A stretch of DNA of 55,184 nt from Prevotella sp. (GTDB lineage Bacteria > Bacteroidota > Bacteroidia > Bacteroidales > Bacteroidaceae). Below, one piece after another: positions 1 to 55,184 of this stretch. Made by a program: the position numbers and the translations under genes. The notes under the pieces are model-generated. The model was not told the origin of the DNA and made no database searches. It saw nothing but the letters and a program-made list of their open reading frames with translations. Position 1 is the first letter of the stretch. Each line of letters starts with the position of its first letter. The stretch spans positions 1 through 55,184 of the forward strand of contig JAFVGS010000013.1 in assembly GCA_017474845.1 (NCBI GenBank), given 5' to 3'.

Positions 1-174
1 GCGTTCCGAAGTCTGCGAAGCCCTGCTTGGCCGCTGTTCCGCTTCCCAGTCCAGCGCATCCCGGCGGGTGCGGAAGCCGCGCTTGGTTATCTGCTTGGTT
101 TTGCCGGTGACAGAGTCTTTTGTATAGATCTTGATGTACCAGGTGCCGCGCTTAGTGTCTTTATATGCCGGCAT
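1..174 (-). CDS. int: Tyrosine integrase, N-terminal part (cut by window start)
   Basis: These are codons 1-58 of the integrase that is complete at 28390-29430. The fragment holds the N-terminal arm-type DNA-binding region (residues 1-48, strand-rich, of the Tn916/AP2-like kind). The start codon at 172-174 lies 2 bases after the repressor stop, and a GGAG lies about 10 bases upstream inside the repressor gene, so repressor and integrase appear to be one leftward operon. It is incomplete only because the window begins here. Confidence 0.95.
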   Translation of the reverse strand, partial: MPAYKDTKRGTWYIKIYTKDSVTGKTKQITKRGFRTRRDALDWEAEQRPSRASQTSER

Positions 175-176
175 GA

Positions 177-407
177 TCAGGATTCTCCAAAGAGATACCG
201 CCTTAGGTCGTCCGGATCGGCATTAACCATCTGGCAGAAGTGCATCAATTGGCTGGCAGACATTCCATTCTGCCCAACCTCCCAGTAATGAACCGCAACC
301 TTTGACACCCCAAAGCGATCGGCAACCTGTTGCAGGGTCAGCCCGGCTCTAGTGCGCCTCTCAGTAAGCCATTCCCCGATCTTTTTGTTCATCATTTCGT
401 CTTTCAT
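177..407 (-). CDS. Cro/CI-type HTH repressor (lysogeny regulator)
   Basis: This 76-residue protein is almost entirely one XRE-family helix-turn-helix domain: residues about 9-65 contain the LTLQQVADRFGVSKVAVHYWE core and a C-terminal YLF tail. It has no peptidase or dimerisation domain like that of lambda CI, so it is a minimal repressor. AAGGAGAG precedes the start with 8 bases between. It is divergent from the Cro-like gene and sits next to integrase, the classic position of the lysogeny repressor. An operator-like site (410-426) overlaps its promoter start and ribosome site, suggesting autoregulation. Which of the two HTH proteins holds lysogeny is inferred from position. Confidence 0.85.
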   Translation of the reverse strand: MKDEMMNKKIGEWLTERRTRAGLTLQQVADRFGVSKVAVHYWEVGQNGMSASQLMHFCQMVNADPDDLRRYLFGES

Positions 408-409
408 AA

Positions 410-426
410 ATTAATCTCTCCTTAAC
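410..426. promoter_or_regulatory. Operator 1, (A)TTAA-N7-TTAAC
   Basis: A 17-base imperfect palindrome with one mismatch to GTTAA-N7-TTAAC. It overlaps the predicted start of the leftward promoter and the repressor ribosome site, so binding here would limit repressor synthesis. Confidence 0.5.
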
Positions 427-429
427 TGT

Positions 430-458
430 ACTATAGCACTGAAAAAGTAAAATATCTA
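430..458 (-). promoter_or_regulatory. Leftward promoter for repressor-integrase
   Basis: Read on the minus strand there is a -35-like TAGATA (453-458), a 17-base spacer and a TATAGT -10 (430-435) preceded by TGC, making an extended -10. Transcription would start near 423, inside the operator-like repeat at 410-426. Confidence 0.65.
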
Positions 459-467
459 AAAACAGTG

Positions 468-496
468 TTGACAGTTAACTAAAGATTAACTAGAAT
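468..496 (+). promoter_or_regulatory. Rightward early promoter
   Basis: A perfect TTGACA -35 (468-473) and a TAGAAT -10 (491-496) are separated by exactly 17 bases, a near-consensus sigma-A promoter. It would drive the Cro-like gene and the early operon. The 17-base spacer is itself an operator-like repeat (474-490), so a bound repressor would sit between the two promoter elements. Confidence 0.85.
474..490. promoter_or_regulatory. Operator 2, GTTAA-N7-TTAAC
   Basis: A perfect 5+7+5 palindrome that fills the spacer between the -35 and -10 of the rightward promoter. Its start is 30 bases from that of operator 3, about three helical turns. Confidence 0.75.
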
Positions 497-502
497 GAAG
501 AA

Positions 503-521
503 GGTTAATTCATAATTAACC
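503..521. promoter_or_regulatory. Operator 3, extended GTTAA-N7-TTAAC
   Basis: GGTTAATT-CAT-AATTAACC is an 8-base perfect palindrome with a 3-base centre; its core (504-520) matches operator 2. It covers the expected transcription start of the rightward promoter and is the most symmetric site, hence probably the strongest. Confidence 0.75.
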
Positions 522-534
522 AGAAAGGAGAGCA

Positions 535-732
535 ATGGAAAATATCAAATTGACCGTCAGAGCGCTGGCGGCACAGATGAAGGTAAGCATCGAGGAGCTT
601 GCACGAATGGCGGGCATCGATCCGAGCCATCTGAAATCTGTTTCTGCAGGTCGCGCCACAATGACCGCTACAGATCTTATGCGGCTGTCCGAAATCACTG
701 GGATCAACCCCAAGAACATCGAAACAGAGTAA
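535..732 (+). CDS. Cro-like HTH regulator
   Basis: A 65-residue protein with a compact helix-turn-helix (residues about 6-60; IEELARMAGIDPSHLKSV is the likely recognition unit). AAAGGAGA lies 4 bases before the ATG. It is the first gene of the rightward operon, opposite the repressor, so by position it is the Cro-like antagonist. A run of eight T follows the stop (733-740), but no stem precedes it, so I do not call a terminator. Confidence 0.75.
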   Translation: MENIKLTVRALAAQMKVSIEELARMAGIDPSHLKSVSAGRATMTATDLMRLSEITGINPKNIETE

Positions 733-749
733 TTTTTTTTACAACATAA

Positions 750-766
750 GTTAATCAAGAATTAAC
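750..766. promoter_or_regulatory. Operator 4, GTTAA-N7-TTAAC
   Basis: A perfect 17-base match to the operator pattern, more than 200 bases downstream of the promoter and just before the ribosome site of the next gene (AAAGGAG at 768-774). It could act as a roadblock or a looping partner for operators 2 and 3. Confidence 0.65.
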
Positions 767-782
767 GAAAGGAGAAAAAATC

Positions 783-1124
783 ATGTCAATGACACAGAGG
801 CAGGCTCGTGAGTACATTGCCAAGGATTCCGGCAACTGGGAACTGGTAGAGACTACCGAAGCGCCGCACACGGTCGGACACGTTCGGCTGTACGTCCTTA
901 AGTATCTGAACGTCATGTTTGCGAGACTGGACGTCCTGACGATCGCCCCGGTCTGGACACGCAGGAAAGGGCAGGAAGTCGTCGACGAATGGAGAACAGC
1001 GCTCTATTACACCATCGAGGCCGATGAGGAGCGGCATCTGGTCTACCCGGTCAGACCGACGGAGATGGCCAGAAAGATCTGGGAAAGGTCGAAAGCAGCC
1101 GATGCAGAGGCCAAGGACTCGTGA
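783..1124 (+). CDS. Early protein of unknown function
   Basis: 113 residues, soluble, with no signal peptide or membrane segment. It is mixed alpha/beta with a tryptophan-rich middle (WTRRKGQEVVDEW at about 58-70) and a basic, helical C-terminus. AAAGGAG precedes the start; the ATG at 789 is a second possible start. Directly downstream of operator 4, it may be repressor-controlled. The last bases overlap the start of the next gene. I do not recognise the family. Confidence 0.7.
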   Translation: MSMTQRQAREYIAKDSGNWELVETTEAPHTVGHVRLYVLKYLNVMFARLDVLTIAPVWTRRKGQEVVDEWRTALYYTIEADEERHLVYPVRPTEMARKIWERSKAADAEAKDS

Positions 1125-1350
1125 GGAATGTCTGACGCTTCCGTATTTGAAGCGCTCAGATCTGCGCACAGCGCTCAACATTTCCAAAGAAGAGGCAGAC
1201 ACCATCTTCTTTGCTTCGAAGAAACTGGAGAAGGAAATCGGGATGCTCGAAGTGAGTCCGGCAAAGGTAGCCAGAGAGACGGTCGAGCAGATCACCCACA
1301 AATCCTTCGACAGGATCCTCGCTACAACAAAAAAAGCGGCCAATATTTGA
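1102..1350 (+). CDS. Small DNA-binding-like protein, possible excisionase
   Basis: 82 residues if started at ATG 1102; the frame is open further upstream to 1024, but that part only shadows the preceding gene. Residues about 14-60 read as a short helix-turn-helix (LKRSDLRTALNISKEEADTI) followed by a lysine-rich helix and a V-x4-V segment, reminiscent of small DUF3173/excisionase-type proteins of integrative elements. Its place in the early operon of an integrase phage would suit a recombination-directionality factor, but that is inference. Codon 74 carries the only substitution between the copies (GCT here, GCC at 30577-30579; both Ala). Confidence 0.55.
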   Translation: MQRPRTREECLTLPYLKRSDLRTALNISKEEADTIFFASKKLEKEIGMLEVSPAKVARETVEQITHKSFDRILATTKKAANI

Positions 1351-1363
1351 AAGGAGACCGCTT
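1334..1363 (+). promoter_or_regulatory. Hairpin that could hide a ribosome site
   Basis: AAGCGG (1334-1339) and CCGCTT (1358-1363) can pair, placing the AAAGGAG ribosome site of the membrane-protein gene at 1366 in the loop. It also spans the stop of the preceding gene, so ribosomes finishing that gene would open it. Functional relevance is inferred. Confidence 0.3.
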
Positions 1364-1365
1364 CG

Positions 1366-1557
1366 ATGATAGGGCAATATCATCGGAAAAAGTATAGCAC
1401 AACAATGCAGCATAAACATCTCAGACCATGGGTCATCAATGTCATGACCTTCCTGGGCGGACTGGTCTCCGCCATCGCAGTCATCTGCGGGTACTGCTAC
1501 GTCGTCGAAGCCTTCACCGGCATCAACCCGATCTGGATCCTGGAGGCAATACTATGA
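1366..1557 (+). CDS. Small single-pass membrane protein
   Basis: 63 residues: a basic N-terminus (HRKKYS, HKHLRP) and one long hydrophobic helix (residues about 24-48, including FLGGLVSAIAVICGYCYVV), then a short tail. An inside-positive topology with the N-terminus in the cytoplasm is likely. AAAGGAG precedes the start by 9 bases; ATG 1405 is a possible internal start. The stop overlaps the next start (ATGA). Function unknown; small early membrane proteins of phages often serve superinfection exclusion or antiholin roles, but nothing here decides that. Confidence 0.6.
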   Translation: MIGQYHRKKYSTTMQHKHLRPWVINVMTFLGGLVSAIAVICGYCYVVEAFTGINPIWILEAIL

Positions 1558-1760
1558 AAATCGGAATCAAGGGACAGAACCAGTTTGGCAGCACTGCATG
1601 GATCCATTTCGAAAGAGTCCCCGGAGCCAGAGTGCCGCAGGTACGGATCACAACCACATCTGAACAGATCTATGTCAGCGAAGAGAACTTTCTGGCAATG
1701 GCTGATCAGTTATTCGGAACAGGAAGCAACTACGCTCCCAGACACGGAGGAAAGGAATAA
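1554..1760 (+). CDS. Hypothetical 68-residue early protein
   Basis: Starts at ATG 1554, overlapping the previous stop as ATGA, with GGAGG 7 bases upstream. It is beta-rich at the N-terminus (KIGIKGQNQFGSTAWIHFER) and carries a helical segment near FLAMADQLFG. Its stop overlaps the following start (TAATG), so it is translationally coupled to the ATPase gene. No family recognised. Confidence 0.6.
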   Translation: MKIGIKGQNQFGSTAWIHFERVPGARVPQVRITTTSEQIYVSEENFLAMADQLFGTGSNYAPRHGGKE

Positions 1761-3082
1761 TGGAAGACAAAGTAAAGATCACCAGTCTTGAACTGGAGAA
1801 TGTGAAGCGCGTCAAAGCAGTTCGGATCGAACCGACAGAGAACGGTCTGACGGTCATCGGAGGAAAGAACAACAACGGCAAGACATCCGTTCTGGATGCC
1901 ATCGTATGGACGCTGGGAGGCGACAAGAACCGTCCTTCGCAGCCAAAGCGGGAAGGATCCATGATCGATCCGCATATGAAGATCGTCCTCAACAACGGCT
2001 TCGTTGTGGAGCGTGTCGGCAAGAACAGCACACTGAAGGTCACTGATCCATCCGGAAACAAGGCAGGGCAGAAACTGCTGGATACATTCATCAGCCAGTT
2101 TGCTCTGAACATTCCGAAGTTCATGGAAGCCAATGACAAAGAGAAAGCGAACACGCTTCTGCAGATCATTGGTGTCGGTGACCAGCTGACGCAGATGGAT
2201 CAGGAAGAATTGAGATTATATAACCGGCGGACGGAGATCGGGCGCATTGCAGACCAGAAAAAGAAATATGCCGATGAACTGCCGGAATGGGACAGCGTGC
2301 CGGGTGAGATCATCTCTGCCAGTGATCTGATCGAACAGCAGCAGGAGATCCTTGCCAGAAACGGACAGAGACAGCAGTGGATCCGGGAATATGACAGGAT
2401 CCTCGATGATATCCGCAAGGCTGAAGATCGGATCGAAGAGTACAAGAAGATGATCCGTGATCAGGAAGTGCAGCTCAAGGATCTGTACGAAAAGAAGACA
2501 ACGGCACAGAAATCTCCGAAAGAACTGGAGATGGAATCGACAACAGAATTGGAAGCCAACATCCAGCAGATCGACGTGATCAATTCCAAGATCCGTCAGA
2601 ACATCGACAAGAAGCGTGCTGTGGAAGAGGCAGACGATTACAAAGGTCAGTATGACGATCTCACAGTAAAGATCAATGAGGTACGGGATGCCAGGATGAA
2701 ACTTCTGGAAGGGGCAGAGATGCCTCTTGCAGGGCTCAGCATCGATCATGGTCTGCTGATCTATAAAGGACAACAGTGGGACAACATGTCCGGATCCGAT
2801 CAGCTGAAGGTGGCTGCGTCTATCGTGCGCAAACTCAATCCGCAGTGTGGCTTCGTTCTGATGGACAAACTGGAACAGATGGATCTTGATACGCTGAAAG
2901 ACTTCGGATCTTGGCTGGAGAAGGAAAACCTGCAGGTGATCGCCACCAGAGTGAGCACTGGAGACGAATGCACGATCTACATCGAAGACGGATATTCCAT
3001 CGATAAGAACGGTCAGAAGACTGCTGCAGTAAAAGAAGAAAAGGCTCCTGCCCAGAAATGGACATGGAACGGAGGTAAATAA
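1760..3082 (+). CDS. SMC/RecF-like AAA ATPase with coiled coil
   Basis: 440 residues. Walker A is GGKNNNGKTS at 34-43, preceded by the strand-rich LELENVKRVKAVRI start typical of RecF/Rad50-like ATPases. Residues about 150-300 form a charged coiled coil, and the second ATPase half has a signature-like SGSDQLKVA (344-352) and a Walker-B-like FVLMDKLEQ (365-373), where the usual DE pair is replaced by DKLE. It is shorter than SbcC or Rad50 and has no hook cysteines. It begins the recombination cluster with Sak4 and DUF669 and is coupled on both sides by one-base overlaps (TAATG). It probably acts on DNA ends or supports strand annealing; the exact role is unknown. Confidence 0.8.
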   Translation: MEDKVKITSLELENVKRVKAVRIEPTENGLTVIGGKNNNGKTSVLDAIVWTLGGDKNRPSQPKREGSMIDPHMKIVLNNGFVVERVGKNSTLKVTDPSGNKAGQKLLDTFISQFALNIPKFMEANDKEKANTLLQIIGVGDQLTQMDQEELRLYNRRTEIGRIADQKKKYADELPEWDSVPGEIISASDLIEQQQEILARNGQRQQWIREYDRILDDIRKAEDRIEEYKKMIRDQEVQLKDLYEKKTTAQKSPKELEMESTTELEANIQQIDVINSKIRQNIDKKRAVEEADDYKGQYDDLTVKINEVRDARMKLLEGAEMPLAGLSIDHGLLIYKGQQWDNMSGSDQLKVAASIVRKLNPQCGFVLMDKLEQMDLDTLKDFGSWLEKENLQVIATRVSTGDECTIYIEDGYSIDKNGQKTAAVKEEKAPAQKWTWNGGK

Positions 3083-4209
3083 TGGCATTTGAGATAAAAA
3101 AGGGAATGATCCGGAAAGCAATCCGGGTCGTGGTATACGGACCTGAGGGAATCGGAAAAAGCACATTTGCTTCCCAGTTTCCCGGAGCAGTGTTCATCGA
3201 CACAGAAGGATCTACCAACCAGATGGATGTCGCTCGTTTTCCTGCACCAACATCATGGGAGATGCTTCTGCAGGAAGTAGAACAGGTAATCAAGGAGCCA
3301 ACAAGTGTCGGCACACTGGTTATCGATACAGTGGATTGGGCACAGGCAAAATGTGTCGAATCAGTATGTGCGAAGTACAAGGCAGACGGTATCGAAGCGT
3401 TCGGTTATGGCAAAGGCTACAGCTATGTCTATGAAGAGTTCGGAAAGCTGCTGAATCTGCTGAATGATGTCATTGATAAAGGAACCAACGTTGTCCTGAT
3501 CGCTCATTCGGCAATCCGTACATTCACAAAGCCAGATGAGATGGGACAGTACGACCGGTACGAATTGAAGCTGATCAGTACGCCAAAGTGTTCGATCACC
3601 GGATTGGTGAAGGAATGGTCGGATCTGCTGCTGTTTGCAAACTATGAGACTTTCATCACGGAAGACTCGAAAACAAAGAAGAAATATGCGACTGGGAATC
3701 GTCGTGTTATGTATACCGAGCACACTGCTGCCTATGATGCAAAGAACCGTTTCGGAATGCCTTCCAAACTGGATTTCGATTACAAAGAGATCTCCCGGTT
3801 GTTTACTTCTACAGAAAACGAGCAGAAAGTGAAAGATCTGTTTGGAGCAGAGAATGTCGAGATCATCAGGGAAGATCCCAAGCCGAAAGAAGAACCGGCT
3901 GAGAAGCCTGTTTCTGAGCCCGTACAGGAGAAAGAATTCTCCGGCAGTGTGAATTACGTCTATAAACCCGAGCCATACACACCGGAAGAGGAAGCACTCC
4001 TGAAACGGATTCCAAAAGCGCTGGCAGATCTGATGCGTGCAGATACGGTCCATCCGAAAGAGATCATGGAAGTAGTCGGAGAGCAGGGACACTGGCCTTC
4101 CGATATGCCGATTGACCAGTACAGCCCGGACTATTATTTAGGATTCCTGATTCCGAACTGGAGTCTGGTATTCAATTCCATTGCTGAGAAAAGATCATTG
4201 CCATTCTAA
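3082..4209 (+). CDS. Sak4-like RecA-fold recombination ATPase
   Basis: 375 residues. Walker A is GPEGIGKS (20-27) and Walker B is LVIDT (79-83); the VLIAHSAIRTF segment matches the switch region of phage Sak4-type single-strand annealing ATPases (AAA_24). The core ends near 265; an acidic, proline-rich linker (KPKEEPAEKPVSEPVQ) then joins a C-terminal region of about 90 residues I cannot assign, making it longer than typical Sak4. Its neighbour is a DUF669 ssDNA-binding protein, the known partner arrangement for Sak4 recombinases. Likely role: phage homologous recombination and replication restart. Confidence 0.85.
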   Translation: MAFEIKKGMIRKAIRVVVYGPEGIGKSTFASQFPGAVFIDTEGSTNQMDVARFPAPTSWEMLLQEVEQVIKEPTSVGTLVIDTVDWAQAKCVESVCAKYKADGIEAFGYGKGYSYVYEEFGKLLNLLNDVIDKGTNVVLIAHSAIRTFTKPDEMGQYDRYELKLISTPKCSITGLVKEWSDLLLFANYETFITEDSKTKKKYATGNRRVMYTEHTAAYDAKNRFGMPSKLDFDYKEISRLFTSTENEQKVKDLFGAENVEIIREDPKPKEEPAEKPVSEPVQEKEFSGSVNYVYKPEPYTPEEEALLKRIPKALADLMRADTVHPKEIMEVVGEQGHWPSDMPIDQYSPDYYLGFLIPNWSLVFNSIAEKRSLPF

Positions 4210-4223
4210 GGAGGAAAAGAAAA

Positions 4224-4760
4224 ATGGAAACAAATAACTACAATGCATACGTTCAGGAAGAAGGCGGAGAATTACAGGACGGTTATACGATCAGCGCCGA
4301 TCAGCTTGGCGATTATGACCGCTCATACACACTTCTGCCTGAAGGCGATTATGAGTTTACAGTCGTGAATCTTGAAGTCGCTAGATATCAGCCGGGGCCA
4401 GATTCGAAAATTGGCGGCGCTTGCAAGCAGATCATTCTCACCCTTCGTGTGAATAATCCGGAAGATGGATCCAGCGTAGATCTTCGCCACAATCTGTATA
4501 TGTGGAATTCAAAAGCATGCGTTGGGATGATCGCACAGTTCTACGATTCCATTGGCACCCACAAGAAAGGTGCACCGCTTCGTTTTGACTGGAGAAAAGA
4601 AGTCATTATCGGGAAAACCGGTAAGCTGCAGTTAAATCACCGGCCAGACAAAAAAGATCCTTCCAAGGTATACAACAACATCAAGAAATTATATTCAAAA
4701 GAAGAAACGGCATCCGATAACAACAGTGCCGGAAACAATAACTGGGGCTGGAGGAAATAA
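4224..4760 (+). CDS. DUF669 single-stranded-DNA-binding protein
   Basis: 178 residues matching the DUF669 pattern: LPEGDYEFTVVNLE near 38-51, a beta-barrel-like core, and an Asn-rich flexible tail ending in NNNWGWRK. DUF669 proteins sit beside Sak4 or RecT recombinases and are thought to coat ssDNA as phage SSBs; the disordered aromatic C-terminus resembles the protein-recruiting tip of SSB. AAGGAGG precedes the start. The stop overlaps the helicase start (TAATG). Confidence 0.8.
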   Translation: METNNYNAYVQEEGGELQDGYTISADQLGDYDRSYTLLPEGDYEFTVVNLEVARYQPGPDSKIGGACKQIILTLRVNNPEDGSSVDLRHNLYMWNSKACVGMIAQFYDSIGTHKKGAPLRFDWRKEVIIGKTGKLQLNHRPDKKDPSKVYNNIKKLYSKEETASDNNSAGNNNWGWRK

Positions 4761-6349
4761 TGGAACTGCGTCCTTATCAGGAGGCAGCCAGAACAGCAGT
4801 TGAACAGGAATGGGCCAGCGGAAAGAAAAAAACACTGCTGGTCCTTCCTACAGGAACGGGGAAAACGGTCGTATTCTCAAAGATCGCAGAGGACCGTGTC
4901 AGAAAAGGAGATCGTGTCCTGATCATGGCACATCGAGGAGAATTGTTGGATCAGGCAGCAGATAAGCTGCACAGGATGACAGGACTGATGTGCTCAGTGG
5001 AGAAGGCAGAGCAGAGTTGTCTTGGATCCTGGAACAGAGTGACGGTAGGATCCGTACAGAGTCTGCAGCGAGAGAACCGCCTGAATAAGTTTGATCCGGG
5101 ATACTTTTCGACAATCATAGTCGATGAAGCCCATCACGCCATCACAGACGGCTATCGAAGAGTGATCGATCATTTTCCCGATGCAAATGTTCTTGGTGTC
5201 ACAGCGACGCCGGATCGAGGCGATATGCAGCATCTCGGTCAGGTGTTTGATTCTCTGGCCTATGAGTATTCGATCGTTCAGGCGATCCGGGAAGGGTATC
5301 TTTGCAAAATCATGGCACAGACGATTCCACTGGAAATTGACATGAGCAGTCTGAAAACACAGGCTGGCGACTATACTCTTGGATCTATCGATAATGCATT
5401 GGATCCATATCTGGAACAGATCGCCTCCGAAATGGAGAATTACTGCAAAGACAGAAAGACTGTTGTTTTCCTGCCGTTGATCGCCACATCACAGAAATTC
5501 AAACAGATCCTGAATGATCACGGATTCCGAGCTGCCGAAGTAAACGGACAGTCAGATGATCGTGAACAGGTTCTGAAAGATTTTGCGGAAGGCAAATATA
5601 ACGTTATCTGTAACTCGATGCTGCTGACAGAAGGGTGGGATTGTCCGGATGTTGACTGCATCATCATATTACGTCCTACGAAGGTCAGAAGCCTGTACTG
5701 CCAGATGGTAGGAAGAGGGACAAGACTTTCTCCGGGGAAGGATCATCTGCTTCTCCTGGACTTCCTGTGGCTCTCTGAACGGCATGAATTATGCCGGCCT
5801 GCAGATATTATCTGCAGCAAGAAAGAAGTCGCAGAACGTATGACACAGAACCTGTCAGAGATGGATGGGCCAATGGATATCGAAGAAGCTGAAGAGCAGG
5901 CAGAATCCGATGTGCTGCAGGAACGTGAGAACGCTCTTGCAGAACAGTTGGCAGCCATGCGCAAACGTAAACGTACACTGGTAGATCCACTGCAGTTCGA
6001 AATGTCTATCCAGGCGGATGATCTGGCCTATTACCAGCCGACATTCGCATGGGAAATGGGAATGGTCACAGACAAACAAAGAGGCGCTCTGGAGCGCTTT
6101 GGAGTGTGTCCTGACGATGTGGAAAACTGTGGAAAGGCATCACTGCTTCTGGATCGGCTGATGAAGCGTGCGACAGAAGGACTGTCCACACCAAAGCAGA
6201 TCCGGAAACTGGAGTCATATGGCTTTATAAGAGTAGGCACATGGAGCAAGGAAGATGCCTCCGACATGATGTCACGTATAGCTTTCAATGGATGGAGAGT
6301 TCCCTTTGACATCGATCCAGGAACGTATGTTCCGGGAGGTGCTGCATGA
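4760..6349 (+). CDS. SF2 DEAD/DEAH-box helicase
   Basis: 529 residues with a complete superfamily-2 motif set: Walker A LPTGTGKT (29-36), motif II VDEAHH (121-126), motif III VTATP (147-151) and motif VI QMVGRGTR (315-322). Residues 330-529 form a helical extension with RKRKRT near 406-411, found in phage UvsW/RadD-like helicases. It probably remodels branched DNA during replication or recombination rather than serving as the main fork helicase. It is coupled to DUF669 upstream and overlaps the primase-helicase start (ATGA). Confidence 0.88.
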   Translation: MELRPYQEAARTAVEQEWASGKKKTLLVLPTGTGKTVVFSKIAEDRVRKGDRVLIMAHRGELLDQAADKLHRMTGLMCSVEKAEQSCLGSWNRVTVGSVQSLQRENRLNKFDPGYFSTIIVDEAHHAITDGYRRVIDHFPDANVLGVTATPDRGDMQHLGQVFDSLAYEYSIVQAIREGYLCKIMAQTIPLEIDMSSLKTQAGDYTLGSIDNALDPYLEQIASEMENYCKDRKTVVFLPLIATSQKFKQILNDHGFRAAEVNGQSDDREQVLKDFAEGKYNVICNSMLLTEGWDCPDVDCIIILRPTKVRSLYCQMVGRGTRLSPGKDHLLLLDFLWLSERHELCRPADIICSKKEVAERMTQNLSEMDGPMDIEEAEEQAESDVLQERENALAEQLAAMRKRKRTLVDPLQFEMSIQADDLAYYQPTFAWEMGMVTDKQRGALERFGVCPDDVENCGKASLLLDRLMKRATEGLSTPKQIRKLESYGFIRVGTWSKEDASDMMSRIAFNGWRVPFDIDPGTYVPGGAA

Positions 6350-8379
6350 ATGAAGAAATCAAAGAAGCCCTTGCATATATAGATCCAACAACATTGGATT
6401 ATCAGGAGTGGCTGAATGTAGGAATGGCAATTAAGGAAGCCGGCGGGTCATGCAATCTGTGGGATGAATGGTCCCGCCGGGATCCTGCCCGTTATGACGG
6501 CGGATGCTGGGCAAAGTGGGGATCATTCACAAAGACTGGCATAACAGAAAAGACTCTGTTCAAGATGGCTATCGAGAGAGGATACCGTTCCTCTTCTTAT
6601 TCGGATTCCAGAGGACGCGAACTGATGGATGGAGAGATCCTGAATGTTGATGAACATTATCGGGTGATCGACCAGGATATGATCGATTCCAAAACGGTTC
6701 CCGAACCGGTCAGATGGGATCCTCTGGAGGACATACGGAGATATCTGTCTGTATTATTCGCACCGAATGATCATGTCAGTTACTGTGTGGACTGTTATCA
6801 GGACAAAGACGGTAAATGGCATCCGAAAGGACGAGTCTATGACCGAACCGCAGGCAGATTGTTGGAAGAACTGGACAGCGCAAACGATGTTGAAGATGTC
6901 TTCTACAGCTACAACCATGAATGCGGTGTCTGGGTGAGTTTCAATCCGATGGATGGAAACGGCGGAAAAATCGACAACGTAACGGACTTTAAATACACGC
7001 TTATCGAAAGTGATACACAGGATATCGAAGTCCAATATGCTCTTATGACGAAACTGGAGCTGCCAATCGCTGCCCTGGTACATTCCGGAAATAAATCGAT
7101 TCATGCCATCGTGAGGATCGAGGCAGGAAACGAAAAAGAGTATGCCAGGCGCGTTGATTACCTGTTCAAGGTATGCAAAAAGAACGGGCTGGACGTGGAT
7201 ACATCCACAAAGAATCCAAGCCGTCTGTCCCGTATGCCGGGTTTCTGGCGCGGTAGCAGAAAGCAATATCTGATTGCTACGAATATCGGAAAGGAATCCT
7301 GGAATGAATGGGTGGAATACATCGAATCAATAAATGATGATCTGCCGGATCCGGAGGACTTCAACGATATTTGGGAAGATCTTCCTGAACTGGCTCCAGA
7401 GCTGATTCAGGGTGTACTTCGGAAGGGGCACAAGATGCTTTTATCCGGCGGATCCAAGACAGGTAAGTCAATGCTGATGATCCAGCTGGCTATTGCCATC
7501 GCATCCGGTGGGCATTGGTTGAACCGATATTGTGAGCAGGGAAAGGTCCTGTATGTAAATCTTGAAATCGACAGTTCTTCTTTTGCAAGGCGTATCGCCG
7601 CTGCCTGTAAGCAGCGCGGGATCACACCGGATAAGATCAATCACAATCTTCGTGTGTGGAACATGAGAGGACATAGCACACAGCTGGACAAGCTGACTCC
7701 GAAGTTGATCCGAAGATGCGAAAAAGAGAACTTTACAGCCATCATCATCGATCCGATTTACAAGGTCATGATGGGTGATGAGAACAAAGCTGGTGACATG
7801 GCTCAGTTCTGCAACCAGTTTGATGCCATTGCCACTAAGCTGAACTGCGCAGTGATCTACGTACATCATTTCAGTAAAGGAGAACAGGGCAAGAAGGCTA
7901 GTATTGACCGCGCATCCGGTTCCGGTGTATTTGCCAGAGATCCGGATACCATCGCCACAGTTACAAAGCTGTACAACGTACGCGGCACATATCCAGCTGT
8001 ACGTGTGGAGTTCACACTGCGAGAGTTCCCTGAACTGAAACCAATCGATGCCTGGTACCAGTATCCGATCCATGTTGTAGATACTGACGGCGATCTGAAG
8101 GAAGCTACAGTCGAAGAAAAGAAGAAGAAAACTCATGAGGAAAATCTTCAGGACTTCGTTGACAATTTGGAAATTGCCTTTGAAAACCTTTGTGATGATG
8201 AGGATGGAAATCCGCGGGAAGTGCCGCAGCCGGAGCTGATCGAGTATATGGATATGGAAAGGACAGCATTCACACGCTGGTACAAAGAGGCAAAAGACCA
8301 AGGTCTGACGAACATAAGAAAACGTGCTGCAGATAAGAAAATCGGTAGCACCGCAACCTTCTATAGACGGTGTGACTGA
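6346..8379 (+). CDS. Primase-helicase fusion (AEP primase + RepA-like ATPase)
   Basis: 677 residues with three parts. Residues 1-80 (DYQEWLNVGMAIKEAGG; LWDEWSRRDP) match a PriCT-type domain, here at the N-terminus. Residues about 125-310 look like an archaeo-eukaryotic-type primase: acidic ESD (221-223), the HSGNKSIHAIVRI histidine motif (246-258) and an S/T-N-PSRLSRMPG segment (287-299). Residues 350-560 are a RecA-fold helicase with Walker A GGSKTGKS (368-375), Walker B AIIIDP (465-470) and YVHHFSKG (505-512). The gene ends inside the iteron array at 8367-8626, so it is the natural candidate for the initiator that opens that origin. GGAGGTG precedes the start. Confidence 0.85.
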   Translation: MNEEIKEALAYIDPTTLDYQEWLNVGMAIKEAGGSCNLWDEWSRRDPARYDGGCWAKWGSFTKTGITEKTLFKMAIERGYRSSSYSDSRGRELMDGEILNVDEHYRVIDQDMIDSKTVPEPVRWDPLEDIRRYLSVLFAPNDHVSYCVDCYQDKDGKWHPKGRVYDRTAGRLLEELDSANDVEDVFYSYNHECGVWVSFNPMDGNGGKIDNVTDFKYTLIESDTQDIEVQYALMTKLELPIAALVHSGNKSIHAIVRIEAGNEKEYARRVDYLFKVCKKNGLDVDTSTKNPSRLSRMPGFWRGSRKQYLIATNIGKESWNEWVEYIESINDDLPDPEDFNDIWEDLPELAPELIQGVLRKGHKMLLSGGSKTGKSMLMIQLAIAIASGGHWLNRYCEQGKVLYVNLEIDSSSFARRIAAACKQRGITPDKINHNLRVWNMRGHSTQLDKLTPKLIRRCEKENFTAIIIDPIYKVMMGDENKAGDMAQFCNQFDAIATKLNCAVIYVHHFSKGEQGKKASIDRASGSGVFARDPDTIATVTKLYNVRGTYPAVRVEFTLREFPELKPIDAWYQYPIHVVDTDGDLKEATVEEKKKKTHEENLQDFVDNLEIAFENLCDDEDGNPREVPQPELIEYMDMERTAFTRWYKEAKDQGLTNIRKRAADKKIGSTATFYRRCD

Positions 8380-8626
8380 CGGTGTGCACTTAAGCAAACA
8401 CGGTGTGCAGTACGGTGTGCAGGCGATTTGCACACCGAGACCGATACGGTGTGCATGTGGTGTGCATAGTGCACACCGTGCGGTGTGCGGTACGGTGTGC
8501 AGGCGATTTGCACACCGGGCTTCACGGTGTGGTGTGCAGTCTCTCTAAAGAGAGTTATCACACACACGCATACACACACCATGTTAGAACGTCTCACTGA
8601 CGTTCGTTCTAACTACGGTGTATGCA
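8367..8626. repeat. Iteron array, probable replication origin
   Basis: ACGGTGTGCA occurs exactly at 8379, 8400, 8412, 8446 and 8492 on the plus strand and at 8470-8479 on the minus strand. Nine-of-ten matches on the minus strand lie at 8429-8437 and 8509-8517, and diverged copies at 8367, 8457, 8480, 8524, 8529 and 8615. A 37-base block (8401-8437) recurs with one mismatch at 8481-8517, exactly 80 bases away; each block contains a CGGTGTGCA-N7-TGCACACCG palindrome. A CA-rich stretch (8558-8580) follows. The array starts in the last codons of the primase-helicase, as in phages whose origin lies in or beside the initiator gene. The region is otherwise non-coding. Confidence 0.8.
8583..8613 (+). 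other. Bulged hairpin at the right edge of the iteron array
   Basis: GTTAGAACGTC (8583-8593) pairs with GACGTTC and TAAC (8599-8613) around a TCACT loop, leaving one 4-base GTTC bulge; the inner 7 base pairs GAACGTC/GACGTTC are perfect. It could be a single-strand initiation signal or a transcript structure; there is no T run, so it is not a terminator. Confidence 0.5.
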
Positions 8627-8671
8627 GTGTCGGTCCTGATCAACAGCAATCAAAAAAGCAAAGGAGACACA

Positions 8672-9070
8672 ATGATCAGATTTACAATTCCAATCGATCC
8701 TCCGACAGTGACCTTCCAGGACAAGTGTCTCGGGATCCGATACGGGAAACCATACATGTACGAATCGCCCAAGCTGAAAGATGCCAAAGCGATGATCCGC
8801 GCTCATGTCGGAAAGTACAAACCGGCTGAGCCGATGAAAGGTCCGATCAAGTTATCCGTGTACTGGGTCTTCCGGTACACGAAGGCATCAAAAGAACAGT
8901 GGATGGTACGGAAGCCGGATCTGGACAATCTGAACAAGATGCTGCAGGACGTGATGCAGGATCTGCAGTTCTTCGAGGATGACTCACAGATCGTCATCCT
9001 GCAGGCGGCAAAGACCAGATTCAAGAATCCATGTATCTCAGTGGAACTGATGGAGCTGAAAGACATATGA
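8672..9070 (+). CDS. rusA: RusA-family Holliday junction resolvase
   Basis: 132 residues from ATG 8672, chosen because AAGGAG lies 5 bases upstream; an upstream in-frame ATG at 8618 lies in the origin edge and has no ribosome site. The RusA signature is clear: KPDLDNLNKMLQD (81-93) with the catalytic aspartates D83 and D85, and FFEDDSQI (100-107) with D103/D104. It resolves Holliday junctions and branched intermediates made by the Sak4/DUF669 pathway before packaging. The stop overlaps the next start (ATGA). Confidence 0.9.
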   Translation: MIRFTIPIDPPTVTFQDKCLGIRYGKPYMYESPKLKDAKAMIRAHVGKYKPAEPMKGPIKLSVYWVFRYTKASKEQWMVRKPDLDNLNKMLQDVMQDLQFFEDDSQIVILQAAKTRFKNPCISVELMELKDI

Positions 9071-9336
9071 TCCGATTTGAAGAAGCAGAGGAAGAGATCC
9101 GGAAAGCAGAGCAGGAGCTCGCGGATGCCTCGGCATCCGGGGCTTCTTCCAAGCGGATCATCGATCTGGGGCGGAAAGTCCGCCGGCTGAAACGTGAGTT
9201 AAGACGTGCCAGGTATTATTACGAGACCGCCCAGAGACGCAAGGAAATGGCAGCAGGCGAGAGAGCAACCTTTGCGGAGGCCATCGCCACACGCCGGAAA
9301 CTTATTCAGCAACTGCTGGAGGAGGAGAACAAGTGA
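9067..9336 (+). CDS. Small coiled-coil protein
   Basis: 89 residues from ATG 9067, overlapping the RusA stop (ATGA). It is almost wholly helical and highly charged, with heptad-like spacing across residues 3-85 (EEAEEEIRKAEQELADAS; RRLKRELRRARYYYE). It has no membrane segment or cysteine. Probably an oligomeric scaffold or regulator; the family is unknown. Confidence 0.65.
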   Translation: MIRFEEAEEEIRKAEQELADASASGASSKRIIDLGRKVRRLKRELRRARYYYETAQRRKEMAAGERATFAEAIATRRKLIQQLLEEENK

Positions 9337-9392
9337 TCTATATCGTGATGATCATCCTGCTCGCGATCGCATGCATGGAGGCGGAAAAATGA
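9333..9392 (+). CDS. Tiny membrane peptide (19 residues, GTG start)
   Basis: GTG at 9333 is preceded by a very strong GGAGGAGG with correct spacing and encodes 19 residues, (M)IYIVMIILLAIACMEAEK, a single short hydrophobic helix. It overlaps the previous stop by GTGA and the following start by ATGA, which fits translational coupling on both sides and argues against chance. Function unknown. Confidence 0.5.
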   Translation: MIYIVMIILLAIACMEAEK

Positions 9393-9550
9393 ACGGGGAC
9401 AAGGTAGCAAAGCAGATCGAGGAATATTCCGAGGAGTGGAAGGGTGTTGACGATGGTGTCTGCTTCGAATGCGAAACCGTTGATGAAGTCGGGCCGTCAT
9501 GGACACCGGGAAAGTACATCGAGATAACGCTCAGAGTGGAGGATTTATGA
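9389..9550 (+). CDS. Hypothetical acidic 53-residue protein
   Basis: Starts at ATG 9389 (GGAGG 7 bases upstream, overlapping the 19-residue peptide) and overlaps the next start at 9547. It is acidic, with a helical N-terminus (KVAKQIEEYSEEW) and a strand-rich end; two cysteines (CFEC) near residues 25-28 could bind metal or form a disulphide. No family recognised. Confidence 0.55.
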   Translation: MNGDKVAKQIEEYSEEWKGVDDGVCFECETVDEVGPSWTPGKYIEITLRVEDL

Positions 9551-9825
9551 GAAGATACGTCAAAGTAGATGAACTGCTTGATGCATTAAACAGCCAAGAC
9601 CTTGCAGAATGGCTTGATAAGCAGGATGAATACACTCCTGCGGATATTGTGGAACACGCTTTGGAGACACTGTCGACTGCCGATGCGGTTCCTGTAATTC
9701 GTTGCAAGGATTGCAAGTTTGCACATCTGATTGAACCGCATGATGATTGGTGGGAATGTGAACATGACAAAAGAGTATTGCATTCGGATGGATTCTGCTC
9801 ATGGGCAGAGAGGAGAGAAGAATGA
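9547..9825 (+). CDS. Zinc-knuckle protein of a common phage family
   Basis: 92 residues from ATG 9547. An N-terminal MRRYVKVDELLDAL helix is followed by a linker ending DAVPVIRCKDC and a zinc knuckle with C53, C56, C71 and C84 and a GFCSWAERR ending. This pattern is widespread in small Firmicutes phage proteins of unknown function. It is coupled by ATGA overlaps on both sides. Base composition from about 9,550 to 10,400 looks more AT-rich than the flanks, suggesting separate acquisition. Confidence 0.7.
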   Translation: MRRYVKVDELLDALNSQDLAEWLDKQDEYTPADIVEHALETLSTADAVPVIRCKDCKFAHLIEPHDDWWECEHDKRVLHSDGFCSWAERREE

Positions 9826-10133
9826 AAAGAGAGATCAGGTTTTATAAACCGGCGCATGAGTCAATCCCGACTGAGTTAAGACTCTACGCTGGTGACAAAT
9901 ATGTTACTTACGAAAGAATTCAATCCGGATTCCGATTTGAGATTCTCACAGACGATGAAGATGAAGCGCTTGCCATTGCAAAGGATATTGCGGAAATAAT
10001 GATCCGTGACCATAGTGAGCCTCAACATGGTATTTCATGGAGGACAATTTCATTCAGCATTGTCGCACAGGAAGAACGGTACAGAATCGGAACATGGGTT
10101 GATTGGACTTATAGAGTCCGTGACTCATATTGA
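9822..10133 (+). CDS. Hypothetical alpha/beta protein
   Basis: 103 residues from ATG 9822 (AGGAGAG upstream, ATGA overlap). The predicted pattern is alternating strands and one long helix (EDEALAIAKDIAEIMIRDH at about 51-69). Neither membrane segments nor cysteines are present. I do not recognise it; it travels with the zinc-knuckle gene. Confidence 0.6.
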   Translation: MKREIRFYKPAHESIPTELRLYAGDKYVTYERIQSGFRFEILTDDEDEALAIAKDIAEIMIRDHSEPQHGISWRTISFSIVAQEERYRIGTWVDWTYRVRDSY

Positions 10134-10148
10134 GGAGAGGAAAGAAGA

Positions 10149-10400
10149 ATGAGACTGATTGATGCGGATGCGCTGAACACATATGATGTGTCCCCTGCAT
10201 ATGGTATGACCGTTATTGGATTGACAGAGGAAGATATAGAACTTGCCCCAACAATAGATGCAATCCCGATTGATTGGATTAGACAGTGGCATCAGCGGAG
10301 AGTGAGCGGAAGGAAGAATTACAAAGCCGCGACAACGATGGTCATCCGTGAACTGTTGGACGCATGGGATGCTGAGAGGAATGGCAACAGCGATGAATAG
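10149..10400 (+). CDS. MRLIDADAL-type small phage protein
   Basis: 83 residues beginning MRLIDADAL and containing ELAPTIDAIPIDWI (about 35-48), both hallmarks of a very common but uncharacterised family in Firmicutes phages. Here the usual zinc knuckle after the IDAIP motif is replaced by a helical C-terminus. GAGGAG precedes the start. Related N-terminal patterns occur in the genes at 9547 and 10489. Confidence 0.65.
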   Translation: MRLIDADALNTYDVSPAYGMTVIGLTEEDIELAPTIDAIPIDWIRQWHQRRVSGRKNYKAATTMVIRELLDAWDAERNGNSDE

Positions 10401-10476
10401 CATGAGTCTGATCGTGATCAGCGCACAGCTTGGCTGCATAATTGGCCTGCTGTGGTGCATCTGCAGAAAGATTTGA
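10393..10476 (+). CDS. Tiny membrane peptide (27 or 31 residues)
   Basis: From ATG 10393 it encodes 27 residues dominated by one hydrophobic helix (LIVISAQLGCIIGLLWCI) with a basic CRKI end; ATG 10381 would add four residues. The ribosome site is weak (AGAGG around 10375-10379). It overlaps the end of the preceding gene and stops 12 bases before the next. It resembles the peptide at 9333 in size and nature. Moderate to low confidence. Confidence 0.4.
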   Translation: MNSMSLIVISAQLGCIIGLLWCICRKI

Positions 10477-10488
10477 GAGGAGAAGAAA

Positions 10489-10755
10489 ATGAGAGAATAC
10501 ATTGACCGCCAGACGCTGCTGGCAAGAGCTGCCACTGTTCCAACAGAAGAGCGGAACTGGGCGACAGCGATCGAACTGATCGAGAACATCCCGCAGACGG
10601 ATGTGGCCAGACAGATCGATGGCATCATCTGCGAAAAGGATATGATCGACAAAGAGATGCGCTACTGGCACAAAAAGGCAGAGCGCTATGAGAATACCAT
10701 TCTGAGACTTGCGGTCCTTATGGCGCAGGGAGGTGATACAGATGCCGATGACTAA
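10489..10755 (+). CDS. Hypothetical 88-residue protein
   Basis: Begins MREYIDRQTLLARA and contains IELIENIPQTDV (about 28-39), so its first 40 residues follow the same M-R-x-I-D...P-x-x-D layout as the genes at 9547 and 10149; the rest (KDMIDKEMRYWHKKAERYENTI, shown only in part) is a charged helix. GAGGAG precedes the start. Function unknown. The stop lies 14 bases inside the next gene. Confidence 0.62.
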   Translation: MREYIDRQTLLARAATVPTEERNWATAIELIENIPQTDVARQIDGIICEKDMIDKEMRYWHKKAERYENTILRLAVLMAQGGDTDADD

Positions 10756-10978
10756 ACCGGGCAAAACACTGGGCACACCAGTCAAAGCGGACATGATCCG
10801 CACCCAGTTAAAGAGCGAGGGACAGACAGTGGCGGGATTCGCCAGAGAGATCAACTACAGCCGGCAGGCAGTCCAGGGCGCACTGGCAAAGGGCAGAATG
10901 TCCAAGACCATGATCGCACTGGTCGCCGAAGCGCTGCACAAACGCCCGGAGGATATTCTGGCAGGGGGTGCGCAGTAA
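10742..10978 (+). CDS. Cro/CI-like HTH protein
   Basis: 78 residues from ATG 10742, chosen for the GGAGGTG 7 bases upstream. Residues about 15-72 form a helix-turn-helix (TVAGFAREINYSRQAVQGAL then MIALVAEALHKRPEDIL). This is a third small HTH regulator, placed late in the early operon; it may tune early-to-late timing. The stop overlaps the next start (TAATG). Confidence 0.7.
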   Translation: MPMTKPGKTLGTPVKADMIRTQLKSEGQTVAGFAREINYSRQAVQGALAKGRMSKTMIALVAEALHKRPEDILAGGAQ

Positions 10979-11247
10979 TGGCATTCTTTTACCAGAAGGA
11001 AACACCGGGCACATACATGCCGCCGATCGAACCGGCACCATGGCCACTTGCAGAAGGAAAAGCGCTCTATGTTAAATGGAATGACGATCGCGGCAGATCG
11101 TTCAACAACATCAGTAACTTCAAGGATGACGGGGAATGCGTGTCGTTCTCTTATGATCATCCTGAATCAGGCAGAACAACGATCCGGCTGTTCAAGAGAA
11201 ATATTCGATGGCTGGAACTGTTCGACCGCCTGCCGGAGGACGAATGA
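10978..11247 (+). CDS. Hypothetical 89-residue protein
   Basis: Starts on the TAATG overlap. It has a proline-rich N-terminus (TYMPPIEPAPWPL) followed by a strand-rich half with repeated aromatic positions (ALYVKW, CVSFSY, TIRLF). It is soluble. No family recognised; the stop overlaps the Lar-like gene start (ATGA). Confidence 0.58.
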   Translation: MAFFYQKETPGTYMPPIEPAPWPLAEGKALYVKWNDDRGRSFNNISNFKDDGECVSFSYDHPESGRTTIRLFKRNIRWLELFDRLPEDE

Positions 11248-11429
11248 CGAAACTGCAGCGCTGCCCATTCTGCGGAGGAGAACCAGAACGTTCTGACTGC
11301 ATTGGCTGCGGATACATCCAGATAAGATGTACAGACTGCGGGGCGAACATCACCCAGACACTGGCAACGCAGACGCTGACCATCGAAGAGGCCACACTCA
11401 TCGAGAAGTGGAACAGGAGGACGGACTGA
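11244..11429 (+). CDS. Lar-like restriction alleviation protein
   Basis: 61 residues from ATG 11244. The layout LQRCPFCGGEPE (4-15), IQIRCTDCGAN (25-35) and EEATLIEKWNRR (47-58) matches the Lar restriction-alleviation family. C7/C10 and C29/C32 form a zinc ribbon. Rac prophage Lar protects DNA from type I restriction by promoting modification; many phage homologues are assigned by similarity only, so the anti-restriction role here is inferred. Confidence 0.75.
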   Translation: MTKLQRCPFCGGEPERSDCIGCGYIQIRCTDCGANITQTLATQTLTIEEATLIEKWNRRTD

Positions 11430-11515
11430 TGGATCCAAAGCCAAAGCCGGACGACACACCGATCGGACTGGACCAGACCATTGAGGAATCGCTTCAGGAG
11501 ATCCGGGAGACATGA
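11429..11515 (+). CDS. 28-residue peptide gene
   Basis: ATG 11429 overlaps the Lar-like stop (TGATG) with AGGAGG upstream, and its own stop overlaps the late-regulator start (ATGA). It encodes a proline/lysine-rich start and an acidic helix (IEESLQEI). The double coupling and ribosome site support real translation; the role may be simply to couple translation or to act as a small regulator. Confidence 0.45.
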   Translation: MDPKPKPDDTPIGLDQTIEESLQEIRET

Positions 11516-11928
11516 CGAAGGAAACTCTGGAGGAGTATTACACCATTGCATCGAGGATTCAGGCAATCGATGAGGAGATCCGGATGCTGTACTCTCCGAA
11601 CCTTGGGGGCGGTGGCAACGTGATCGGAGCCGGCAGGGTGTCCGTCCGGATGCCACACAGTAAGACGGAAGAGACTGCGCTGCGTGTGACAGATCTGCGT
11701 GAGAAGCTGGAAGCCGAGAGGGAGCGTCTGCTGTCTCTTGCTGAAGAGATTGAGAACTGGCTCGACACGGTGACCGATCCGGAGATCGAGGCCATTGTCA
11801 GATGGCACTACTTGCTCAGATGCAACTGGAAGGTGACCAACATAAAGGTCTATGGTTATCCATCATACTGGTACAGCAGACAGAGACTGGAGAGATATTT
11901 CGAAAAGATCGAAAGTTGTCCAAATTGA
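11512..11928 (+). CDS. ArpU/RinA-like late transcription regulator
   Basis: 138 residues. A charged coiled coil (about 57-88) is followed by DPEIEAIVRWHYL and a sigma-region-4-like helix-turn-helix (WKVTNIKVYGYPSYWYSRQRLERYF, given here only by its ends W106 to F131). This is the layout of ArpU/RinA/DUF1492 regulators, which switch on phage late genes. It is the last early gene and is followed at once by the candidate late promoter and packaging genes, as expected. Coupled by ATGA to the upstream peptide gene. Confidence 0.78.
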   Translation: MTKETLEEYYTIASRIQAIDEEIRMLYSPNLGGGGNVIGAGRVSVRMPHSKTEETALRVTDLREKLEAERERLLSLAEEIENWLDTVTDPEIEAIVRWHYLLRCNWKVTNIKVYGYPSYWYSRQRLERYFEKIESCPN

Positions 11929-11949
11929 TTAGATAACTACTGCTATAGT
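11916..11949 (+). promoter_or_regulatory. Candidate activator-dependent late promoter
   Basis: TGC-TATAGT (11941-11949) is an extended -10. The only -35-like elements are at wrong distances: TTGTCC 22 bases away (11916-11921) and TTGATT 13 bases away (11925-11930). A poor -35 is typical for promoters that need an ArpU/RinA-type activator, whose gene ends here. Start expected near 11956. Confidence 0.55.
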
Positions 11950-11958
11950 GTATCCATG

Positions 11959-12001
11959 AGAAAGAGCGAGGTTGGACAGGTTATCCTCGTTCTTTCTTTT
12001 T
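11959..12001 (+). terminator. Strong hairpin with T-rich tail just after the late promoter
   Basis: AGAAAGAGCGAGG (11959-11971) pairs with CCTCGTTCTTTCT (11985-11997), 13 pairs including one G-U, followed by TTTTT broken by C. It could end the early transcript, or act as an attenuator for the late transcript, whose start is predicted only a few bases upstream. Confidence 0.65.
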
Positions 12002-12009
12002 CCCCTCAG

Positions 12010-12083
12010 GAGAGCCGGGGCTTTCCGGGAAAGCCGACCATGACGCATGTGATGCCTCCTCAAAATCCTTTCACCCGGCTCTC
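12010..12083 (+). ncRNA. Branched structured leader RNA (three-way junction)
   Basis: GAGAGCCGGG (12010-12019) pairs perfectly with CCCGGCTCTC (12074-12083). Inside are two hairpins: GGCTTTC/GAAAGCC (12019-12025/12029-12035, sharing one G with the outer stem) and GCAT/ATGC (12045-12048/12052-12055). It lies 29 bases before the first late gene. It may be a regulatory leader or part of the packaging site; no known RNA family assigned. Confidence 0.5.
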
Positions 12084-12112
12084 TCACATTATCTATAATC
12101 CGGAGGACAAGC

Positions 12113-12310
12113 ATGGACGACGATGTCATCGATATAACTCACATGACCGAAGAGGATCGGAGAGAACATCTTCGCAGGATCTCACAGCTGCAGACATGTC
12201 CATGTGTGTACTGCACTGCCATCTGTGACAGATGGTCGACCGTTGCGGAGTGCAAACCCTATCAGGACTGGCTGCGCGTTAACGAGCGATTAAGGGGCAT
12301 ACAGCGATGA
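12113..12310 (+). CDS. Small cysteine-containing protein before HNH
   Basis: 65 residues from ATG 12113 with CGGAGGA upstream. An acidic helical N-terminus (MTEEDRREHLRRI) is followed by a cysteine cluster C29, C31, C34 and C38 (CPCVYCTAICDRW) and another at about 47, a probable metal knuckle. It overlaps the HNH gene (ATGA). It is far too short and lacks the features of a small terminase. Function unknown. Confidence 0.6.
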   Translation: MDDDVIDITHMTEEDRREHLRRISQLQTCPCVYCTAICDRWSTVAECKPYQDWLRVNERLRGIQR

Positions 12311-12600
12311 GAGAGTTTGCACGAGAATTCTATCGCACCAAGGCATGGCAGGCCGCCAGAGAGGCCGCAATGAGCCGAGACGGCCGGCTGTGTGTGGATT
12401 GCCTGCGCAAAGGCATGTACACGCCAGCCGAGGAAGTGCACCATGTTATTCCCTTAACTCCGGATAACATAAACGACCCGAGCATATCGCTCGCCCTGGA
12501 TAATCTGGTGAGCTTGTGCCGTGAATGCCACAAGGCCAGACACCACCCTGAACAGCCACGCTACAAGGTGGACGAGTACGGAAGGGTGATCATAAAGTAA
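12307..12600 (+). CDS. HNH endonuclease (packaging-associated)
   Basis: 97 residues. Metal-finger cysteines C29/C32 and C71/C74 frame the HNH core: HH at 45-46, N66 and H75/H79, with the usual EEVHHVIPL and DNLVSLCRECH strings. HNH proteins beside terminase genes are needed with TerL for cos cleavage and DNA packaging in HK97-like phages; that role is inferred from position. Translation is coupled to the upstream gene by ATGA. Confidence 0.88.
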   Translation: MREFAREFYRTKAWQAAREAAMSRDGRLCVDCLRKGMYTPAEEVHHVIPLTPDNINDPSISLALDNLVSLCRECHKARHHPEQPRYKVDEYGRVIIK

Positions 12601-12778
12601 TCGGTTTTACAGTAACCGATGACAGGAACATAGCCCCCCTATTCGATATTTTTCCGGGAGGCCTCGGAGACCGGCGGGTGGTCTTTTGCCTGATATATTG
12701 CGACTTTACCCGCTCCGGCCGGACTTATGCAGACTCATCCGAGCCTGTTTTTATTTGCAAGGAGATAACAAAAGTTAA
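12601..12778. other. Non-coding region between HNH and terL; candidate cos site
   Basis: 178 bases without a credible gene. It holds an ATCGGTT/AACCGAT hairpin (12600-12606/12614-12620), a C6 tract followed by AT-rich sequence (12634-12653), a GAGGCCTC palindrome (12658-12665) and an AGACC/GGTCT hairpin (12668-12672/12680-12684). C-rich tracts next to palindromes between HNH and terminase are characteristic of cos regions in HNH-bearing phages, so DNA cutting for packaging probably occurs here. A 13-codon frame (12727-12768) runs through the terL ribosome site; I do not call it a gene. Confidence 0.5.
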
Positions 12779-14503
12779 GTGATGAAAAACTACATACTTG
12801 AGTATTATCAGCAAATTAAGAACGGCGAGGTGGAGGTAGGCAGATGGATCCGACTGGTTTACGAACGAATTGTCCGGGATCTGGACGAAGGCAAGTATAA
12901 ATATTCGCCAAAGAAGGCAAACGAGGCGATCAGGTGGATCGAGACACACTGCTATCACGTTGAAGGACGCAAGGCCACGAAGCCGCTGAAGCTGGAGACA
13001 TGGCAAAAGGCACAGATCGCCGCGGTGTTCGGCCTCGTTGATCCGGATGGCCTCAGGCACTACCGCGAGGTCTTCGAGGTCATCGGGCGGAAGAACGGCA
13101 AGACTTTGAAAGCGGCAGGCGTTGGCCGGTTCATCTGGGTGACCGGCGGATTCGGCACACGCGTGTATAACGTTGCGCCAAAACTCGACCAGGCTGATCT
13201 GGTCTATAACGCAATATGGACCATGACGCAGTTGGATCCTGAATGGATCGAGAAGGAGCGCAAGCGCAACGAGCGTGATGCTCACAAGCGCAGAGTGAAC
13301 GAAGACGACCCGACGCAGGAGAAGCACCGGATGACAGATCTGTTCATCCCGGCAACCTCTTCGACCATCAAGAAGATCGCATTCGCTGCCAAACGGTCAG
13401 ACGGCTTCAATCCGTCACTGGTCATCTGCGACGAGATAGCAGCATGGCCTGCAGCGCCCGGCCTTGCACAGTATGAGGTCATGGCCTCCGCGTTCGGTGC
13501 CAGAGACGACCCGATCCTGTGGTCGATCACGACAGCCGGGGATGTCGATGAGGGCATCTATGACGAGCTCATGAAGCGATCTACCAGATTCCTGCTCGGT
13601 GAGAGCGGAGAAAGCAGACTGCTGCCATTCATCTACCAGATCGATGATGTCGACAAATGGGACGATATCAATGAACTGAGAAAGGCAAACCCGAATCTGG
13701 GTGTCAGCATCAAAGTCGACTATCTTCTCGAAGAAATTGAGAAGGCCCGCGGATCACACTCGAAGAAAGTGGAGTTCCTCAAGAAGTACTGCAACATCAA
13801 ACAGAACGCCACACAGGCATGGCTGGACGCTGAAGTGGTACAGAACGCATGCGGTGACCACTTTGCTCTGGAAGACTTCCGGGACTGCTATGCAGTCGTG
13901 GGTGTCGACCTGTCACAGACCACCGACCTCAGTGCCGTCACGGTGCTGATCGAAAAAAATAGAAAAATCTATACGTTTGCGCACTTCTGGCTCCCTGCCG
14001 AGAAGATCAAAGAGGCATCCGTGAGGGATTCACTTCCCTATGATGCCTACATCAAACGCGGCATCCTGAGCCCCTCAGGCACAAACTTTATAGACTACAA
14101 AGACATCTACCGATACATCACTGATCTGGTCGAGAAGTATCGGATCTACCCGCTGAAGGTCGGGTATGACCGCTACTCAGCCACGTATCTGGTGCAGGAT
14201 CTGAAGGCCTACGGCTTCCAGTGCGATGACGTTTTCCAGGGCAGTAATCTTTCCGGCGTCATATCCGAGACGGAGGGCAGACTGAAGGACGGCGACATCC
14301 GGATCGGAGACAATGATCTGCTGAAAGTGCACTTCCTGAACAGCGCACTGAAGCATGATTCTGAGAGAAACCGCAACAAACTGGTGAAGGTTGCCCAGAA
14401 CGCAGCAACCCACATCGATGGGGTGGCTGCTTTTCTTGATGCCATGACCATGCGCGCCAAATACAACGATGAGATCGGCGGGCAACTTATTAACGGAGGG
14501 TAA
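12779..14503 (+). CDS. terL: Terminase large subunit
   Basis: 574 residues of the Terminase_1 type. ATPase: Walker A GRKNGKT (103-109), Walker B LVICDE (214-219), coupling motif SITTAG (249-254). Nuclease: D377 in VVGVDLSQTTD, D464 in GYDRYSA and an acidic pair near 547/554. It cuts concatemers and drives DNA into the prohead. The start is GTG 12779 or ATG 12782, because TAA at 12776 blocks anything earlier; the AAGGAG lies unusually far upstream (about 14-17 bases). No recognisable small subunit precedes it. Confidence 0.93.
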   Translation: MMKNYILEYYQQIKNGEVEVGRWIRLVYERIVRDLDEGKYKYSPKKANEAIRWIETHCYHVEGRKATKPLKLETWQKAQIAAVFGLVDPDGLRHYREVFEVIGRKNGKTLKAAGVGRFIWVTGGFGTRVYNVAPKLDQADLVYNAIWTMTQLDPEWIEKERKRNERDAHKRRVNEDDPTQEKHRMTDLFIPATSSTIKKIAFAAKRSDGFNPSLVICDEIAAWPAAPGLAQYEVMASAFGARDDPILWSITTAGDVDEGIYDELMKRSTRFLLGESGESRLLPFIYQIDDVDKWDDINELRKANPNLGVSIKVDYLLEEIEKARGSHSKKVEFLKKYCNIKQNATQAWLDAEVVQNACGDHFALEDFRDCYAVVGVDLSQTTDLSAVTVLIEKNRKIYTFAHFWLPAEKIKEASVRDSLPYDAYIKRGILSPSGTNFIDYKDIYRYITDLVEKYRIYPLKVGYDRYSATYLVQDLKAYGFQCDDVFQGSNLSGVISETEGRLKDGDIRIGDNDLLKVHFLNSALKHDSERNRNKLVKVAQNAATHIDGVAAFLDAMTMRAKYNDEIGGQLINGG

Positions 14504-14507
14504 CACA

Positions 14508-15671
14508 ATGGGATTGATTGAAAAACTGTTCCCGAAAAGCCACGAGCGCGTCCCGGCGGGGCAGTACTTCCGGCTGATCACCGGATACGCTCCGGTGTAC
14601 AGAAGCTGGGACGGTCAGCTGTACGAGTCGGAACTGGTCCGCTCGGCAATTGACGCACGCTCACGGCACATCATGAAACTGGATGTCCGGATCGATGGAT
14701 CCGCGCAGCCAAAACTGCAGACGAGGCTGGTGAAGAGGCCAAACGACTTCCAGACGTGGGGGCAGTTCCTCTACAGACTGAACACGATCCTGGACATGAA
14801 GAACAACGCTTTCATTTTGCCAGCATATGACAGACTGGGAGACATCAGCGGAGTCACGACCGTCTACACAGACCACTATGAACTGCTGGACGTAAACGGC
14901 ACGCCATGGCTGCGAATGTACTTTGATCATGGAAGACATACTGCCGAAGAACTGAGCCGGGTCGGCATCATGACGAAGTTTCAGTTCAAGAGCGATCTGT
15001 TCGGTGAAAGCAACACCGCACTGACGGACACCATGAGCCTCATAGATCTGCAGACGCAGGGCATCTCTGAGGCCGTGAAGAACTCGTCGAGCTATAAGTT
15101 CATCGCAAAACTTACAAATTTTCTTAACTCGGAGGACCTGAAAAAGGAACGCATCAGGTTCAGCGAGGACAACCTGAAGGCCGGCAACGACGGACTGCTG
15201 CTGTTCCCGAACACTTACACGGACATTCAGCAGATCACACCGCAGCAGTACACAGTGGACGCTGACCAGATGAAGCTGATCCAAACGAACGTCTTCAATT
15301 ACTTCGGGGTGAATGAGAAAGTGCTGCAGAACTCCGCAATGGGCGACGAACTGGATGCCTTTTTCAATGGGGCGATCGAACCCTTCAGCATTCAGTTGAG
15401 CGAAGTATTGACGAAGATGCTGTTCTCACCGTCTGAGCAGGCACACGGCTCCAGAGTTTACGCAACAGCCAACCGGCTGCAGTACATGCCGACAGCGCAG
15501 AAGATCAGCATGGCGCAGCAGCTGGGCGACAGAGGCATGATCATGATTGACGAGGTCAGAGCACTGTTCAACTATCCGCCGCTGCCGGATGGACTGGGAC
15601 AGCAGGCACCGATCCGCGGCGAGTTCTACATGGTAGGCGACGAGAAGGGAGACACCAATGGCACAGAATAG
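14508..15671 (+). CDS. Portal protein (HK97 family)
   Basis: 387 residues from ATG 14508, with GGAGGG upstream. The sequence has the HK97-portal hallmarks: an N-terminal LVRSAIDARSRHIMKLD helix (about 44-60), PNDFQTWGQFLYRL, a central stem region near NYFGVNEKVLQNS and a conserved end DEVRALFNYPPL. Twelve subunits form the ring through which TerL pumps DNA. It starts 5 bases after terL and its last 14 bases overlap the capsid gene. Confidence 0.92.
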   Translation: MGLIEKLFPKSHERVPAGQYFRLITGYAPVYRSWDGQLYESELVRSAIDARSRHIMKLDVRIDGSAQPKLQTRLVKRPNDFQTWGQFLYRLNTILDMKNNAFILPAYDRLGDISGVTTVYTDHYELLDVNGTPWLRMYFDHGRHTAEELSRVGIMTKFQFKSDLFGESNTALTDTMSLIDLQTQGISEAVKNSSSYKFIAKLTNFLNSEDLKKERIRFSEDNLKAGNDGLLLFPNTYTDIQQITPQQYTVDADQMKLIQTNVFNYFGVNEKVLQNSAMGDELDAFFNGAIEPFSIQLSEVLTKMLFSPSEQAHGSRVYATANRLQYMPTAQKISMAQQLGDRGMIMIDEVRALFNYPPLPDGLGQQAPIRGEFYMVGDEKGDTNGTE

Positions 15672-17289
15672 AGAATACCGGTCCTTTGCAGAAGTAAGAG
15701 AAGCCGGTGACGAGTACCGCGTCGAGGGTTATGCCTCGACATTTGAACCTTATGAAATGTGCGAGATCGAAGGCGAGAAGTACTTCGAGCGCATTGAACC
15801 GACAGCATTCGATGAATGCGATATGTCGGACGTGGTCCTGAGAGTTGACCACGCAGGGGCTGTATATGCCCGTACATCGGCAGGAACCTTGACCGTCAAT
15901 GTGGACGCTCATGGTCTGCATACAGAGGCTGATCTGTCACGCACAGCGAACTCTAGAGCGCTGTATGACGACATTAAGGCCGGAAACTATCCCCAGATGT
16001 CATTCTGCTTCGTAGTTCCAGAAGGAGGCGATCATTTCGACGAGAAGAGTCGCACCAGAATCGTCTCCAAGGTAAGTAAGCTCTTTGACGTCTCGCCGGT
16101 TTCTTTCCCGGCGAACCCGACCACCGAACTGCATGCCCGGGCTTTGGAGTATTTCAACGGAGAGATTGAGAAACTCAAGGCGGAGCGACCTGAAGAAGCC
16201 GAAGCACCGCAGGAAGTGATCGAGGAGAGGATTGAACAGGAAGAAACAGCCGAAACATCAATTGTCGAACCGGAAGCAGAAGAGCGTGCAGTAGAGACAG
16301 CCGAAGAGTCCGCCAAAGAGGCAGAGGACCGCAAGGCTGCCGAGTTTGCTGAATACCGTGCTCTGCAGCAGAAGGTTGCTGACGGTGTGATCGGCAAAGT
16401 GGTCGAAAGCCACAGAGAGGAGATCATCATGGAAGAAAAGAAATACACACCTGACACACAGGAATACAGAGATGCGTTCTATGCAGTCATCGGCGACTAC
16501 GCAACAGCAGAACAGCGTGCGATCGTAGTCGACAGCACAGCACCGGGCGATGGTGACGCCATTGCCATCCCGAAGACACTGGACGAGAAGATCTGGGACA
16601 ACATCCACACAGCACACCCGATCCTGGCTGACATTGCTACAGTCCGCTCCGGCGTCGCTATGGAAGTCACAAAGCACACAACAATCACTGTCCGTACTAC
16701 CAAGAAACTCGACAGCGCAGCTACTCCGGCAGAAGAAGCAAACACATTCGTCAAGGTCGTACTGTATGGCAACGACTATGAGAAGTATGTCACTCTGACA
16801 TATGCAGAAGCTAAGATGTCCCAGGGCGCTCTGGAAGACTATCTCGCTGAAGAAATCTCTGCTGAACTCGGTGAAGCACTGGCAAAGGATGTCTTCGCTC
16901 AGATTCTTACTGATGCTGGTAATGGCCAGAAAGTCACTCCGGCAGAAGGCTCTGATCTGTTCGAGAACGTTAAAGCAGCGCTTGCGCTGGCTACAGGCGC
17001 ATCCCGCCCGGTCATCTATGCGCCGGCTTCTTCCTACTACAACATCATCGCCGCAATTAAGAGCGGCAATCCGTTCAACATCGGAAACGCTCTGGGTGCA
17101 GAGGTCAAACTGGACAACGCTGCCACAAAGGTAACGATCGTTGACCCGAAGAAGTTCGTTCTGAACGAAGTTCAGCCTGTCATGATCGAATCTGACAGAG
17201 ACATCAAGGCACACAAGGTTGTTGTATCCGGTTATCTCCGTGCACAGGGCACACTGAGACACAACAAGGCTGCGGCATACATTAATTAA
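15658..17289 (+). CDS. Fused prohead protease - major capsid protein
   Basis: 543 residues joining two proteins that are normally separate. Residues 1-165 are an HK97-type prohead protease (EYRVEGYASTF; probable catalytic H65 in RVDHAG and S115 in PQMSF). Residues about 165-257 are a Glu-rich coiled coil acting as the scaffold (delta) region. Residues 258-543 are an HK97-fold major capsid protein (AIAIPKTLDEKIWD; TLTYAEAKMSQGALEDY; LRAQGTLRHNKAAAYI). AGGGAG precedes the start. An internal ATG with an excellent ribosome site at codon 258 could also make capsid protein alone. Confidence 0.92.
   Translation: MAQNREYRSFAEVREAGDEYRVEGYASTFEPYEMCEIEGEKYFERIEPTAFDECDMSDVVLRVDHAGAVYARTSAGTLTVNVDAHGLHTEADLSRTANSRALYDDIKAGNYPQMSFCFVVPEGGDHFDEKSRTRIVSKVSKLFDVSPVSFPANPTTELHARALEYFNGEIEKLKAERPEEAEAPQEVIEERIEQEETAETSIVEPEAEERAVETAEESAKEAEDRKAAEFAEYRALQQKVADGVIGKVVESHREEIIMEEKKYTPDTQEYRDAFYAVIGDYATAEQRAIVVDSTAPGDGDAIAIPKTLDEKIWDNIHTAHPILADIATVRSGVAMEVTKHTTITVRTTKKLDSAATPAEEANTFVKVVLYGNDYEKYVTLTYAEAKMSQGALEDYLAEEISAELGEALAKDVFAQILTDAGNGQKVTPAEGSDLFENVKAALALATGASRPVIYAPASSYYNIIAAIKSGNPFNIGNALGAEVKLDNAATKVTIVDPKKFVLNEVQPVMIESDRDIKAHKVVVSGYLRAQGTLRHNKAAAYIN
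16429..17289 (+). CDS. Nested major capsid protein from an internal start
   Basis: In-frame ATG at 16429-16431 preceded by GAGAGGAG (16415-16422) with a 6-base gap, exactly at the scaffold/capsid boundary. It would give a 286-residue stand-alone capsid protein starting MEEKKYTPDTQEY, the usual length of an HK97 shell domain. This parallels the nested lambda C/Nu3 arrangement, although here the nested product is the shell protein. Predicted from sequence only. Confidence 0.6.
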   Translation: MEEKKYTPDTQEYRDAFYAVIGDYATAEQRAIVVDSTAPGDGDAIAIPKTLDEKIWDNIHTAHPILADIATVRSGVAMEVTKHTTITVRTTKKLDSAATPAEEANTFVKVVLYGNDYEKYVTLTYAEAKMSQGALEDYLAEEISAELGEALAKDVFAQILTDAGNGQKVTPAEGSDLFENVKAALALATGASRPVIYAPASSYYNIIAAIKSGNPFNIGNALGAEVKLDNAATKVTIVDPKKFVLNEVQPVMIESDRDIKAHKVVVSGYLRAQGTLRHNKAAAYIN

Positions 17290-17296
17290 TCGCGTT

Positions 17297-17322
17297 AAGG
17301 GGCGGAGAGATCCGTCCCTTTT
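17297..17322 (+). terminator. Weak terminator or attenuator after capsid gene
   Basis: AAGGGGCGG (17297-17305) pairs with CCGTCCCTT (17312-17320) with one G-U, followed by a short T run. Such hairpins after the capsid gene can lower transcription of the downstream connector genes or protect the capsid mRNA end. Confidence 0.5.
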
Positions 17323-17344
17323 CGATGATTGAAAGGAGAGAGAA

Positions 17345-17644
17345 ATGGACAGTACGATCCTGGCAAAGATCAAAACAGCGCTGAGGGTATCGACCGATGC
17401 GTTTGATGATGAGATCACCGATCTGGCGGAGGCCGCTCTCCTGGATCTTGGAATCGCCGGAGCAGACGGAGAAAGCGTCGTGCTCACCAATGCGCTGGCA
17501 CTGCGTGCCGTGACAACTTACTGCCGGATGCACTTCGGCGCACCAGACGAATACGACCGCCTGAAAGCGTCCTACGATGAGCAGAAGGCACAGATGTCCA
17601 TGGCCACCGGCTTCACGATCTGGAACCGCTCGGAGGCGTCCTGA
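17345..17644 (+). CDS. Head-tail connector (gp6-like adaptor)
   Basis: 99 residues, nearly all helical, with the gp6/gp15-type pattern: a short helix STILAKIKTALR, acidic FDDEITDLAEAALLDLGIAG, then ALALRAVTTYCRMHFGAPDEYDRL (partly quoted). These adaptors form a ring under the portal. GGAGAG precedes the start. Its position straight after capsid and the one-base TGATG overlap with the next gene support the call. Confidence 0.8.
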   Translation: MDSTILAKIKTALRVSTDAFDDEITDLAEAALLDLGIAGADGESVVLTNALALRAVTTYCRMHFGAPDEYDRLKASYDEQKAQMSMATGFTIWNRSEAS

Positions 17645-17955
17645 TGGACCGCTCCGAAGTGATCACACTGATCGCCCAGAACTTCACACAGGATTCGCTG
17701 AACGTGCCGCGTGAACTCTCGACCACAGAGCGGGATGTCTTCGCTCAGGTCCAGAATGTCACCGGGTTGGAATGGTTCGAGGGAGGCAGAAACGGCCTCA
17801 ATCCGGAGTATCGGTTCACCATGTTCAAATATGACTATGACGGTGAGCAGATCGTCCGCTATAAGGACGTGGAATACTCGGTCTACAGGACATACGAGCG
17901 CCGCACGGATGAAATCGAACTGTACTGCGAGAAACGGAAGGGGGCACAGCGTTAG
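17644..17955 (+). CDS. Head closure / head-tail joining protein
   Basis: 103 residues, beta-rich (FEGGRNGLNPEYRFTMFKYDYDGEQIV region) with the Phage_H_T_join-like pattern YRTYERRTDEIELYCEKRKG at the end. This SPP1 gp16-like ring seals the filled head before tail attachment. Translation is coupled to the connector gene. Family assignment rests on pattern and position. Confidence 0.7.
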   Translation: MDRSEVITLIAQNFTQDSLNVPRELSTTERDVFAQVQNVTGLEWFEGGRNGLNPEYRFTMFKYDYDGEQIVRYKDVEYSVYRTYERRTDEIELYCEKRKGAQR

Positions 17956-18357
17956 ATGGCACGGAAGAAGATCCAGCCGGTCGATCTGACGCAGACAGTC
18001 AGCCAACTGCTCGAGGACTACGGTGTCGAAGCATCAGAGGCCCTCGAGGAGGCAATGATGGACACGGCTGAGGACGCAGTCCACCAGCTGAGAGCTGTCG
18101 GCAGATTCGCACCAACCGGTCATCCAACCGGTGCATATAGTGCATCGTGGACGATGGAACCGATGCGGGTCAGCCGTTACAGCTCGATGTGGGTGATCTA
18201 CAACGAAAACCATTACAGACTGGCGCACTTGCTCGAGTTCGGACATGCGAAGCAGAACGGCGGACGCGCTCCGGCATATCCTCATATCGCCAAGGTCAAC
18301 ACAGCGGTCAATGTGTCGCTGGTGCAGGAATTTATGCGGAGGATTGAAAGCAAATGA
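17956..18357 (+). CDS. HK97 gp10-like neck/tail completion protein
   Basis: 133 residues with the gp10 family signature: an N-terminal helix (LLEDYGVEASEALEEAM), GRFAPTGHPTGAYSASW (49-65), and HLLEFGHAKQNGGRAPAYPHI (ending near 112). These proteins form the joining interface between neck and tail. The start directly follows the previous stop, with AAGGGGG upstream. The stop overlaps the next start (ATGA). Confidence 0.82.
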   Translation: MARKKIQPVDLTQTVSQLLEDYGVEASEALEEAMMDTAEDAVHQLRAVGRFAPTGHPTGAYSASWTMEPMRVSRYSSMWVIYNENHYRLAHLLEFGHAKQNGGRAPAYPHIAKVNTAVNVSLVQEFMRRIESK

Positions 18358-18704
18358 AGCAGACAGATCTGAATGCACTGCTCGGTGAGTTCGCAACGTA
18401 CGGCGTGCCGATCGTCTACTACAGTTACCCGGAGCGGATGGCCCCGGAACTGCCTTATGCGGTCTATTACTTCCCAAACGGAAGACCAGAGCCCGCAGAC
18501 GATACAACACACGCACGCATCACGGCGATCAATATCGAGCTTTATACAAGAGAAAAGGACATCCTTCTGGAGCACACTGTCGAGCAGATCATGAACCGGC
18601 ACGGGCTTATCCCTGTCAAAACAGAGACCTTTCTCGAAAGTGAGCACATGTTCGAAGTCCTTTATGAAATGGAGGAAATATGGGAAGAGTCAGATATGGC
18701 TTGA
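18354..18704 (+). CDS. Tail terminator / completion protein
   Basis: 116 residues in the fixed neck gene order between gp10-like and tail-tube genes. The pattern PYAVYYFPNGR...INIELYTREKD...LYEMEEIWEE is that of short alpha/beta tail-terminator proteins (gpU/gp17-like), which cap the tail tube and set its length. Its last 25 bases overlap the tail-tube gene. Confidence 0.7.
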   Translation: MKQTDLNALLGEFATYGVPIVYYSYPERMAPELPYAVYYFPNGRPEPADDTTHARITAINIELYTREKDILLEHTVEQIMNRHGLIPVKTETFLESEHMFEVLYEMEEIWEESDMA

Positions 18705-19240
18705 AGAATATGCACTATGCCATGGCTACGGAAGGCACAGGCGGCGCACTGACATATGGCACACCGAAGGGCGTGCCGGGCGCGCGTGAGATTTCACTGG
18801 CCCCGACAGGCGAAAGCATGGATGAACATGCGGACGATGTGCTGTGGTTCCACAGCGATGCCAACGGCGGATACAGCGGAAACCTGATCATGGAAGATAC
18901 TCCGGAATGTGACGAATTCCTTGAGGACACGCTTGGCATGACCAAGGACGCCGATGGTGTCACATGGGAGAAGGCGACAGATGCGCCGAAGGAATTTGCA
19001 CTGCTTGGCCAGTTCACACTGGGAGGCGGTACCGAGACCGGCAAGCGCTTCTGCATGCACCGCGTCATTGCAGGCCGCCCGGAGATCACAGGACAGACCA
19101 AAGAGAACGGCATCACTGTGCAGTATGTAAACGTGCCGATCACAGCCATGCCGCGTATCAATGACGATCTGGTCAAGGGTTCCTGCGTGAGCACGTCCGC
19201 AAAGTACGCGAACTGGTTCAACGAAGTTCCTGAAGAGTAA
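18680..19240 (+). CDS. Major tail tube protein
   Basis: 186 residues, phi13/TP901-like tail tube: N-terminal GLKNMHYAMATE, a beta-sandwich core with PTGESMDEHADD and GYSGNL, and a C-terminal GSCVSTSAKYANWF. Hexamer rings of this protein stack on the tape measure. GGAGG lies 4 bases before the ATG, inside the preceding gene. No Ig-like decoration domain is fused to it. Confidence 0.85.
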   Translation: MGRVRYGLKNMHYAMATEGTGGALTYGTPKGVPGAREISLAPTGESMDEHADDVLWFHSDANGGYSGNLIMEDTPECDEFLEDTLGMTKDADGVTWEKATDAPKEFALLGQFTLGGGTETGKRFCMHRVIAGRPEITGQTKENGITVQYVNVPITAMPRINDDLVKGSCVSTSAKYANWFNEVPEE

Positions 19241-19251
19241 GGGGAACAAAA

Positions 19252-19596
19252 ATGGAAAGGATAATCAAAATTGACGGACGTGACGTCCGTCTGAAAGCCA
19301 CAGCGTCCACACTGGTGCGCTATCGCAACCAGTACGGAAGAGACCTCATCAAAGACTACAGCGAACTGCAGAAGGCAATGGCCCAGTCGGTGCTTTCAGG
19401 TGAAGCAATCGACTACGCCGTCATGCTGACGCACACCATGGCACGGCAGGCAGATCCTTCGATTCCTGCGGATCCATGGGAGTGGGTCGATGAATTCGAA
19501 GTCTTCGACATCCGGGAGATCATTCCGGAGACGATGATGCTCTGGACCGATTCGCTCGGTGTGAAGGTCGAGGTGGCTGAAGAAAAAAAAGAGTGA
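19252..19596 (+). CDS. Tail assembly chaperone gpG
   Basis: 114 residues, helical after a short N-terminal strand (IIKIDGRDVRLKATASTLVRYR), in the position between tail tube and tape measure where gpG always lies. It coats and protects the tape measure during tail assembly. It ends EEKKE over an A8 run, which is the slippery site for the gpGT product. Confidence 0.85.
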   Translation: MERIIKIDGRDVRLKATASTLVRYRNQYGRDLIKDYSELQKAMAQSVLSGEAIDYAVMLTHTMARQADPSIPADPWEWVDEFEVFDIREIIPETMMLWTDSLGVKVEVAEEKKE

Positions 19597-19778
19597 GGCC
19601 GTCAACCCGAGAAGGAGGGACGGCCCTCCTTTTATTAAGGTTCGTTCAATGCGGTCTGTCCCTGCGTGATCTGGATGAGATCACAGTCGGCGGTGCCATG
19701 GATATTTATTACGAGAGTATCAATGACACAGTCGAATGGGATGAGATGGCAACGCAGGACGACATAGACAAGTTCTAA
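19252..19778 (+). CDS. Tail assembly chaperone gpGT (-1 frameshift product)
   Basis: Reading 113 codons of gpG, slipping back one base on A-AAA-AAA (19584-19590) and continuing through AGA GTG AGG gives a 175-residue protein whose last 62 residues (the T part: LRDLDEITVGGAMDIYYESI region) have no good start of their own. The T part recruits tail-tube protein to the G-coated tape measure. The frame and heptamer are seen; the efficiency is unknown. Confidence 0.82.
19584..19629 (+). promoter_or_regulatory. Programmed -1 frameshift signal
   Basis: The heptamer A-AAA-AAA followed by G lies in the correct frame and is followed after 6 bases by a perfect 7-pair stem, GGCCGTC (19597-19603)/GACGGCC (19619-19625). 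An alternative hairpin GGAGGG/CCCTCC (19614-19619/19624-19629) with an ACGG loop and trailing TTTT overlaps it. Spacing and elements match known stimulators. Confidence 0.82.
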
Positions 19779-19790
19779 ACGGAGGAATCA

Positions 19791-21875
19791 ATGGCAAGCG
19801 GAAGAATTAAAGGCATCACGATTGAGATCGGAGGCGACACTACCCAGCTTGATAAGAGCCTGAAGGGTGTCGACAAGAGCCTCCGAACGACCCAGAGCAA
19901 CCTCCGGGACGTCAACAAATTACTGAAGTTCGATCCCAAGAACGTGGAGCTGCTCAAACAGAAGCAGGATCTGCTGACGCGGGCAGTCAATGACACTAAG
20001 ACGAGACTGGACACTCTCAAGGATGCCCAGGCTCAGATGGATGCCAAAGGGGTCGACAAGAATTCCGAAGAATACAGAGGTCTGCAGCGCGAGATCATCG
20101 ACACTACCAACAAACTGCAGACGTTAAAAAAAGAACAGGCAGATTTCGGGTCTGTCGCTTCTCAGGTCCTCAAGGCAACCGGCAAGGAACTGCAGACACT
20201 GGGACAGGACATCCAGAAGGTCGGCGATAATCTTACAAAGAAGTTCACCGCACCGCTTGCAGCAGTTGGCACCGCATCACTGGCGGCATGGGGACAGGTC
20301 GATGAAGGCCTCGACATTGTGATCCAGAAGACAGGCGCCACAGGTGACGCACTTGCAGGGATGCAGGACAGCGTGAAGAACATCGCCAATACCATCCCGA
20401 CATCGTTCGCCACAGCGGGCGAAGCAGTCGGAGAGGTCAACACCAGATTCGGATTGACTGGCGATGCCCTGGAAGATCTGTCGACAAAGTTCATCAAATT
20501 CGCGGATCTGAATGGCACAGACGTCACCAGTTCCGTCGACAGCGCTCAGAAAGCCCTGTCAGCGTTCGGTTTGACTGCAGACGATGCAGGCCTCTATCTG
20601 GATACACTGACCAAGGTGGGGCAGAATACAGGCATCTCAGTGGATACACTCTCGAGCGGTCTCACACGTAACGCCACAGCGTTCCAGGAAATGGGCCTCA
20701 GCATCGACCAGGCGGCGGTCCTGATGGGTCAGATTGAAATGTCCGGAGCGGACACCAACGCGGTGCTCGGAGGCCTCTCGAAGGCCCTCAAAAACGCCAG
20801 CAAAGACGGTGTGAGCATGGACAAGGCTCTGGCTGATCTGGAGAATAGCATCAAGAACGGAGCCTCTGACGCCGAAGGACTGGCAGCAGCATATGAATTA
20901 TTTGGCAAAAGCGGTGATCAGGTCTTCAATGCCCTGAAAAGCGGGTCCCTCTCGTTTCAGGATCTGAGCAAGAGCGCACTGGATGCAGGCGGAACTGTTG
21001 AGGACACATTCACAGCGATGCAGGATCCTGCTGATCAGTGGCAGGTCGTGCTCAATAACCTCATGGAATTGGGCTATGAGATCGGTGAGGCGATCATGCC
21101 CGCGATCCAGAAGGCAGTCGATGCCGTCATCCCGGTCATCCAGCAGTTAGTAGCATGGTGGGAAGGCCTCGGTGAAGATATGCAGGGCTTTATCGTCACA
21201 GCCGGCCTCGTGGTCGCTGCCATTGGCCCGATCATCTCCGTCGTTGGCACAGTCATCGGTGTAATCGGCAGCGTGACCAGTGCAATCGGAGCAGTGACCG
21301 GCGTGATCAGCACGGTGGTCGGTGTTCTGGGCGGACCGCTGACGATTGCGATCGGCGCAGCCATTGCGCTGGGCGTTGCTTTGTGGCAGAACTGGGACAC
21401 AGTAAAGCAGAAGGCTGCCGAACTGTATGAGAACGTGAAAACGAAGTTCGATGCAGTCAAGGAAGCCATCAGCACAGCGATCAACGGTGCAAAGGAAGCG
21501 GTCAAGTCTGCGATCGAGAAGATCAAAGGTTTCTTTAACTTCGAATTCAAGTGGCCAAAATTGAAGATGCCACATTTTTCTATATCCGGATCGATGAACC
21601 CGATCGACTGGCTGAAGCAGGGAGTTCCCAAGTTGTCGGTGGAGTGGTACAGAAAGGCAGAAAACACGCCATATCTGTTCAACTCTCCTTCCATCATCGG
21701 CGTTGGTGACGTCCCTGAGGTAGTCATCGGAGCGGATGCTTTCCGCCGGATCTCATCCGGATCCACGCAGAATATCACGATCATCCAGCAGCCGGGTCAG
21801 AGTGCTGATCAGCTGATCAAAGCGCTGAAGCGTGAACTGACGAGCGACATTCTCAGACAGGGGAGGGCTTGGTAA
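19791..21875 (+). CDS. Tape measure protein
   Basis: 694 residues. Residues 1-120 are coiled coil (DKSLKGVDKSLRTTQSNLRD region); 130-420 match the tail tape-measure core, rich in Gly/Ala helices (GEAVGEVNTRFGLTGDALED; MDKALADLENSIKNGASDAEG, given in part); about 464-533 is a long hydrophobic stretch that could enter the host membrane; the end (TIIQQPGQSADQLIKALKRE) is amphipathic. Using the usual 1.5 angstrom per residue, the tail would be about 100 nm. GGAGGA precedes the start. Confidence 0.92.
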   Translation: MASGRIKGITIEIGGDTTQLDKSLKGVDKSLRTTQSNLRDVNKLLKFDPKNVELLKQKQDLLTRAVNDTKTRLDTLKDAQAQMDAKGVDKNSEEYRGLQREIIDTTNKLQTLKKEQADFGSVASQVLKATGKELQTLGQDIQKVGDNLTKKFTAPLAAVGTASLAAWGQVDEGLDIVIQKTGATGDALAGMQDSVKNIANTIPTSFATAGEAVGEVNTRFGLTGDALEDLSTKFIKFADLNGTDVTSSVDSAQKALSAFGLTADDAGLYLDTLTKVGQNTGISVDTLSSGLTRNATAFQEMGLSIDQAAVLMGQIEMSGADTNAVLGGLSKALKNASKDGVSMDKALADLENSIKNGASDAEGLAAAYELFGKSGDQVFNALKSGSLSFQDLSKSALDAGGTVEDTFTAMQDPADQWQVVLNNLMELGYEIGEAIMPAIQKAVDAVIPVIQQLVAWWEGLGEDMQGFIVTAGLVVAAIGPIISVVGTVIGVIGSVTSAIGAVTGVISTVVGVLGGPLTIAIGAAIALGVALWQNWDTVKQKAAELYENVKTKFDAVKEAISTAINGAKEAVKSAIEKIKGFFNFEFKWPKLKMPHFSISGSMNPIDWLKQGVPKLSVEWYRKAENTPYLFNSPSIIGVGDVPEVVIGADAFRRISSGSTQNITIIQQPGQSADQLIKALKRELTSDILRQGRAW

Positions 21876-23003
21876 ATGAAAAAAGGATTCACATTCAACG
21901 GCCTGAAGTCCTCGGACTTTGGCGTATACATCACCGGAGAGGCTGTCTATGACGCCCCGGTCTATGATTACGACTTCGCCGAAGTCCCCGGACGGTCTGG
22001 GGACCTCATTCTGGATAATGGAAGATGGAACAACATCGAAGTCCGTTACCCGGCTGCAGTCCGTGACCTGACCAAGATGCAGGCCATCCGGGACTGGCTC
22101 AACGGTCCCAGAGGATACTGTGAACTGACGGATGACTACAATCCCGACCAGTATCGTCTGGCTGTGTTCAGCGGAGGCCTGTCTGTGTCTCCGTTCAACA
22201 ACAGAGCCGGGCGGTTCGATCTGGTGTTCAACTGCAAGCCTCAGCGGTTCTATAAGCCGGGAGTTTCATCTCGCTTTGCTCCGCTCTTCCAGGATGGCCT
22301 TTCATACTACACCAGCGATCTGCTTGCAATGGACACGACATTCGAGAATGAGACCTGTGTATTGATTCAGGAAAACACGACCGCTTCGGCTGCATTCGAA
22401 AATCTGGCGCACATTAATGTGTGGCGGGCATATGGCTCCGGATCATCGACCACTTACACCGGCACACAGGCGAGGGCACTGGTGCAGATGTCAGGCACTA
22501 CAGCAACAATAGATCTGTTTGACCTGACCGGGCACGGCAATGCTTACACGTATTACCAATTAGTATTTACGAATACTAATATTAATTATCATTTCAAAGC
22601 ATCGAATGGCGCAGATGTGCGGATCAGGTCGGCGATTACTCTGTACAACCCGACCCCATACGCATCCAAGCCTCTGCTGCTGTTCTACTCGTCCCAGTCA
22701 TCAGGCACAGACGGAGCAGTCCCTGCCATCGTGGTCAACGGCATCGAGGTGGATGCTGATGGCTTCAATGGGACTTTATACGTGGACTGTGATCTGCAGG
22801 ATGCCTATCTGATCACAGACGGCCAGAAGGTCAACGGCAACAGTTACGTTACACTGACGGACGATGGTGAAATCACCACAGAATTCCCTGTTCTGAAATC
22901 AGGATCCAACACGATCAGCATGATCCCGGACGTCACGATCACCTCAGACATCCGCCTGGGCGAGTGCTGGGTGGAGATCGATCCGAGGTGGTTCACGATA
23001 TGA
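21876..23003 (+). CDS. Distal tail protein (Dit)
   Basis: 375 residues. The N-terminal Dit/Sipho_tail domain is clear: FTFNGLKSSDFGVYI, then AEVPGRSGDLILDNGRWNN (about 36-54), and NRAGRFDLVFNCKPQRFYKPG (ending near 129). The C-terminal part is a beta sandwich ending ECWVEIDPRWFTI. Between them is an insertion (about 150-275) resembling a carbohydrate-binding-type domain, with a locally AT-rich segment. Dit forms the hub between the tail tube and the adsorption apparatus. It starts directly after the tape-measure stop. Confidence 0.85.
   Translation: MKKGFTFNGLKSSDFGVYITGEAVYDAPVYDYDFAEVPGRSGDLILDNGRWNNIEVRYPAAVRDLTKMQAIRDWLNGPRGYCELTDDYNPDQYRLAVFSGGLSVSPFNNRAGRFDLVFNCKPQRFYKPGVSSRFAPLFQDGLSYYTSDLLAMDTTFENETCVLIQENTTASAAFENLAHINVWRAYGSGSSTTYTGTQARALVQMSGTTATIDLFDLTGHGNAYTYYQLVFTNTNINYHFKASNGADVRIRSAITLYNPTPYASKPLLLFYSSQSSGTDGAVPAIVVNGIEVDADGFNGTLYVDCDLQDAYLITDGQKVNGNSYVTLTDDGEITTEFPVLKSGSNTISMIPDVTITSDIRLGECWVEIDPRWFTI
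22559..22580. other. AT-rich perfect hairpin inside the Dit gene
   Basis: ATTAGTATT and AATACTAAT are perfect complements around TACG. The surrounding 50 bases are conspicuously AT-rich and use codons (TTA, GTA, AAT, ATT) unlike the rest of the gene, suggesting an inserted or recombined patch. Confidence 0.5.
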
Positions 23004-24067
23004 TCCCGACACTTTACGAAAAAACAGAGACCACATTCCGCAGCAATGGACTTGGAGCGCTCGCCGACTGCACGGAGGCAATTGCTCATCAGGTCCGCAA
23101 CGGAGAGAACACGGCTACGATCCGGATGCCGATCGACGGCAGACATGCCAAAGACATCCAGGTCGGCAGGATCGTGGTCATGGACACAGACCACCGCCTG
23201 CGCAGACAGCCGTATGACATCGTACAGGTCAATAAGGACCTGAGCGGATGGTTGTCCATCCAGCTCGAACATGTGCGCCACAGGCTCCGCTACAGCGTCC
23301 TGCGGCCTTTTACTGCATCCGGCATCGCTGATCTTTTTGCCAAGTTGGACGCGAATGCCAGTGCACAGTACATCGAAGGAAATGTCTTCACGTTTGAGAC
23401 CGACCTGACGAGCACATCGTCCTATACGGTGCCGGGTTATCAGAGCGTACTGGACACACTGGGAGGCTCTGAGGGCTCTGTTCTGGACGTTTACGGCGGC
23501 TTTTACGAATGGGATGGATTCACGGTCAGACTGCTGAAAAGACGCGGCCAGGACAACGGCGTGGTGGTTCGCTACGCAAAAAACCTGACAGCACTGGACG
23601 ATGAGACCGAGGACACGAACGTGGTGAATGGCGTGTTCCCGATCTGGACAAGCGGAAGCACCACAGTGACGGCCGGCACGATCGTCACAGCCGGAGACCG
23701 GACGCTGTATCCATACCGGCGAACACAGGTCGTGGACTTCTCCGGAGACTTCCAGAGCCAGCCGACCGCGACACAGCTGCAGAACGCGGCATCCGCATGG
23801 CTGGCAAAACGCAGCCAAACACCGGAGCGGTCGCTTTCTGCTGCATATGTCCCGCTTTACCAGTCCATCGAATACAAGGATCTTGCAAACGCGGAACAGG
23901 TGGCACTGGATGACACGATCCATCTGGTCGTCCCGGAGCCGTTCAACGTCAACGCGACCGCCCGGGTCGTTGAGACTTATTTCGACAATTTACGCAGCCG
24001 TTACCAGAGCGTGGTGATCGGCACGATCAGGCCGACGATCACGGACGCGATCCGGTCGGTCAAATAG
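23000..24067 (+). CDS. Tail-associated protein (Tal-like, baseplate hub)
   Basis: 355 residues from ATG 23000, overlapping the Dit stop (ATGA). The N-terminal part (IPTLYEKTETTF; ALADCTEAIAHQVRNGENT) and the beta-rich middle follow the prophage endopeptidase-tail (gp27-like hub) pattern. The ending SRYQSVVIGTIRPTITDAI is typical of this family. I see no peptidase domain at the C-terminus, so this is a short Tal that caps the tail without a wall-degrading module. Confidence 0.78.
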   Translation: MIPTLYEKTETTFRSNGLGALADCTEAIAHQVRNGENTATIRMPIDGRHAKDIQVGRIVVMDTDHRLRRQPYDIVQVNKDLSGWLSIQLEHVRHRLRYSVLRPFTASGIADLFAKLDANASAQYIEGNVFTFETDLTSTSSYTVPGYQSVLDTLGGSEGSVLDVYGGFYEWDGFTVRLLKRRGQDNGVVVRYAKNLTALDDETEDTNVVNGVFPIWTSGSTTVTAGTIVTAGDRTLYPYRRTQVVDFSGDFQSQPTATQLQNAASAWLAKRSQTPERSLSAAYVPLYQSIEYKDLANAEQVALDDTIHLVVPEPFNVNATARVVETYFDNLRSRYQSVVIGTIRPTITDAIRSVK

Positions 24068-24079
24068 GAGGAGAATGTT

Positions 24080-24427
24080 ATGAGATCAGGAATCTCGCAG
24101 GAATATTATCAGGAATGGGTGAGAGGCGACACGATCAGCTTCGGCGTTGAGTTTTCCGACCTCTCCGCCACGATCAACGAGGTCTATCTGTCGTGCCGTC
24201 AGTACTATGGTGCGCCCTCGTATGTGTTCCAGGTCAAAATGTCAGATGGTTACATCACGACCGACGGAAACGGGAAATTCTTCTTCCGTGTACCGCCGGA
24301 GATGACTGCCGATCTGACGCCTGGCATGTATGTCTATGATGTGCAGTTCGACTATGATGGGCAGGACGTCGTCACACCTATGATCGGGCCGCTGAAACTG
24401 ACCTATGGCGTTACGGAGGGCGAATAA
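24080..24427 (+). CDS. Small baseplate-like beta protein
   Basis: 115 residues, beta-rich: WVRGDTISFGVEFSDL (about 14-29), YVFQVKMSDGYITTD and MYVYDVQFDYDGQDVV strands. This matches the single-domain proteins between Tal and fibre genes in Firmicutes phages, similar to the N-terminal domain of BppU. AGGAGG precedes the start; the stop overlaps the fibre start (TAATG). Confidence 0.65.
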   Translation: MRSGISQEYYQEWVRGDTISFGVEFSDLSATINEVYLSCRQYYGAPSYVFQVKMSDGYITTDGNGKFFFRVPPEMTADLTPGMYVYDVQFDYDGQDVVTPMIGPLKLTYGVTEGE

Positions 24428-25404
24428 TGTCTGAATATAATTTCCACTTTGATTGGAACAAGATTTCCACCCTCGGCAAAGTCCGTATCTTGGTTGAGCA
24501 GGTTGTCGGCAGTCCTTCACAGGCACAGATCAGTCAGGCGGTAGCGGACTACATCGATTCGCATCCGGGTGCACTGAGCCCACTGTCACAGGCAACTAAG
24601 TCAGCCCTGCTCGATATCGCTGAGCATGTGGCTTACATCGATGCCAACGGTCAGTCCTACTACAATGCACTGAGTGCGGCGCTGAATGCGAAGGCGCTGT
24701 TGAGCATCACTGCGGTTTATACGCAGACGATGACCGTCATTGCATCGGACAGCCTCGACATTCTGAAGGATGACCTTGTTGTCACGGGCTACTACGATGA
24801 TGGCACAAGCGCACCGATTGATGACTACACGCTGAGCGGAACGCTCACAGCAGGAACGAGCACTATCACGGCAGAGTATAGCGGCATGACCGCATCATTC
24901 GATGTGACGGTATCAAGCGCCTTGTATAAACTTCCTGTCGTTCCAGAGACCACGGTTACAAGCAGCGGACGGACGGCGACCGTCTCAGTATCTGCCGACG
25001 GTCTGATTACCTATTCCGGTGCTATCCGTGACGGTATTTACATCAAACCAGACGGAACGGTAACAGCAACGCAACCACAAGGGACAACGTGGTGGTCAGC
25101 AACAGCAGGCGACAATATCGACTGGAATATTCATGATATTACTTGGACAGCAGGGAGCGGAAGCAGTCAGAGTCAGGACTTTAAATGGGCAAATGCGGAT
25201 GCATCAGGGAACCTGATGACCATTTCTCACGCAGTCGCATCTGGCAGTAGCGGAACGGATGGGGAAGTCATCAAAAACTATCCGAGTTACGGAAACAGCA
25301 GAAACTATAGTGCTTTATGTTTCCAGTGGACGAACAATCCGTCGGAAGGTGGAACGGTATCATTCCGCATTGAGGTAAACGTAAACGGAGCGAAGTATTT
25401 CTGA
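24427..25404 (+). CDS. Tail-tip fibre protein with Ig-like domain
   Basis: 325 residues. A helical N-terminus (1-88, with the recurrent phage motif LLDIAEHVAYIDANGQSYYNAL) is followed by a bacterial Ig-like domain (about 92-165; LKDDLVVTGYYDDGTSAPI) and a Ser/Thr/Gly-rich C-terminal region (170-325) that probably binds the host surface. Its position after Tal and the low sequence complexity fit a receptor-binding or adhesion fibre. It is coupled to the next gene by TGATG. Confidence 0.7.
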   Translation: MSEYNFHFDWNKISTLGKVRILVEQVVGSPSQAQISQAVADYIDSHPGALSPLSQATKSALLDIAEHVAYIDANGQSYYNALSAALNAKALLSITAVYTQTMTVIASDSLDILKDDLVVTGYYDDGTSAPIDDYTLSGTLTAGTSTITAEYSGMTASFDVTVSSALYKLPVVPETTVTSSGRTATVSVSADGLITYSGAIRDGIYIKPDGTVTATQPQGTTWWSATAGDNIDWNIHDITWTAGSGSSQSQDFKWANADASGNLMTISHAVASGSSGTDGEVIKNYPSYGNSRNYSALCFQWTNNPSEGGTVSFRIEVNVNGAKYF

Positions 25405-26267
25405 TGATTTACGATGTCAACGGGAACGCACTGACGGACGCCTACGATGTCAACGGCAACGCATTAGCACAGGCGTACGACATCAACGGGAATCCGCTTA
25501 TGGATTTAACGCTGAAGGTCATGACCTACAATGTCGGTCAGTGGTATATCGGAAACGGTTCGGTCGTTCCGTCTGCTAAGGATGCGCAGTATTATGCTTT
25601 GCAGAATGCCATTATTGGCGGTCAAGATGCGGACATTGTTACTATGCAGGAATATACGAAGCAGTTCAGCGGAACAGGCAGAACAGCCAAGTCACTGCTT
25701 GAACAGTATTATCCGTATGTACATGAGGAAAGCGGAACCAGTAACTATTTCGGGAGAGCCATCGCATCAAAGTATCCTATTGCATCGTATACGGCAAATG
25801 TCTATGCGGATGATGCAAACGGCAGATATTACGACATGGCTGTCATTCAGATCGGTAGCAGACAGATTGATGTAATAGTCACACATCTGCATCCAAGTGA
25901 CCAGAGCGAGAAGATCAGAACCGCAAAGATTCTGTTTGACTACGCTCAGACATTGCCGAATCCGTATATCATCGGCGGCGATTTTAACAGCACACTGAAA
26001 GACCCATTTTCGACAGTCAACGCGGCGATTTACGACCAGTTTTTAAACGCAGGCGACACCATTGCAAACGATGGCGCATTTGGCATTCTGCCGACCGCAT
26101 GCAACAGCGACAACTGGGCAGCGGAATCATTCGCTATTGACAATATCATCTGCGCAGAAGGAATTACGATTGATGCAGTCTGGACTGACCAGACGAAACT
26201 GACGGATTCTATACAGGAAGGCAAAATCGACCATATTCCATTGATAGCGGAGGTGACAATATCATGA
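25404..26267 (+). CDS. Tail-linked DNase I-like (EEP) nuclease with YDVNGN repeats
   Basis: 287 residues. Three 11-residue repeats YDVNGNAL, YDVNGNAL and YDINGNPL (3-10, 14-21, 25-32) precede a complete endonuclease/exonuclease/phosphatase fold: N43 in MTYNVG, E83 in MQEY, H161 in THLHP, D193 and N195 in GGDFNS, D246 and N247 in AIDNI, and D276-H277 in IDHIPLI. All expected catalytic positions are intact. The repeats look like a tail-anchoring or assembly segment. It sits among tail-tip genes; it may act on DNA at entry or on a surface phosphoester, which cannot be told here. The second copy has a 3-residue insertion after Y134. Confidence 0.82.
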   Translation: MIYDVNGNALTDAYDVNGNALAQAYDINGNPLMDLTLKVMTYNVGQWYIGNGSVVPSAKDAQYYALQNAIIGGQDADIVTMQEYTKQFSGTGRTAKSLLEQYYPYVHEESGTSNYFGRAIASKYPIASYTANVYADDANGRYYDMAVIQIGSRQIDVIVTHLHPSDQSEKIRTAKILFDYAQTLPNPYIIGGDFNSTLKDPFSTVNAAIYDQFLNAGDTIANDGAFGILPTACNSDNWAAESFAIDNIICAEGITIDAVWTDQTKLTDSIQEGKIDHIPLIAEVTIS

Positions 26268-26308
26268 CCTACGACCGCATGGTTTTGTTTAAAGGGGGCA
26301 AAGCATGA
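26264..26308 (+). CDS. 14-residue peptide gene
   Basis: ATG 26264 overlaps the nuclease stop (ATGA), is preceded by a strong GGAGGTGA, and ends in a TGA that overlaps the next ATG (26305). It encodes MTYDRMVLFKGGKA. The excellent ribosome site and coupling argue for translation, perhaps only to pass ribosomes to the next frame. Confidence 0.35.
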   Translation: MTYDRMVLFKGGKA

Positions 26309-26445
26309 TTCATCACTACATCACACAGTACATCGAAGAGGGTAAGCACTATGCAGAAGCATGGATTCAAGTGGACGTTTTCGGCAGATGCTTCTGTTTA
26401 TGGAAGAAAAGAATTGAGGTGAAGCATGGAAAACATGGAAAATAA
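26305..26445 (+). CDS. Hypothetical 46-residue protein
   Basis: ATG 26305, with AAGGGGG upstream, gives 46 residues: MIHHYITQYIEEGKHYAEAW at the start, a WIQVDVFGRCFCLWKKR strand region and a basic end. Its 3' end overlaps the next gene by 20 bases. Small proteins of this form (strand-turn-strand, CFCLW) occur before lysis genes in Firmicutes phages. Function unknown. Confidence 0.5.
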   Translation: MIHHYITQYIEEGKHYAEAWIQVDVFGRCFCLWKKRIEVKHGKHGK

Positions 26446-26689
26446 AGCGCACGATATTGTAATCAATTACATTGAAGAGCATCTCGATAAATCCGATAAT
26501 CCTACTGAATTTTCGGTTTATACCGTTTGGAAATGCAAGGCACTTCAGAACTGGAAGTTCCTCATTTCCAGCAGTCTGTATGATGGAATGTATTATGAAC
26601 TGACATATAACGGTGACAAAAAAGAATGGTATCTGGACGCATACAAAAAGTTTGAGAACAGATGCATATCAGAGGTAAATCATGATTAA
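26426..26689 (+). CDS. DUF6275-like small phage protein
   Basis: 87 residues. ENKAHDIVINYIEEHLDKSD (a helix, 5-24) followed by FSVYTVWKCKALQNWKFLISSSLYDGMYYELTYNGDKKEWYLDAYKKFEN (named here only by its ends, F29 and N78) reads like the DUF6275 family, common beside phage lysis cassettes and of unknown role. GAGGTGAA precedes the start. The gene overlaps the endolysin start by 8 bases. Confidence 0.65.
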   Translation: MENMENKAHDIVINYIEEHLDKSDNPTEFSVYTVWKCKALQNWKFLISSSLYDGMYYELTYNGDKKEWYLDAYKKFENRCISEVNHD

Positions 26690-27503
26690 CCTTTGCTATG
26701 GCATGAAAGTGATCAACATTTCTCAGTTGCCGTATTCATCCTTCAGCCATCCGAACGGGGCTATGGATTTATGTGGCTCCGACAACGGAATTGACTTCTG
26801 GTTTGCGCAAGGTGACTGGAAATGTCTGGCGGGTCCGTGGGGAAACGGCACGTACTTTTTCACGCATGTAGATGCAAACGGACGCTATGAAAAGGTGCAT
26901 TGTGCAGACGGAAAAGACCGCTATGTAACTATTGCTCTGACACATTCGGAAGAACGGTATGTTAACACTGTTGTGGGTAAAATCTACAGAAACGGACAGT
27001 CAATGTACGAAGAAGGTAAAAAGGGGTTCGCAACTGGCAATCACATCCACTATGAAGTTGCAGAAGGAATTCAAACTACTAAGACCTATGATAGTACAAA
27101 GAAAGTCTATCGCATGAGTGGTGAGTTAAACCCACTGAAAGTAACATATGTGAATAGGGCTTTCAGTACAATTAAATATTCACACGGACAAGTATTACCT
27201 GCTGTCAACAGCATCACGTATTATCCGCCAAAAGAAGAGGAGGACACGGAACCTATGTATTTTTATGCTGACAAAATGCCCTGTCGCATCAGGGCGAAAC
27301 TTGAGTTCAAAGATGGGAAACCTGTCGGAAAGATTTTGGCTACTATGCCAAAAGGATCCAAAGCACTCATCACGCATCTGACTAACAGATTCGAAAAAGA
27401 CGGCTATGAATGGTTCCAAGTTAAATACGAAACACCTACAGGTGAGATTGTAGAAGGATATGTACAAGGTGATTTACAGGCATATCTGGTTAAGAGGGTT
27501 TAA
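26682..27503 (+). CDS. Endolysin: M23-like peptidase with C-terminal SH3-like domain
   Basis: 273 residues. The catalytic part (about 10-160) has the zinc ligands of M23 peptidases: H23 and D29 in SHPNGAMDLCG, and H121/H123 in GNHIHYEV, with H88 in ALTHSEE as a further active-site candidate. A linker (YYPPKEEEDTEP) leads to an SH3-like wall-binding domain (about 200-270; MPKGSKALITH, GYEWFQVKY, EGYVQGDL). No signal peptide, so it needs the holin that follows. It cuts peptidoglycan cross-bridges or stems during lysis. Confidence 0.8.
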   Translation: MINLCYGMKVINISQLPYSSFSHPNGAMDLCGSDNGIDFWFAQGDWKCLAGPWGNGTYFFTHVDANGRYEKVHCADGKDRYVTIALTHSEERYVNTVVGKIYRNGQSMYEEGKKGFATGNHIHYEVAEGIQTTKTYDSTKKVYRMSGELNPLKVTYVNRAFSTIKYSHGQVLPAVNSITYYPPKEEEDTEPMYFYADKMPCRIRAKLEFKDGKPVGKILATMPKGSKALITHLTNRFEKDGYEWFQVKYETPTGEIVEGYVQGDLQAYLVKRV

Positions 27504-27505
27504 AT

Positions 27506-27742
27506 ATGAGAATCTCTGACAGCGCATATGACGCACTGAAGTTCATTTCGATTTACTGCATTCCTAGCATTGCAACGCTCTGGCTGACGATTGGACAGGT
27601 ATGGAATCTGCCTTACACGGTTGAGATCGGAACGACCATCAGCGCCATCGGTGTGTGCATTGCAGGATGCATTGGTCTGTCGACAGCAGCATATGAGAAG
27701 GCTTTGAAAGAGGAGCATGAAGGTATCAGCGATGACGAGTGA
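27506..27742 (+). CDS. Holin
   Basis: 78 residues with two membrane helices (about 10-33, FISIYCIPSIATLWLTIGQVW; about 40-62, IGTTISAIGVCIAGCIGLST) joined by a short loop and followed by an acidic tail EEHEGISDDE. Size, topology and position straight after the endolysin match phage holins of the phi-LC3/Dp-1 kind. It releases the endolysin through the membrane at lysis time. Confidence 0.85.
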   Translation: MRISDSAYDALKFISIYCIPSIATLWLTIGQVWNLPYTVEIGTTISAIGVCIAGCIGLSTAAYEKALKEEHEGISDDE

Positions 27743-28124
27743 ACAGATCGTTGGCTACCTCGTGACCGTAGTGGTCGCTATCTTAGGGTCGAGTTGGGTG
27801 GGCGATTGGCTTAAAGCACGCAGAGAACGCAAGAGCGGTATGGTGACCACAAACCAGATTCTGGATGCCGTGAAGAGTCTGCGTGCCGACTTTGATGAGG
27901 AGAAAGCGATACAGGCAAGAGTGCGAATCGTAAAATTTAATGACGAAATCTTAACGGATCAACGGCACAGCAAGGAGTCGTTTGACCAAGTCTTGTCGGA
28001 CATCGACACATACGACCGCTATTGCTCAGAGCATCCTCAGTTCGTTAACAGTAAAACCAAACTTTCCTCAGAGAACATTCGAAGGACGTATCAGGAGTGC
28101 GAGTCGAAGCACTCATTTCTCTGA
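27732..28124 (+). CDS. Membrane-anchored protein beside holin
   Basis: 130 residues from ATG 27732 (AAGG upstream); ATG 27717 is an alternative but lies too near its GAGGAG. A single N-terminal membrane helix (EQIVGYLVTVVVAILGSSWV) is followed by a basic stretch (KARRERK) and a helical soluble domain with the pattern RIVKFNDEIL and FDQVLSDIDTYDRYCSEHP, which recurs in holin-adjacent proteins of Firmicutes phages. It may be an antiholin or a second holin; the family has no proven role that I know. Confidence 0.7.
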   Translation: MTSEQIVGYLVTVVVAILGSSWVGDWLKARRERKSGMVTTNQILDAVKSLRADFDEEKAIQARVRIVKFNDEILTDQRHSKESFDQVLSDIDTYDRYCSEHPQFVNSKTKLSSENIRRTYQECESKHSFL

Positions 28125-28157
28125 GCATATCAACTATTTTCTTTTAGGGTGCAAAGT

Positions 28158-28191
28158 ACCGCAGTGTCTTCCATCACTGCGGTCTTTTTTT
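28158..28191 (+). terminator. Late operon terminator
   Basis: ACCGCAGTG (28158-28166) pairs perfectly with CACTGCGGT (28175-28183), followed by C and seven T. A textbook intrinsic terminator 33 bases after the last late gene. Confidence 0.92.
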
Positions 28192-28197
28192 GTGCCT

Positions 28198-28217
28198 GTG
28201 AGATGAATGTGAGATGA
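28198..28217 (+). repeat. Integrase arm-type repeat, left
   Basis: GTGAGATGAATGTGAGATGA. It differs by one base from 28368-28387 and is itself a near-tandem of GTGAGATGA. The two sites are 170 bases apart, in the same orientation. Confidence 0.7.
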
Positions 28218-28257
28218 TTTTTTTAGAATCGTTATTTTTTCTTGTCACAAAAGTACT

Positions 28258-28283
28258 AAAAAAGGGCTATTTCTAGCCCTTTT
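28258..28283 (-). terminator. Terminator facing the integrase gene (bidirectional)
   Basis: AAAAGGGCTA (28260-28269) and TAGCCCTTTT (28274-28283) form a perfect 10-pair stem with a 4-base loop. On the minus strand it is followed by a longer T run, so it best ends the repressor-integrase transcript, though it also works rightward. Confidence 0.85.
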
Positions 28284-28367
28284 GTACACGAATAGTCCTT
28301 TTTGGAATTAACGGTTGTAGTCCATATATCGTTGAAATATGGCTTAAATAAGCGCTTTTTGCAGCCC

Positions 28368-28387
28368 GTGAGATGAATTTGAGATGA
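28368..28387 (+). repeat. Integrase arm-type repeat, right
   Basis: GTGAGATGAATTTGAGATGA, 19 of 20 identical to the left repeat, ending 3 bases from the integrase stop codon. Confidence 0.7.
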
Positions 28388-28389
28388 AT

Positions 28390-29430
28390 TTATGTGCTTT
28401 TCATCAAATCTGCGACCATTCCGACCATCTGATCGTCCGCTTTTTCAAGCAGATGCGTGTAGGTGTCCAGTGTCTGCCGGACGGTCGCGTGCCCTAAGTA
28501 TTTACTGACCGCCACAATATTCGCTCCTGAGCCGATCATGTTCGTTGCAAACGAATGCCTGAGGTCATGGATGCGGATTTTTTTAACTCCGGACTTCCGG
28601 ATCGCATCGTCCATGTGAATCTGCAGAGTGCTCTGGGGGAGCGGATGAATCCCTCCGAACACGAACGGCCCGTCCTCCCGATCAAGTACCGGCGCGATCA
28701 CTTCCCACAGCGGGTCTGCTAGCTTCAGGGTGCGCTCGGAGGACTCGGTCTTCAAGGGAGTAAAATCCTCTTCATATATCTGCAGCTGGTGATGGATGCG
28801 GACGGTGTGCTTTTCTTTGTCGAAATCCTGCGTTCTGAGGGCGATAGCTTCGCCACGGCGCACGCCAGTCCAGTACATGAACAAATATATGTTCCGGTAA
28901 TCCTCACCCTCTACGTGGCTCAGAAACGCCTCCAGTTCTGCAGGAGTCCAAGTAGTATATTTCTTCTTCCCGGTCTTCACCCTTTTGAGACCGACGGCAT
29001 TGTTCGGGACAGCGTAGTGATCACTGGCGAACTTGAATATGCTACGGATGACTCCGATGCAGAGATTCTTGGTCGATGGCTTCAGATCGGTATCGGTGAA
29101 ATTGAGATACCATTCCATCATCCTGGCTTTGGTCAGCTTCCCGATCGGCTCGTCGATGAGTTCCGGAGCGTACTTCTTCAGCATGGCGAGCTGGCTGTTC
29201 TTCGTCCGCTCCTTCGGTTTGTTGAAGGCATAATACCGGTTGGCAAAATCGATGAAGCGTTCCGAAGTCTGCGAAGCCCTGCTTGGCCGCTGTTCCGCTT
29301 CCCAGTCCAGCGCATCCCGGCGGGTGCGGAAGCCGCGCTTGGTTATCTGCTTGGTTTTGCCGGTGACAGAGTCTTTTGTATAGATCTTGATGTACCAGGT
29401 GCCGCGCTTAGTGTCTTTATATGCCGGCAT
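28390..29430 (-). CDS. int: Tyrosine integrase (complete)
   Basis: 346 residues. N-terminal arm-binding domain (1-48), core-binding helical domain (about 55-150) and catalytic domain (155-335) with the full tyrosine-recombinase set: R191 in TGVRRGE, K227 in PLKTES, H288 and R291 in HDLRHS, H314 in LGHA and the nucleophile Y324 in DTYTH. It integrates the phage into the host chromosome at attP. It is co-directional with and 2 bases downstream of the repressor, so integrase is made from the lysogenic promoter. The gene ends beside the direct repeats it likely binds. Confidence 0.95.
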   Translation of the reverse strand: MPAYKDTKRGTWYIKIYTKDSVTGKTKQITKRGFRTRRDALDWEAEQRPSRASQTSERFIDFANRYYAFNKPKERTKNSQLAMLKKYAPELIDEPIGKLTKARMMEWYLNFTDTDLKPSTKNLCIGVIRSIFKFASDHYAVPNNAVGLKRVKTGKKKYTTWTPAELEAFLSHVEGEDYRNIYLFMYWTGVRRGEAIALRTQDFDKEKHTVRIHHQLQIYEEDFTPLKTESSERTLKLADPLWEVIAPVLDREDGPFVFGGIHPLPQSTLQIHMDDAIRKSGVKKIRIHDLRHSFATNMIGSGANIVAVSKYLGHATVRQTLDTYTHLLEKADDQMVGMVADLMKST

Positions 29431-29432
29431 GA

Positions 29433-29663
29433 TCAGGATTCTCCAAAGAGATACCGCCTTAGGTCGTCCGGATCGGCATTAACCATCTGGCAGAAGTGCA
29501 TCAATTGGCTGGCAGACATTCCATTCTGCCCAACCTCCCAGTAATGAACCGCAACCTTTGACACCCCAAAGCGATCGGCAACCTGTTGCAGGGTCAGCCC
29601 GGCTCTAGTGCGCCTCTCAGTAAGCCATTCCCCGATCTTTTTGTTCATCATTTCGTCTTTCAT
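29433..29663 (-). CDS. Cro/CI-type HTH repressor (second copy)
   Basis: Identical protein to 177-407: a minimal 76-residue XRE helix-turn-helix lysogeny repressor. Here its downstream partner integrase is complete, confirming the repressor-integrase operon. Confidence 0.85.
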   Translation of the reverse strand: MKDEMMNKKIGEWLTERRTRAGLTLQQVADRFGVSKVAVHYWEVGQNGMSASQLMHFCQMVNADPDDLRRYLFGES

Positions 29664-29665
29664 AA

Positions 29666-29682
29666 ATTAATCTCTCCTTAAC
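29666..29682. promoter_or_regulatory. Operator 1 (second copy)
   Basis: ATTAA-N7-TTAAC over the start of the leftward promoter. Confidence 0.5.
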
Positions 29683-29685
29683 TGT

Positions 29686-29714
29686 ACTATAGCACTGAAA
29701 AAGTAAAATATCTA
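29686..29714 (-). promoter_or_regulatory. Leftward repressor promoter (second copy)
   Basis: TATAGT with TG extension (29686-29691) and TAGATA (29709-29714) on the minus strand, as at 430-458. Confidence 0.65.
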
Positions 29715-29723
29715 AAAACAGTG

Positions 29724-29752
29724 TTGACAGTTAACTAAAGATTAACTAGAAT
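29724..29752 (+). promoter_or_regulatory. Rightward early promoter (second copy)
   Basis: TTGACA (29724-29729), 17-base spacer, TAGAAT (29747-29752). Confidence 0.85.
29730..29746. promoter_or_regulatory. Operator 2 (second copy)
   Basis: GTTAA-N7-TTAAC filling the spacer of the rightward promoter. Confidence 0.75.
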
Positions 29753-29758
29753 GAAGAA

Positions 29759-29777
29759 GGTTAATTCATAATTAACC
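29759..29777. promoter_or_regulatory. Operator 3 (second copy)
   Basis: GGTTAATT-CAT-AATTAACC over the expected rightward transcription start. Confidence 0.75.
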
Positions 29778-29790
29778 AGAAAGGAGAGCA

Positions 29791-29988
29791 ATGGAAAATA
29801 TCAAATTGACCGTCAGAGCGCTGGCGGCACAGATGAAGGTAAGCATCGAGGAGCTTGCACGAATGGCGGGCATCGATCCGAGCCATCTGAAATCTGTTTC
29901 TGCAGGTCGCGCCACAATGACCGCTACAGATCTTATGCGGCTGTCCGAAATCACTGGGATCAACCCCAAGAACATCGAAACAGAGTAA
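29791..29988 (+). CDS. Cro-like HTH regulator (second copy)
   Basis: Same 65-residue helix-turn-helix protein as at 535-732; first gene of the rightward operon. Confidence 0.75.
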   Translation: MENIKLTVRALAAQMKVSIEELARMAGIDPSHLKSVSAGRATMTATDLMRLSEITGINPKNIETE

Positions 29989-30005
29989 TTTTTTTTACAA
30001 CATAA

Positions 30006-30022
30006 GTTAATCAAGAATTAAC
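30006..30022. promoter_or_regulatory. Operator 4 (second copy)
   Basis: GTTAA-N7-TTAAC just before the ribosome site of the next gene. Confidence 0.65.
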
Positions 30023-30038
30023 GAAAGGAGAAAAAATC

Positions 30039-30380
30039 ATGTCAATGACACAGAGGCAGGCTCGTGAGTACATTGCCAAGGATTCCGGCAACTGGGAACT
30101 GGTAGAGACTACCGAAGCGCCGCACACGGTCGGACACGTTCGGCTGTACGTCCTTAAGTATCTGAACGTCATGTTTGCGAGACTGGACGTCCTGACGATC
30201 GCCCCGGTCTGGACACGCAGGAAAGGGCAGGAAGTCGTCGACGAATGGAGAACAGCGCTCTATTACACCATCGAGGCCGATGAGGAGCGGCATCTGGTCT
30301 ACCCGGTCAGACCGACGGAGATGGCCAGAAAGATCTGGGAAAGGTCGAAAGCAGCCGATGCAGAGGCCAAGGACTCGTGA
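30039..30380 (+). CDS. Early protein of unknown function (second copy)
   Basis: Same 113-residue protein as at 783-1124; soluble, family not recognised. Confidence 0.7.
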   Translation: MSMTQRQAREYIAKDSGNWELVETTEAPHTVGHVRLYVLKYLNVMFARLDVLTIAPVWTRRKGQEVVDEWRTALYYTIEADEERHLVYPVRPTEMARKIWERSKAADAEAKDS

Positions 30381-30606
30381 GGAATGTCTGACGCTTCCGT
30401 ATTTGAAGCGCTCAGATCTGCGCACAGCGCTCAACATTTCCAAAGAAGAGGCAGACACCATCTTCTTTGCTTCGAAGAAACTGGAGAAGGAAATCGGGAT
30501 GCTCGAAGTGAGTCCGGCAAAGGTAGCCAGAGAGACGGTCGAGCAGATCACCCACAAATCCTTCGACAGGATCCTCGCCACAACAAAAAAAGCGGCCAAT
30601 ATTTGA
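30358..30606 (+). CDS. Small DNA-binding-like protein, possible excisionase (second copy)
   Basis: Same 82-residue protein as at 1102-1350. Codon 74 is GCC instead of GCT (base 30579), a silent change and the only substitution I found between the copies. Confidence 0.55.
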   Translation: MQRPRTREECLTLPYLKRSDLRTALNISKEEADTIFFASKKLEKEIGMLEVSPAKVARETVEQITHKSFDRILATTKKAANI

Positions 30607-30621
30607 AAGGAGACCGCTTCG

Positions 30622-30813
30622 ATGATAGGGCAATATCATCGGAAAAAGTATAGCACAACAATGCAGCATAAACATCTCAGACCATGGGTCATCAATGTCA
30701 TGACCTTCCTGGGCGGACTGGTCTCCGCCATCGCAGTCATCTGCGGGTACTGCTACGTCGTCGAAGCCTTCACCGGCATCAACCCGATCTGGATCCTGGA
30801 GGCAATACTATGA
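30622..30813 (+). CDS. Small single-pass membrane protein (second copy)
   Basis: Same 63-residue one-helix membrane protein as at 1366-1557; the AAGCGG/CCGCTT stem around its ribosome site is at 30590-30619. Confidence 0.6.
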   Translation: MIGQYHRKKYSTTMQHKHLRPWVINVMTFLGGLVSAIAVICGYCYVVEAFTGINPIWILEAIL

Positions 30814-31016
30814 AAATCGGAATCAAGGGACAGAACCAGTTTGGCAGCACTGCATGGATCCATTTCGAAAGAGTCCCCGGAGCCAGAGTGCCGCAGGTAC
30901 GGATCACAACCACATCTGAACAGATCTATGTCAGCGAAGAGAACTTTCTGGCAATGGCTGATCAGTTATTCGGAACAGGAAGCAACTACGCTCCCAGACA
31001 CGGAGGAAAGGAATAA
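30810..31016 (+). CDS. Hypothetical 68-residue early protein (second copy)
   Basis: Same as 1554-1760, coupled by ATGA upstream and TAATG downstream. Confidence 0.6.
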   Translation: MKIGIKGQNQFGSTAWIHFERVPGARVPQVRITTTSEQIYVSEENFLAMADQLFGTGSNYAPRHGGKE

Positions 31017-32338
31017 TGGAAGACAAAGTAAAGATCACCAGTCTTGAACTGGAGAATGTGAAGCGCGTCAAAGCAGTTCGGATCGAACCGACAGAGAACG
31101 GTCTGACGGTCATCGGAGGAAAGAACAACAACGGCAAGACATCCGTTCTGGATGCCATCGTATGGACGCTGGGAGGCGACAAGAACCGTCCTTCGCAGCC
31201 AAAGCGGGAAGGATCCATGATCGATCCGCATATGAAGATCGTCCTCAACAACGGCTTCGTTGTGGAGCGTGTCGGCAAGAACAGCACACTGAAGGTCACT
31301 GATCCATCCGGAAACAAGGCAGGGCAGAAACTGCTGGATACATTCATCAGCCAGTTTGCTCTGAACATTCCGAAGTTCATGGAAGCCAATGACAAAGAGA
31401 AAGCGAACACGCTTCTGCAGATCATTGGTGTCGGTGACCAGCTGACGCAGATGGATCAGGAAGAATTGAGATTATATAACCGGCGGACGGAGATCGGGCG
31501 CATTGCAGACCAGAAAAAGAAATATGCCGATGAACTGCCGGAATGGGACAGCGTGCCGGGTGAGATCATCTCTGCCAGTGATCTGATCGAACAGCAGCAG
31601 GAGATCCTTGCCAGAAACGGACAGAGACAGCAGTGGATCCGGGAATATGACAGGATCCTCGATGATATCCGCAAGGCTGAAGATCGGATCGAAGAGTACA
31701 AGAAGATGATCCGTGATCAGGAAGTGCAGCTCAAGGATCTGTACGAAAAGAAGACAACGGCACAGAAATCTCCGAAAGAACTGGAGATGGAATCGACAAC
31801 AGAATTGGAAGCCAACATCCAGCAGATCGACGTGATCAATTCCAAGATCCGTCAGAACATCGACAAGAAGCGTGCTGTGGAAGAGGCAGACGATTACAAA
31901 GGTCAGTATGACGATCTCACAGTAAAGATCAATGAGGTACGGGATGCCAGGATGAAACTTCTGGAAGGGGCAGAGATGCCTCTTGCAGGGCTCAGCATCG
32001 ATCATGGTCTGCTGATCTATAAAGGACAACAGTGGGACAACATGTCCGGATCCGATCAGCTGAAGGTGGCTGCGTCTATCGTGCGCAAACTCAATCCGCA
32101 GTGTGGCTTCGTTCTGATGGACAAACTGGAACAGATGGATCTTGATACGCTGAAAGACTTCGGATCTTGGCTGGAGAAGGAAAACCTGCAGGTGATCGCC
32201 ACCAGAGTGAGCACTGGAGACGAATGCACGATCTACATCGAAGACGGATATTCCATCGATAAGAACGGTCAGAAGACTGCTGCAGTAAAAGAAGAAAAGG
32301 CTCCTGCCCAGAAATGGACATGGAACGGAGGTAAATAA
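31016..32338 (+). CDS. SMC/RecF-like AAA ATPase with coiled coil (second copy)
   Basis: Same 440-residue ATPase as at 1760-3082 (Walker A GGKNNNGKTS, central coiled coil, atypical DKLE Walker B). First gene of the recombination cluster. Confidence 0.8.
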   Translation: MEDKVKITSLELENVKRVKAVRIEPTENGLTVIGGKNNNGKTSVLDAIVWTLGGDKNRPSQPKREGSMIDPHMKIVLNNGFVVERVGKNSTLKVTDPSGNKAGQKLLDTFISQFALNIPKFMEANDKEKANTLLQIIGVGDQLTQMDQEELRLYNRRTEIGRIADQKKKYADELPEWDSVPGEIISASDLIEQQQEILARNGQRQQWIREYDRILDDIRKAEDRIEEYKKMIRDQEVQLKDLYEKKTTAQKSPKELEMESTTELEANIQQIDVINSKIRQNIDKKRAVEEADDYKGQYDDLTVKINEVRDARMKLLEGAEMPLAGLSIDHGLLIYKGQQWDNMSGSDQLKVAASIVRKLNPQCGFVLMDKLEQMDLDTLKDFGSWLEKENLQVIATRVSTGDECTIYIEDGYSIDKNGQKTAAVKEEKAPAQKWTWNGGK

Positions 32339-33465
32339 TGGCATTTGAGATAAAAAAGGGAATGATCCGGAAAGCAATCCGGGTCGTGGTATACGGACCT
32401 GAGGGAATCGGAAAAAGCACATTTGCTTCCCAGTTTCCCGGAGCAGTGTTCATCGACACAGAAGGATCTACCAACCAGATGGATGTCGCTCGTTTTCCTG
32501 CACCAACATCATGGGAGATGCTTCTGCAGGAAGTAGAACAGGTAATCAAGGAGCCAACAAGTGTCGGCACACTGGTTATCGATACAGTGGATTGGGCACA
32601 GGCAAAATGTGTCGAATCAGTATGTGCGAAGTACAAGGCAGACGGTATCGAAGCGTTCGGTTATGGCAAAGGCTACAGCTATGTCTATGAAGAGTTCGGA
32701 AAGCTGCTGAATCTGCTGAATGATGTCATTGATAAAGGAACCAACGTTGTCCTGATCGCTCATTCGGCAATCCGTACATTCACAAAGCCAGATGAGATGG
32801 GACAGTACGACCGGTACGAATTGAAGCTGATCAGTACGCCAAAGTGTTCGATCACCGGATTGGTGAAGGAATGGTCGGATCTGCTGCTGTTTGCAAACTA
32901 TGAGACTTTCATCACGGAAGACTCGAAAACAAAGAAGAAATATGCGACTGGGAATCGTCGTGTTATGTATACCGAGCACACTGCTGCCTATGATGCAAAG
33001 AACCGTTTCGGAATGCCTTCCAAACTGGATTTCGATTACAAAGAGATCTCCCGGTTGTTTACTTCTACAGAAAACGAGCAGAAAGTGAAAGATCTGTTTG
33101 GAGCAGAGAATGTCGAGATCATCAGGGAAGATCCCAAGCCGAAAGAAGAACCGGCTGAGAAGCCTGTTTCTGAGCCCGTACAGGAGAAAGAATTCTCCGG
33201 CAGTGTGAATTACGTCTATAAACCCGAGCCATACACACCGGAAGAGGAAGCACTCCTGAAACGGATTCCAAAAGCGCTGGCAGATCTGATGCGTGCAGAT
33301 ACGGTCCATCCGAAAGAGATCATGGAAGTAGTCGGAGAGCAGGGACACTGGCCTTCCGATATGCCGATTGACCAGTACAGCCCGGACTATTATTTAGGAT
33401 TCCTGATTCCGAACTGGAGTCTGGTATTCAATTCCATTGCTGAGAAAAGATCATTGCCATTCTAA
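32338..33465 (+). CDS. Sak4-like recombination ATPase (second copy)
   Basis: Same 375-residue RecA-fold ATPase as at 3082-4209 (GPEGIGKS; LVIDT), with a long acidic linker and C-terminal extension. Confidence 0.85.
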   Translation: MAFEIKKGMIRKAIRVVVYGPEGIGKSTFASQFPGAVFIDTEGSTNQMDVARFPAPTSWEMLLQEVEQVIKEPTSVGTLVIDTVDWAQAKCVESVCAKYKADGIEAFGYGKGYSYVYEEFGKLLNLLNDVIDKGTNVVLIAHSAIRTFTKPDEMGQYDRYELKLISTPKCSITGLVKEWSDLLLFANYETFITEDSKTKKKYATGNRRVMYTEHTAAYDAKNRFGMPSKLDFDYKEISRLFTSTENEQKVKDLFGAENVEIIREDPKPKEEPAEKPVSEPVQEKEFSGSVNYVYKPEPYTPEEEALLKRIPKALADLMRADTVHPKEIMEVVGEQGHWPSDMPIDQYSPDYYLGFLIPNWSLVFNSIAEKRSLPF

Positions 33466-33479
33466 GGAGGAAAAGAAAA

Positions 33480-34016
33480 ATGGAAACAAATAACTACAAT
33501 GCATACGTTCAGGAAGAAGGCGGAGAATTACAGGACGGTTATACGATCAGCGCCGATCAGCTTGGCGATTATGACCGCTCATACACACTTCTGCCTGAAG
33601 GCGATTATGAGTTTACAGTCGTGAATCTTGAAGTCGCTAGATATCAGCCGGGGCCAGATTCGAAAATTGGCGGCGCTTGCAAGCAGATCATTCTCACCCT
33701 TCGTGTGAATAATCCGGAAGATGGATCCAGCGTAGATCTTCGCCACAATCTGTATATGTGGAATTCAAAAGCATGCGTTGGGATGATCGCACAGTTCTAC
33801 GATTCCATTGGCACCCACAAGAAAGGTGCACCGCTTCGTTTTGACTGGAGAAAAGAAGTCATTATCGGGAAAACCGGTAAGCTGCAGTTAAATCACCGGC
33901 CAGACAAAAAAGATCCTTCCAAGGTATACAACAACATCAAGAAATTATATTCAAAAGAAGAAACGGCATCCGATAACAACAGTGCCGGAAACAATAACTG
34001 GGGCTGGAGGAAATAA
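33480..34016 (+). CDS. DUF669 ssDNA-binding protein (second copy)
   Basis: Same 178-residue SSB-like partner of Sak4 as at 4224-4760, with the Asn-rich tail ending WGWRK. Confidence 0.8.
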   Translation: METNNYNAYVQEEGGELQDGYTISADQLGDYDRSYTLLPEGDYEFTVVNLEVARYQPGPDSKIGGACKQIILTLRVNNPEDGSSVDLRHNLYMWNSKACVGMIAQFYDSIGTHKKGAPLRFDWRKEVIIGKTGKLQLNHRPDKKDPSKVYNNIKKLYSKEETASDNNSAGNNNWGWRK

Positions 34017-35605
34017 TGGAACTGCGTCCTTATCAGGAGGCAGCCAGAACAGCAGTTGAACAGGAATGGGCCAGCGGAAAGAAAAAAACACTGCTGGTCC
34101 TTCCTACAGGAACGGGGAAAACGGTCGTATTCTCAAAGATCGCAGAGGACCGTGTCAGAAAAGGAGATCGTGTCCTGATCATGGCACATCGAGGAGAATT
34201 GTTGGATCAGGCAGCAGATAAGCTGCACAGGATGACAGGACTGATGTGCTCAGTGGAGAAGGCAGAGCAGAGTTGTCTTGGATCCTGGAACAGAGTGACG
34301 GTAGGATCCGTACAGAGTCTGCAGCGAGAGAACCGCCTGAATAAGTTTGATCCGGGATACTTTTCGACAATCATAGTCGATGAAGCCCATCACGCCATCA
34401 CAGACGGCTATCGAAGAGTGATCGATCATTTTCCCGATGCAAATGTTCTTGGTGTCACAGCGACGCCGGATCGAGGCGATATGCAGCATCTCGGTCAGGT
34501 GTTTGATTCTCTGGCCTATGAGTATTCGATCGTTCAGGCGATCCGGGAAGGGTATCTTTGCAAAATCATGGCACAGACGATTCCACTGGAAATTGACATG
34601 AGCAGTCTGAAAACACAGGCTGGCGACTATACTCTTGGATCTATCGATAATGCATTGGATCCATATCTGGAACAGATCGCCTCCGAAATGGAGAATTACT
34701 GCAAAGACAGAAAGACTGTTGTTTTCCTGCCGTTGATCGCCACATCACAGAAATTCAAACAGATCCTGAATGATCACGGATTCCGAGCTGCCGAAGTAAA
34801 CGGACAGTCAGATGATCGTGAACAGGTTCTGAAAGATTTTGCGGAAGGCAAATATAACGTTATCTGTAACTCGATGCTGCTGACAGAAGGGTGGGATTGT
34901 CCGGATGTTGACTGCATCATCATATTACGTCCTACGAAGGTCAGAAGCCTGTACTGCCAGATGGTAGGAAGAGGGACAAGACTTTCTCCGGGGAAGGATC
35001 ATCTGCTTCTCCTGGACTTCCTGTGGCTCTCTGAACGGCATGAATTATGCCGGCCTGCAGATATTATCTGCAGCAAGAAAGAAGTCGCAGAACGTATGAC
35101 ACAGAACCTGTCAGAGATGGATGGGCCAATGGATATCGAAGAAGCTGAAGAGCAGGCAGAATCCGATGTGCTGCAGGAACGTGAGAACGCTCTTGCAGAA
35201 CAGTTGGCAGCCATGCGCAAACGTAAACGTACACTGGTAGATCCACTGCAGTTCGAAATGTCTATCCAGGCGGATGATCTGGCCTATTACCAGCCGACAT
35301 TCGCATGGGAAATGGGAATGGTCACAGACAAACAAAGAGGCGCTCTGGAGCGCTTTGGAGTGTGTCCTGACGATGTGGAAAACTGTGGAAAGGCATCACT
35401 GCTTCTGGATCGGCTGATGAAGCGTGCGACAGAAGGACTGTCCACACCAAAGCAGATCCGGAAACTGGAGTCATATGGCTTTATAAGAGTAGGCACATGG
35501 AGCAAGGAAGATGCCTCCGACATGATGTCACGTATAGCTTTCAATGGATGGAGAGTTCCCTTTGACATCGATCCAGGAACGTATGTTCCGGGAGGTGCTG
35601 CATGA
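34016..35605 (+). CDS. SF2 DEAD/DEAH-box helicase (second copy)
   Basis: Same 529-residue helicase as at 4760-6349, with motifs GTGKT, DEAH, TATP and QMVGRGTR intact. Confidence 0.88.
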   Translation: MELRPYQEAARTAVEQEWASGKKKTLLVLPTGTGKTVVFSKIAEDRVRKGDRVLIMAHRGELLDQAADKLHRMTGLMCSVEKAEQSCLGSWNRVTVGSVQSLQRENRLNKFDPGYFSTIIVDEAHHAITDGYRRVIDHFPDANVLGVTATPDRGDMQHLGQVFDSLAYEYSIVQAIREGYLCKIMAQTIPLEIDMSSLKTQAGDYTLGSIDNALDPYLEQIASEMENYCKDRKTVVFLPLIATSQKFKQILNDHGFRAAEVNGQSDDREQVLKDFAEGKYNVICNSMLLTEGWDCPDVDCIIILRPTKVRSLYCQMVGRGTRLSPGKDHLLLLDFLWLSERHELCRPADIICSKKEVAERMTQNLSEMDGPMDIEEAEEQAESDVLQERENALAEQLAAMRKRKRTLVDPLQFEMSIQADDLAYYQPTFAWEMGMVTDKQRGALERFGVCPDDVENCGKASLLLDRLMKRATEGLSTPKQIRKLESYGFIRVGTWSKEDASDMMSRIAFNGWRVPFDIDPGTYVPGGAA

Positions 35606-37635
35606 ATGAAGAAATCAAAGAAGCCCTTGCATATATAGATCCAACAACATTGGATTATCAGGAGTGGCTGAATGTAGGAATGGCAATTAAGGAAGCCGGC
35701 GGGTCATGCAATCTGTGGGATGAATGGTCCCGCCGGGATCCTGCCCGTTATGACGGCGGATGCTGGGCAAAGTGGGGATCATTCACAAAGACTGGCATAA
35801 CAGAAAAGACTCTGTTCAAGATGGCTATCGAGAGAGGATACCGTTCCTCTTCTTATTCGGATTCCAGAGGACGCGAACTGATGGATGGAGAGATCCTGAA
35901 TGTTGATGAACATTATCGGGTGATCGACCAGGATATGATCGATTCCAAAACGGTTCCCGAACCGGTCAGATGGGATCCTCTGGAGGACATACGGAGATAT
36001 CTGTCTGTATTATTCGCACCGAATGATCATGTCAGTTACTGTGTGGACTGTTATCAGGACAAAGACGGTAAATGGCATCCGAAAGGACGAGTCTATGACC
36101 GAACCGCAGGCAGATTGTTGGAAGAACTGGACAGCGCAAACGATGTTGAAGATGTCTTCTACAGCTACAACCATGAATGCGGTGTCTGGGTGAGTTTCAA
36201 TCCGATGGATGGAAACGGCGGAAAAATCGACAACGTAACGGACTTTAAATACACGCTTATCGAAAGTGATACACAGGATATCGAAGTCCAATATGCTCTT
36301 ATGACGAAACTGGAGCTGCCAATCGCTGCCCTGGTACATTCCGGAAATAAATCGATTCATGCCATCGTGAGGATCGAGGCAGGAAACGAAAAAGAGTATG
36401 CCAGGCGCGTTGATTACCTGTTCAAGGTATGCAAAAAGAACGGGCTGGACGTGGATACATCCACAAAGAATCCAAGCCGTCTGTCCCGTATGCCGGGTTT
36501 CTGGCGCGGTAGCAGAAAGCAATATCTGATTGCTACGAATATCGGAAAGGAATCCTGGAATGAATGGGTGGAATACATCGAATCAATAAATGATGATCTG
36601 CCGGATCCGGAGGACTTCAACGATATTTGGGAAGATCTTCCTGAACTGGCTCCAGAGCTGATTCAGGGTGTACTTCGGAAGGGGCACAAGATGCTTTTAT
36701 CCGGCGGATCCAAGACAGGTAAGTCAATGCTGATGATCCAGCTGGCTATTGCCATCGCATCCGGTGGGCATTGGTTGAACCGATATTGTGAGCAGGGAAA
36801 GGTCCTGTATGTAAATCTTGAAATCGACAGTTCTTCTTTTGCAAGGCGTATCGCCGCTGCCTGTAAGCAGCGCGGGATCACACCGGATAAGATCAATCAC
36901 AATCTTCGTGTGTGGAACATGAGAGGACATAGCACACAGCTGGACAAGCTGACTCCGAAGTTGATCCGAAGATGCGAAAAAGAGAACTTTACAGCCATCA
37001 TCATCGATCCGATTTACAAGGTCATGATGGGTGATGAGAACAAAGCTGGTGACATGGCTCAGTTCTGCAACCAGTTTGATGCCATTGCCACTAAGCTGAA
37101 CTGCGCAGTGATCTACGTACATCATTTCAGTAAAGGAGAACAGGGCAAGAAGGCTAGTATTGACCGCGCATCCGGTTCCGGTGTATTTGCCAGAGATCCG
37201 GATACCATCGCCACAGTTACAAAGCTGTACAACGTACGCGGCACATATCCAGCTGTACGTGTGGAGTTCACACTGCGAGAGTTCCCTGAACTGAAACCAA
37301 TCGATGCCTGGTACCAGTATCCGATCCATGTTGTAGATACTGACGGCGATCTGAAGGAAGCTACAGTCGAAGAAAAGAAGAAGAAAACTCATGAGGAAAA
37401 TCTTCAGGACTTCGTTGACAATTTGGAAATTGCCTTTGAAAACCTTTGTGATGATGAGGATGGAAATCCGCGGGAAGTGCCGCAGCCGGAGCTGATCGAG
37501 TATATGGATATGGAAAGGACAGCATTCACACGCTGGTACAAAGAGGCAAAAGACCAAGGTCTGACGAACATAAGAAAACGTGCTGCAGATAAGAAAATCG
37601 GTAGCACCGCAACCTTCTATAGACGGTGTGACTGA
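35602..37635 (+). CDS. Primase-helicase fusion (second copy)
   Basis: Same 677-residue AEP primase plus RepA-like helicase as at 6346-8379; its end again runs into the iteron array. Confidence 0.85.
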   Translation: MNEEIKEALAYIDPTTLDYQEWLNVGMAIKEAGGSCNLWDEWSRRDPARYDGGCWAKWGSFTKTGITEKTLFKMAIERGYRSSSYSDSRGRELMDGEILNVDEHYRVIDQDMIDSKTVPEPVRWDPLEDIRRYLSVLFAPNDHVSYCVDCYQDKDGKWHPKGRVYDRTAGRLLEELDSANDVEDVFYSYNHECGVWVSFNPMDGNGGKIDNVTDFKYTLIESDTQDIEVQYALMTKLELPIAALVHSGNKSIHAIVRIEAGNEKEYARRVDYLFKVCKKNGLDVDTSTKNPSRLSRMPGFWRGSRKQYLIATNIGKESWNEWVEYIESINDDLPDPEDFNDIWEDLPELAPELIQGVLRKGHKMLLSGGSKTGKSMLMIQLAIAIASGGHWLNRYCEQGKVLYVNLEIDSSSFARRIAAACKQRGITPDKINHNLRVWNMRGHSTQLDKLTPKLIRRCEKENFTAIIIDPIYKVMMGDENKAGDMAQFCNQFDAIATKLNCAVIYVHHFSKGEQGKKASIDRASGSGVFARDPDTIATVTKLYNVRGTYPAVRVEFTLREFPELKPIDAWYQYPIHVVDTDGDLKEATVEEKKKKTHEENLQDFVDNLEIAFENLCDDEDGNPREVPQPELIEYMDMERTAFTRWYKEAKDQGLTNIRKRAADKKIGSTATFYRRCD

Positions 37636-37882
37636 CGGTGTGCACTTAAGCAAACACGGTGTGCAGTACGGTGTGCAGGCGATTTGCACACCGAGACCGA
37701 TACGGTGTGCATGTGGTGTGCATAGTGCACACCGTGCGGTGTGCGGTACGGTGTGCAGGCGATTTGCACACCGGGCTTCACGGTGTGGTGTGCAGTCTCT
37801 CTAAAGAGAGTTATCACACACACGCATACACACACCATGTTAGAACGTCTCACTGACGTTCGTTCTAACTACGGTGTATGCA
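37623..37882. repeat. Iteron array, probable replication origin (second copy)
   Basis: Same ACGGTGTGCA array as at 8367-8626. The 37-base blocks are at 37657-37693 and 37737-37773, and the bulged hairpin is at 37839-37869. Confidence 0.8.
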
Positions 37883-37927
37883 GTGTCGGTCCTGATCAAC
37901 AGCAATCAAAAAAGCAAAGGAGACACA

Positions 37928-38326
37928 ATGATCAGATTTACAATTCCAATCGATCCTCCGACAGTGACCTTCCAGGACAAGTGTCTCGGGATCCGATACG
38001 GGAAACCATACATGTACGAATCGCCCAAGCTGAAAGATGCCAAAGCGATGATCCGCGCTCATGTCGGAAAGTACAAACCGGCTGAGCCGATGAAAGGTCC
38101 GATCAAGTTATCCGTGTACTGGGTCTTCCGGTACACGAAGGCATCAAAAGAACAGTGGATGGTACGGAAGCCGGATCTGGACAATCTGAACAAGATGCTG
38201 CAGGACGTGATGCAGGATCTGCAGTTCTTCGAGGATGACTCACAGATCGTCATCCTGCAGGCGGCAAAGACCAGATTCAAGAATCCATGTATCTCAGTGG
38301 AACTGATGGAGCTGAAAGACATATGA
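37928..38326 (+). CDS. rusA: RusA-family Holliday junction resolvase (second copy)
   Basis: Same 132-residue resolvase as at 8672-9070, catalytic aspartates intact (KPDLDN; FFEDDSQI). Confidence 0.9.
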   Translation: MIRFTIPIDPPTVTFQDKCLGIRYGKPYMYESPKLKDAKAMIRAHVGKYKPAEPMKGPIKLSVYWVFRYTKASKEQWMVRKPDLDNLNKMLQDVMQDLQFFEDDSQIVILQAAKTRFKNPCISVELMELKDI

Positions 38327-38592
38327 TCCGATTTGAAGAAGCAGAGGAAGAGATCCGGAAAGCAGAGCAGGAGCTCGCGGATGCCTCGGCATCCGGGGCT
38401 TCTTCCAAGCGGATCATCGATCTGGGGCGGAAAGTCCGCCGGCTGAAACGTGAGTTAAGACGTGCCAGGTATTATTACGAGACCGCCCAGAGACGCAAGG
38501 AAATGGCAGCAGGCGAGAGAGCAACCTTTGCGGAGGCCATCGCCACACGCCGGAAACTTATTCAGCAACTGCTGGAGGAGGAGAACAAGTGA
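38323..38592 (+). CDS. Small coiled-coil protein (second copy)
   Basis: Same 89-residue charged helical protein as at 9067-9336. Confidence 0.65.
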   Translation: MIRFEEAEEEIRKAEQELADASASGASSKRIIDLGRKVRRLKRELRRARYYYETAQRRKEMAAGERATFAEAIATRRKLIQQLLEEENK

Positions 38593-38648
38593 TCTATATC
38601 GTGATGATCATCCTGCTCGCGATCGCATGCATGGAGGCGGAAAAATGA
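38589..38648 (+). CDS. Tiny membrane peptide, GTG start (second copy)
   Basis: Same 19-residue hydrophobic peptide as at 9333-9392, overlapping genes on both sides. Confidence 0.5.
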   Translation: MIYIVMIILLAIACMEAEK

Positions 38649-38806
38649 ACGGGGACAAGGTAGCAAAGCAGATCGAGGAATATTCCGAGGAGTGGAAGGG
38701 TGTTGACGATGGTGTCTGCTTCGAATGCGAAACCGTTGATGAAGTCGGGCCGTCATGGACACCGGGAAAGTACATCGAGATAACGCTCAGAGTGGAGGAT
38801 TTATGA
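38645..38806 (+). CDS. Hypothetical acidic 53-residue protein (second copy)
   Basis: Same as 9389-9550; CFEC motif, family unknown. Confidence 0.55.
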   Translation: MNGDKVAKQIEEYSEEWKGVDDGVCFECETVDEVGPSWTPGKYIEITLRVEDL

Positions 38807-39081
38807 GAAGATACGTCAAAGTAGATGAACTGCTTGATGCATTAAACAGCCAAGACCTTGCAGAATGGCTTGATAAGCAGGATGAATACACTCCTGCGGA
38901 TATTGTGGAACACGCTTTGGAGACACTGTCGACTGCCGATGCGGTTCCTGTAATTCGTTGCAAGGATTGCAAGTTTGCACATCTGATTGAACCGCATGAT
39001 GATTGGTGGGAATGTGAACATGACAAAAGAGTATTGCATTCGGATGGATTCTGCTCATGGGCAGAGAGGAGAGAAGAATGA
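38803..39081 (+). CDS. Zinc-knuckle phage protein (second copy)
   Basis: Same 92-residue protein as at 9547-9825, with C53, C56, C71 and C84. Confidence 0.7.
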   Translation: MRRYVKVDELLDALNSQDLAEWLDKQDEYTPADIVEHALETLSTADAVPVIRCKDCKFAHLIEPHDDWWECEHDKRVLHSDGFCSWAERREE

Positions 39082-39389
39082 AAAGAGAGATCAGGTTTTA
39101 TAAACCGGCGCATGAGTCAATCCCGACTGAGTTAAGACTCTACGCTGGTGACAAATATGTTACTTACGAAAGAATTCAATCCGGATTCCGATTTGAGATT
39201 CTCACAGACGATGAAGATGAAGCGCTTGCCATTGCAAAGGATATTGCGGAAATAATGATCCGTGACCATAGTGAGCCTCAACATGGTATTTCATGGAGGA
39301 CAATTTCATTCAGCATTGTCGCACAGGAAGAACGGTACAGAATCGGAACATGGGTTGATTGGACTTATAGAGTCCGTGACTCATATTGA
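39078..39389 (+). CDS. Hypothetical alpha/beta protein (second copy)
   Basis: Same 103-residue protein as at 9822-10133. Confidence 0.6.
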   Translation: MKREIRFYKPAHESIPTELRLYAGDKYVTYERIQSGFRFEILTDDEDEALAIAKDIAEIMIRDHSEPQHGISWRTISFSIVAQEERYRIGTWVDWTYRVRDSY

Positions 39390-39404
39390 GGAGAGGAAAG
39401 AAGA

Positions 39405-39656
39405 ATGAGACTGATTGATGCGGATGCGCTGAACACATATGATGTGTCCCCTGCATATGGTATGACCGTTATTGGATTGACAGAGGAAGATATAGAACTT
39501 GCCCCAACAATAGATGCAATCCCGATTGATTGGATTAGACAGTGGCATCAGCGGAGAGTGAGCGGAAGGAAGAATTACAAAGCCGCGACAACGATGGTCA
39601 TCCGTGAACTGTTGGACGCATGGGATGCTGAGAGGAATGGCAACAGCGATGAATAG
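39405..39656 (+). CDS. MRLIDADAL-type small phage protein (second copy)
   Basis: Same 83-residue protein as at 10149-10400. Confidence 0.65.
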   Translation: MRLIDADALNTYDVSPAYGMTVIGLTEEDIELAPTIDAIPIDWIRQWHQRRVSGRKNYKAATTMVIRELLDAWDAERNGNSDE

Positions 39657-39732
39657 CATGAGTCTGATCGTGATCAGCGCACAGCTTGGCTGCATAATTG
39701 GCCTGCTGTGGTGCATCTGCAGAAAGATTTGA
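39649..39732 (+). CDS. Tiny membrane peptide (second copy)
   Basis: Same 27-residue hydrophobic peptide as at 10393-10476; start uncertain (ATG 39637 possible). Confidence 0.4.
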   Translation: MNSMSLIVISAQLGCIIGLLWCICRKI

Positions 39733-39744
39733 GAGGAGAAGAAA

Positions 39745-40011
39745 ATGAGAGAATACATTGACCGCCAGACGCTGCTGGCAAGAGCTGCCACTGTTCCAAC
39801 AGAAGAGCGGAACTGGGCGACAGCGATCGAACTGATCGAGAACATCCCGCAGACGGATGTGGCCAGACAGATCGATGGCATCATCTGCGAAAAGGATATG
39901 ATCGACAAAGAGATGCGCTACTGGCACAAAAAGGCAGAGCGCTATGAGAATACCATTCTGAGACTTGCGGTCCTTATGGCGCAGGGAGGTGATACAGATG
40001 CCGATGACTAA
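39745..40011 (+). CDS. Hypothetical 88-residue protein (second copy)
   Basis: Same as 10489-10755; shares the N-terminal M-R-x-I-D layout with its neighbours. Confidence 0.62.
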   Translation: MREYIDRQTLLARAATVPTEERNWATAIELIENIPQTDVARQIDGIICEKDMIDKEMRYWHKKAERYENTILRLAVLMAQGGDTDADD

Positions 40012-40234
40012 ACCGGGCAAAACACTGGGCACACCAGTCAAAGCGGACATGATCCGCACCCAGTTAAAGAGCGAGGGACAGACAGTGGCGGGATTCGCCA
40101 GAGAGATCAACTACAGCCGGCAGGCAGTCCAGGGCGCACTGGCAAAGGGCAGAATGTCCAAGACCATGATCGCACTGGTCGCCGAAGCGCTGCACAAACG
40201 CCCGGAGGATATTCTGGCAGGGGGTGCGCAGTAA
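39998..40234 (+). CDS. Cro/CI-like HTH protein (second copy)
   Basis: Same 78-residue helix-turn-helix protein as at 10742-10978. Confidence 0.7.
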   Translation: MPMTKPGKTLGTPVKADMIRTQLKSEGQTVAGFAREINYSRQAVQGALAKGRMSKTMIALVAEALHKRPEDILAGGAQ

Positions 40235-40503
40235 TGGCATTCTTTTACCAGAAGGAAACACCGGGCACATACATGCCGCCGATCGAACCGGCACCATGGC
40301 CACTTGCAGAAGGAAAAGCGCTCTATGTTAAATGGAATGACGATCGCGGCAGATCGTTCAACAACATCAGTAACTTCAAGGATGACGGGGAATGCGTGTC
40401 GTTCTCTTATGATCATCCTGAATCAGGCAGAACAACGATCCGGCTGTTCAAGAGAAATATTCGATGGCTGGAACTGTTCGACCGCCTGCCGGAGGACGAA
40501 TGA
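40234..40503 (+). CDS. Hypothetical 89-residue protein (second copy)
   Basis: Same as 10978-11247. Confidence 0.58.
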   Translation: MAFFYQKETPGTYMPPIEPAPWPLAEGKALYVKWNDDRGRSFNNISNFKDDGECVSFSYDHPESGRTTIRLFKRNIRWLELFDRLPEDE

Positions 40504-40685
40504 CGAAACTGCAGCGCTGCCCATTCTGCGGAGGAGAACCAGAACGTTCTGACTGCATTGGCTGCGGATACATCCAGATAAGATGTACAGACTGCGGGGC
40601 GAACATCACCCAGACACTGGCAACGCAGACGCTGACCATCGAAGAGGCCACACTCATCGAGAAGTGGAACAGGAGGACGGACTGA
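40500..40685 (+). CDS. Lar-like restriction alleviation protein (second copy)
   Basis: Same 61-residue zinc-ribbon protein as at 11244-11429 (CPFCGG; RCTDCGA; EKWNRR). Confidence 0.75.
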   Translation: MTKLQRCPFCGGEPERSDCIGCGYIQIRCTDCGANITQTLATQTLTIEEATLIEKWNRRTD

Positions 40686-40771
40686 TGGATCCAAAGCCAA
40701 AGCCGGACGACACACCGATCGGACTGGACCAGACCATTGAGGAATCGCTTCAGGAGATCCGGGAGACATGA
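40685..40771 (+). CDS. 28-residue peptide gene (second copy)
   Basis: Same as 11429-11515, coupled on both sides. Confidence 0.45.
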   Translation: MDPKPKPDDTPIGLDQTIEESLQEIRET

Positions 40772-41184
40772 CGAAGGAAACTCTGGAGGAGTATTACACC
40801 ATTGCATCGAGGATTCAGGCAATCGATGAGGAGATCCGGATGCTGTACTCTCCGAACCTTGGGGGCGGTGGCAACGTGATCGGAGCCGGCAGGGTGTCCG
40901 TCCGGATGCCACACAGTAAGACGGAAGAGACTGCGCTGCGTGTGACAGATCTGCGTGAGAAGCTGGAAGCCGAGAGGGAGCGTCTGCTGTCTCTTGCTGA
41001 AGAGATTGAGAACTGGCTCGACACGGTGACCGATCCGGAGATCGAGGCCATTGTCAGATGGCACTACTTGCTCAGATGCAACTGGAAGGTGACCAACATA
41101 AAGGTCTATGGTTATCCATCATACTGGTACAGCAGACAGAGACTGGAGAGATATTTCGAAAAGATCGAAAGTTGTCCAAATTGA
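40768..41184 (+). CDS. ArpU/RinA-like late transcription regulator (second copy)
   Basis: Same 138-residue protein as at 11512-11928: coiled coil plus sigma-region-4-like HTH. Confidence 0.78.
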   Translation: MTKETLEEYYTIASRIQAIDEEIRMLYSPNLGGGGNVIGAGRVSVRMPHSKTEETALRVTDLREKLEAERERLLSLAEEIENWLDTVTDPEIEAIVRWHYLLRCNWKVTNIKVYGYPSYWYSRQRLERYFEKIESCPN

Positions 41185-41205
41185 TTAGATAACTACTGCT
41201 ATAGT
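41172..41205 (+). promoter_or_regulatory. Candidate activator-dependent late promoter (second copy)
   Basis: Extended -10 TGC-TATAGT (41197-41205) with no properly spaced -35. Confidence 0.55.
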
Positions 41206-41214
41206 GTATCCATG

Positions 41215-41257
41215 AGAAAGAGCGAGGTTGGACAGGTTATCCTCGTTCTTTCTTTTT
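41215..41257 (+). terminator. Hairpin with T-rich tail after the late promoter (second copy)
   Basis: 13-pair stem (41215-41227/41241-41253) followed by Ts, as at 11959-12001. Confidence 0.65.
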
Positions 41258-41265
41258 CCCCTCAG

Positions 41266-41339
41266 GAGAGCCGGGGCTTTCCGGGAAAGCCGACCATGAC
41301 GCATGTGATGCCTCCTCAAAATCCTTTCACCCGGCTCTC
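41266..41339 (+). ncRNA. Branched structured leader RNA (second copy)
   Basis: Closing stem 41266-41275/41330-41339 with two inner hairpins, identical to 12010-12083. Confidence 0.5.
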
Positions 41340-41368
41340 TCACATTATCTATAATCCGGAGGACAAGC

Positions 41369-41566
41369 ATGGACGACGATGTCATCGATATAACTCACAT
41401 GACCGAAGAGGATCGGAGAGAACATCTTCGCAGGATCTCACAGCTGCAGACATGTCCATGTGTGTACTGCACTGCCATCTGTGACAGATGGTCGACCGTT
41501 GCGGAGTGCAAACCCTATCAGGACTGGCTGCGCGTTAACGAGCGATTAAGGGGCATACAGCGATGA
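41369..41566 (+). CDS. Small cysteine-containing protein before HNH (second copy)
   Basis: Same 65-residue protein as at 12113-12310. Confidence 0.6.
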   Translation: MDDDVIDITHMTEEDRREHLRRISQLQTCPCVYCTAICDRWSTVAECKPYQDWLRVNERLRGIQR

Positions 41567-41856
41567 GAGAGTTTGCACGAGAATTCTATCGCACCAAGGC
41601 ATGGCAGGCCGCCAGAGAGGCCGCAATGAGCCGAGACGGCCGGCTGTGTGTGGATTGCCTGCGCAAAGGCATGTACACGCCAGCCGAGGAAGTGCACCAT
41701 GTTATTCCCTTAACTCCGGATAACATAAACGACCCGAGCATATCGCTCGCCCTGGATAATCTGGTGAGCTTGTGCCGTGAATGCCACAAGGCCAGACACC
41801 ACCCTGAACAGCCACGCTACAAGGTGGACGAGTACGGAAGGGTGATCATAAAGTAA
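41563..41856 (+). CDS. HNH endonuclease (second copy)
   Basis: Same 97-residue packaging-associated HNH protein as at 12307-12600, with all metal and active-site residues present. Confidence 0.88.
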   Translation: MREFAREFYRTKAWQAAREAAMSRDGRLCVDCLRKGMYTPAEEVHHVIPLTPDNINDPSISLALDNLVSLCRECHKARHHPEQPRYKVDEYGRVIIK

Positions 41857-42034
41857 TCGGTTTTACAGTAACCGATGACAGGAACATAGCCCCCCTATTC
41901 GATATTTTTCCGGGAGGCCTCGGAGACCGGCGGGTGGTCTTTTGCCTGATATATTGCGACTTTACCCGCTCCGGCCGGACTTATGCAGACTCATCCGAGC
42001 CTGTTTTTATTTGCAAGGAGATAACAAAAGTTAA
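41857..42034. other. Non-coding region, candidate cos site (second copy)
   Basis: Same C6 tract (41890-41895), GAGGCCTC palindrome (41914-41921) and hairpins as at 12601-12778. An intact cos between two genomes is what a packaging concatemer would show. Confidence 0.5.
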
Positions 42035-43759
42035 GTGATGAAAAACTACATACTTGAGTATTATCAGCAAATTAAGAACGGCGAGGTGGAGGTAGGCAGA
42101 TGGATCCGACTGGTTTACGAACGAATTGTCCGGGATCTGGACGAAGGCAAGTATAAATATTCGCCAAAGAAGGCAAACGAGGCGATCAGGTGGATCGAGA
42201 CACACTGCTATCACGTTGAAGGACGCAAGGCCACGAAGCCGCTGAAGCTGGAGACATGGCAAAAGGCACAGATCGCCGCGGTGTTCGGCCTCGTTGATCC
42301 GGATGGCCTCAGGCACTACCGCGAGGTCTTCGAGGTCATCGGGCGGAAGAACGGCAAGACTTTGAAAGCGGCAGGCGTTGGCCGGTTCATCTGGGTGACC
42401 GGCGGATTCGGCACACGCGTGTATAACGTTGCGCCAAAACTCGACCAGGCTGATCTGGTCTATAACGCAATATGGACCATGACGCAGTTGGATCCTGAAT
42501 GGATCGAGAAGGAGCGCAAGCGCAACGAGCGTGATGCTCACAAGCGCAGAGTGAACGAAGACGACCCGACGCAGGAGAAGCACCGGATGACAGATCTGTT
42601 CATCCCGGCAACCTCTTCGACCATCAAGAAGATCGCATTCGCTGCCAAACGGTCAGACGGCTTCAATCCGTCACTGGTCATCTGCGACGAGATAGCAGCA
42701 TGGCCTGCAGCGCCCGGCCTTGCACAGTATGAGGTCATGGCCTCCGCGTTCGGTGCCAGAGACGACCCGATCCTGTGGTCGATCACGACAGCCGGGGATG
42801 TCGATGAGGGCATCTATGACGAGCTCATGAAGCGATCTACCAGATTCCTGCTCGGTGAGAGCGGAGAAAGCAGACTGCTGCCATTCATCTACCAGATCGA
42901 TGATGTCGACAAATGGGACGATATCAATGAACTGAGAAAGGCAAACCCGAATCTGGGTGTCAGCATCAAAGTCGACTATCTTCTCGAAGAAATTGAGAAG
43001 GCCCGCGGATCACACTCGAAGAAAGTGGAGTTCCTCAAGAAGTACTGCAACATCAAACAGAACGCCACACAGGCATGGCTGGACGCTGAAGTGGTACAGA
43101 ACGCATGCGGTGACCACTTTGCTCTGGAAGACTTCCGGGACTGCTATGCAGTCGTGGGTGTCGACCTGTCACAGACCACCGACCTCAGTGCCGTCACGGT
43201 GCTGATCGAAAAAAATAGAAAAATCTATACGTTTGCGCACTTCTGGCTCCCTGCCGAGAAGATCAAAGAGGCATCCGTGAGGGATTCACTTCCCTATGAT
43301 GCCTACATCAAACGCGGCATCCTGAGCCCCTCAGGCACAAACTTTATAGACTACAAAGACATCTACCGATACATCACTGATCTGGTCGAGAAGTATCGGA
43401 TCTACCCGCTGAAGGTCGGGTATGACCGCTACTCAGCCACGTATCTGGTGCAGGATCTGAAGGCCTACGGCTTCCAGTGCGATGACGTTTTCCAGGGCAG
43501 TAATCTTTCCGGCGTCATATCCGAGACGGAGGGCAGACTGAAGGACGGCGACATCCGGATCGGAGACAATGATCTGCTGAAAGTGCACTTCCTGAACAGC
43601 GCACTGAAGCATGATTCTGAGAGAAACCGCAACAAACTGGTGAAGGTTGCCCAGAACGCAGCAACCCACATCGATGGGGTGGCTGCTTTTCTTGATGCCA
43701 TGACCATGCGCGCCAAATACAACGATGAGATCGGCGGGCAACTTATTAACGGAGGGTAA
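42035..43759 (+). CDS. terL: Terminase large subunit (second copy)
   Basis: Same 574-residue ATPase-nuclease as at 12779-14503; again no small subunit gene upstream. Confidence 0.93.
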   Translation: MMKNYILEYYQQIKNGEVEVGRWIRLVYERIVRDLDEGKYKYSPKKANEAIRWIETHCYHVEGRKATKPLKLETWQKAQIAAVFGLVDPDGLRHYREVFEVIGRKNGKTLKAAGVGRFIWVTGGFGTRVYNVAPKLDQADLVYNAIWTMTQLDPEWIEKERKRNERDAHKRRVNEDDPTQEKHRMTDLFIPATSSTIKKIAFAAKRSDGFNPSLVICDEIAAWPAAPGLAQYEVMASAFGARDDPILWSITTAGDVDEGIYDELMKRSTRFLLGESGESRLLPFIYQIDDVDKWDDINELRKANPNLGVSIKVDYLLEEIEKARGSHSKKVEFLKKYCNIKQNATQAWLDAEVVQNACGDHFALEDFRDCYAVVGVDLSQTTDLSAVTVLIEKNRKIYTFAHFWLPAEKIKEASVRDSLPYDAYIKRGILSPSGTNFIDYKDIYRYITDLVEKYRIYPLKVGYDRYSATYLVQDLKAYGFQCDDVFQGSNLSGVISETEGRLKDGDIRIGDNDLLKVHFLNSALKHDSERNRNKLVKVAQNAATHIDGVAAFLDAMTMRAKYNDEIGGQLINGG

Positions 43760-43763
43760 CACA

Positions 43764-44927
43764 ATGGGATTGATTGAAAAACTGTTCCCGAAAAGCCACG
43801 AGCGCGTCCCGGCGGGGCAGTACTTCCGGCTGATCACCGGATACGCTCCGGTGTACAGAAGCTGGGACGGTCAGCTGTACGAGTCGGAACTGGTCCGCTC
43901 GGCAATTGACGCACGCTCACGGCACATCATGAAACTGGATGTCCGGATCGATGGATCCGCGCAGCCAAAACTGCAGACGAGGCTGGTGAAGAGGCCAAAC
44001 GACTTCCAGACGTGGGGGCAGTTCCTCTACAGACTGAACACGATCCTGGACATGAAGAACAACGCTTTCATTTTGCCAGCATATGACAGACTGGGAGACA
44101 TCAGCGGAGTCACGACCGTCTACACAGACCACTATGAACTGCTGGACGTAAACGGCACGCCATGGCTGCGAATGTACTTTGATCATGGAAGACATACTGC
44201 CGAAGAACTGAGCCGGGTCGGCATCATGACGAAGTTTCAGTTCAAGAGCGATCTGTTCGGTGAAAGCAACACCGCACTGACGGACACCATGAGCCTCATA
44301 GATCTGCAGACGCAGGGCATCTCTGAGGCCGTGAAGAACTCGTCGAGCTATAAGTTCATCGCAAAACTTACAAATTTTCTTAACTCGGAGGACCTGAAAA
44401 AGGAACGCATCAGGTTCAGCGAGGACAACCTGAAGGCCGGCAACGACGGACTGCTGCTGTTCCCGAACACTTACACGGACATTCAGCAGATCACACCGCA
44501 GCAGTACACAGTGGACGCTGACCAGATGAAGCTGATCCAAACGAACGTCTTCAATTACTTCGGGGTGAATGAGAAAGTGCTGCAGAACTCCGCAATGGGC
44601 GACGAACTGGATGCCTTTTTCAATGGGGCGATCGAACCCTTCAGCATTCAGTTGAGCGAAGTATTGACGAAGATGCTGTTCTCACCGTCTGAGCAGGCAC
44701 ACGGCTCCAGAGTTTACGCAACAGCCAACCGGCTGCAGTACATGCCGACAGCGCAGAAGATCAGCATGGCGCAGCAGCTGGGCGACAGAGGCATGATCAT
44801 GATTGACGAGGTCAGAGCACTGTTCAACTATCCGCCGCTGCCGGATGGACTGGGACAGCAGGCACCGATCCGCGGCGAGTTCTACATGGTAGGCGACGAG
44901 AAGGGAGACACCAATGGCACAGAATAG
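43764..44927 (+). CDS. Portal protein (second copy)
   Basis: Same 387-residue HK97-family portal as at 14508-15671. Confidence 0.92.
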   Translation: MGLIEKLFPKSHERVPAGQYFRLITGYAPVYRSWDGQLYESELVRSAIDARSRHIMKLDVRIDGSAQPKLQTRLVKRPNDFQTWGQFLYRLNTILDMKNNAFILPAYDRLGDISGVTTVYTDHYELLDVNGTPWLRMYFDHGRHTAEELSRVGIMTKFQFKSDLFGESNTALTDTMSLIDLQTQGISEAVKNSSSYKFIAKLTNFLNSEDLKKERIRFSEDNLKAGNDGLLLFPNTYTDIQQITPQQYTVDADQMKLIQTNVFNYFGVNEKVLQNSAMGDELDAFFNGAIEPFSIQLSEVLTKMLFSPSEQAHGSRVYATANRLQYMPTAQKISMAQQLGDRGMIMIDEVRALFNYPPLPDGLGQQAPIRGEFYMVGDEKGDTNGTE

Positions 44928-46545
44928 AGAATACCGGTCCTTTGCAGAAGTAAGAGAAGCCGGTGACGAGTACCGCGTCGAGGGTTATGCCTCGACATTT
45001 GAACCTTATGAAATGTGCGAGATCGAAGGCGAGAAGTACTTCGAGCGCATTGAACCGACAGCATTCGATGAATGCGATATGTCGGACGTGGTCCTGAGAG
45101 TTGACCACGCAGGGGCTGTATATGCCCGTACATCGGCAGGAACCTTGACCGTCAATGTGGACGCTCATGGTCTGCATACAGAGGCTGATCTGTCACGCAC
45201 AGCGAACTCTAGAGCGCTGTATGACGACATTAAGGCCGGAAACTATCCCCAGATGTCATTCTGCTTCGTAGTTCCAGAAGGAGGCGATCATTTCGACGAG
45301 AAGAGTCGCACCAGAATCGTCTCCAAGGTAAGTAAGCTCTTTGACGTCTCGCCGGTTTCTTTCCCGGCGAACCCGACCACCGAACTGCATGCCCGGGCTT
45401 TGGAGTATTTCAACGGAGAGATTGAGAAACTCAAGGCGGAGCGACCTGAAGAAGCCGAAGCACCGCAGGAAGTGATCGAGGAGAGGATTGAACAGGAAGA
45501 AACAGCCGAAACATCAATTGTCGAACCGGAAGCAGAAGAGCGTGCAGTAGAGACAGCCGAAGAGTCCGCCAAAGAGGCAGAGGACCGCAAGGCTGCCGAG
45601 TTTGCTGAATACCGTGCTCTGCAGCAGAAGGTTGCTGACGGTGTGATCGGCAAAGTGGTCGAAAGCCACAGAGAGGAGATCATCATGGAAGAAAAGAAAT
45701 ACACACCTGACACACAGGAATACAGAGATGCGTTCTATGCAGTCATCGGCGACTACGCAACAGCAGAACAGCGTGCGATCGTAGTCGACAGCACAGCACC
45801 GGGCGATGGTGACGCCATTGCCATCCCGAAGACACTGGACGAGAAGATCTGGGACAACATCCACACAGCACACCCGATCCTGGCTGACATTGCTACAGTC
45901 CGCTCCGGCGTCGCTATGGAAGTCACAAAGCACACAACAATCACTGTCCGTACTACCAAGAAACTCGACAGCGCAGCTACTCCGGCAGAAGAAGCAAACA
46001 CATTCGTCAAGGTCGTACTGTATGGCAACGACTATGAGAAGTATGTCACTCTGACATATGCAGAAGCTAAGATGTCCCAGGGCGCTCTGGAAGACTATCT
46101 CGCTGAAGAAATCTCTGCTGAACTCGGTGAAGCACTGGCAAAGGATGTCTTCGCTCAGATTCTTACTGATGCTGGTAATGGCCAGAAAGTCACTCCGGCA
46201 GAAGGCTCTGATCTGTTCGAGAACGTTAAAGCAGCGCTTGCGCTGGCTACAGGCGCATCCCGCCCGGTCATCTATGCGCCGGCTTCTTCCTACTACAACA
46301 TCATCGCCGCAATTAAGAGCGGCAATCCGTTCAACATCGGAAACGCTCTGGGTGCAGAGGTCAAACTGGACAACGCTGCCACAAAGGTAACGATCGTTGA
46401 CCCGAAGAAGTTCGTTCTGAACGAAGTTCAGCCTGTCATGATCGAATCTGACAGAGACATCAAGGCACACAAGGTTGTTGTATCCGGTTATCTCCGTGCA
46501 CAGGGCACACTGAGACACAACAAGGCTGCGGCATACATTAATTAA
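44914..46545 (+). CDS. Fused prohead protease - major capsid protein (second copy)
   Basis: Same 543-residue protease-scaffold-shell fusion as at 15658-17289, with H65 and S115 intact. Confidence 0.92.
   Translation: MAQNREYRSFAEVREAGDEYRVEGYASTFEPYEMCEIEGEKYFERIEPTAFDECDMSDVVLRVDHAGAVYARTSAGTLTVNVDAHGLHTEADLSRTANSRALYDDIKAGNYPQMSFCFVVPEGGDHFDEKSRTRIVSKVSKLFDVSPVSFPANPTTELHARALEYFNGEIEKLKAERPEEAEAPQEVIEERIEQEETAETSIVEPEAEERAVETAEESAKEAEDRKAAEFAEYRALQQKVADGVIGKVVESHREEIIMEEKKYTPDTQEYRDAFYAVIGDYATAEQRAIVVDSTAPGDGDAIAIPKTLDEKIWDNIHTAHPILADIATVRSGVAMEVTKHTTITVRTTKKLDSAATPAEEANTFVKVVLYGNDYEKYVTLTYAEAKMSQGALEDYLAEEISAELGEALAKDVFAQILTDAGNGQKVTPAEGSDLFENVKAALALATGASRPVIYAPASSYYNIIAAIKSGNPFNIGNALGAEVKLDNAATKVTIVDPKKFVLNEVQPVMIESDRDIKAHKVVVSGYLRAQGTLRHNKAAAYIN
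45685..46545 (+). CDS. Nested major capsid protein from internal start (second copy)
   Basis: Internal ATG 45685 with GAGAGGAG 6 bases upstream, as at 16429. Confidence 0.6.
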   Translation: MEEKKYTPDTQEYRDAFYAVIGDYATAEQRAIVVDSTAPGDGDAIAIPKTLDEKIWDNIHTAHPILADIATVRSGVAMEVTKHTTITVRTTKKLDSAATPAEEANTFVKVVLYGNDYEKYVTLTYAEAKMSQGALEDYLAEEISAELGEALAKDVFAQILTDAGNGQKVTPAEGSDLFENVKAALALATGASRPVIYAPASSYYNIIAAIKSGNPFNIGNALGAEVKLDNAATKVTIVDPKKFVLNEVQPVMIESDRDIKAHKVVVSGYLRAQGTLRHNKAAAYIN

Positions 46546-46552
46546 TCGCGTT

Positions 46553-46578
46553 AAGGGGCGGAGAGATCCGTCCCTTTT
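46553..46578 (+). terminator. Weak terminator or attenuator after capsid gene (second copy)
   Basis: Nine-pair stem 46553-46561/46568-46576 followed by a short T run. Confidence 0.5.
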
Positions 46579-46600
46579 CGATGATTGAAAGGAGAGAGAA

Positions 46601-46900
46601 ATGGACAGTACGATCCTGGCAAAGATCAAAACAGCGCTGAGGGTATCGACCGATGCGTTTGATGATGAGATCACCGATCTGGCGGAGGCCGCTCTCCTGG
46701 ATCTTGGAATCGCCGGAGCAGACGGAGAAAGCGTCGTGCTCACCAATGCGCTGGCACTGCGTGCCGTGACAACTTACTGCCGGATGCACTTCGGCGCACC
46801 AGACGAATACGACCGCCTGAAAGCGTCCTACGATGAGCAGAAGGCACAGATGTCCATGGCCACCGGCTTCACGATCTGGAACCGCTCGGAGGCGTCCTGA
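46601..46900 (+). CDS. Head-tail connector, gp6-like (second copy)
   Basis: Same 99-residue helical adaptor as at 17345-17644. Confidence 0.8.
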   Translation: MDSTILAKIKTALRVSTDAFDDEITDLAEAALLDLGIAGADGESVVLTNALALRAVTTYCRMHFGAPDEYDRLKASYDEQKAQMSMATGFTIWNRSEAS

Positions 46901-47211
46901 TGGACCGCTCCGAAGTGATCACACTGATCGCCCAGAACTTCACACAGGATTCGCTGAACGTGCCGCGTGAACTCTCGACCACAGAGCGGGATGTCTTCGC
47001 TCAGGTCCAGAATGTCACCGGGTTGGAATGGTTCGAGGGAGGCAGAAACGGCCTCAATCCGGAGTATCGGTTCACCATGTTCAAATATGACTATGACGGT
47101 GAGCAGATCGTCCGCTATAAGGACGTGGAATACTCGGTCTACAGGACATACGAGCGCCGCACGGATGAAATCGAACTGTACTGCGAGAAACGGAAGGGGG
47201 CACAGCGTTAG
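46900..47211 (+). CDS. Head closure protein (second copy)
   Basis: Same 103-residue beta-rich protein as at 17644-17955. Confidence 0.7.
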   Translation: MDRSEVITLIAQNFTQDSLNVPRELSTTERDVFAQVQNVTGLEWFEGGRNGLNPEYRFTMFKYDYDGEQIVRYKDVEYSVYRTYERRTDEIELYCEKRKGAQR

Positions 47212-47613
47212 ATGGCACGGAAGAAGATCCAGCCGGTCGATCTGACGCAGACAGTCAGCCAACTGCTCGAGGACTACGGTGTCGAAGCATCAGAGGCCCT
47301 CGAGGAGGCAATGATGGACACGGCTGAGGACGCAGTCCACCAGCTGAGAGCTGTCGGCAGATTCGCACCAACCGGTCATCCAACCGGTGCATATAGTGCA
47401 TCGTGGACGATGGAACCGATGCGGGTCAGCCGTTACAGCTCGATGTGGGTGATCTACAACGAAAACCATTACAGACTGGCGCACTTGCTCGAGTTCGGAC
47501 ATGCGAAGCAGAACGGCGGACGCGCTCCGGCATATCCTCATATCGCCAAGGTCAACACAGCGGTCAATGTGTCGCTGGTGCAGGAATTTATGCGGAGGAT
47601 TGAAAGCAAATGA
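47212..47613 (+). CDS. HK97 gp10-like neck/tail completion protein (second copy)
   Basis: Same 133-residue protein as at 17956-18357. Confidence 0.82.
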   Translation: MARKKIQPVDLTQTVSQLLEDYGVEASEALEEAMMDTAEDAVHQLRAVGRFAPTGHPTGAYSASWTMEPMRVSRYSSMWVIYNENHYRLAHLLEFGHAKQNGGRAPAYPHIAKVNTAVNVSLVQEFMRRIESK

Positions 47614-47960
47614 AGCAGACAGATCTGAATGCACTGCTCGGTGAGTTCGCAACGTACGGCGTGCCGATCGTCTACTACAGTTACCCGGAGCGGATGGCCC
47701 CGGAACTGCCTTATGCGGTCTATTACTTCCCAAACGGAAGACCAGAGCCCGCAGACGATACAACACACGCACGCATCACGGCGATCAATATCGAGCTTTA
47801 TACAAGAGAAAAGGACATCCTTCTGGAGCACACTGTCGAGCAGATCATGAACCGGCACGGGCTTATCCCTGTCAAAACAGAGACCTTTCTCGAAAGTGAG
47901 CACATGTTCGAAGTCCTTTATGAAATGGAGGAAATATGGGAAGAGTCAGATATGGCTTGA
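47610..47960 (+). CDS. Tail terminator / completion protein (second copy)
   Basis: Same 116-residue protein as at 18354-18704. Confidence 0.7.
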   Translation: MKQTDLNALLGEFATYGVPIVYYSYPERMAPELPYAVYYFPNGRPEPADDTTHARITAINIELYTREKDILLEHTVEQIMNRHGLIPVKTETFLESEHMFEVLYEMEEIWEESDMA

Positions 47961-48496
47961 AGAATATGCACTATGCCATGGCTACGGAAGGCACAGGCGG
48001 CGCACTGACATATGGCACACCGAAGGGCGTGCCGGGCGCGCGTGAGATTTCACTGGCCCCGACAGGCGAAAGCATGGATGAACATGCGGACGATGTGCTG
48101 TGGTTCCACAGCGATGCCAACGGCGGATACAGCGGAAACCTGATCATGGAAGATACTCCGGAATGTGACGAATTCCTTGAGGACACGCTTGGCATGACCA
48201 AGGACGCCGATGGTGTCACATGGGAGAAGGCGACAGATGCGCCGAAGGAATTTGCACTGCTTGGCCAGTTCACACTGGGAGGCGGTACCGAGACCGGCAA
48301 GCGCTTCTGCATGCACCGCGTCATTGCAGGCCGCCCGGAGATCACAGGACAGACCAAAGAGAACGGCATCACTGTGCAGTATGTAAACGTGCCGATCACA
48401 GCCATGCCGCGTATCAATGACGATCTGGTCAAGGGTTCCTGCGTGAGCACGTCCGCAAAGTACGCGAACTGGTTCAACGAAGTTCCTGAAGAGTAA
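47936..48496 (+). CDS. Major tail tube protein (second copy)
   Basis: Same 186-residue phi13-like tail tube protein as at 18680-19240. Confidence 0.85.
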   Translation: MGRVRYGLKNMHYAMATEGTGGALTYGTPKGVPGAREISLAPTGESMDEHADDVLWFHSDANGGYSGNLIMEDTPECDEFLEDTLGMTKDADGVTWEKATDAPKEFALLGQFTLGGGTETGKRFCMHRVIAGRPEITGQTKENGITVQYVNVPITAMPRINDDLVKGSCVSTSAKYANWFNEVPEE

Positions 48497-48507
48497 GGGG
48501 AACAAAA

Positions 48508-48852
48508 ATGGAAAGGATAATCAAAATTGACGGACGTGACGTCCGTCTGAAAGCCACAGCGTCCACACTGGTGCGCTATCGCAACCAGTACGGAAGAGAC
48601 CTCATCAAAGACTACAGCGAACTGCAGAAGGCAATGGCCCAGTCGGTGCTTTCAGGTGAAGCAATCGACTACGCCGTCATGCTGACGCACACCATGGCAC
48701 GGCAGGCAGATCCTTCGATTCCTGCGGATCCATGGGAGTGGGTCGATGAATTCGAAGTCTTCGACATCCGGGAGATCATTCCGGAGACGATGATGCTCTG
48801 GACCGATTCGCTCGGTGTGAAGGTCGAGGTGGCTGAAGAAAAAAAAGAGTGA
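48508..48852 (+). CDS. Tail assembly chaperone gpG (second copy)
   Basis: Same 114-residue chaperone as at 19252-19596. Confidence 0.85.
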   Translation: MERIIKIDGRDVRLKATASTLVRYRNQYGRDLIKDYSELQKAMAQSVLSGEAIDYAVMLTHTMARQADPSIPADPWEWVDEFEVFDIREIIPETMMLWTDSLGVKVEVAEEKKE

Positions 48853-49034
48853 GGCCGTCAACCCGAGAAGGAGGGACGGCCCTCCTTTTATTAAGGTTCG
48901 TTCAATGCGGTCTGTCCCTGCGTGATCTGGATGAGATCACAGTCGGCGGTGCCATGGATATTTATTACGAGAGTATCAATGACACAGTCGAATGGGATGA
49001 GATGGCAACGCAGGACGACATAGACAAGTTCTAA
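48508..49034 (+). CDS. Tail assembly chaperone gpGT, -1 frameshift product (second copy)
   Basis: 175-residue product by slippage on A-AAA-AAA (48840-48846), as in the first copy. Confidence 0.82.
48840..48885 (+). promoter_or_regulatory. Programmed -1 frameshift signal (second copy)
   Basis: Heptamer 48840-48846 and stem 48853-48859/48875-48881. The A8 run is unchanged between the copies, so the frame relation is not a sequencing slip in one copy. Confidence 0.82.
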
Positions 49035-49046
49035 ACGGAGGAATCA

Positions 49047-51131
49047 ATGGCAAGCGGAAGAATTAAAGGCATCACGATTGAGATCGGAGGCGACACTACC
49101 CAGCTTGATAAGAGCCTGAAGGGTGTCGACAAGAGCCTCCGAACGACCCAGAGCAACCTCCGGGACGTCAACAAATTACTGAAGTTCGATCCCAAGAACG
49201 TGGAGCTGCTCAAACAGAAGCAGGATCTGCTGACGCGGGCAGTCAATGACACTAAGACGAGACTGGACACTCTCAAGGATGCCCAGGCTCAGATGGATGC
49301 CAAAGGGGTCGACAAGAATTCCGAAGAATACAGAGGTCTGCAGCGCGAGATCATCGACACTACCAACAAACTGCAGACGTTAAAAAAAGAACAGGCAGAT
49401 TTCGGGTCTGTCGCTTCTCAGGTCCTCAAGGCAACCGGCAAGGAACTGCAGACACTGGGACAGGACATCCAGAAGGTCGGCGATAATCTTACAAAGAAGT
49501 TCACCGCACCGCTTGCAGCAGTTGGCACCGCATCACTGGCGGCATGGGGACAGGTCGATGAAGGCCTCGACATTGTGATCCAGAAGACAGGCGCCACAGG
49601 TGACGCACTTGCAGGGATGCAGGACAGCGTGAAGAACATCGCCAATACCATCCCGACATCGTTCGCCACAGCGGGCGAAGCAGTCGGAGAGGTCAACACC
49701 AGATTCGGATTGACTGGCGATGCCCTGGAAGATCTGTCGACAAAGTTCATCAAATTCGCGGATCTGAATGGCACAGACGTCACCAGTTCCGTCGACAGCG
49801 CTCAGAAAGCCCTGTCAGCGTTCGGTTTGACTGCAGACGATGCAGGCCTCTATCTGGATACACTGACCAAGGTGGGGCAGAATACAGGCATCTCAGTGGA
49901 TACACTCTCGAGCGGTCTCACACGTAACGCCACAGCGTTCCAGGAAATGGGCCTCAGCATCGACCAGGCGGCGGTCCTGATGGGTCAGATTGAAATGTCC
50001 GGAGCGGACACCAACGCGGTGCTCGGAGGCCTCTCGAAGGCCCTCAAAAACGCCAGCAAAGACGGTGTGAGCATGGACAAGGCTCTGGCTGATCTGGAGA
50101 ATAGCATCAAGAACGGAGCCTCTGACGCCGAAGGACTGGCAGCAGCATATGAATTATTTGGCAAAAGCGGTGATCAGGTCTTCAATGCCCTGAAAAGCGG
50201 GTCCCTCTCGTTTCAGGATCTGAGCAAGAGCGCACTGGATGCAGGCGGAACTGTTGAGGACACATTCACAGCGATGCAGGATCCTGCTGATCAGTGGCAG
50301 GTCGTGCTCAATAACCTCATGGAATTGGGCTATGAGATCGGTGAGGCGATCATGCCCGCGATCCAGAAGGCAGTCGATGCCGTCATCCCGGTCATCCAGC
50401 AGTTAGTAGCATGGTGGGAAGGCCTCGGTGAAGATATGCAGGGCTTTATCGTCACAGCCGGCCTCGTGGTCGCTGCCATTGGCCCGATCATCTCCGTCGT
50501 TGGCACAGTCATCGGTGTAATCGGCAGCGTGACCAGTGCAATCGGAGCAGTGACCGGCGTGATCAGCACGGTGGTCGGTGTTCTGGGCGGACCGCTGACG
50601 ATTGCGATCGGCGCAGCCATTGCGCTGGGCGTTGCTTTGTGGCAGAACTGGGACACAGTAAAGCAGAAGGCTGCCGAACTGTATGAGAACGTGAAAACGA
50701 AGTTCGATGCAGTCAAGGAAGCCATCAGCACAGCGATCAACGGTGCAAAGGAAGCGGTCAAGTCTGCGATCGAGAAGATCAAAGGTTTCTTTAACTTCGA
50801 ATTCAAGTGGCCAAAATTGAAGATGCCACATTTTTCTATATCCGGATCGATGAACCCGATCGACTGGCTGAAGCAGGGAGTTCCCAAGTTGTCGGTGGAG
50901 TGGTACAGAAAGGCAGAAAACACGCCATATCTGTTCAACTCTCCTTCCATCATCGGCGTTGGTGACGTCCCTGAGGTAGTCATCGGAGCGGATGCTTTCC
51001 GCCGGATCTCATCCGGATCCACGCAGAATATCACGATCATCCAGCAGCCGGGTCAGAGTGCTGATCAGCTGATCAAAGCGCTGAAGCGTGAACTGACGAG
51101 CGACATTCTCAGACAGGGGAGGGCTTGGTAA
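49047..51131 (+). CDS. Tape measure protein (second copy)
   Basis: Same 694-residue protein as at 19791-21875. Confidence 0.92.
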   Translation: MASGRIKGITIEIGGDTTQLDKSLKGVDKSLRTTQSNLRDVNKLLKFDPKNVELLKQKQDLLTRAVNDTKTRLDTLKDAQAQMDAKGVDKNSEEYRGLQREIIDTTNKLQTLKKEQADFGSVASQVLKATGKELQTLGQDIQKVGDNLTKKFTAPLAAVGTASLAAWGQVDEGLDIVIQKTGATGDALAGMQDSVKNIANTIPTSFATAGEAVGEVNTRFGLTGDALEDLSTKFIKFADLNGTDVTSSVDSAQKALSAFGLTADDAGLYLDTLTKVGQNTGISVDTLSSGLTRNATAFQEMGLSIDQAAVLMGQIEMSGADTNAVLGGLSKALKNASKDGVSMDKALADLENSIKNGASDAEGLAAAYELFGKSGDQVFNALKSGSLSFQDLSKSALDAGGTVEDTFTAMQDPADQWQVVLNNLMELGYEIGEAIMPAIQKAVDAVIPVIQQLVAWWEGLGEDMQGFIVTAGLVVAAIGPIISVVGTVIGVIGSVTSAIGAVTGVISTVVGVLGGPLTIAIGAAIALGVALWQNWDTVKQKAAELYENVKTKFDAVKEAISTAINGAKEAVKSAIEKIKGFFNFEFKWPKLKMPHFSISGSMNPIDWLKQGVPKLSVEWYRKAENTPYLFNSPSIIGVGDVPEVVIGADAFRRISSGSTQNITIIQQPGQSADQLIKALKRELTSDILRQGRAW

Positions 51132-52259
51132 ATGAAAAAAGGATTCACATTCAACGGCCTGAAGTCCTCGGACTTTGGCGTATACATCACCGGAGAGGCT
51201 GTCTATGACGCCCCGGTCTATGATTACGACTTCGCCGAAGTCCCCGGACGGTCTGGGGACCTCATTCTGGATAATGGAAGATGGAACAACATCGAAGTCC
51301 GTTACCCGGCTGCAGTCCGTGACCTGACCAAGATGCAGGCCATCCGGGACTGGCTCAACGGTCCCAGAGGATACTGTGAACTGACGGATGACTACAATCC
51401 CGACCAGTATCGTCTGGCTGTGTTCAGCGGAGGCCTGTCTGTGTCTCCGTTCAACAACAGAGCCGGGCGGTTCGATCTGGTGTTCAACTGCAAGCCTCAG
51501 CGGTTCTATAAGCCGGGAGTTTCATCTCGCTTTGCTCCGCTCTTCCAGGATGGCCTTTCATACTACACCAGCGATCTGCTTGCAATGGACACGACATTCG
51601 AGAATGAGACCTGTGTATTGATTCAGGAAAACACGACCGCTTCGGCTGCATTCGAAAATCTGGCGCACATTAATGTGTGGCGGGCATATGGCTCCGGATC
51701 ATCGACCACTTACACCGGCACACAGGCGAGGGCACTGGTGCAGATGTCAGGCACTACAGCAACAATAGATCTGTTTGACCTGACCGGGCACGGCAATGCT
51801 TACACGTATTACCAATTAGTATTTACGAATACTAATATTAATTATCATTTCAAAGCATCGAATGGCGCAGATGTGCGGATCAGGTCGGCGATTACTCTGT
51901 ACAACCCGACCCCATACGCATCCAAGCCTCTGCTGCTGTTCTACTCGTCCCAGTCATCAGGCACAGACGGAGCAGTCCCTGCCATCGTGGTCAACGGCAT
52001 CGAGGTGGATGCTGATGGCTTCAATGGGACTTTATACGTGGACTGTGATCTGCAGGATGCCTATCTGATCACAGACGGCCAGAAGGTCAACGGCAACAGT
52101 TACGTTACACTGACGGACGATGGTGAAATCACCACAGAATTCCCTGTTCTGAAATCAGGATCCAACACGATCAGCATGATCCCGGACGTCACGATCACCT
52201 CAGACATCCGCCTGGGCGAGTGCTGGGTGGAGATCGATCCGAGGTGGTTCACGATATGA
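51132..52259 (+). CDS. Distal tail protein, Dit (second copy)
   Basis: Same 375-residue protein as at 21876-23003; the AT-rich hairpin is at 51815-51836. Confidence 0.85.
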   Translation: MKKGFTFNGLKSSDFGVYITGEAVYDAPVYDYDFAEVPGRSGDLILDNGRWNNIEVRYPAAVRDLTKMQAIRDWLNGPRGYCELTDDYNPDQYRLAVFSGGLSVSPFNNRAGRFDLVFNCKPQRFYKPGVSSRFAPLFQDGLSYYTSDLLAMDTTFENETCVLIQENTTASAAFENLAHINVWRAYGSGSSTTYTGTQARALVQMSGTTATIDLFDLTGHGNAYTYYQLVFTNTNINYHFKASNGADVRIRSAITLYNPTPYASKPLLLFYSSQSSGTDGAVPAIVVNGIEVDADGFNGTLYVDCDLQDAYLITDGQKVNGNSYVTLTDDGEITTEFPVLKSGSNTISMIPDVTITSDIRLGECWVEIDPRWFTI

Positions 52260-53323
52260 TCCCGACACTTTACGAAAAAACAGAGACCACATTCCGCAGC
52301 AATGGACTTGGAGCGCTCGCCGACTGCACGGAGGCAATTGCTCATCAGGTCCGCAACGGAGAGAACACGGCTACGATCCGGATGCCGATCGACGGCAGAC
52401 ATGCCAAAGACATCCAGGTCGGCAGGATCGTGGTCATGGACACAGACCACCGCCTGCGCAGACAGCCGTATGACATCGTACAGGTCAATAAGGACCTGAG
52501 CGGATGGTTGTCCATCCAGCTCGAACATGTGCGCCACAGGCTCCGCTACAGCGTCCTGCGGCCTTTTACTGCATCCGGCATCGCTGATCTTTTTGCCAAG
52601 TTGGACGCGAATGCCAGTGCACAGTACATCGAAGGAAATGTCTTCACGTTTGAGACCGACCTGACGAGCACATCGTCCTATACGGTGCCGGGTTATCAGA
52701 GCGTACTGGACACACTGGGAGGCTCTGAGGGCTCTGTTCTGGACGTTTACGGCGGCTTTTACGAATGGGATGGATTCACGGTCAGACTGCTGAAAAGACG
52801 CGGCCAGGACAACGGCGTGGTGGTTCGCTACGCAAAAAACCTGACAGCACTGGACGATGAGACCGAGGACACGAACGTGGTGAATGGCGTGTTCCCGATC
52901 TGGACAAGCGGAAGCACCACAGTGACGGCCGGCACGATCGTCACAGCCGGAGACCGGACGCTGTATCCATACCGGCGAACACAGGTCGTGGACTTCTCCG
53001 GAGACTTCCAGAGCCAGCCGACCGCGACACAGCTGCAGAACGCGGCATCCGCATGGCTGGCAAAACGCAGCCAAACACCGGAGCGGTCGCTTTCTGCTGC
53101 ATATGTCCCGCTTTACCAGTCCATCGAATACAAGGATCTTGCAAACGCGGAACAGGTGGCACTGGATGACACGATCCATCTGGTCGTCCCGGAGCCGTTC
53201 AACGTCAACGCGACCGCCCGGGTCGTTGAGACTTATTTCGACAATTTACGCAGCCGTTACCAGAGCGTGGTGATCGGCACGATCAGGCCGACGATCACGG
53301 ACGCGATCCGGTCGGTCAAATAG
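52256..53323 (+). CDS. Tail-associated protein, Tal-like (second copy)
   Basis: Same 355-residue hub protein as at 23000-24067. Confidence 0.78.
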   Translation: MIPTLYEKTETTFRSNGLGALADCTEAIAHQVRNGENTATIRMPIDGRHAKDIQVGRIVVMDTDHRLRRQPYDIVQVNKDLSGWLSIQLEHVRHRLRYSVLRPFTASGIADLFAKLDANASAQYIEGNVFTFETDLTSTSSYTVPGYQSVLDTLGGSEGSVLDVYGGFYEWDGFTVRLLKRRGQDNGVVVRYAKNLTALDDETEDTNVVNGVFPIWTSGSTTVTAGTIVTAGDRTLYPYRRTQVVDFSGDFQSQPTATQLQNAASAWLAKRSQTPERSLSAAYVPLYQSIEYKDLANAEQVALDDTIHLVVPEPFNVNATARVVETYFDNLRSRYQSVVIGTIRPTITDAIRSVK

Positions 53324-53335
53324 GAGGAGAATGTT

Positions 53336-53683
53336 ATGAGATCAGGAATCTCGCAGGAATATTATCAGGAATGGGTGAGAGGCGACACGATCAGCTTCGG
53401 CGTTGAGTTTTCCGACCTCTCCGCCACGATCAACGAGGTCTATCTGTCGTGCCGTCAGTACTATGGTGCGCCCTCGTATGTGTTCCAGGTCAAAATGTCA
53501 GATGGTTACATCACGACCGACGGAAACGGGAAATTCTTCTTCCGTGTACCGCCGGAGATGACTGCCGATCTGACGCCTGGCATGTATGTCTATGATGTGC
53601 AGTTCGACTATGATGGGCAGGACGTCGTCACACCTATGATCGGGCCGCTGAAACTGACCTATGGCGTTACGGAGGGCGAATAA
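53336..53683 (+). CDS. Small baseplate-like beta protein (second copy)
   Basis: Same 115-residue protein as at 24080-24427. Confidence 0.65.
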   Translation: MRSGISQEYYQEWVRGDTISFGVEFSDLSATINEVYLSCRQYYGAPSYVFQVKMSDGYITTDGNGKFFFRVPPEMTADLTPGMYVYDVQFDYDGQDVVTPMIGPLKLTYGVTEGE

Positions 53684-54660
53684 TGTCTGAATATAATTTC
53701 CACTTTGATTGGAACAAGATTTCCACCCTCGGCAAAGTCCGTATCTTGGTTGAGCAGGTTGTCGGCAGTCCTTCACAGGCACAGATCAGTCAGGCGGTAG
53801 CGGACTACATCGATTCGCATCCGGGTGCACTGAGCCCACTGTCACAGGCAACTAAGTCAGCCCTGCTCGATATCGCTGAGCATGTGGCTTACATCGATGC
53901 CAACGGTCAGTCCTACTACAATGCACTGAGTGCGGCGCTGAATGCGAAGGCGCTGTTGAGCATCACTGCGGTTTATACGCAGACGATGACCGTCATTGCA
54001 TCGGACAGCCTCGACATTCTGAAGGATGACCTTGTTGTCACGGGCTACTACGATGATGGCACAAGCGCACCGATTGATGACTACACGCTGAGCGGAACGC
54101 TCACAGCAGGAACGAGCACTATCACGGCAGAGTATAGCGGCATGACCGCATCATTCGATGTGACGGTATCAAGCGCCTTGTATAAACTTCCTGTCGTTCC
54201 AGAGACCACGGTTACAAGCAGCGGACGGACGGCGACCGTCTCAGTATCTGCCGACGGTCTGATTACCTATTCCGGTGCTATCCGTGACGGTATTTACATC
54301 AAACCAGACGGAACGGTAACAGCAACGCAACCACAAGGGACAACGTGGTGGTCAGCAACAGCAGGCGACAATATCGACTGGAATATTCATGATATTACTT
54401 GGACAGCAGGGAGCGGAAGCAGTCAGAGTCAGGACTTTAAATGGGCAAATGCGGATGCATCAGGGAACCTGATGACCATTTCTCACGCAGTCGCATCTGG
54501 CAGTAGCGGAACGGATGGGGAAGTCATCAAAAACTATCCGAGTTACGGAAACAGCAGAAACTATAGTGCTTTATGTTTCCAGTGGACGAACAATCCGTCG
54601 GAAGGTGGAACGGTATCATTCCGCATTGAGGTAAACGTAAACGGAGCGAAGTATTTCTGA
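53683..54660 (+). CDS. Tail-tip fibre protein with Ig-like domain (second copy)
   Basis: Same 325-residue protein as at 24427-25404. Confidence 0.7.
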   Translation: MSEYNFHFDWNKISTLGKVRILVEQVVGSPSQAQISQAVADYIDSHPGALSPLSQATKSALLDIAEHVAYIDANGQSYYNALSAALNAKALLSITAVYTQTMTVIASDSLDILKDDLVVTGYYDDGTSAPIDDYTLSGTLTAGTSTITAEYSGMTASFDVTVSSALYKLPVVPETTVTSSGRTATVSVSADGLITYSGAIRDGIYIKPDGTVTATQPQGTTWWSATAGDNIDWNIHDITWTAGSGSSQSQDFKWANADASGNLMTISHAVASGSSGTDGEVIKNYPSYGNSRNYSALCFQWTNNPSEGGTVSFRIEVNVNGAKYF

Positions 54661-55184
54661 TGATTTACGATGTCAACGGGAACGCACTGACGGACGCCTA
54701 CGATGTCAACGGCAACGCATTAGCACAGGCGTACGACATCAACGGGAATCCGCTTATGGATTTAACGCTGAAGGTCATGACCTACAATGTCGGTCAGTGG
54801 TATATCGGAAACGGTTCGGTCGTTCCGTCTGCTAAGGATGCGCAGTATTATGCTTTGCAGAATGCCATTATTGGCGGTCAAGATGCGGACATTGTTACTA
54901 TGCAGGAATATACGAAGCAGTTCAGCGGAACAGGCAGAACAGCCAAGTCACTGCTTGAACAGTATTATCCGTATGTACATGAGGAAAGCGGAACCAGTAA
55001 CTATTTCGGGAGAGCCATCGCATCAAAGTATCCTATTGCATCGTATACGGCAAATGTCTATAATGTCTATGCGGATGATGCAAACGGCAGATATTACGAC
55101 ATGGCTGTCATTCAGATCGGTAGCAGACAGATTGATGTAATAGTCACACATCTGCATCCAAGTGACCAGAGCGAGAAGATCAGA
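54660..55184 (+). CDS. Tail-linked EEP nuclease, partial, with 3-residue insertion
   Basis: First 175 codons of the nuclease at 25404-26267, cut by the window end. A 9-base tandem duplication (AATGTCTAT at 55053-55061 and 55062-55070) turns NVY into NVYNVY after residue 134, keeping the frame. The site lies in a surface-loop-like stretch between strands, away from the catalytic N43, E83 and H161-equivalents, so the enzyme may stay active. The YDVNGN repeats are unchanged. Confidence 0.85.
   Translation, partial: MIYDVNGNALTDAYDVNGNALAQAYDINGNPLMDLTLKVMTYNVGQWYIGNGSVVPSAKDAQYYALQNAIIGGQDADIVTMQEYTKQFSGTGRTAKSLLEQYYPYVHEESGTSNYFGRAIASKYPIASYTANVYNVYADDANGRYYDMAVIQIGSRQIDVIVTHLHPSDQSEKIR
55053..55070 (+). 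repeat. 9-base tandem duplication, second copy only
   Basis: Two adjacent AATGTCTAT units; the first copy has one (25797-25805). Confidence 0.95.

Follow-up and report, generated by a model that had tools for sequence, protein, structure and literature searches.

A dense array of short repeats in both orientations, situated at the 3′ end of a phage primase-helicase gene, is very probably the replication origin of that phage, with the primase-helicase encoded upstream serving as the initiator that would read the repeats through its C-terminal domain. Comparison of relatives demonstrates the place of the array, its co-variation with this domain, a correspondence between protein residues and repeat bases, and the joint exchange of domain and array. 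The repeat varies greatly between phages, and the relatives' sequences indicate that it goes with the C-terminal helix-turn-helix domain rather than with the core of the protein.

The phage unit, its array and the primase-helicase

The window, the whole stretch of 55,184 bases that was analysed (contig JAFVGS010000013.1 of an assembly assigned to Prevotella sp.), comprises a 29,256-base unit repeated 1.89 times in tandem, and bacterial flanking DNA was not observed. The copies differ by a single mismatch (position 1323) up to a point close to the contig end, where they lose register. The window carries integrase, repressor-like, terminase, portal and capsid genes. Among 59 other genomes of the genus of the assembly there was one primase match, weak, confined to the helicase part and 25% identical, and the nearest primase-helicase relatives (among the best 80 of 512 genome-contig matches) are those of Solobacterium and Bulleidia. 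Possibly the contig is a phage, circular or concatemeric, that was misassigned to this host during binning. An Rfam scan of the first unit and a tRNA scan gave no matches. Elsewhere in the unit, a prohead protease and an HK97-type major capsid protein share one 543-residue reading frame (15658-17289), and the frame at 25404-26267, which has no PHROG match, combines YDVNGNAL-like repeats with a following endonuclease/exonuclease/phosphatase-like domain recognised by eye.

Table 1. The array, its blocks and the neighbouring features, in positions of the window
Feature	Position	Strand	Description or basis
Sak4-like annealing protein and small phrog_2698 protein	3082..4760	+	phrog_2698 at the same place in phage FP_Lugh is annotated SSB
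ResIII/DEAD-type helicase, replication module	4760..6349	+	family matches
Primase-helicase, 677 aa	6346..8379	+	PriCT_2, primase-like middle, RepA-like helicase, C-terminal helix-turn-helix
Stretch coding for the C-terminal domain, putative iteron reader	8146..8376	+	tail profile match; co-variation in relatives
Codons of the presumed recognition helix, ERTAFTRWYKEAK	8257..8295	+	placed by alignment only
Iteron array, putative replication origin	8367..8538	none	ACGGTGTGCA copies, both orientations
First 37-base block	8401..8437	+	9-base inverted repeat 8413-8421/8429-8437, 7-base centre
Second 37-base block	8481..8517	+	9-base inverted repeat 8493-8501/8509-8517, 7-base centre
Hairpin between array and next gene, candidate priming site	8565..8630	+	inner stem 8583-8591/8605-8613
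RusA-type resolvase gene	8672..9070	+	start codon picked by eye; the listed ORF starts at 8618
Second, identical array copy	37623..37794	none	tandem repeat of the contig

Six exact copies of ACGGTGTGCA are found in the array, 8 when one mismatch is allowed and 13 when two are, which is close to the about 14 copies in both orientations counted in an earlier, sequence-only reading. The same reading had described two 37-base blocks 80 bases apart, each with a 9-base palindrome around a 7-base centre, and an array start within the end of the primase-helicase gene. The blocks were found at these coordinates, with 97% identity and a spacing of exactly 80 bases, and the last 13 bases of the gene (stop codon 8377-8379) indeed overlap the array. 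All exact copies in the unit fall within the array, and elsewhere in the unit matches with at most one mismatch occur only at 17840 and 28802. Over the whole window, 19 such matches compare with 3.7 expected, a number that none of 100 shuffles reached. The repeated 8-mer score of 172-base windows of the unit is highest at 8371 (135), whereas the best score outside the array is 12. The recurrence of the array in the second half of the window is due to the tandem repeat. Many short repeats at one place in the replicon, a feature of iteron-type origins, are therefore present in the window. The AT-rich unwinding element usual for such origins is absent from it (best stretch 15 of 20 A/T), so the array is described as working like an iteron origin.

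The earlier view of an origin-like array without a separate initiator is supported: the array is apparently read by the primase-helicase itself, and family scans recognised no separate initiator gene among the 22 scanned of the 44 translated ORFs. The GC skew of the unit, suggested as a check, was uninformative: it increases almost uniformly and does not change direction at the array, in a unit with almost all large genes on one strand.

In the primase-helicase, PriCT_2 (aa 5-75, E 7.3e-19, Pfam) precedes the primase-like region, which is followed by the RepA-like helicase (AAA_25, aa 347-513, Pfam). A match to phrog_2597 ('DNA primase') spans aa 3-542, and RSF1010 RepA was the sole sequence match at E ≤0.01 in a profile search against the PDB (E 4.5e-8). 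No Pfam model, that of archaeo-eukaryotic primases (AEP) included, matched the primase-like middle. With E221, D223, H253 and D285, which are invariant among 50 relatives, this region nevertheless fits an AEP in its residue pattern; the assignment of these residues to the AEP catalytic motifs is tentative. Distant matches in phages of Mycobacterium, Gordonia, Yersinia and others mostly cover the helicase part alone, and plasmid matches occur too.

The last ~75 residues are variable among relatives. A profile of 66 relatives' tails, from which the window and the loci L003, L005 and L091 were excluded, was compared with 401 ORFs and matched the window tail at E 1.1e-7, the next best match being at 0.0029. 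Judged by this match, the window tail belongs to the C-terminal domain family of the relatives. The models HTH_17 and HTH_11 match 20 and 19 of 70 tails, respectively (E ≤0.05), and the domains form 41 clusters among 130 loci at the cut used. A D-x-D/N-x-G-like loop was seen by eye in the tails of L058, L077, L097, L108 and L140, and at most 5 of 70 tails are matched by EF-hand models; the loop ahead of the helix-turn-helix in some tails is possibly metal-binding. Matches of the tail profile in the PDB to EF-hand proteins and a transposase were discarded as weak.

Place of the array and co-variation with the protein

Relatives comprised 8 viral-contig loci, the best 80 of at least 573 viral-contig relatives and the best 80 of 512 genome-contig relatives, the last mostly from Firmicutes. 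From 169 loci with a primase match, 15 that were incomplete or had fewer than 300 bases downstream and 9 duplicates were removed, leaving 145 including the window. Repeated 8-mers were then counted in a 300-base window starting shortly before the stop codon, and the count was compared with those of the other windows of the same locus. Among the matches listed, the strongest repeat cluster lies directly after the primase-helicase gene in 124 of 145 loci, window included, and the stretch just after the gene is in the top 5% of repeat windows in 136 of 145. Relatives that keep the primase and lack iterons, which the earlier reading had named as evidence against an origin, were thus mostly not encountered. 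Nine of the 21 exceptions were inspected by eye: the array lies further downstream, behind an apparent inserted small gene, in L047, L063, L050 and L155; weaker repeats occupy the usual place in L087, L095, L138 and L141; and L006 has no clear array.

In a second set of 50 independent loci, the strongest repeat cluster is right after the gene in 49 (among the matches listed). Ten named phages, picked from 215 matching records, show the repeat peak after the gene in 9 cases, the exception being Castelnaud with a score of 11 against 13 elsewhere; at least two of them, EFC-1 and BCJA1c, are apparently also among the viral contigs. In all ten, a RusA or resolvase gene follows the primase-helicase gene, directly or beyond at least one small gene. 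Repeat arrays also occur at partition, packaging and recombination sites, and the array could in principle be one of these. This is extremely unlikely given that the array follows the primase-helicase gene in relatives, that no partition protein was found among the scanned ORFs and that the terminase gene is 4 kb distant.

Co-variation between protein and repeat was analysed in the 130 of 145 loci passing the array score, 108 after thinning at 90% core identity; since the score was required for entry, these tests contain no loci that lack a clear array. Without correction, the rank-based partial correlation with the repeat was 0.359 for the C-terminal domain given the core and 0.085 for the core given the C-terminal domain. 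However, dinucleotide-shuffled arrays still yield 0.256, so these values are partly an effect of composition, and figures are used in which the shuffled expectation was subtracted from the repeat similarity. As linear partial correlations, the corrected values are 0.381 for the C-terminal domain when the core is controlled for (0 of 1000 permutations) and 0.026 for the core when the C-terminal domain is controlled for (239 of 1000). Given the C-terminal domain, the separate parts reach -0.014 (PriCT_2), 0.019 (primase-like) and 0.024 (helicase). The earlier suggestion that the primase-helicase itself binds the iterons is thus supported by the co-variation in relatives, while its assignment of this role to the N-terminal region, where PriCT_2 lies, is not. 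A corrected rank version is weak, with 0.084 for the C-terminal domain (10 of 1000), 0.108 for the core (7 of 1000) and 0.15 for the helicase part.

The signal resides in pairs of loci with alike C-terminal domains. For pairs at 80-90% core identity, the corrected repeat similarity is 0.004 when the domains are unlike (32 pairs) versus 0.248 when they are alike (76 pairs). Furthermore, 80% of the 113 strongly repeat-sharing pairs have alike domains, against a base rate of 8%, whereas 19 of the 113 have differing domains (similarity <0.3). The likeness of domains and arrays is partly one of shared ancestry.

Phage repressors bind repeated sites, and this phage encodes other helix-turn-helix proteins (29433-29663 and 10709-10978), so the repeats might instead be the sites of a phage repressor or activator. 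We consider such an operator very improbable: neither regulator adjoins the array, 13 sites in 172 bases exceed a usual operator, and in relatives the repeats sit at the 3′ end of the primase-helicase gene and track the C-terminal domain of that very protein.

The presumed recognition helix and the exchange of domain and array

In relatives, the repeat can be predicted from two positions of the presumed recognition helix. The helix pattern [K/R]-T-[V/I]-R-x was scored on the 145 loci and the 10 named phages, with counts that ignore ancestry. GGGACA outnumbers GGGAAA in 9 of 9 loci whose helix reads K-T-V/I-R-R and in 0 of 22 that have another K-T-V/I-R-x helix. The K..N helix is accompanied by at least three GGGAAA in 15 of 18 loci, the exceptions (L128, L073 and Castelnaud) having a different tail type, and the R..D helix by at least two GCGGCG/GCGGGG in 19 of 21, the exceptions (L047 and L063) having a displaced array. 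The R..N helix shows clear GTGAAA/ATGAAA in 5 of 8 loci, not in L114, L130 and L169. In addition, the Asn of N-T-[V/I/A]-[K/R] occurs in 6 of 8 loci with GTCAAA versus 4 of 100 others, and spans four C-terminal clusters. An unguided scan for specificity positions gave 0.217 and 0.216 for the helix columns, below the 95% family-wise limit of 0.223.

The rules were recorded before 230 further loci were fetched (at most the best 80 each of at least 581, 185 and 379 relatives). Removal of 88 loci whose array start was identical to one of the first set, 27 duplicates and 10 short or cut loci left 105, of which 50 were counted as independent by an 80%-over-120-bases rule with identical array starts removed, a filter that differed from the pre-recorded rule on tail identity. 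Among the matches listed, predictions were right in 59 of the 63 covered new loci (GGGACA 20/20, GCGG 20/20, GGGAAA 13/15, RTGAAA 5/6, GTCAAA 1/2) and in 24 of the 25 independent covered loci (9/9, 7/7, 5/5, 2/3 and 1/1 in the same order). The remaining 42 of 105 new loci, or 25 of 50 independent ones, fall under no rule and were left unscored. GGGAAA is the commonest also in 9 of 90 new loci without the matching helix; the other classes are rarely so.

A close pair, L104 and L110, has cores 88.6% identical and differs in the helix (R versus N) as well as elsewhere in the tail. The array of L104 holds 8 GGACA and 2 GGAAA, that of L110 0 and 13, respectively. Downstream of the array the two loci hardly differ, in the hairpin as well. 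The window helix, ERTAFTRW, fits no rule, and a helix-repeat match in the window is therefore put forward by analogy.

Some near relatives have, to judge from their alignments, swapped domain and array together, with the break in the linker. Identity is lost at one point in the linker both in L148/L040 (core 98% identical in protein, 91% in DNA) and in L157/L149 (97% and 90%); beyond it, the similarity of the tail, the array, the hairpin and the stretch that follows does not exceed that of unrelated DNA. The exchanged part includes the hairpin and reaches into the gene behind it. In the opposite situation, of alike domains on cores less than 74% identical, 32 pairs have similar repeats (mean cosine 0.47, raw, without composition correction).

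Since domain and array are adjacent, they might merely be co-inherited neighbours, with something else binding the repeats. Consistent with such linkage, alike-domain pairs without a shared 11-mer have a repeat similarity of 0.149 (36 pairs), compared with 0.404 for all alike pairs (240). Yet 0.149 is still above the 0.038 of unlike domains without a shared 11-mer (raw composition), one helix residue tracks one base change across many array copies, and the rules held on new arrays that cannot be aligned to the first set. The helix Asn, moreover, accompanies GTCAAA across the boundaries of the clusters. Mere co-inheritance is accordingly very unlikely, and direct reading of the repeats by the domain is the preferred explanation.

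Origin-like surroundings, proposed mechanism and known systems

The DNA beside the array resembles origin parts in many relatives. A stretch of 20 bases with at least 18 A/T lies beside the array in 82 of 130 loci versus 93 of 1111 control windows, and a hairpin of at least 8 pairs (one mismatch allowed) at +90 to +360 in 109 of 130 versus 156 of 1111. The hairpin lies outside the iterons in 89 of 130 loci, and some of the 109 are built from iterons. In the window, the DNA fold z is -4.1 for 8540-8665 and -3.3 for 8565-8630. GTCGTGC or GTTGTGC is present in the stem of 23 of the 89 hairpins, beside differing iterons and in 6 C-terminal clusters, in loci that include L024, L042, L051, L069, L137 and L153. 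Over 76 loci the hairpin tracks the core when the C-terminal domain is controlled for (0.340, 0 of 2000 permutations, raw composition), but does not track the C-terminal domain when the core is controlled for (0.069, 252 of 2000). The idea that the core sets the hairpin was dropped, because the statistic carries no composition correction and the hairpin also differs in both swaps with near-identical cores.

Iteron initiators often self-regulate, and the array touches the end of the gene, so that the domain could bind it mainly for control of its own gene or copy number, with replication starting elsewhere. This is unlikely: the array lies at the 3′ end of the gene, the unit has no second array, and the AT-rich stretches and hairpins of relatives look like parts of an origin.

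In the preferred reading, in which the array is the origin, the last ~75 residues would fold into a helix-turn-helix domain, and each iteron of ~9 bases would be read by its recognition helix. Many iterons in both orientations would gather several primase-helicase molecules, so that the RepA-like helicase part could assemble and load; the strands would open beside the array, and the primase-like part would synthesise the initial primer, for which the hairpin downstream of the array is a possible site. We infer that the protein physically binds the array, that the helicase is loaded, that the strands open, that priming occurs at the hairpin and that replication starts at the array. The hairpin may be a priming site by its likeness to those of RSF1010, as described in the passages covered of PMC4234260.

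In domain order the protein resembles InversePrim of the PrimPol-PV1 supergroup, in which PriCT-1 is followed by the primase and then a RepA-family helicase; the InversePrim elements analysed in PMC5862659 were all prophages, mostly of Firmicutes, with a His in primase motif II (from the passages of that paper covered here). The window protein shares the PriCT domain ahead of its primase-like region, the RepA-family helicase after it, the prophage setting and relatives in Firmicutes. However, the paper names PriCT-1, whereas Pfam gives PriCT_2 for the window protein, and its passages covered here describe no C-terminal reading domain, iterons or origin. Outside this one paper the name InversePrim was not met in the open-licence literature searched. 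Nor was a report of an origin for the family seen in that literature.

The principle of a self-read origin is already known from P4 alpha and pRN1 (PMC4234260) and SaPI Rep/Cch2 (PMC7581432), and that of exchange from PLE (PMC8263062), as the covered passages of these papers describe them. Such an origin appears to be new for the InversePrim family, as do its numerous specificities and readable code. On balance we think it rather likely that in InversePrim phages of Firmicutes origin specificity is set by a two-position helix code, which would lie in an exchangeable C-terminal domain moving together with its array on a conserved core. The protein alone would then suffice to deduce the origin sequence of many such prophages, and origin conflicts may drive the turnover. 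The results thus point to a likely origin and initiator for a large group of Firmicutes prophages (the stretches fetched for the 10 named phages are annotated with CDS features only, no origin) and suggest that a single protein with a RepA-type helicase unites all initiator functions and has a residue-to-base recognition code.

SaPI Rep and SCCmec Cch2 recognise, by a C-terminal domain as is proposed here, iterons directly downstream of their own gene, but have DUF927 and D5-like helicases (PMC7581432), whereas the window protein is AAA_25/RSF1010 RepA-like. P4 alpha unites primase, helicase and a winged-helix domain binding origin repeats in one protein, as is proposed for the window protein, and is set apart by its description as having a TOPRIM-type primase (PMC4234260). 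The helicase of the window protein is of AAA_25/RecA type and of none of the families of the SaPI Rep/P4 alpha type (SF3, D5-like, DUF927); it is therefore said to work like these initiators and not to be a member of their group. The pRN1 protein ORF904 combines an AEP primase, a helicase and a C-terminal winged helix with an origin just 3′ of its gene and a stem-loop, but its helicase is of SF3 type, iterons are lacking and the stem-loop is the required element there (PMC4234260). RSF1010 offers the same set of functions, a RepA-type helicase, a primase, an iteron reader and hairpin priming sites, divided over the three proteins RepA, RepB' and RepC as opposed to one here, where hairpin priming is a conjecture (PMC4234260). 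Finally, in the PLE satellites of Vibrio a DNA-binding domain varies together with an iteron origin, and the two are exchanged as one module. There the domain is an N-terminal RepA_N of two types among five PLEs, in contrast to the C-terminal domain and its many clusters described above (PMC8263062). If reader and origin are exchanged together, related phages could in this way avoid a common origin, as shown for these satellites (PMC8263062).
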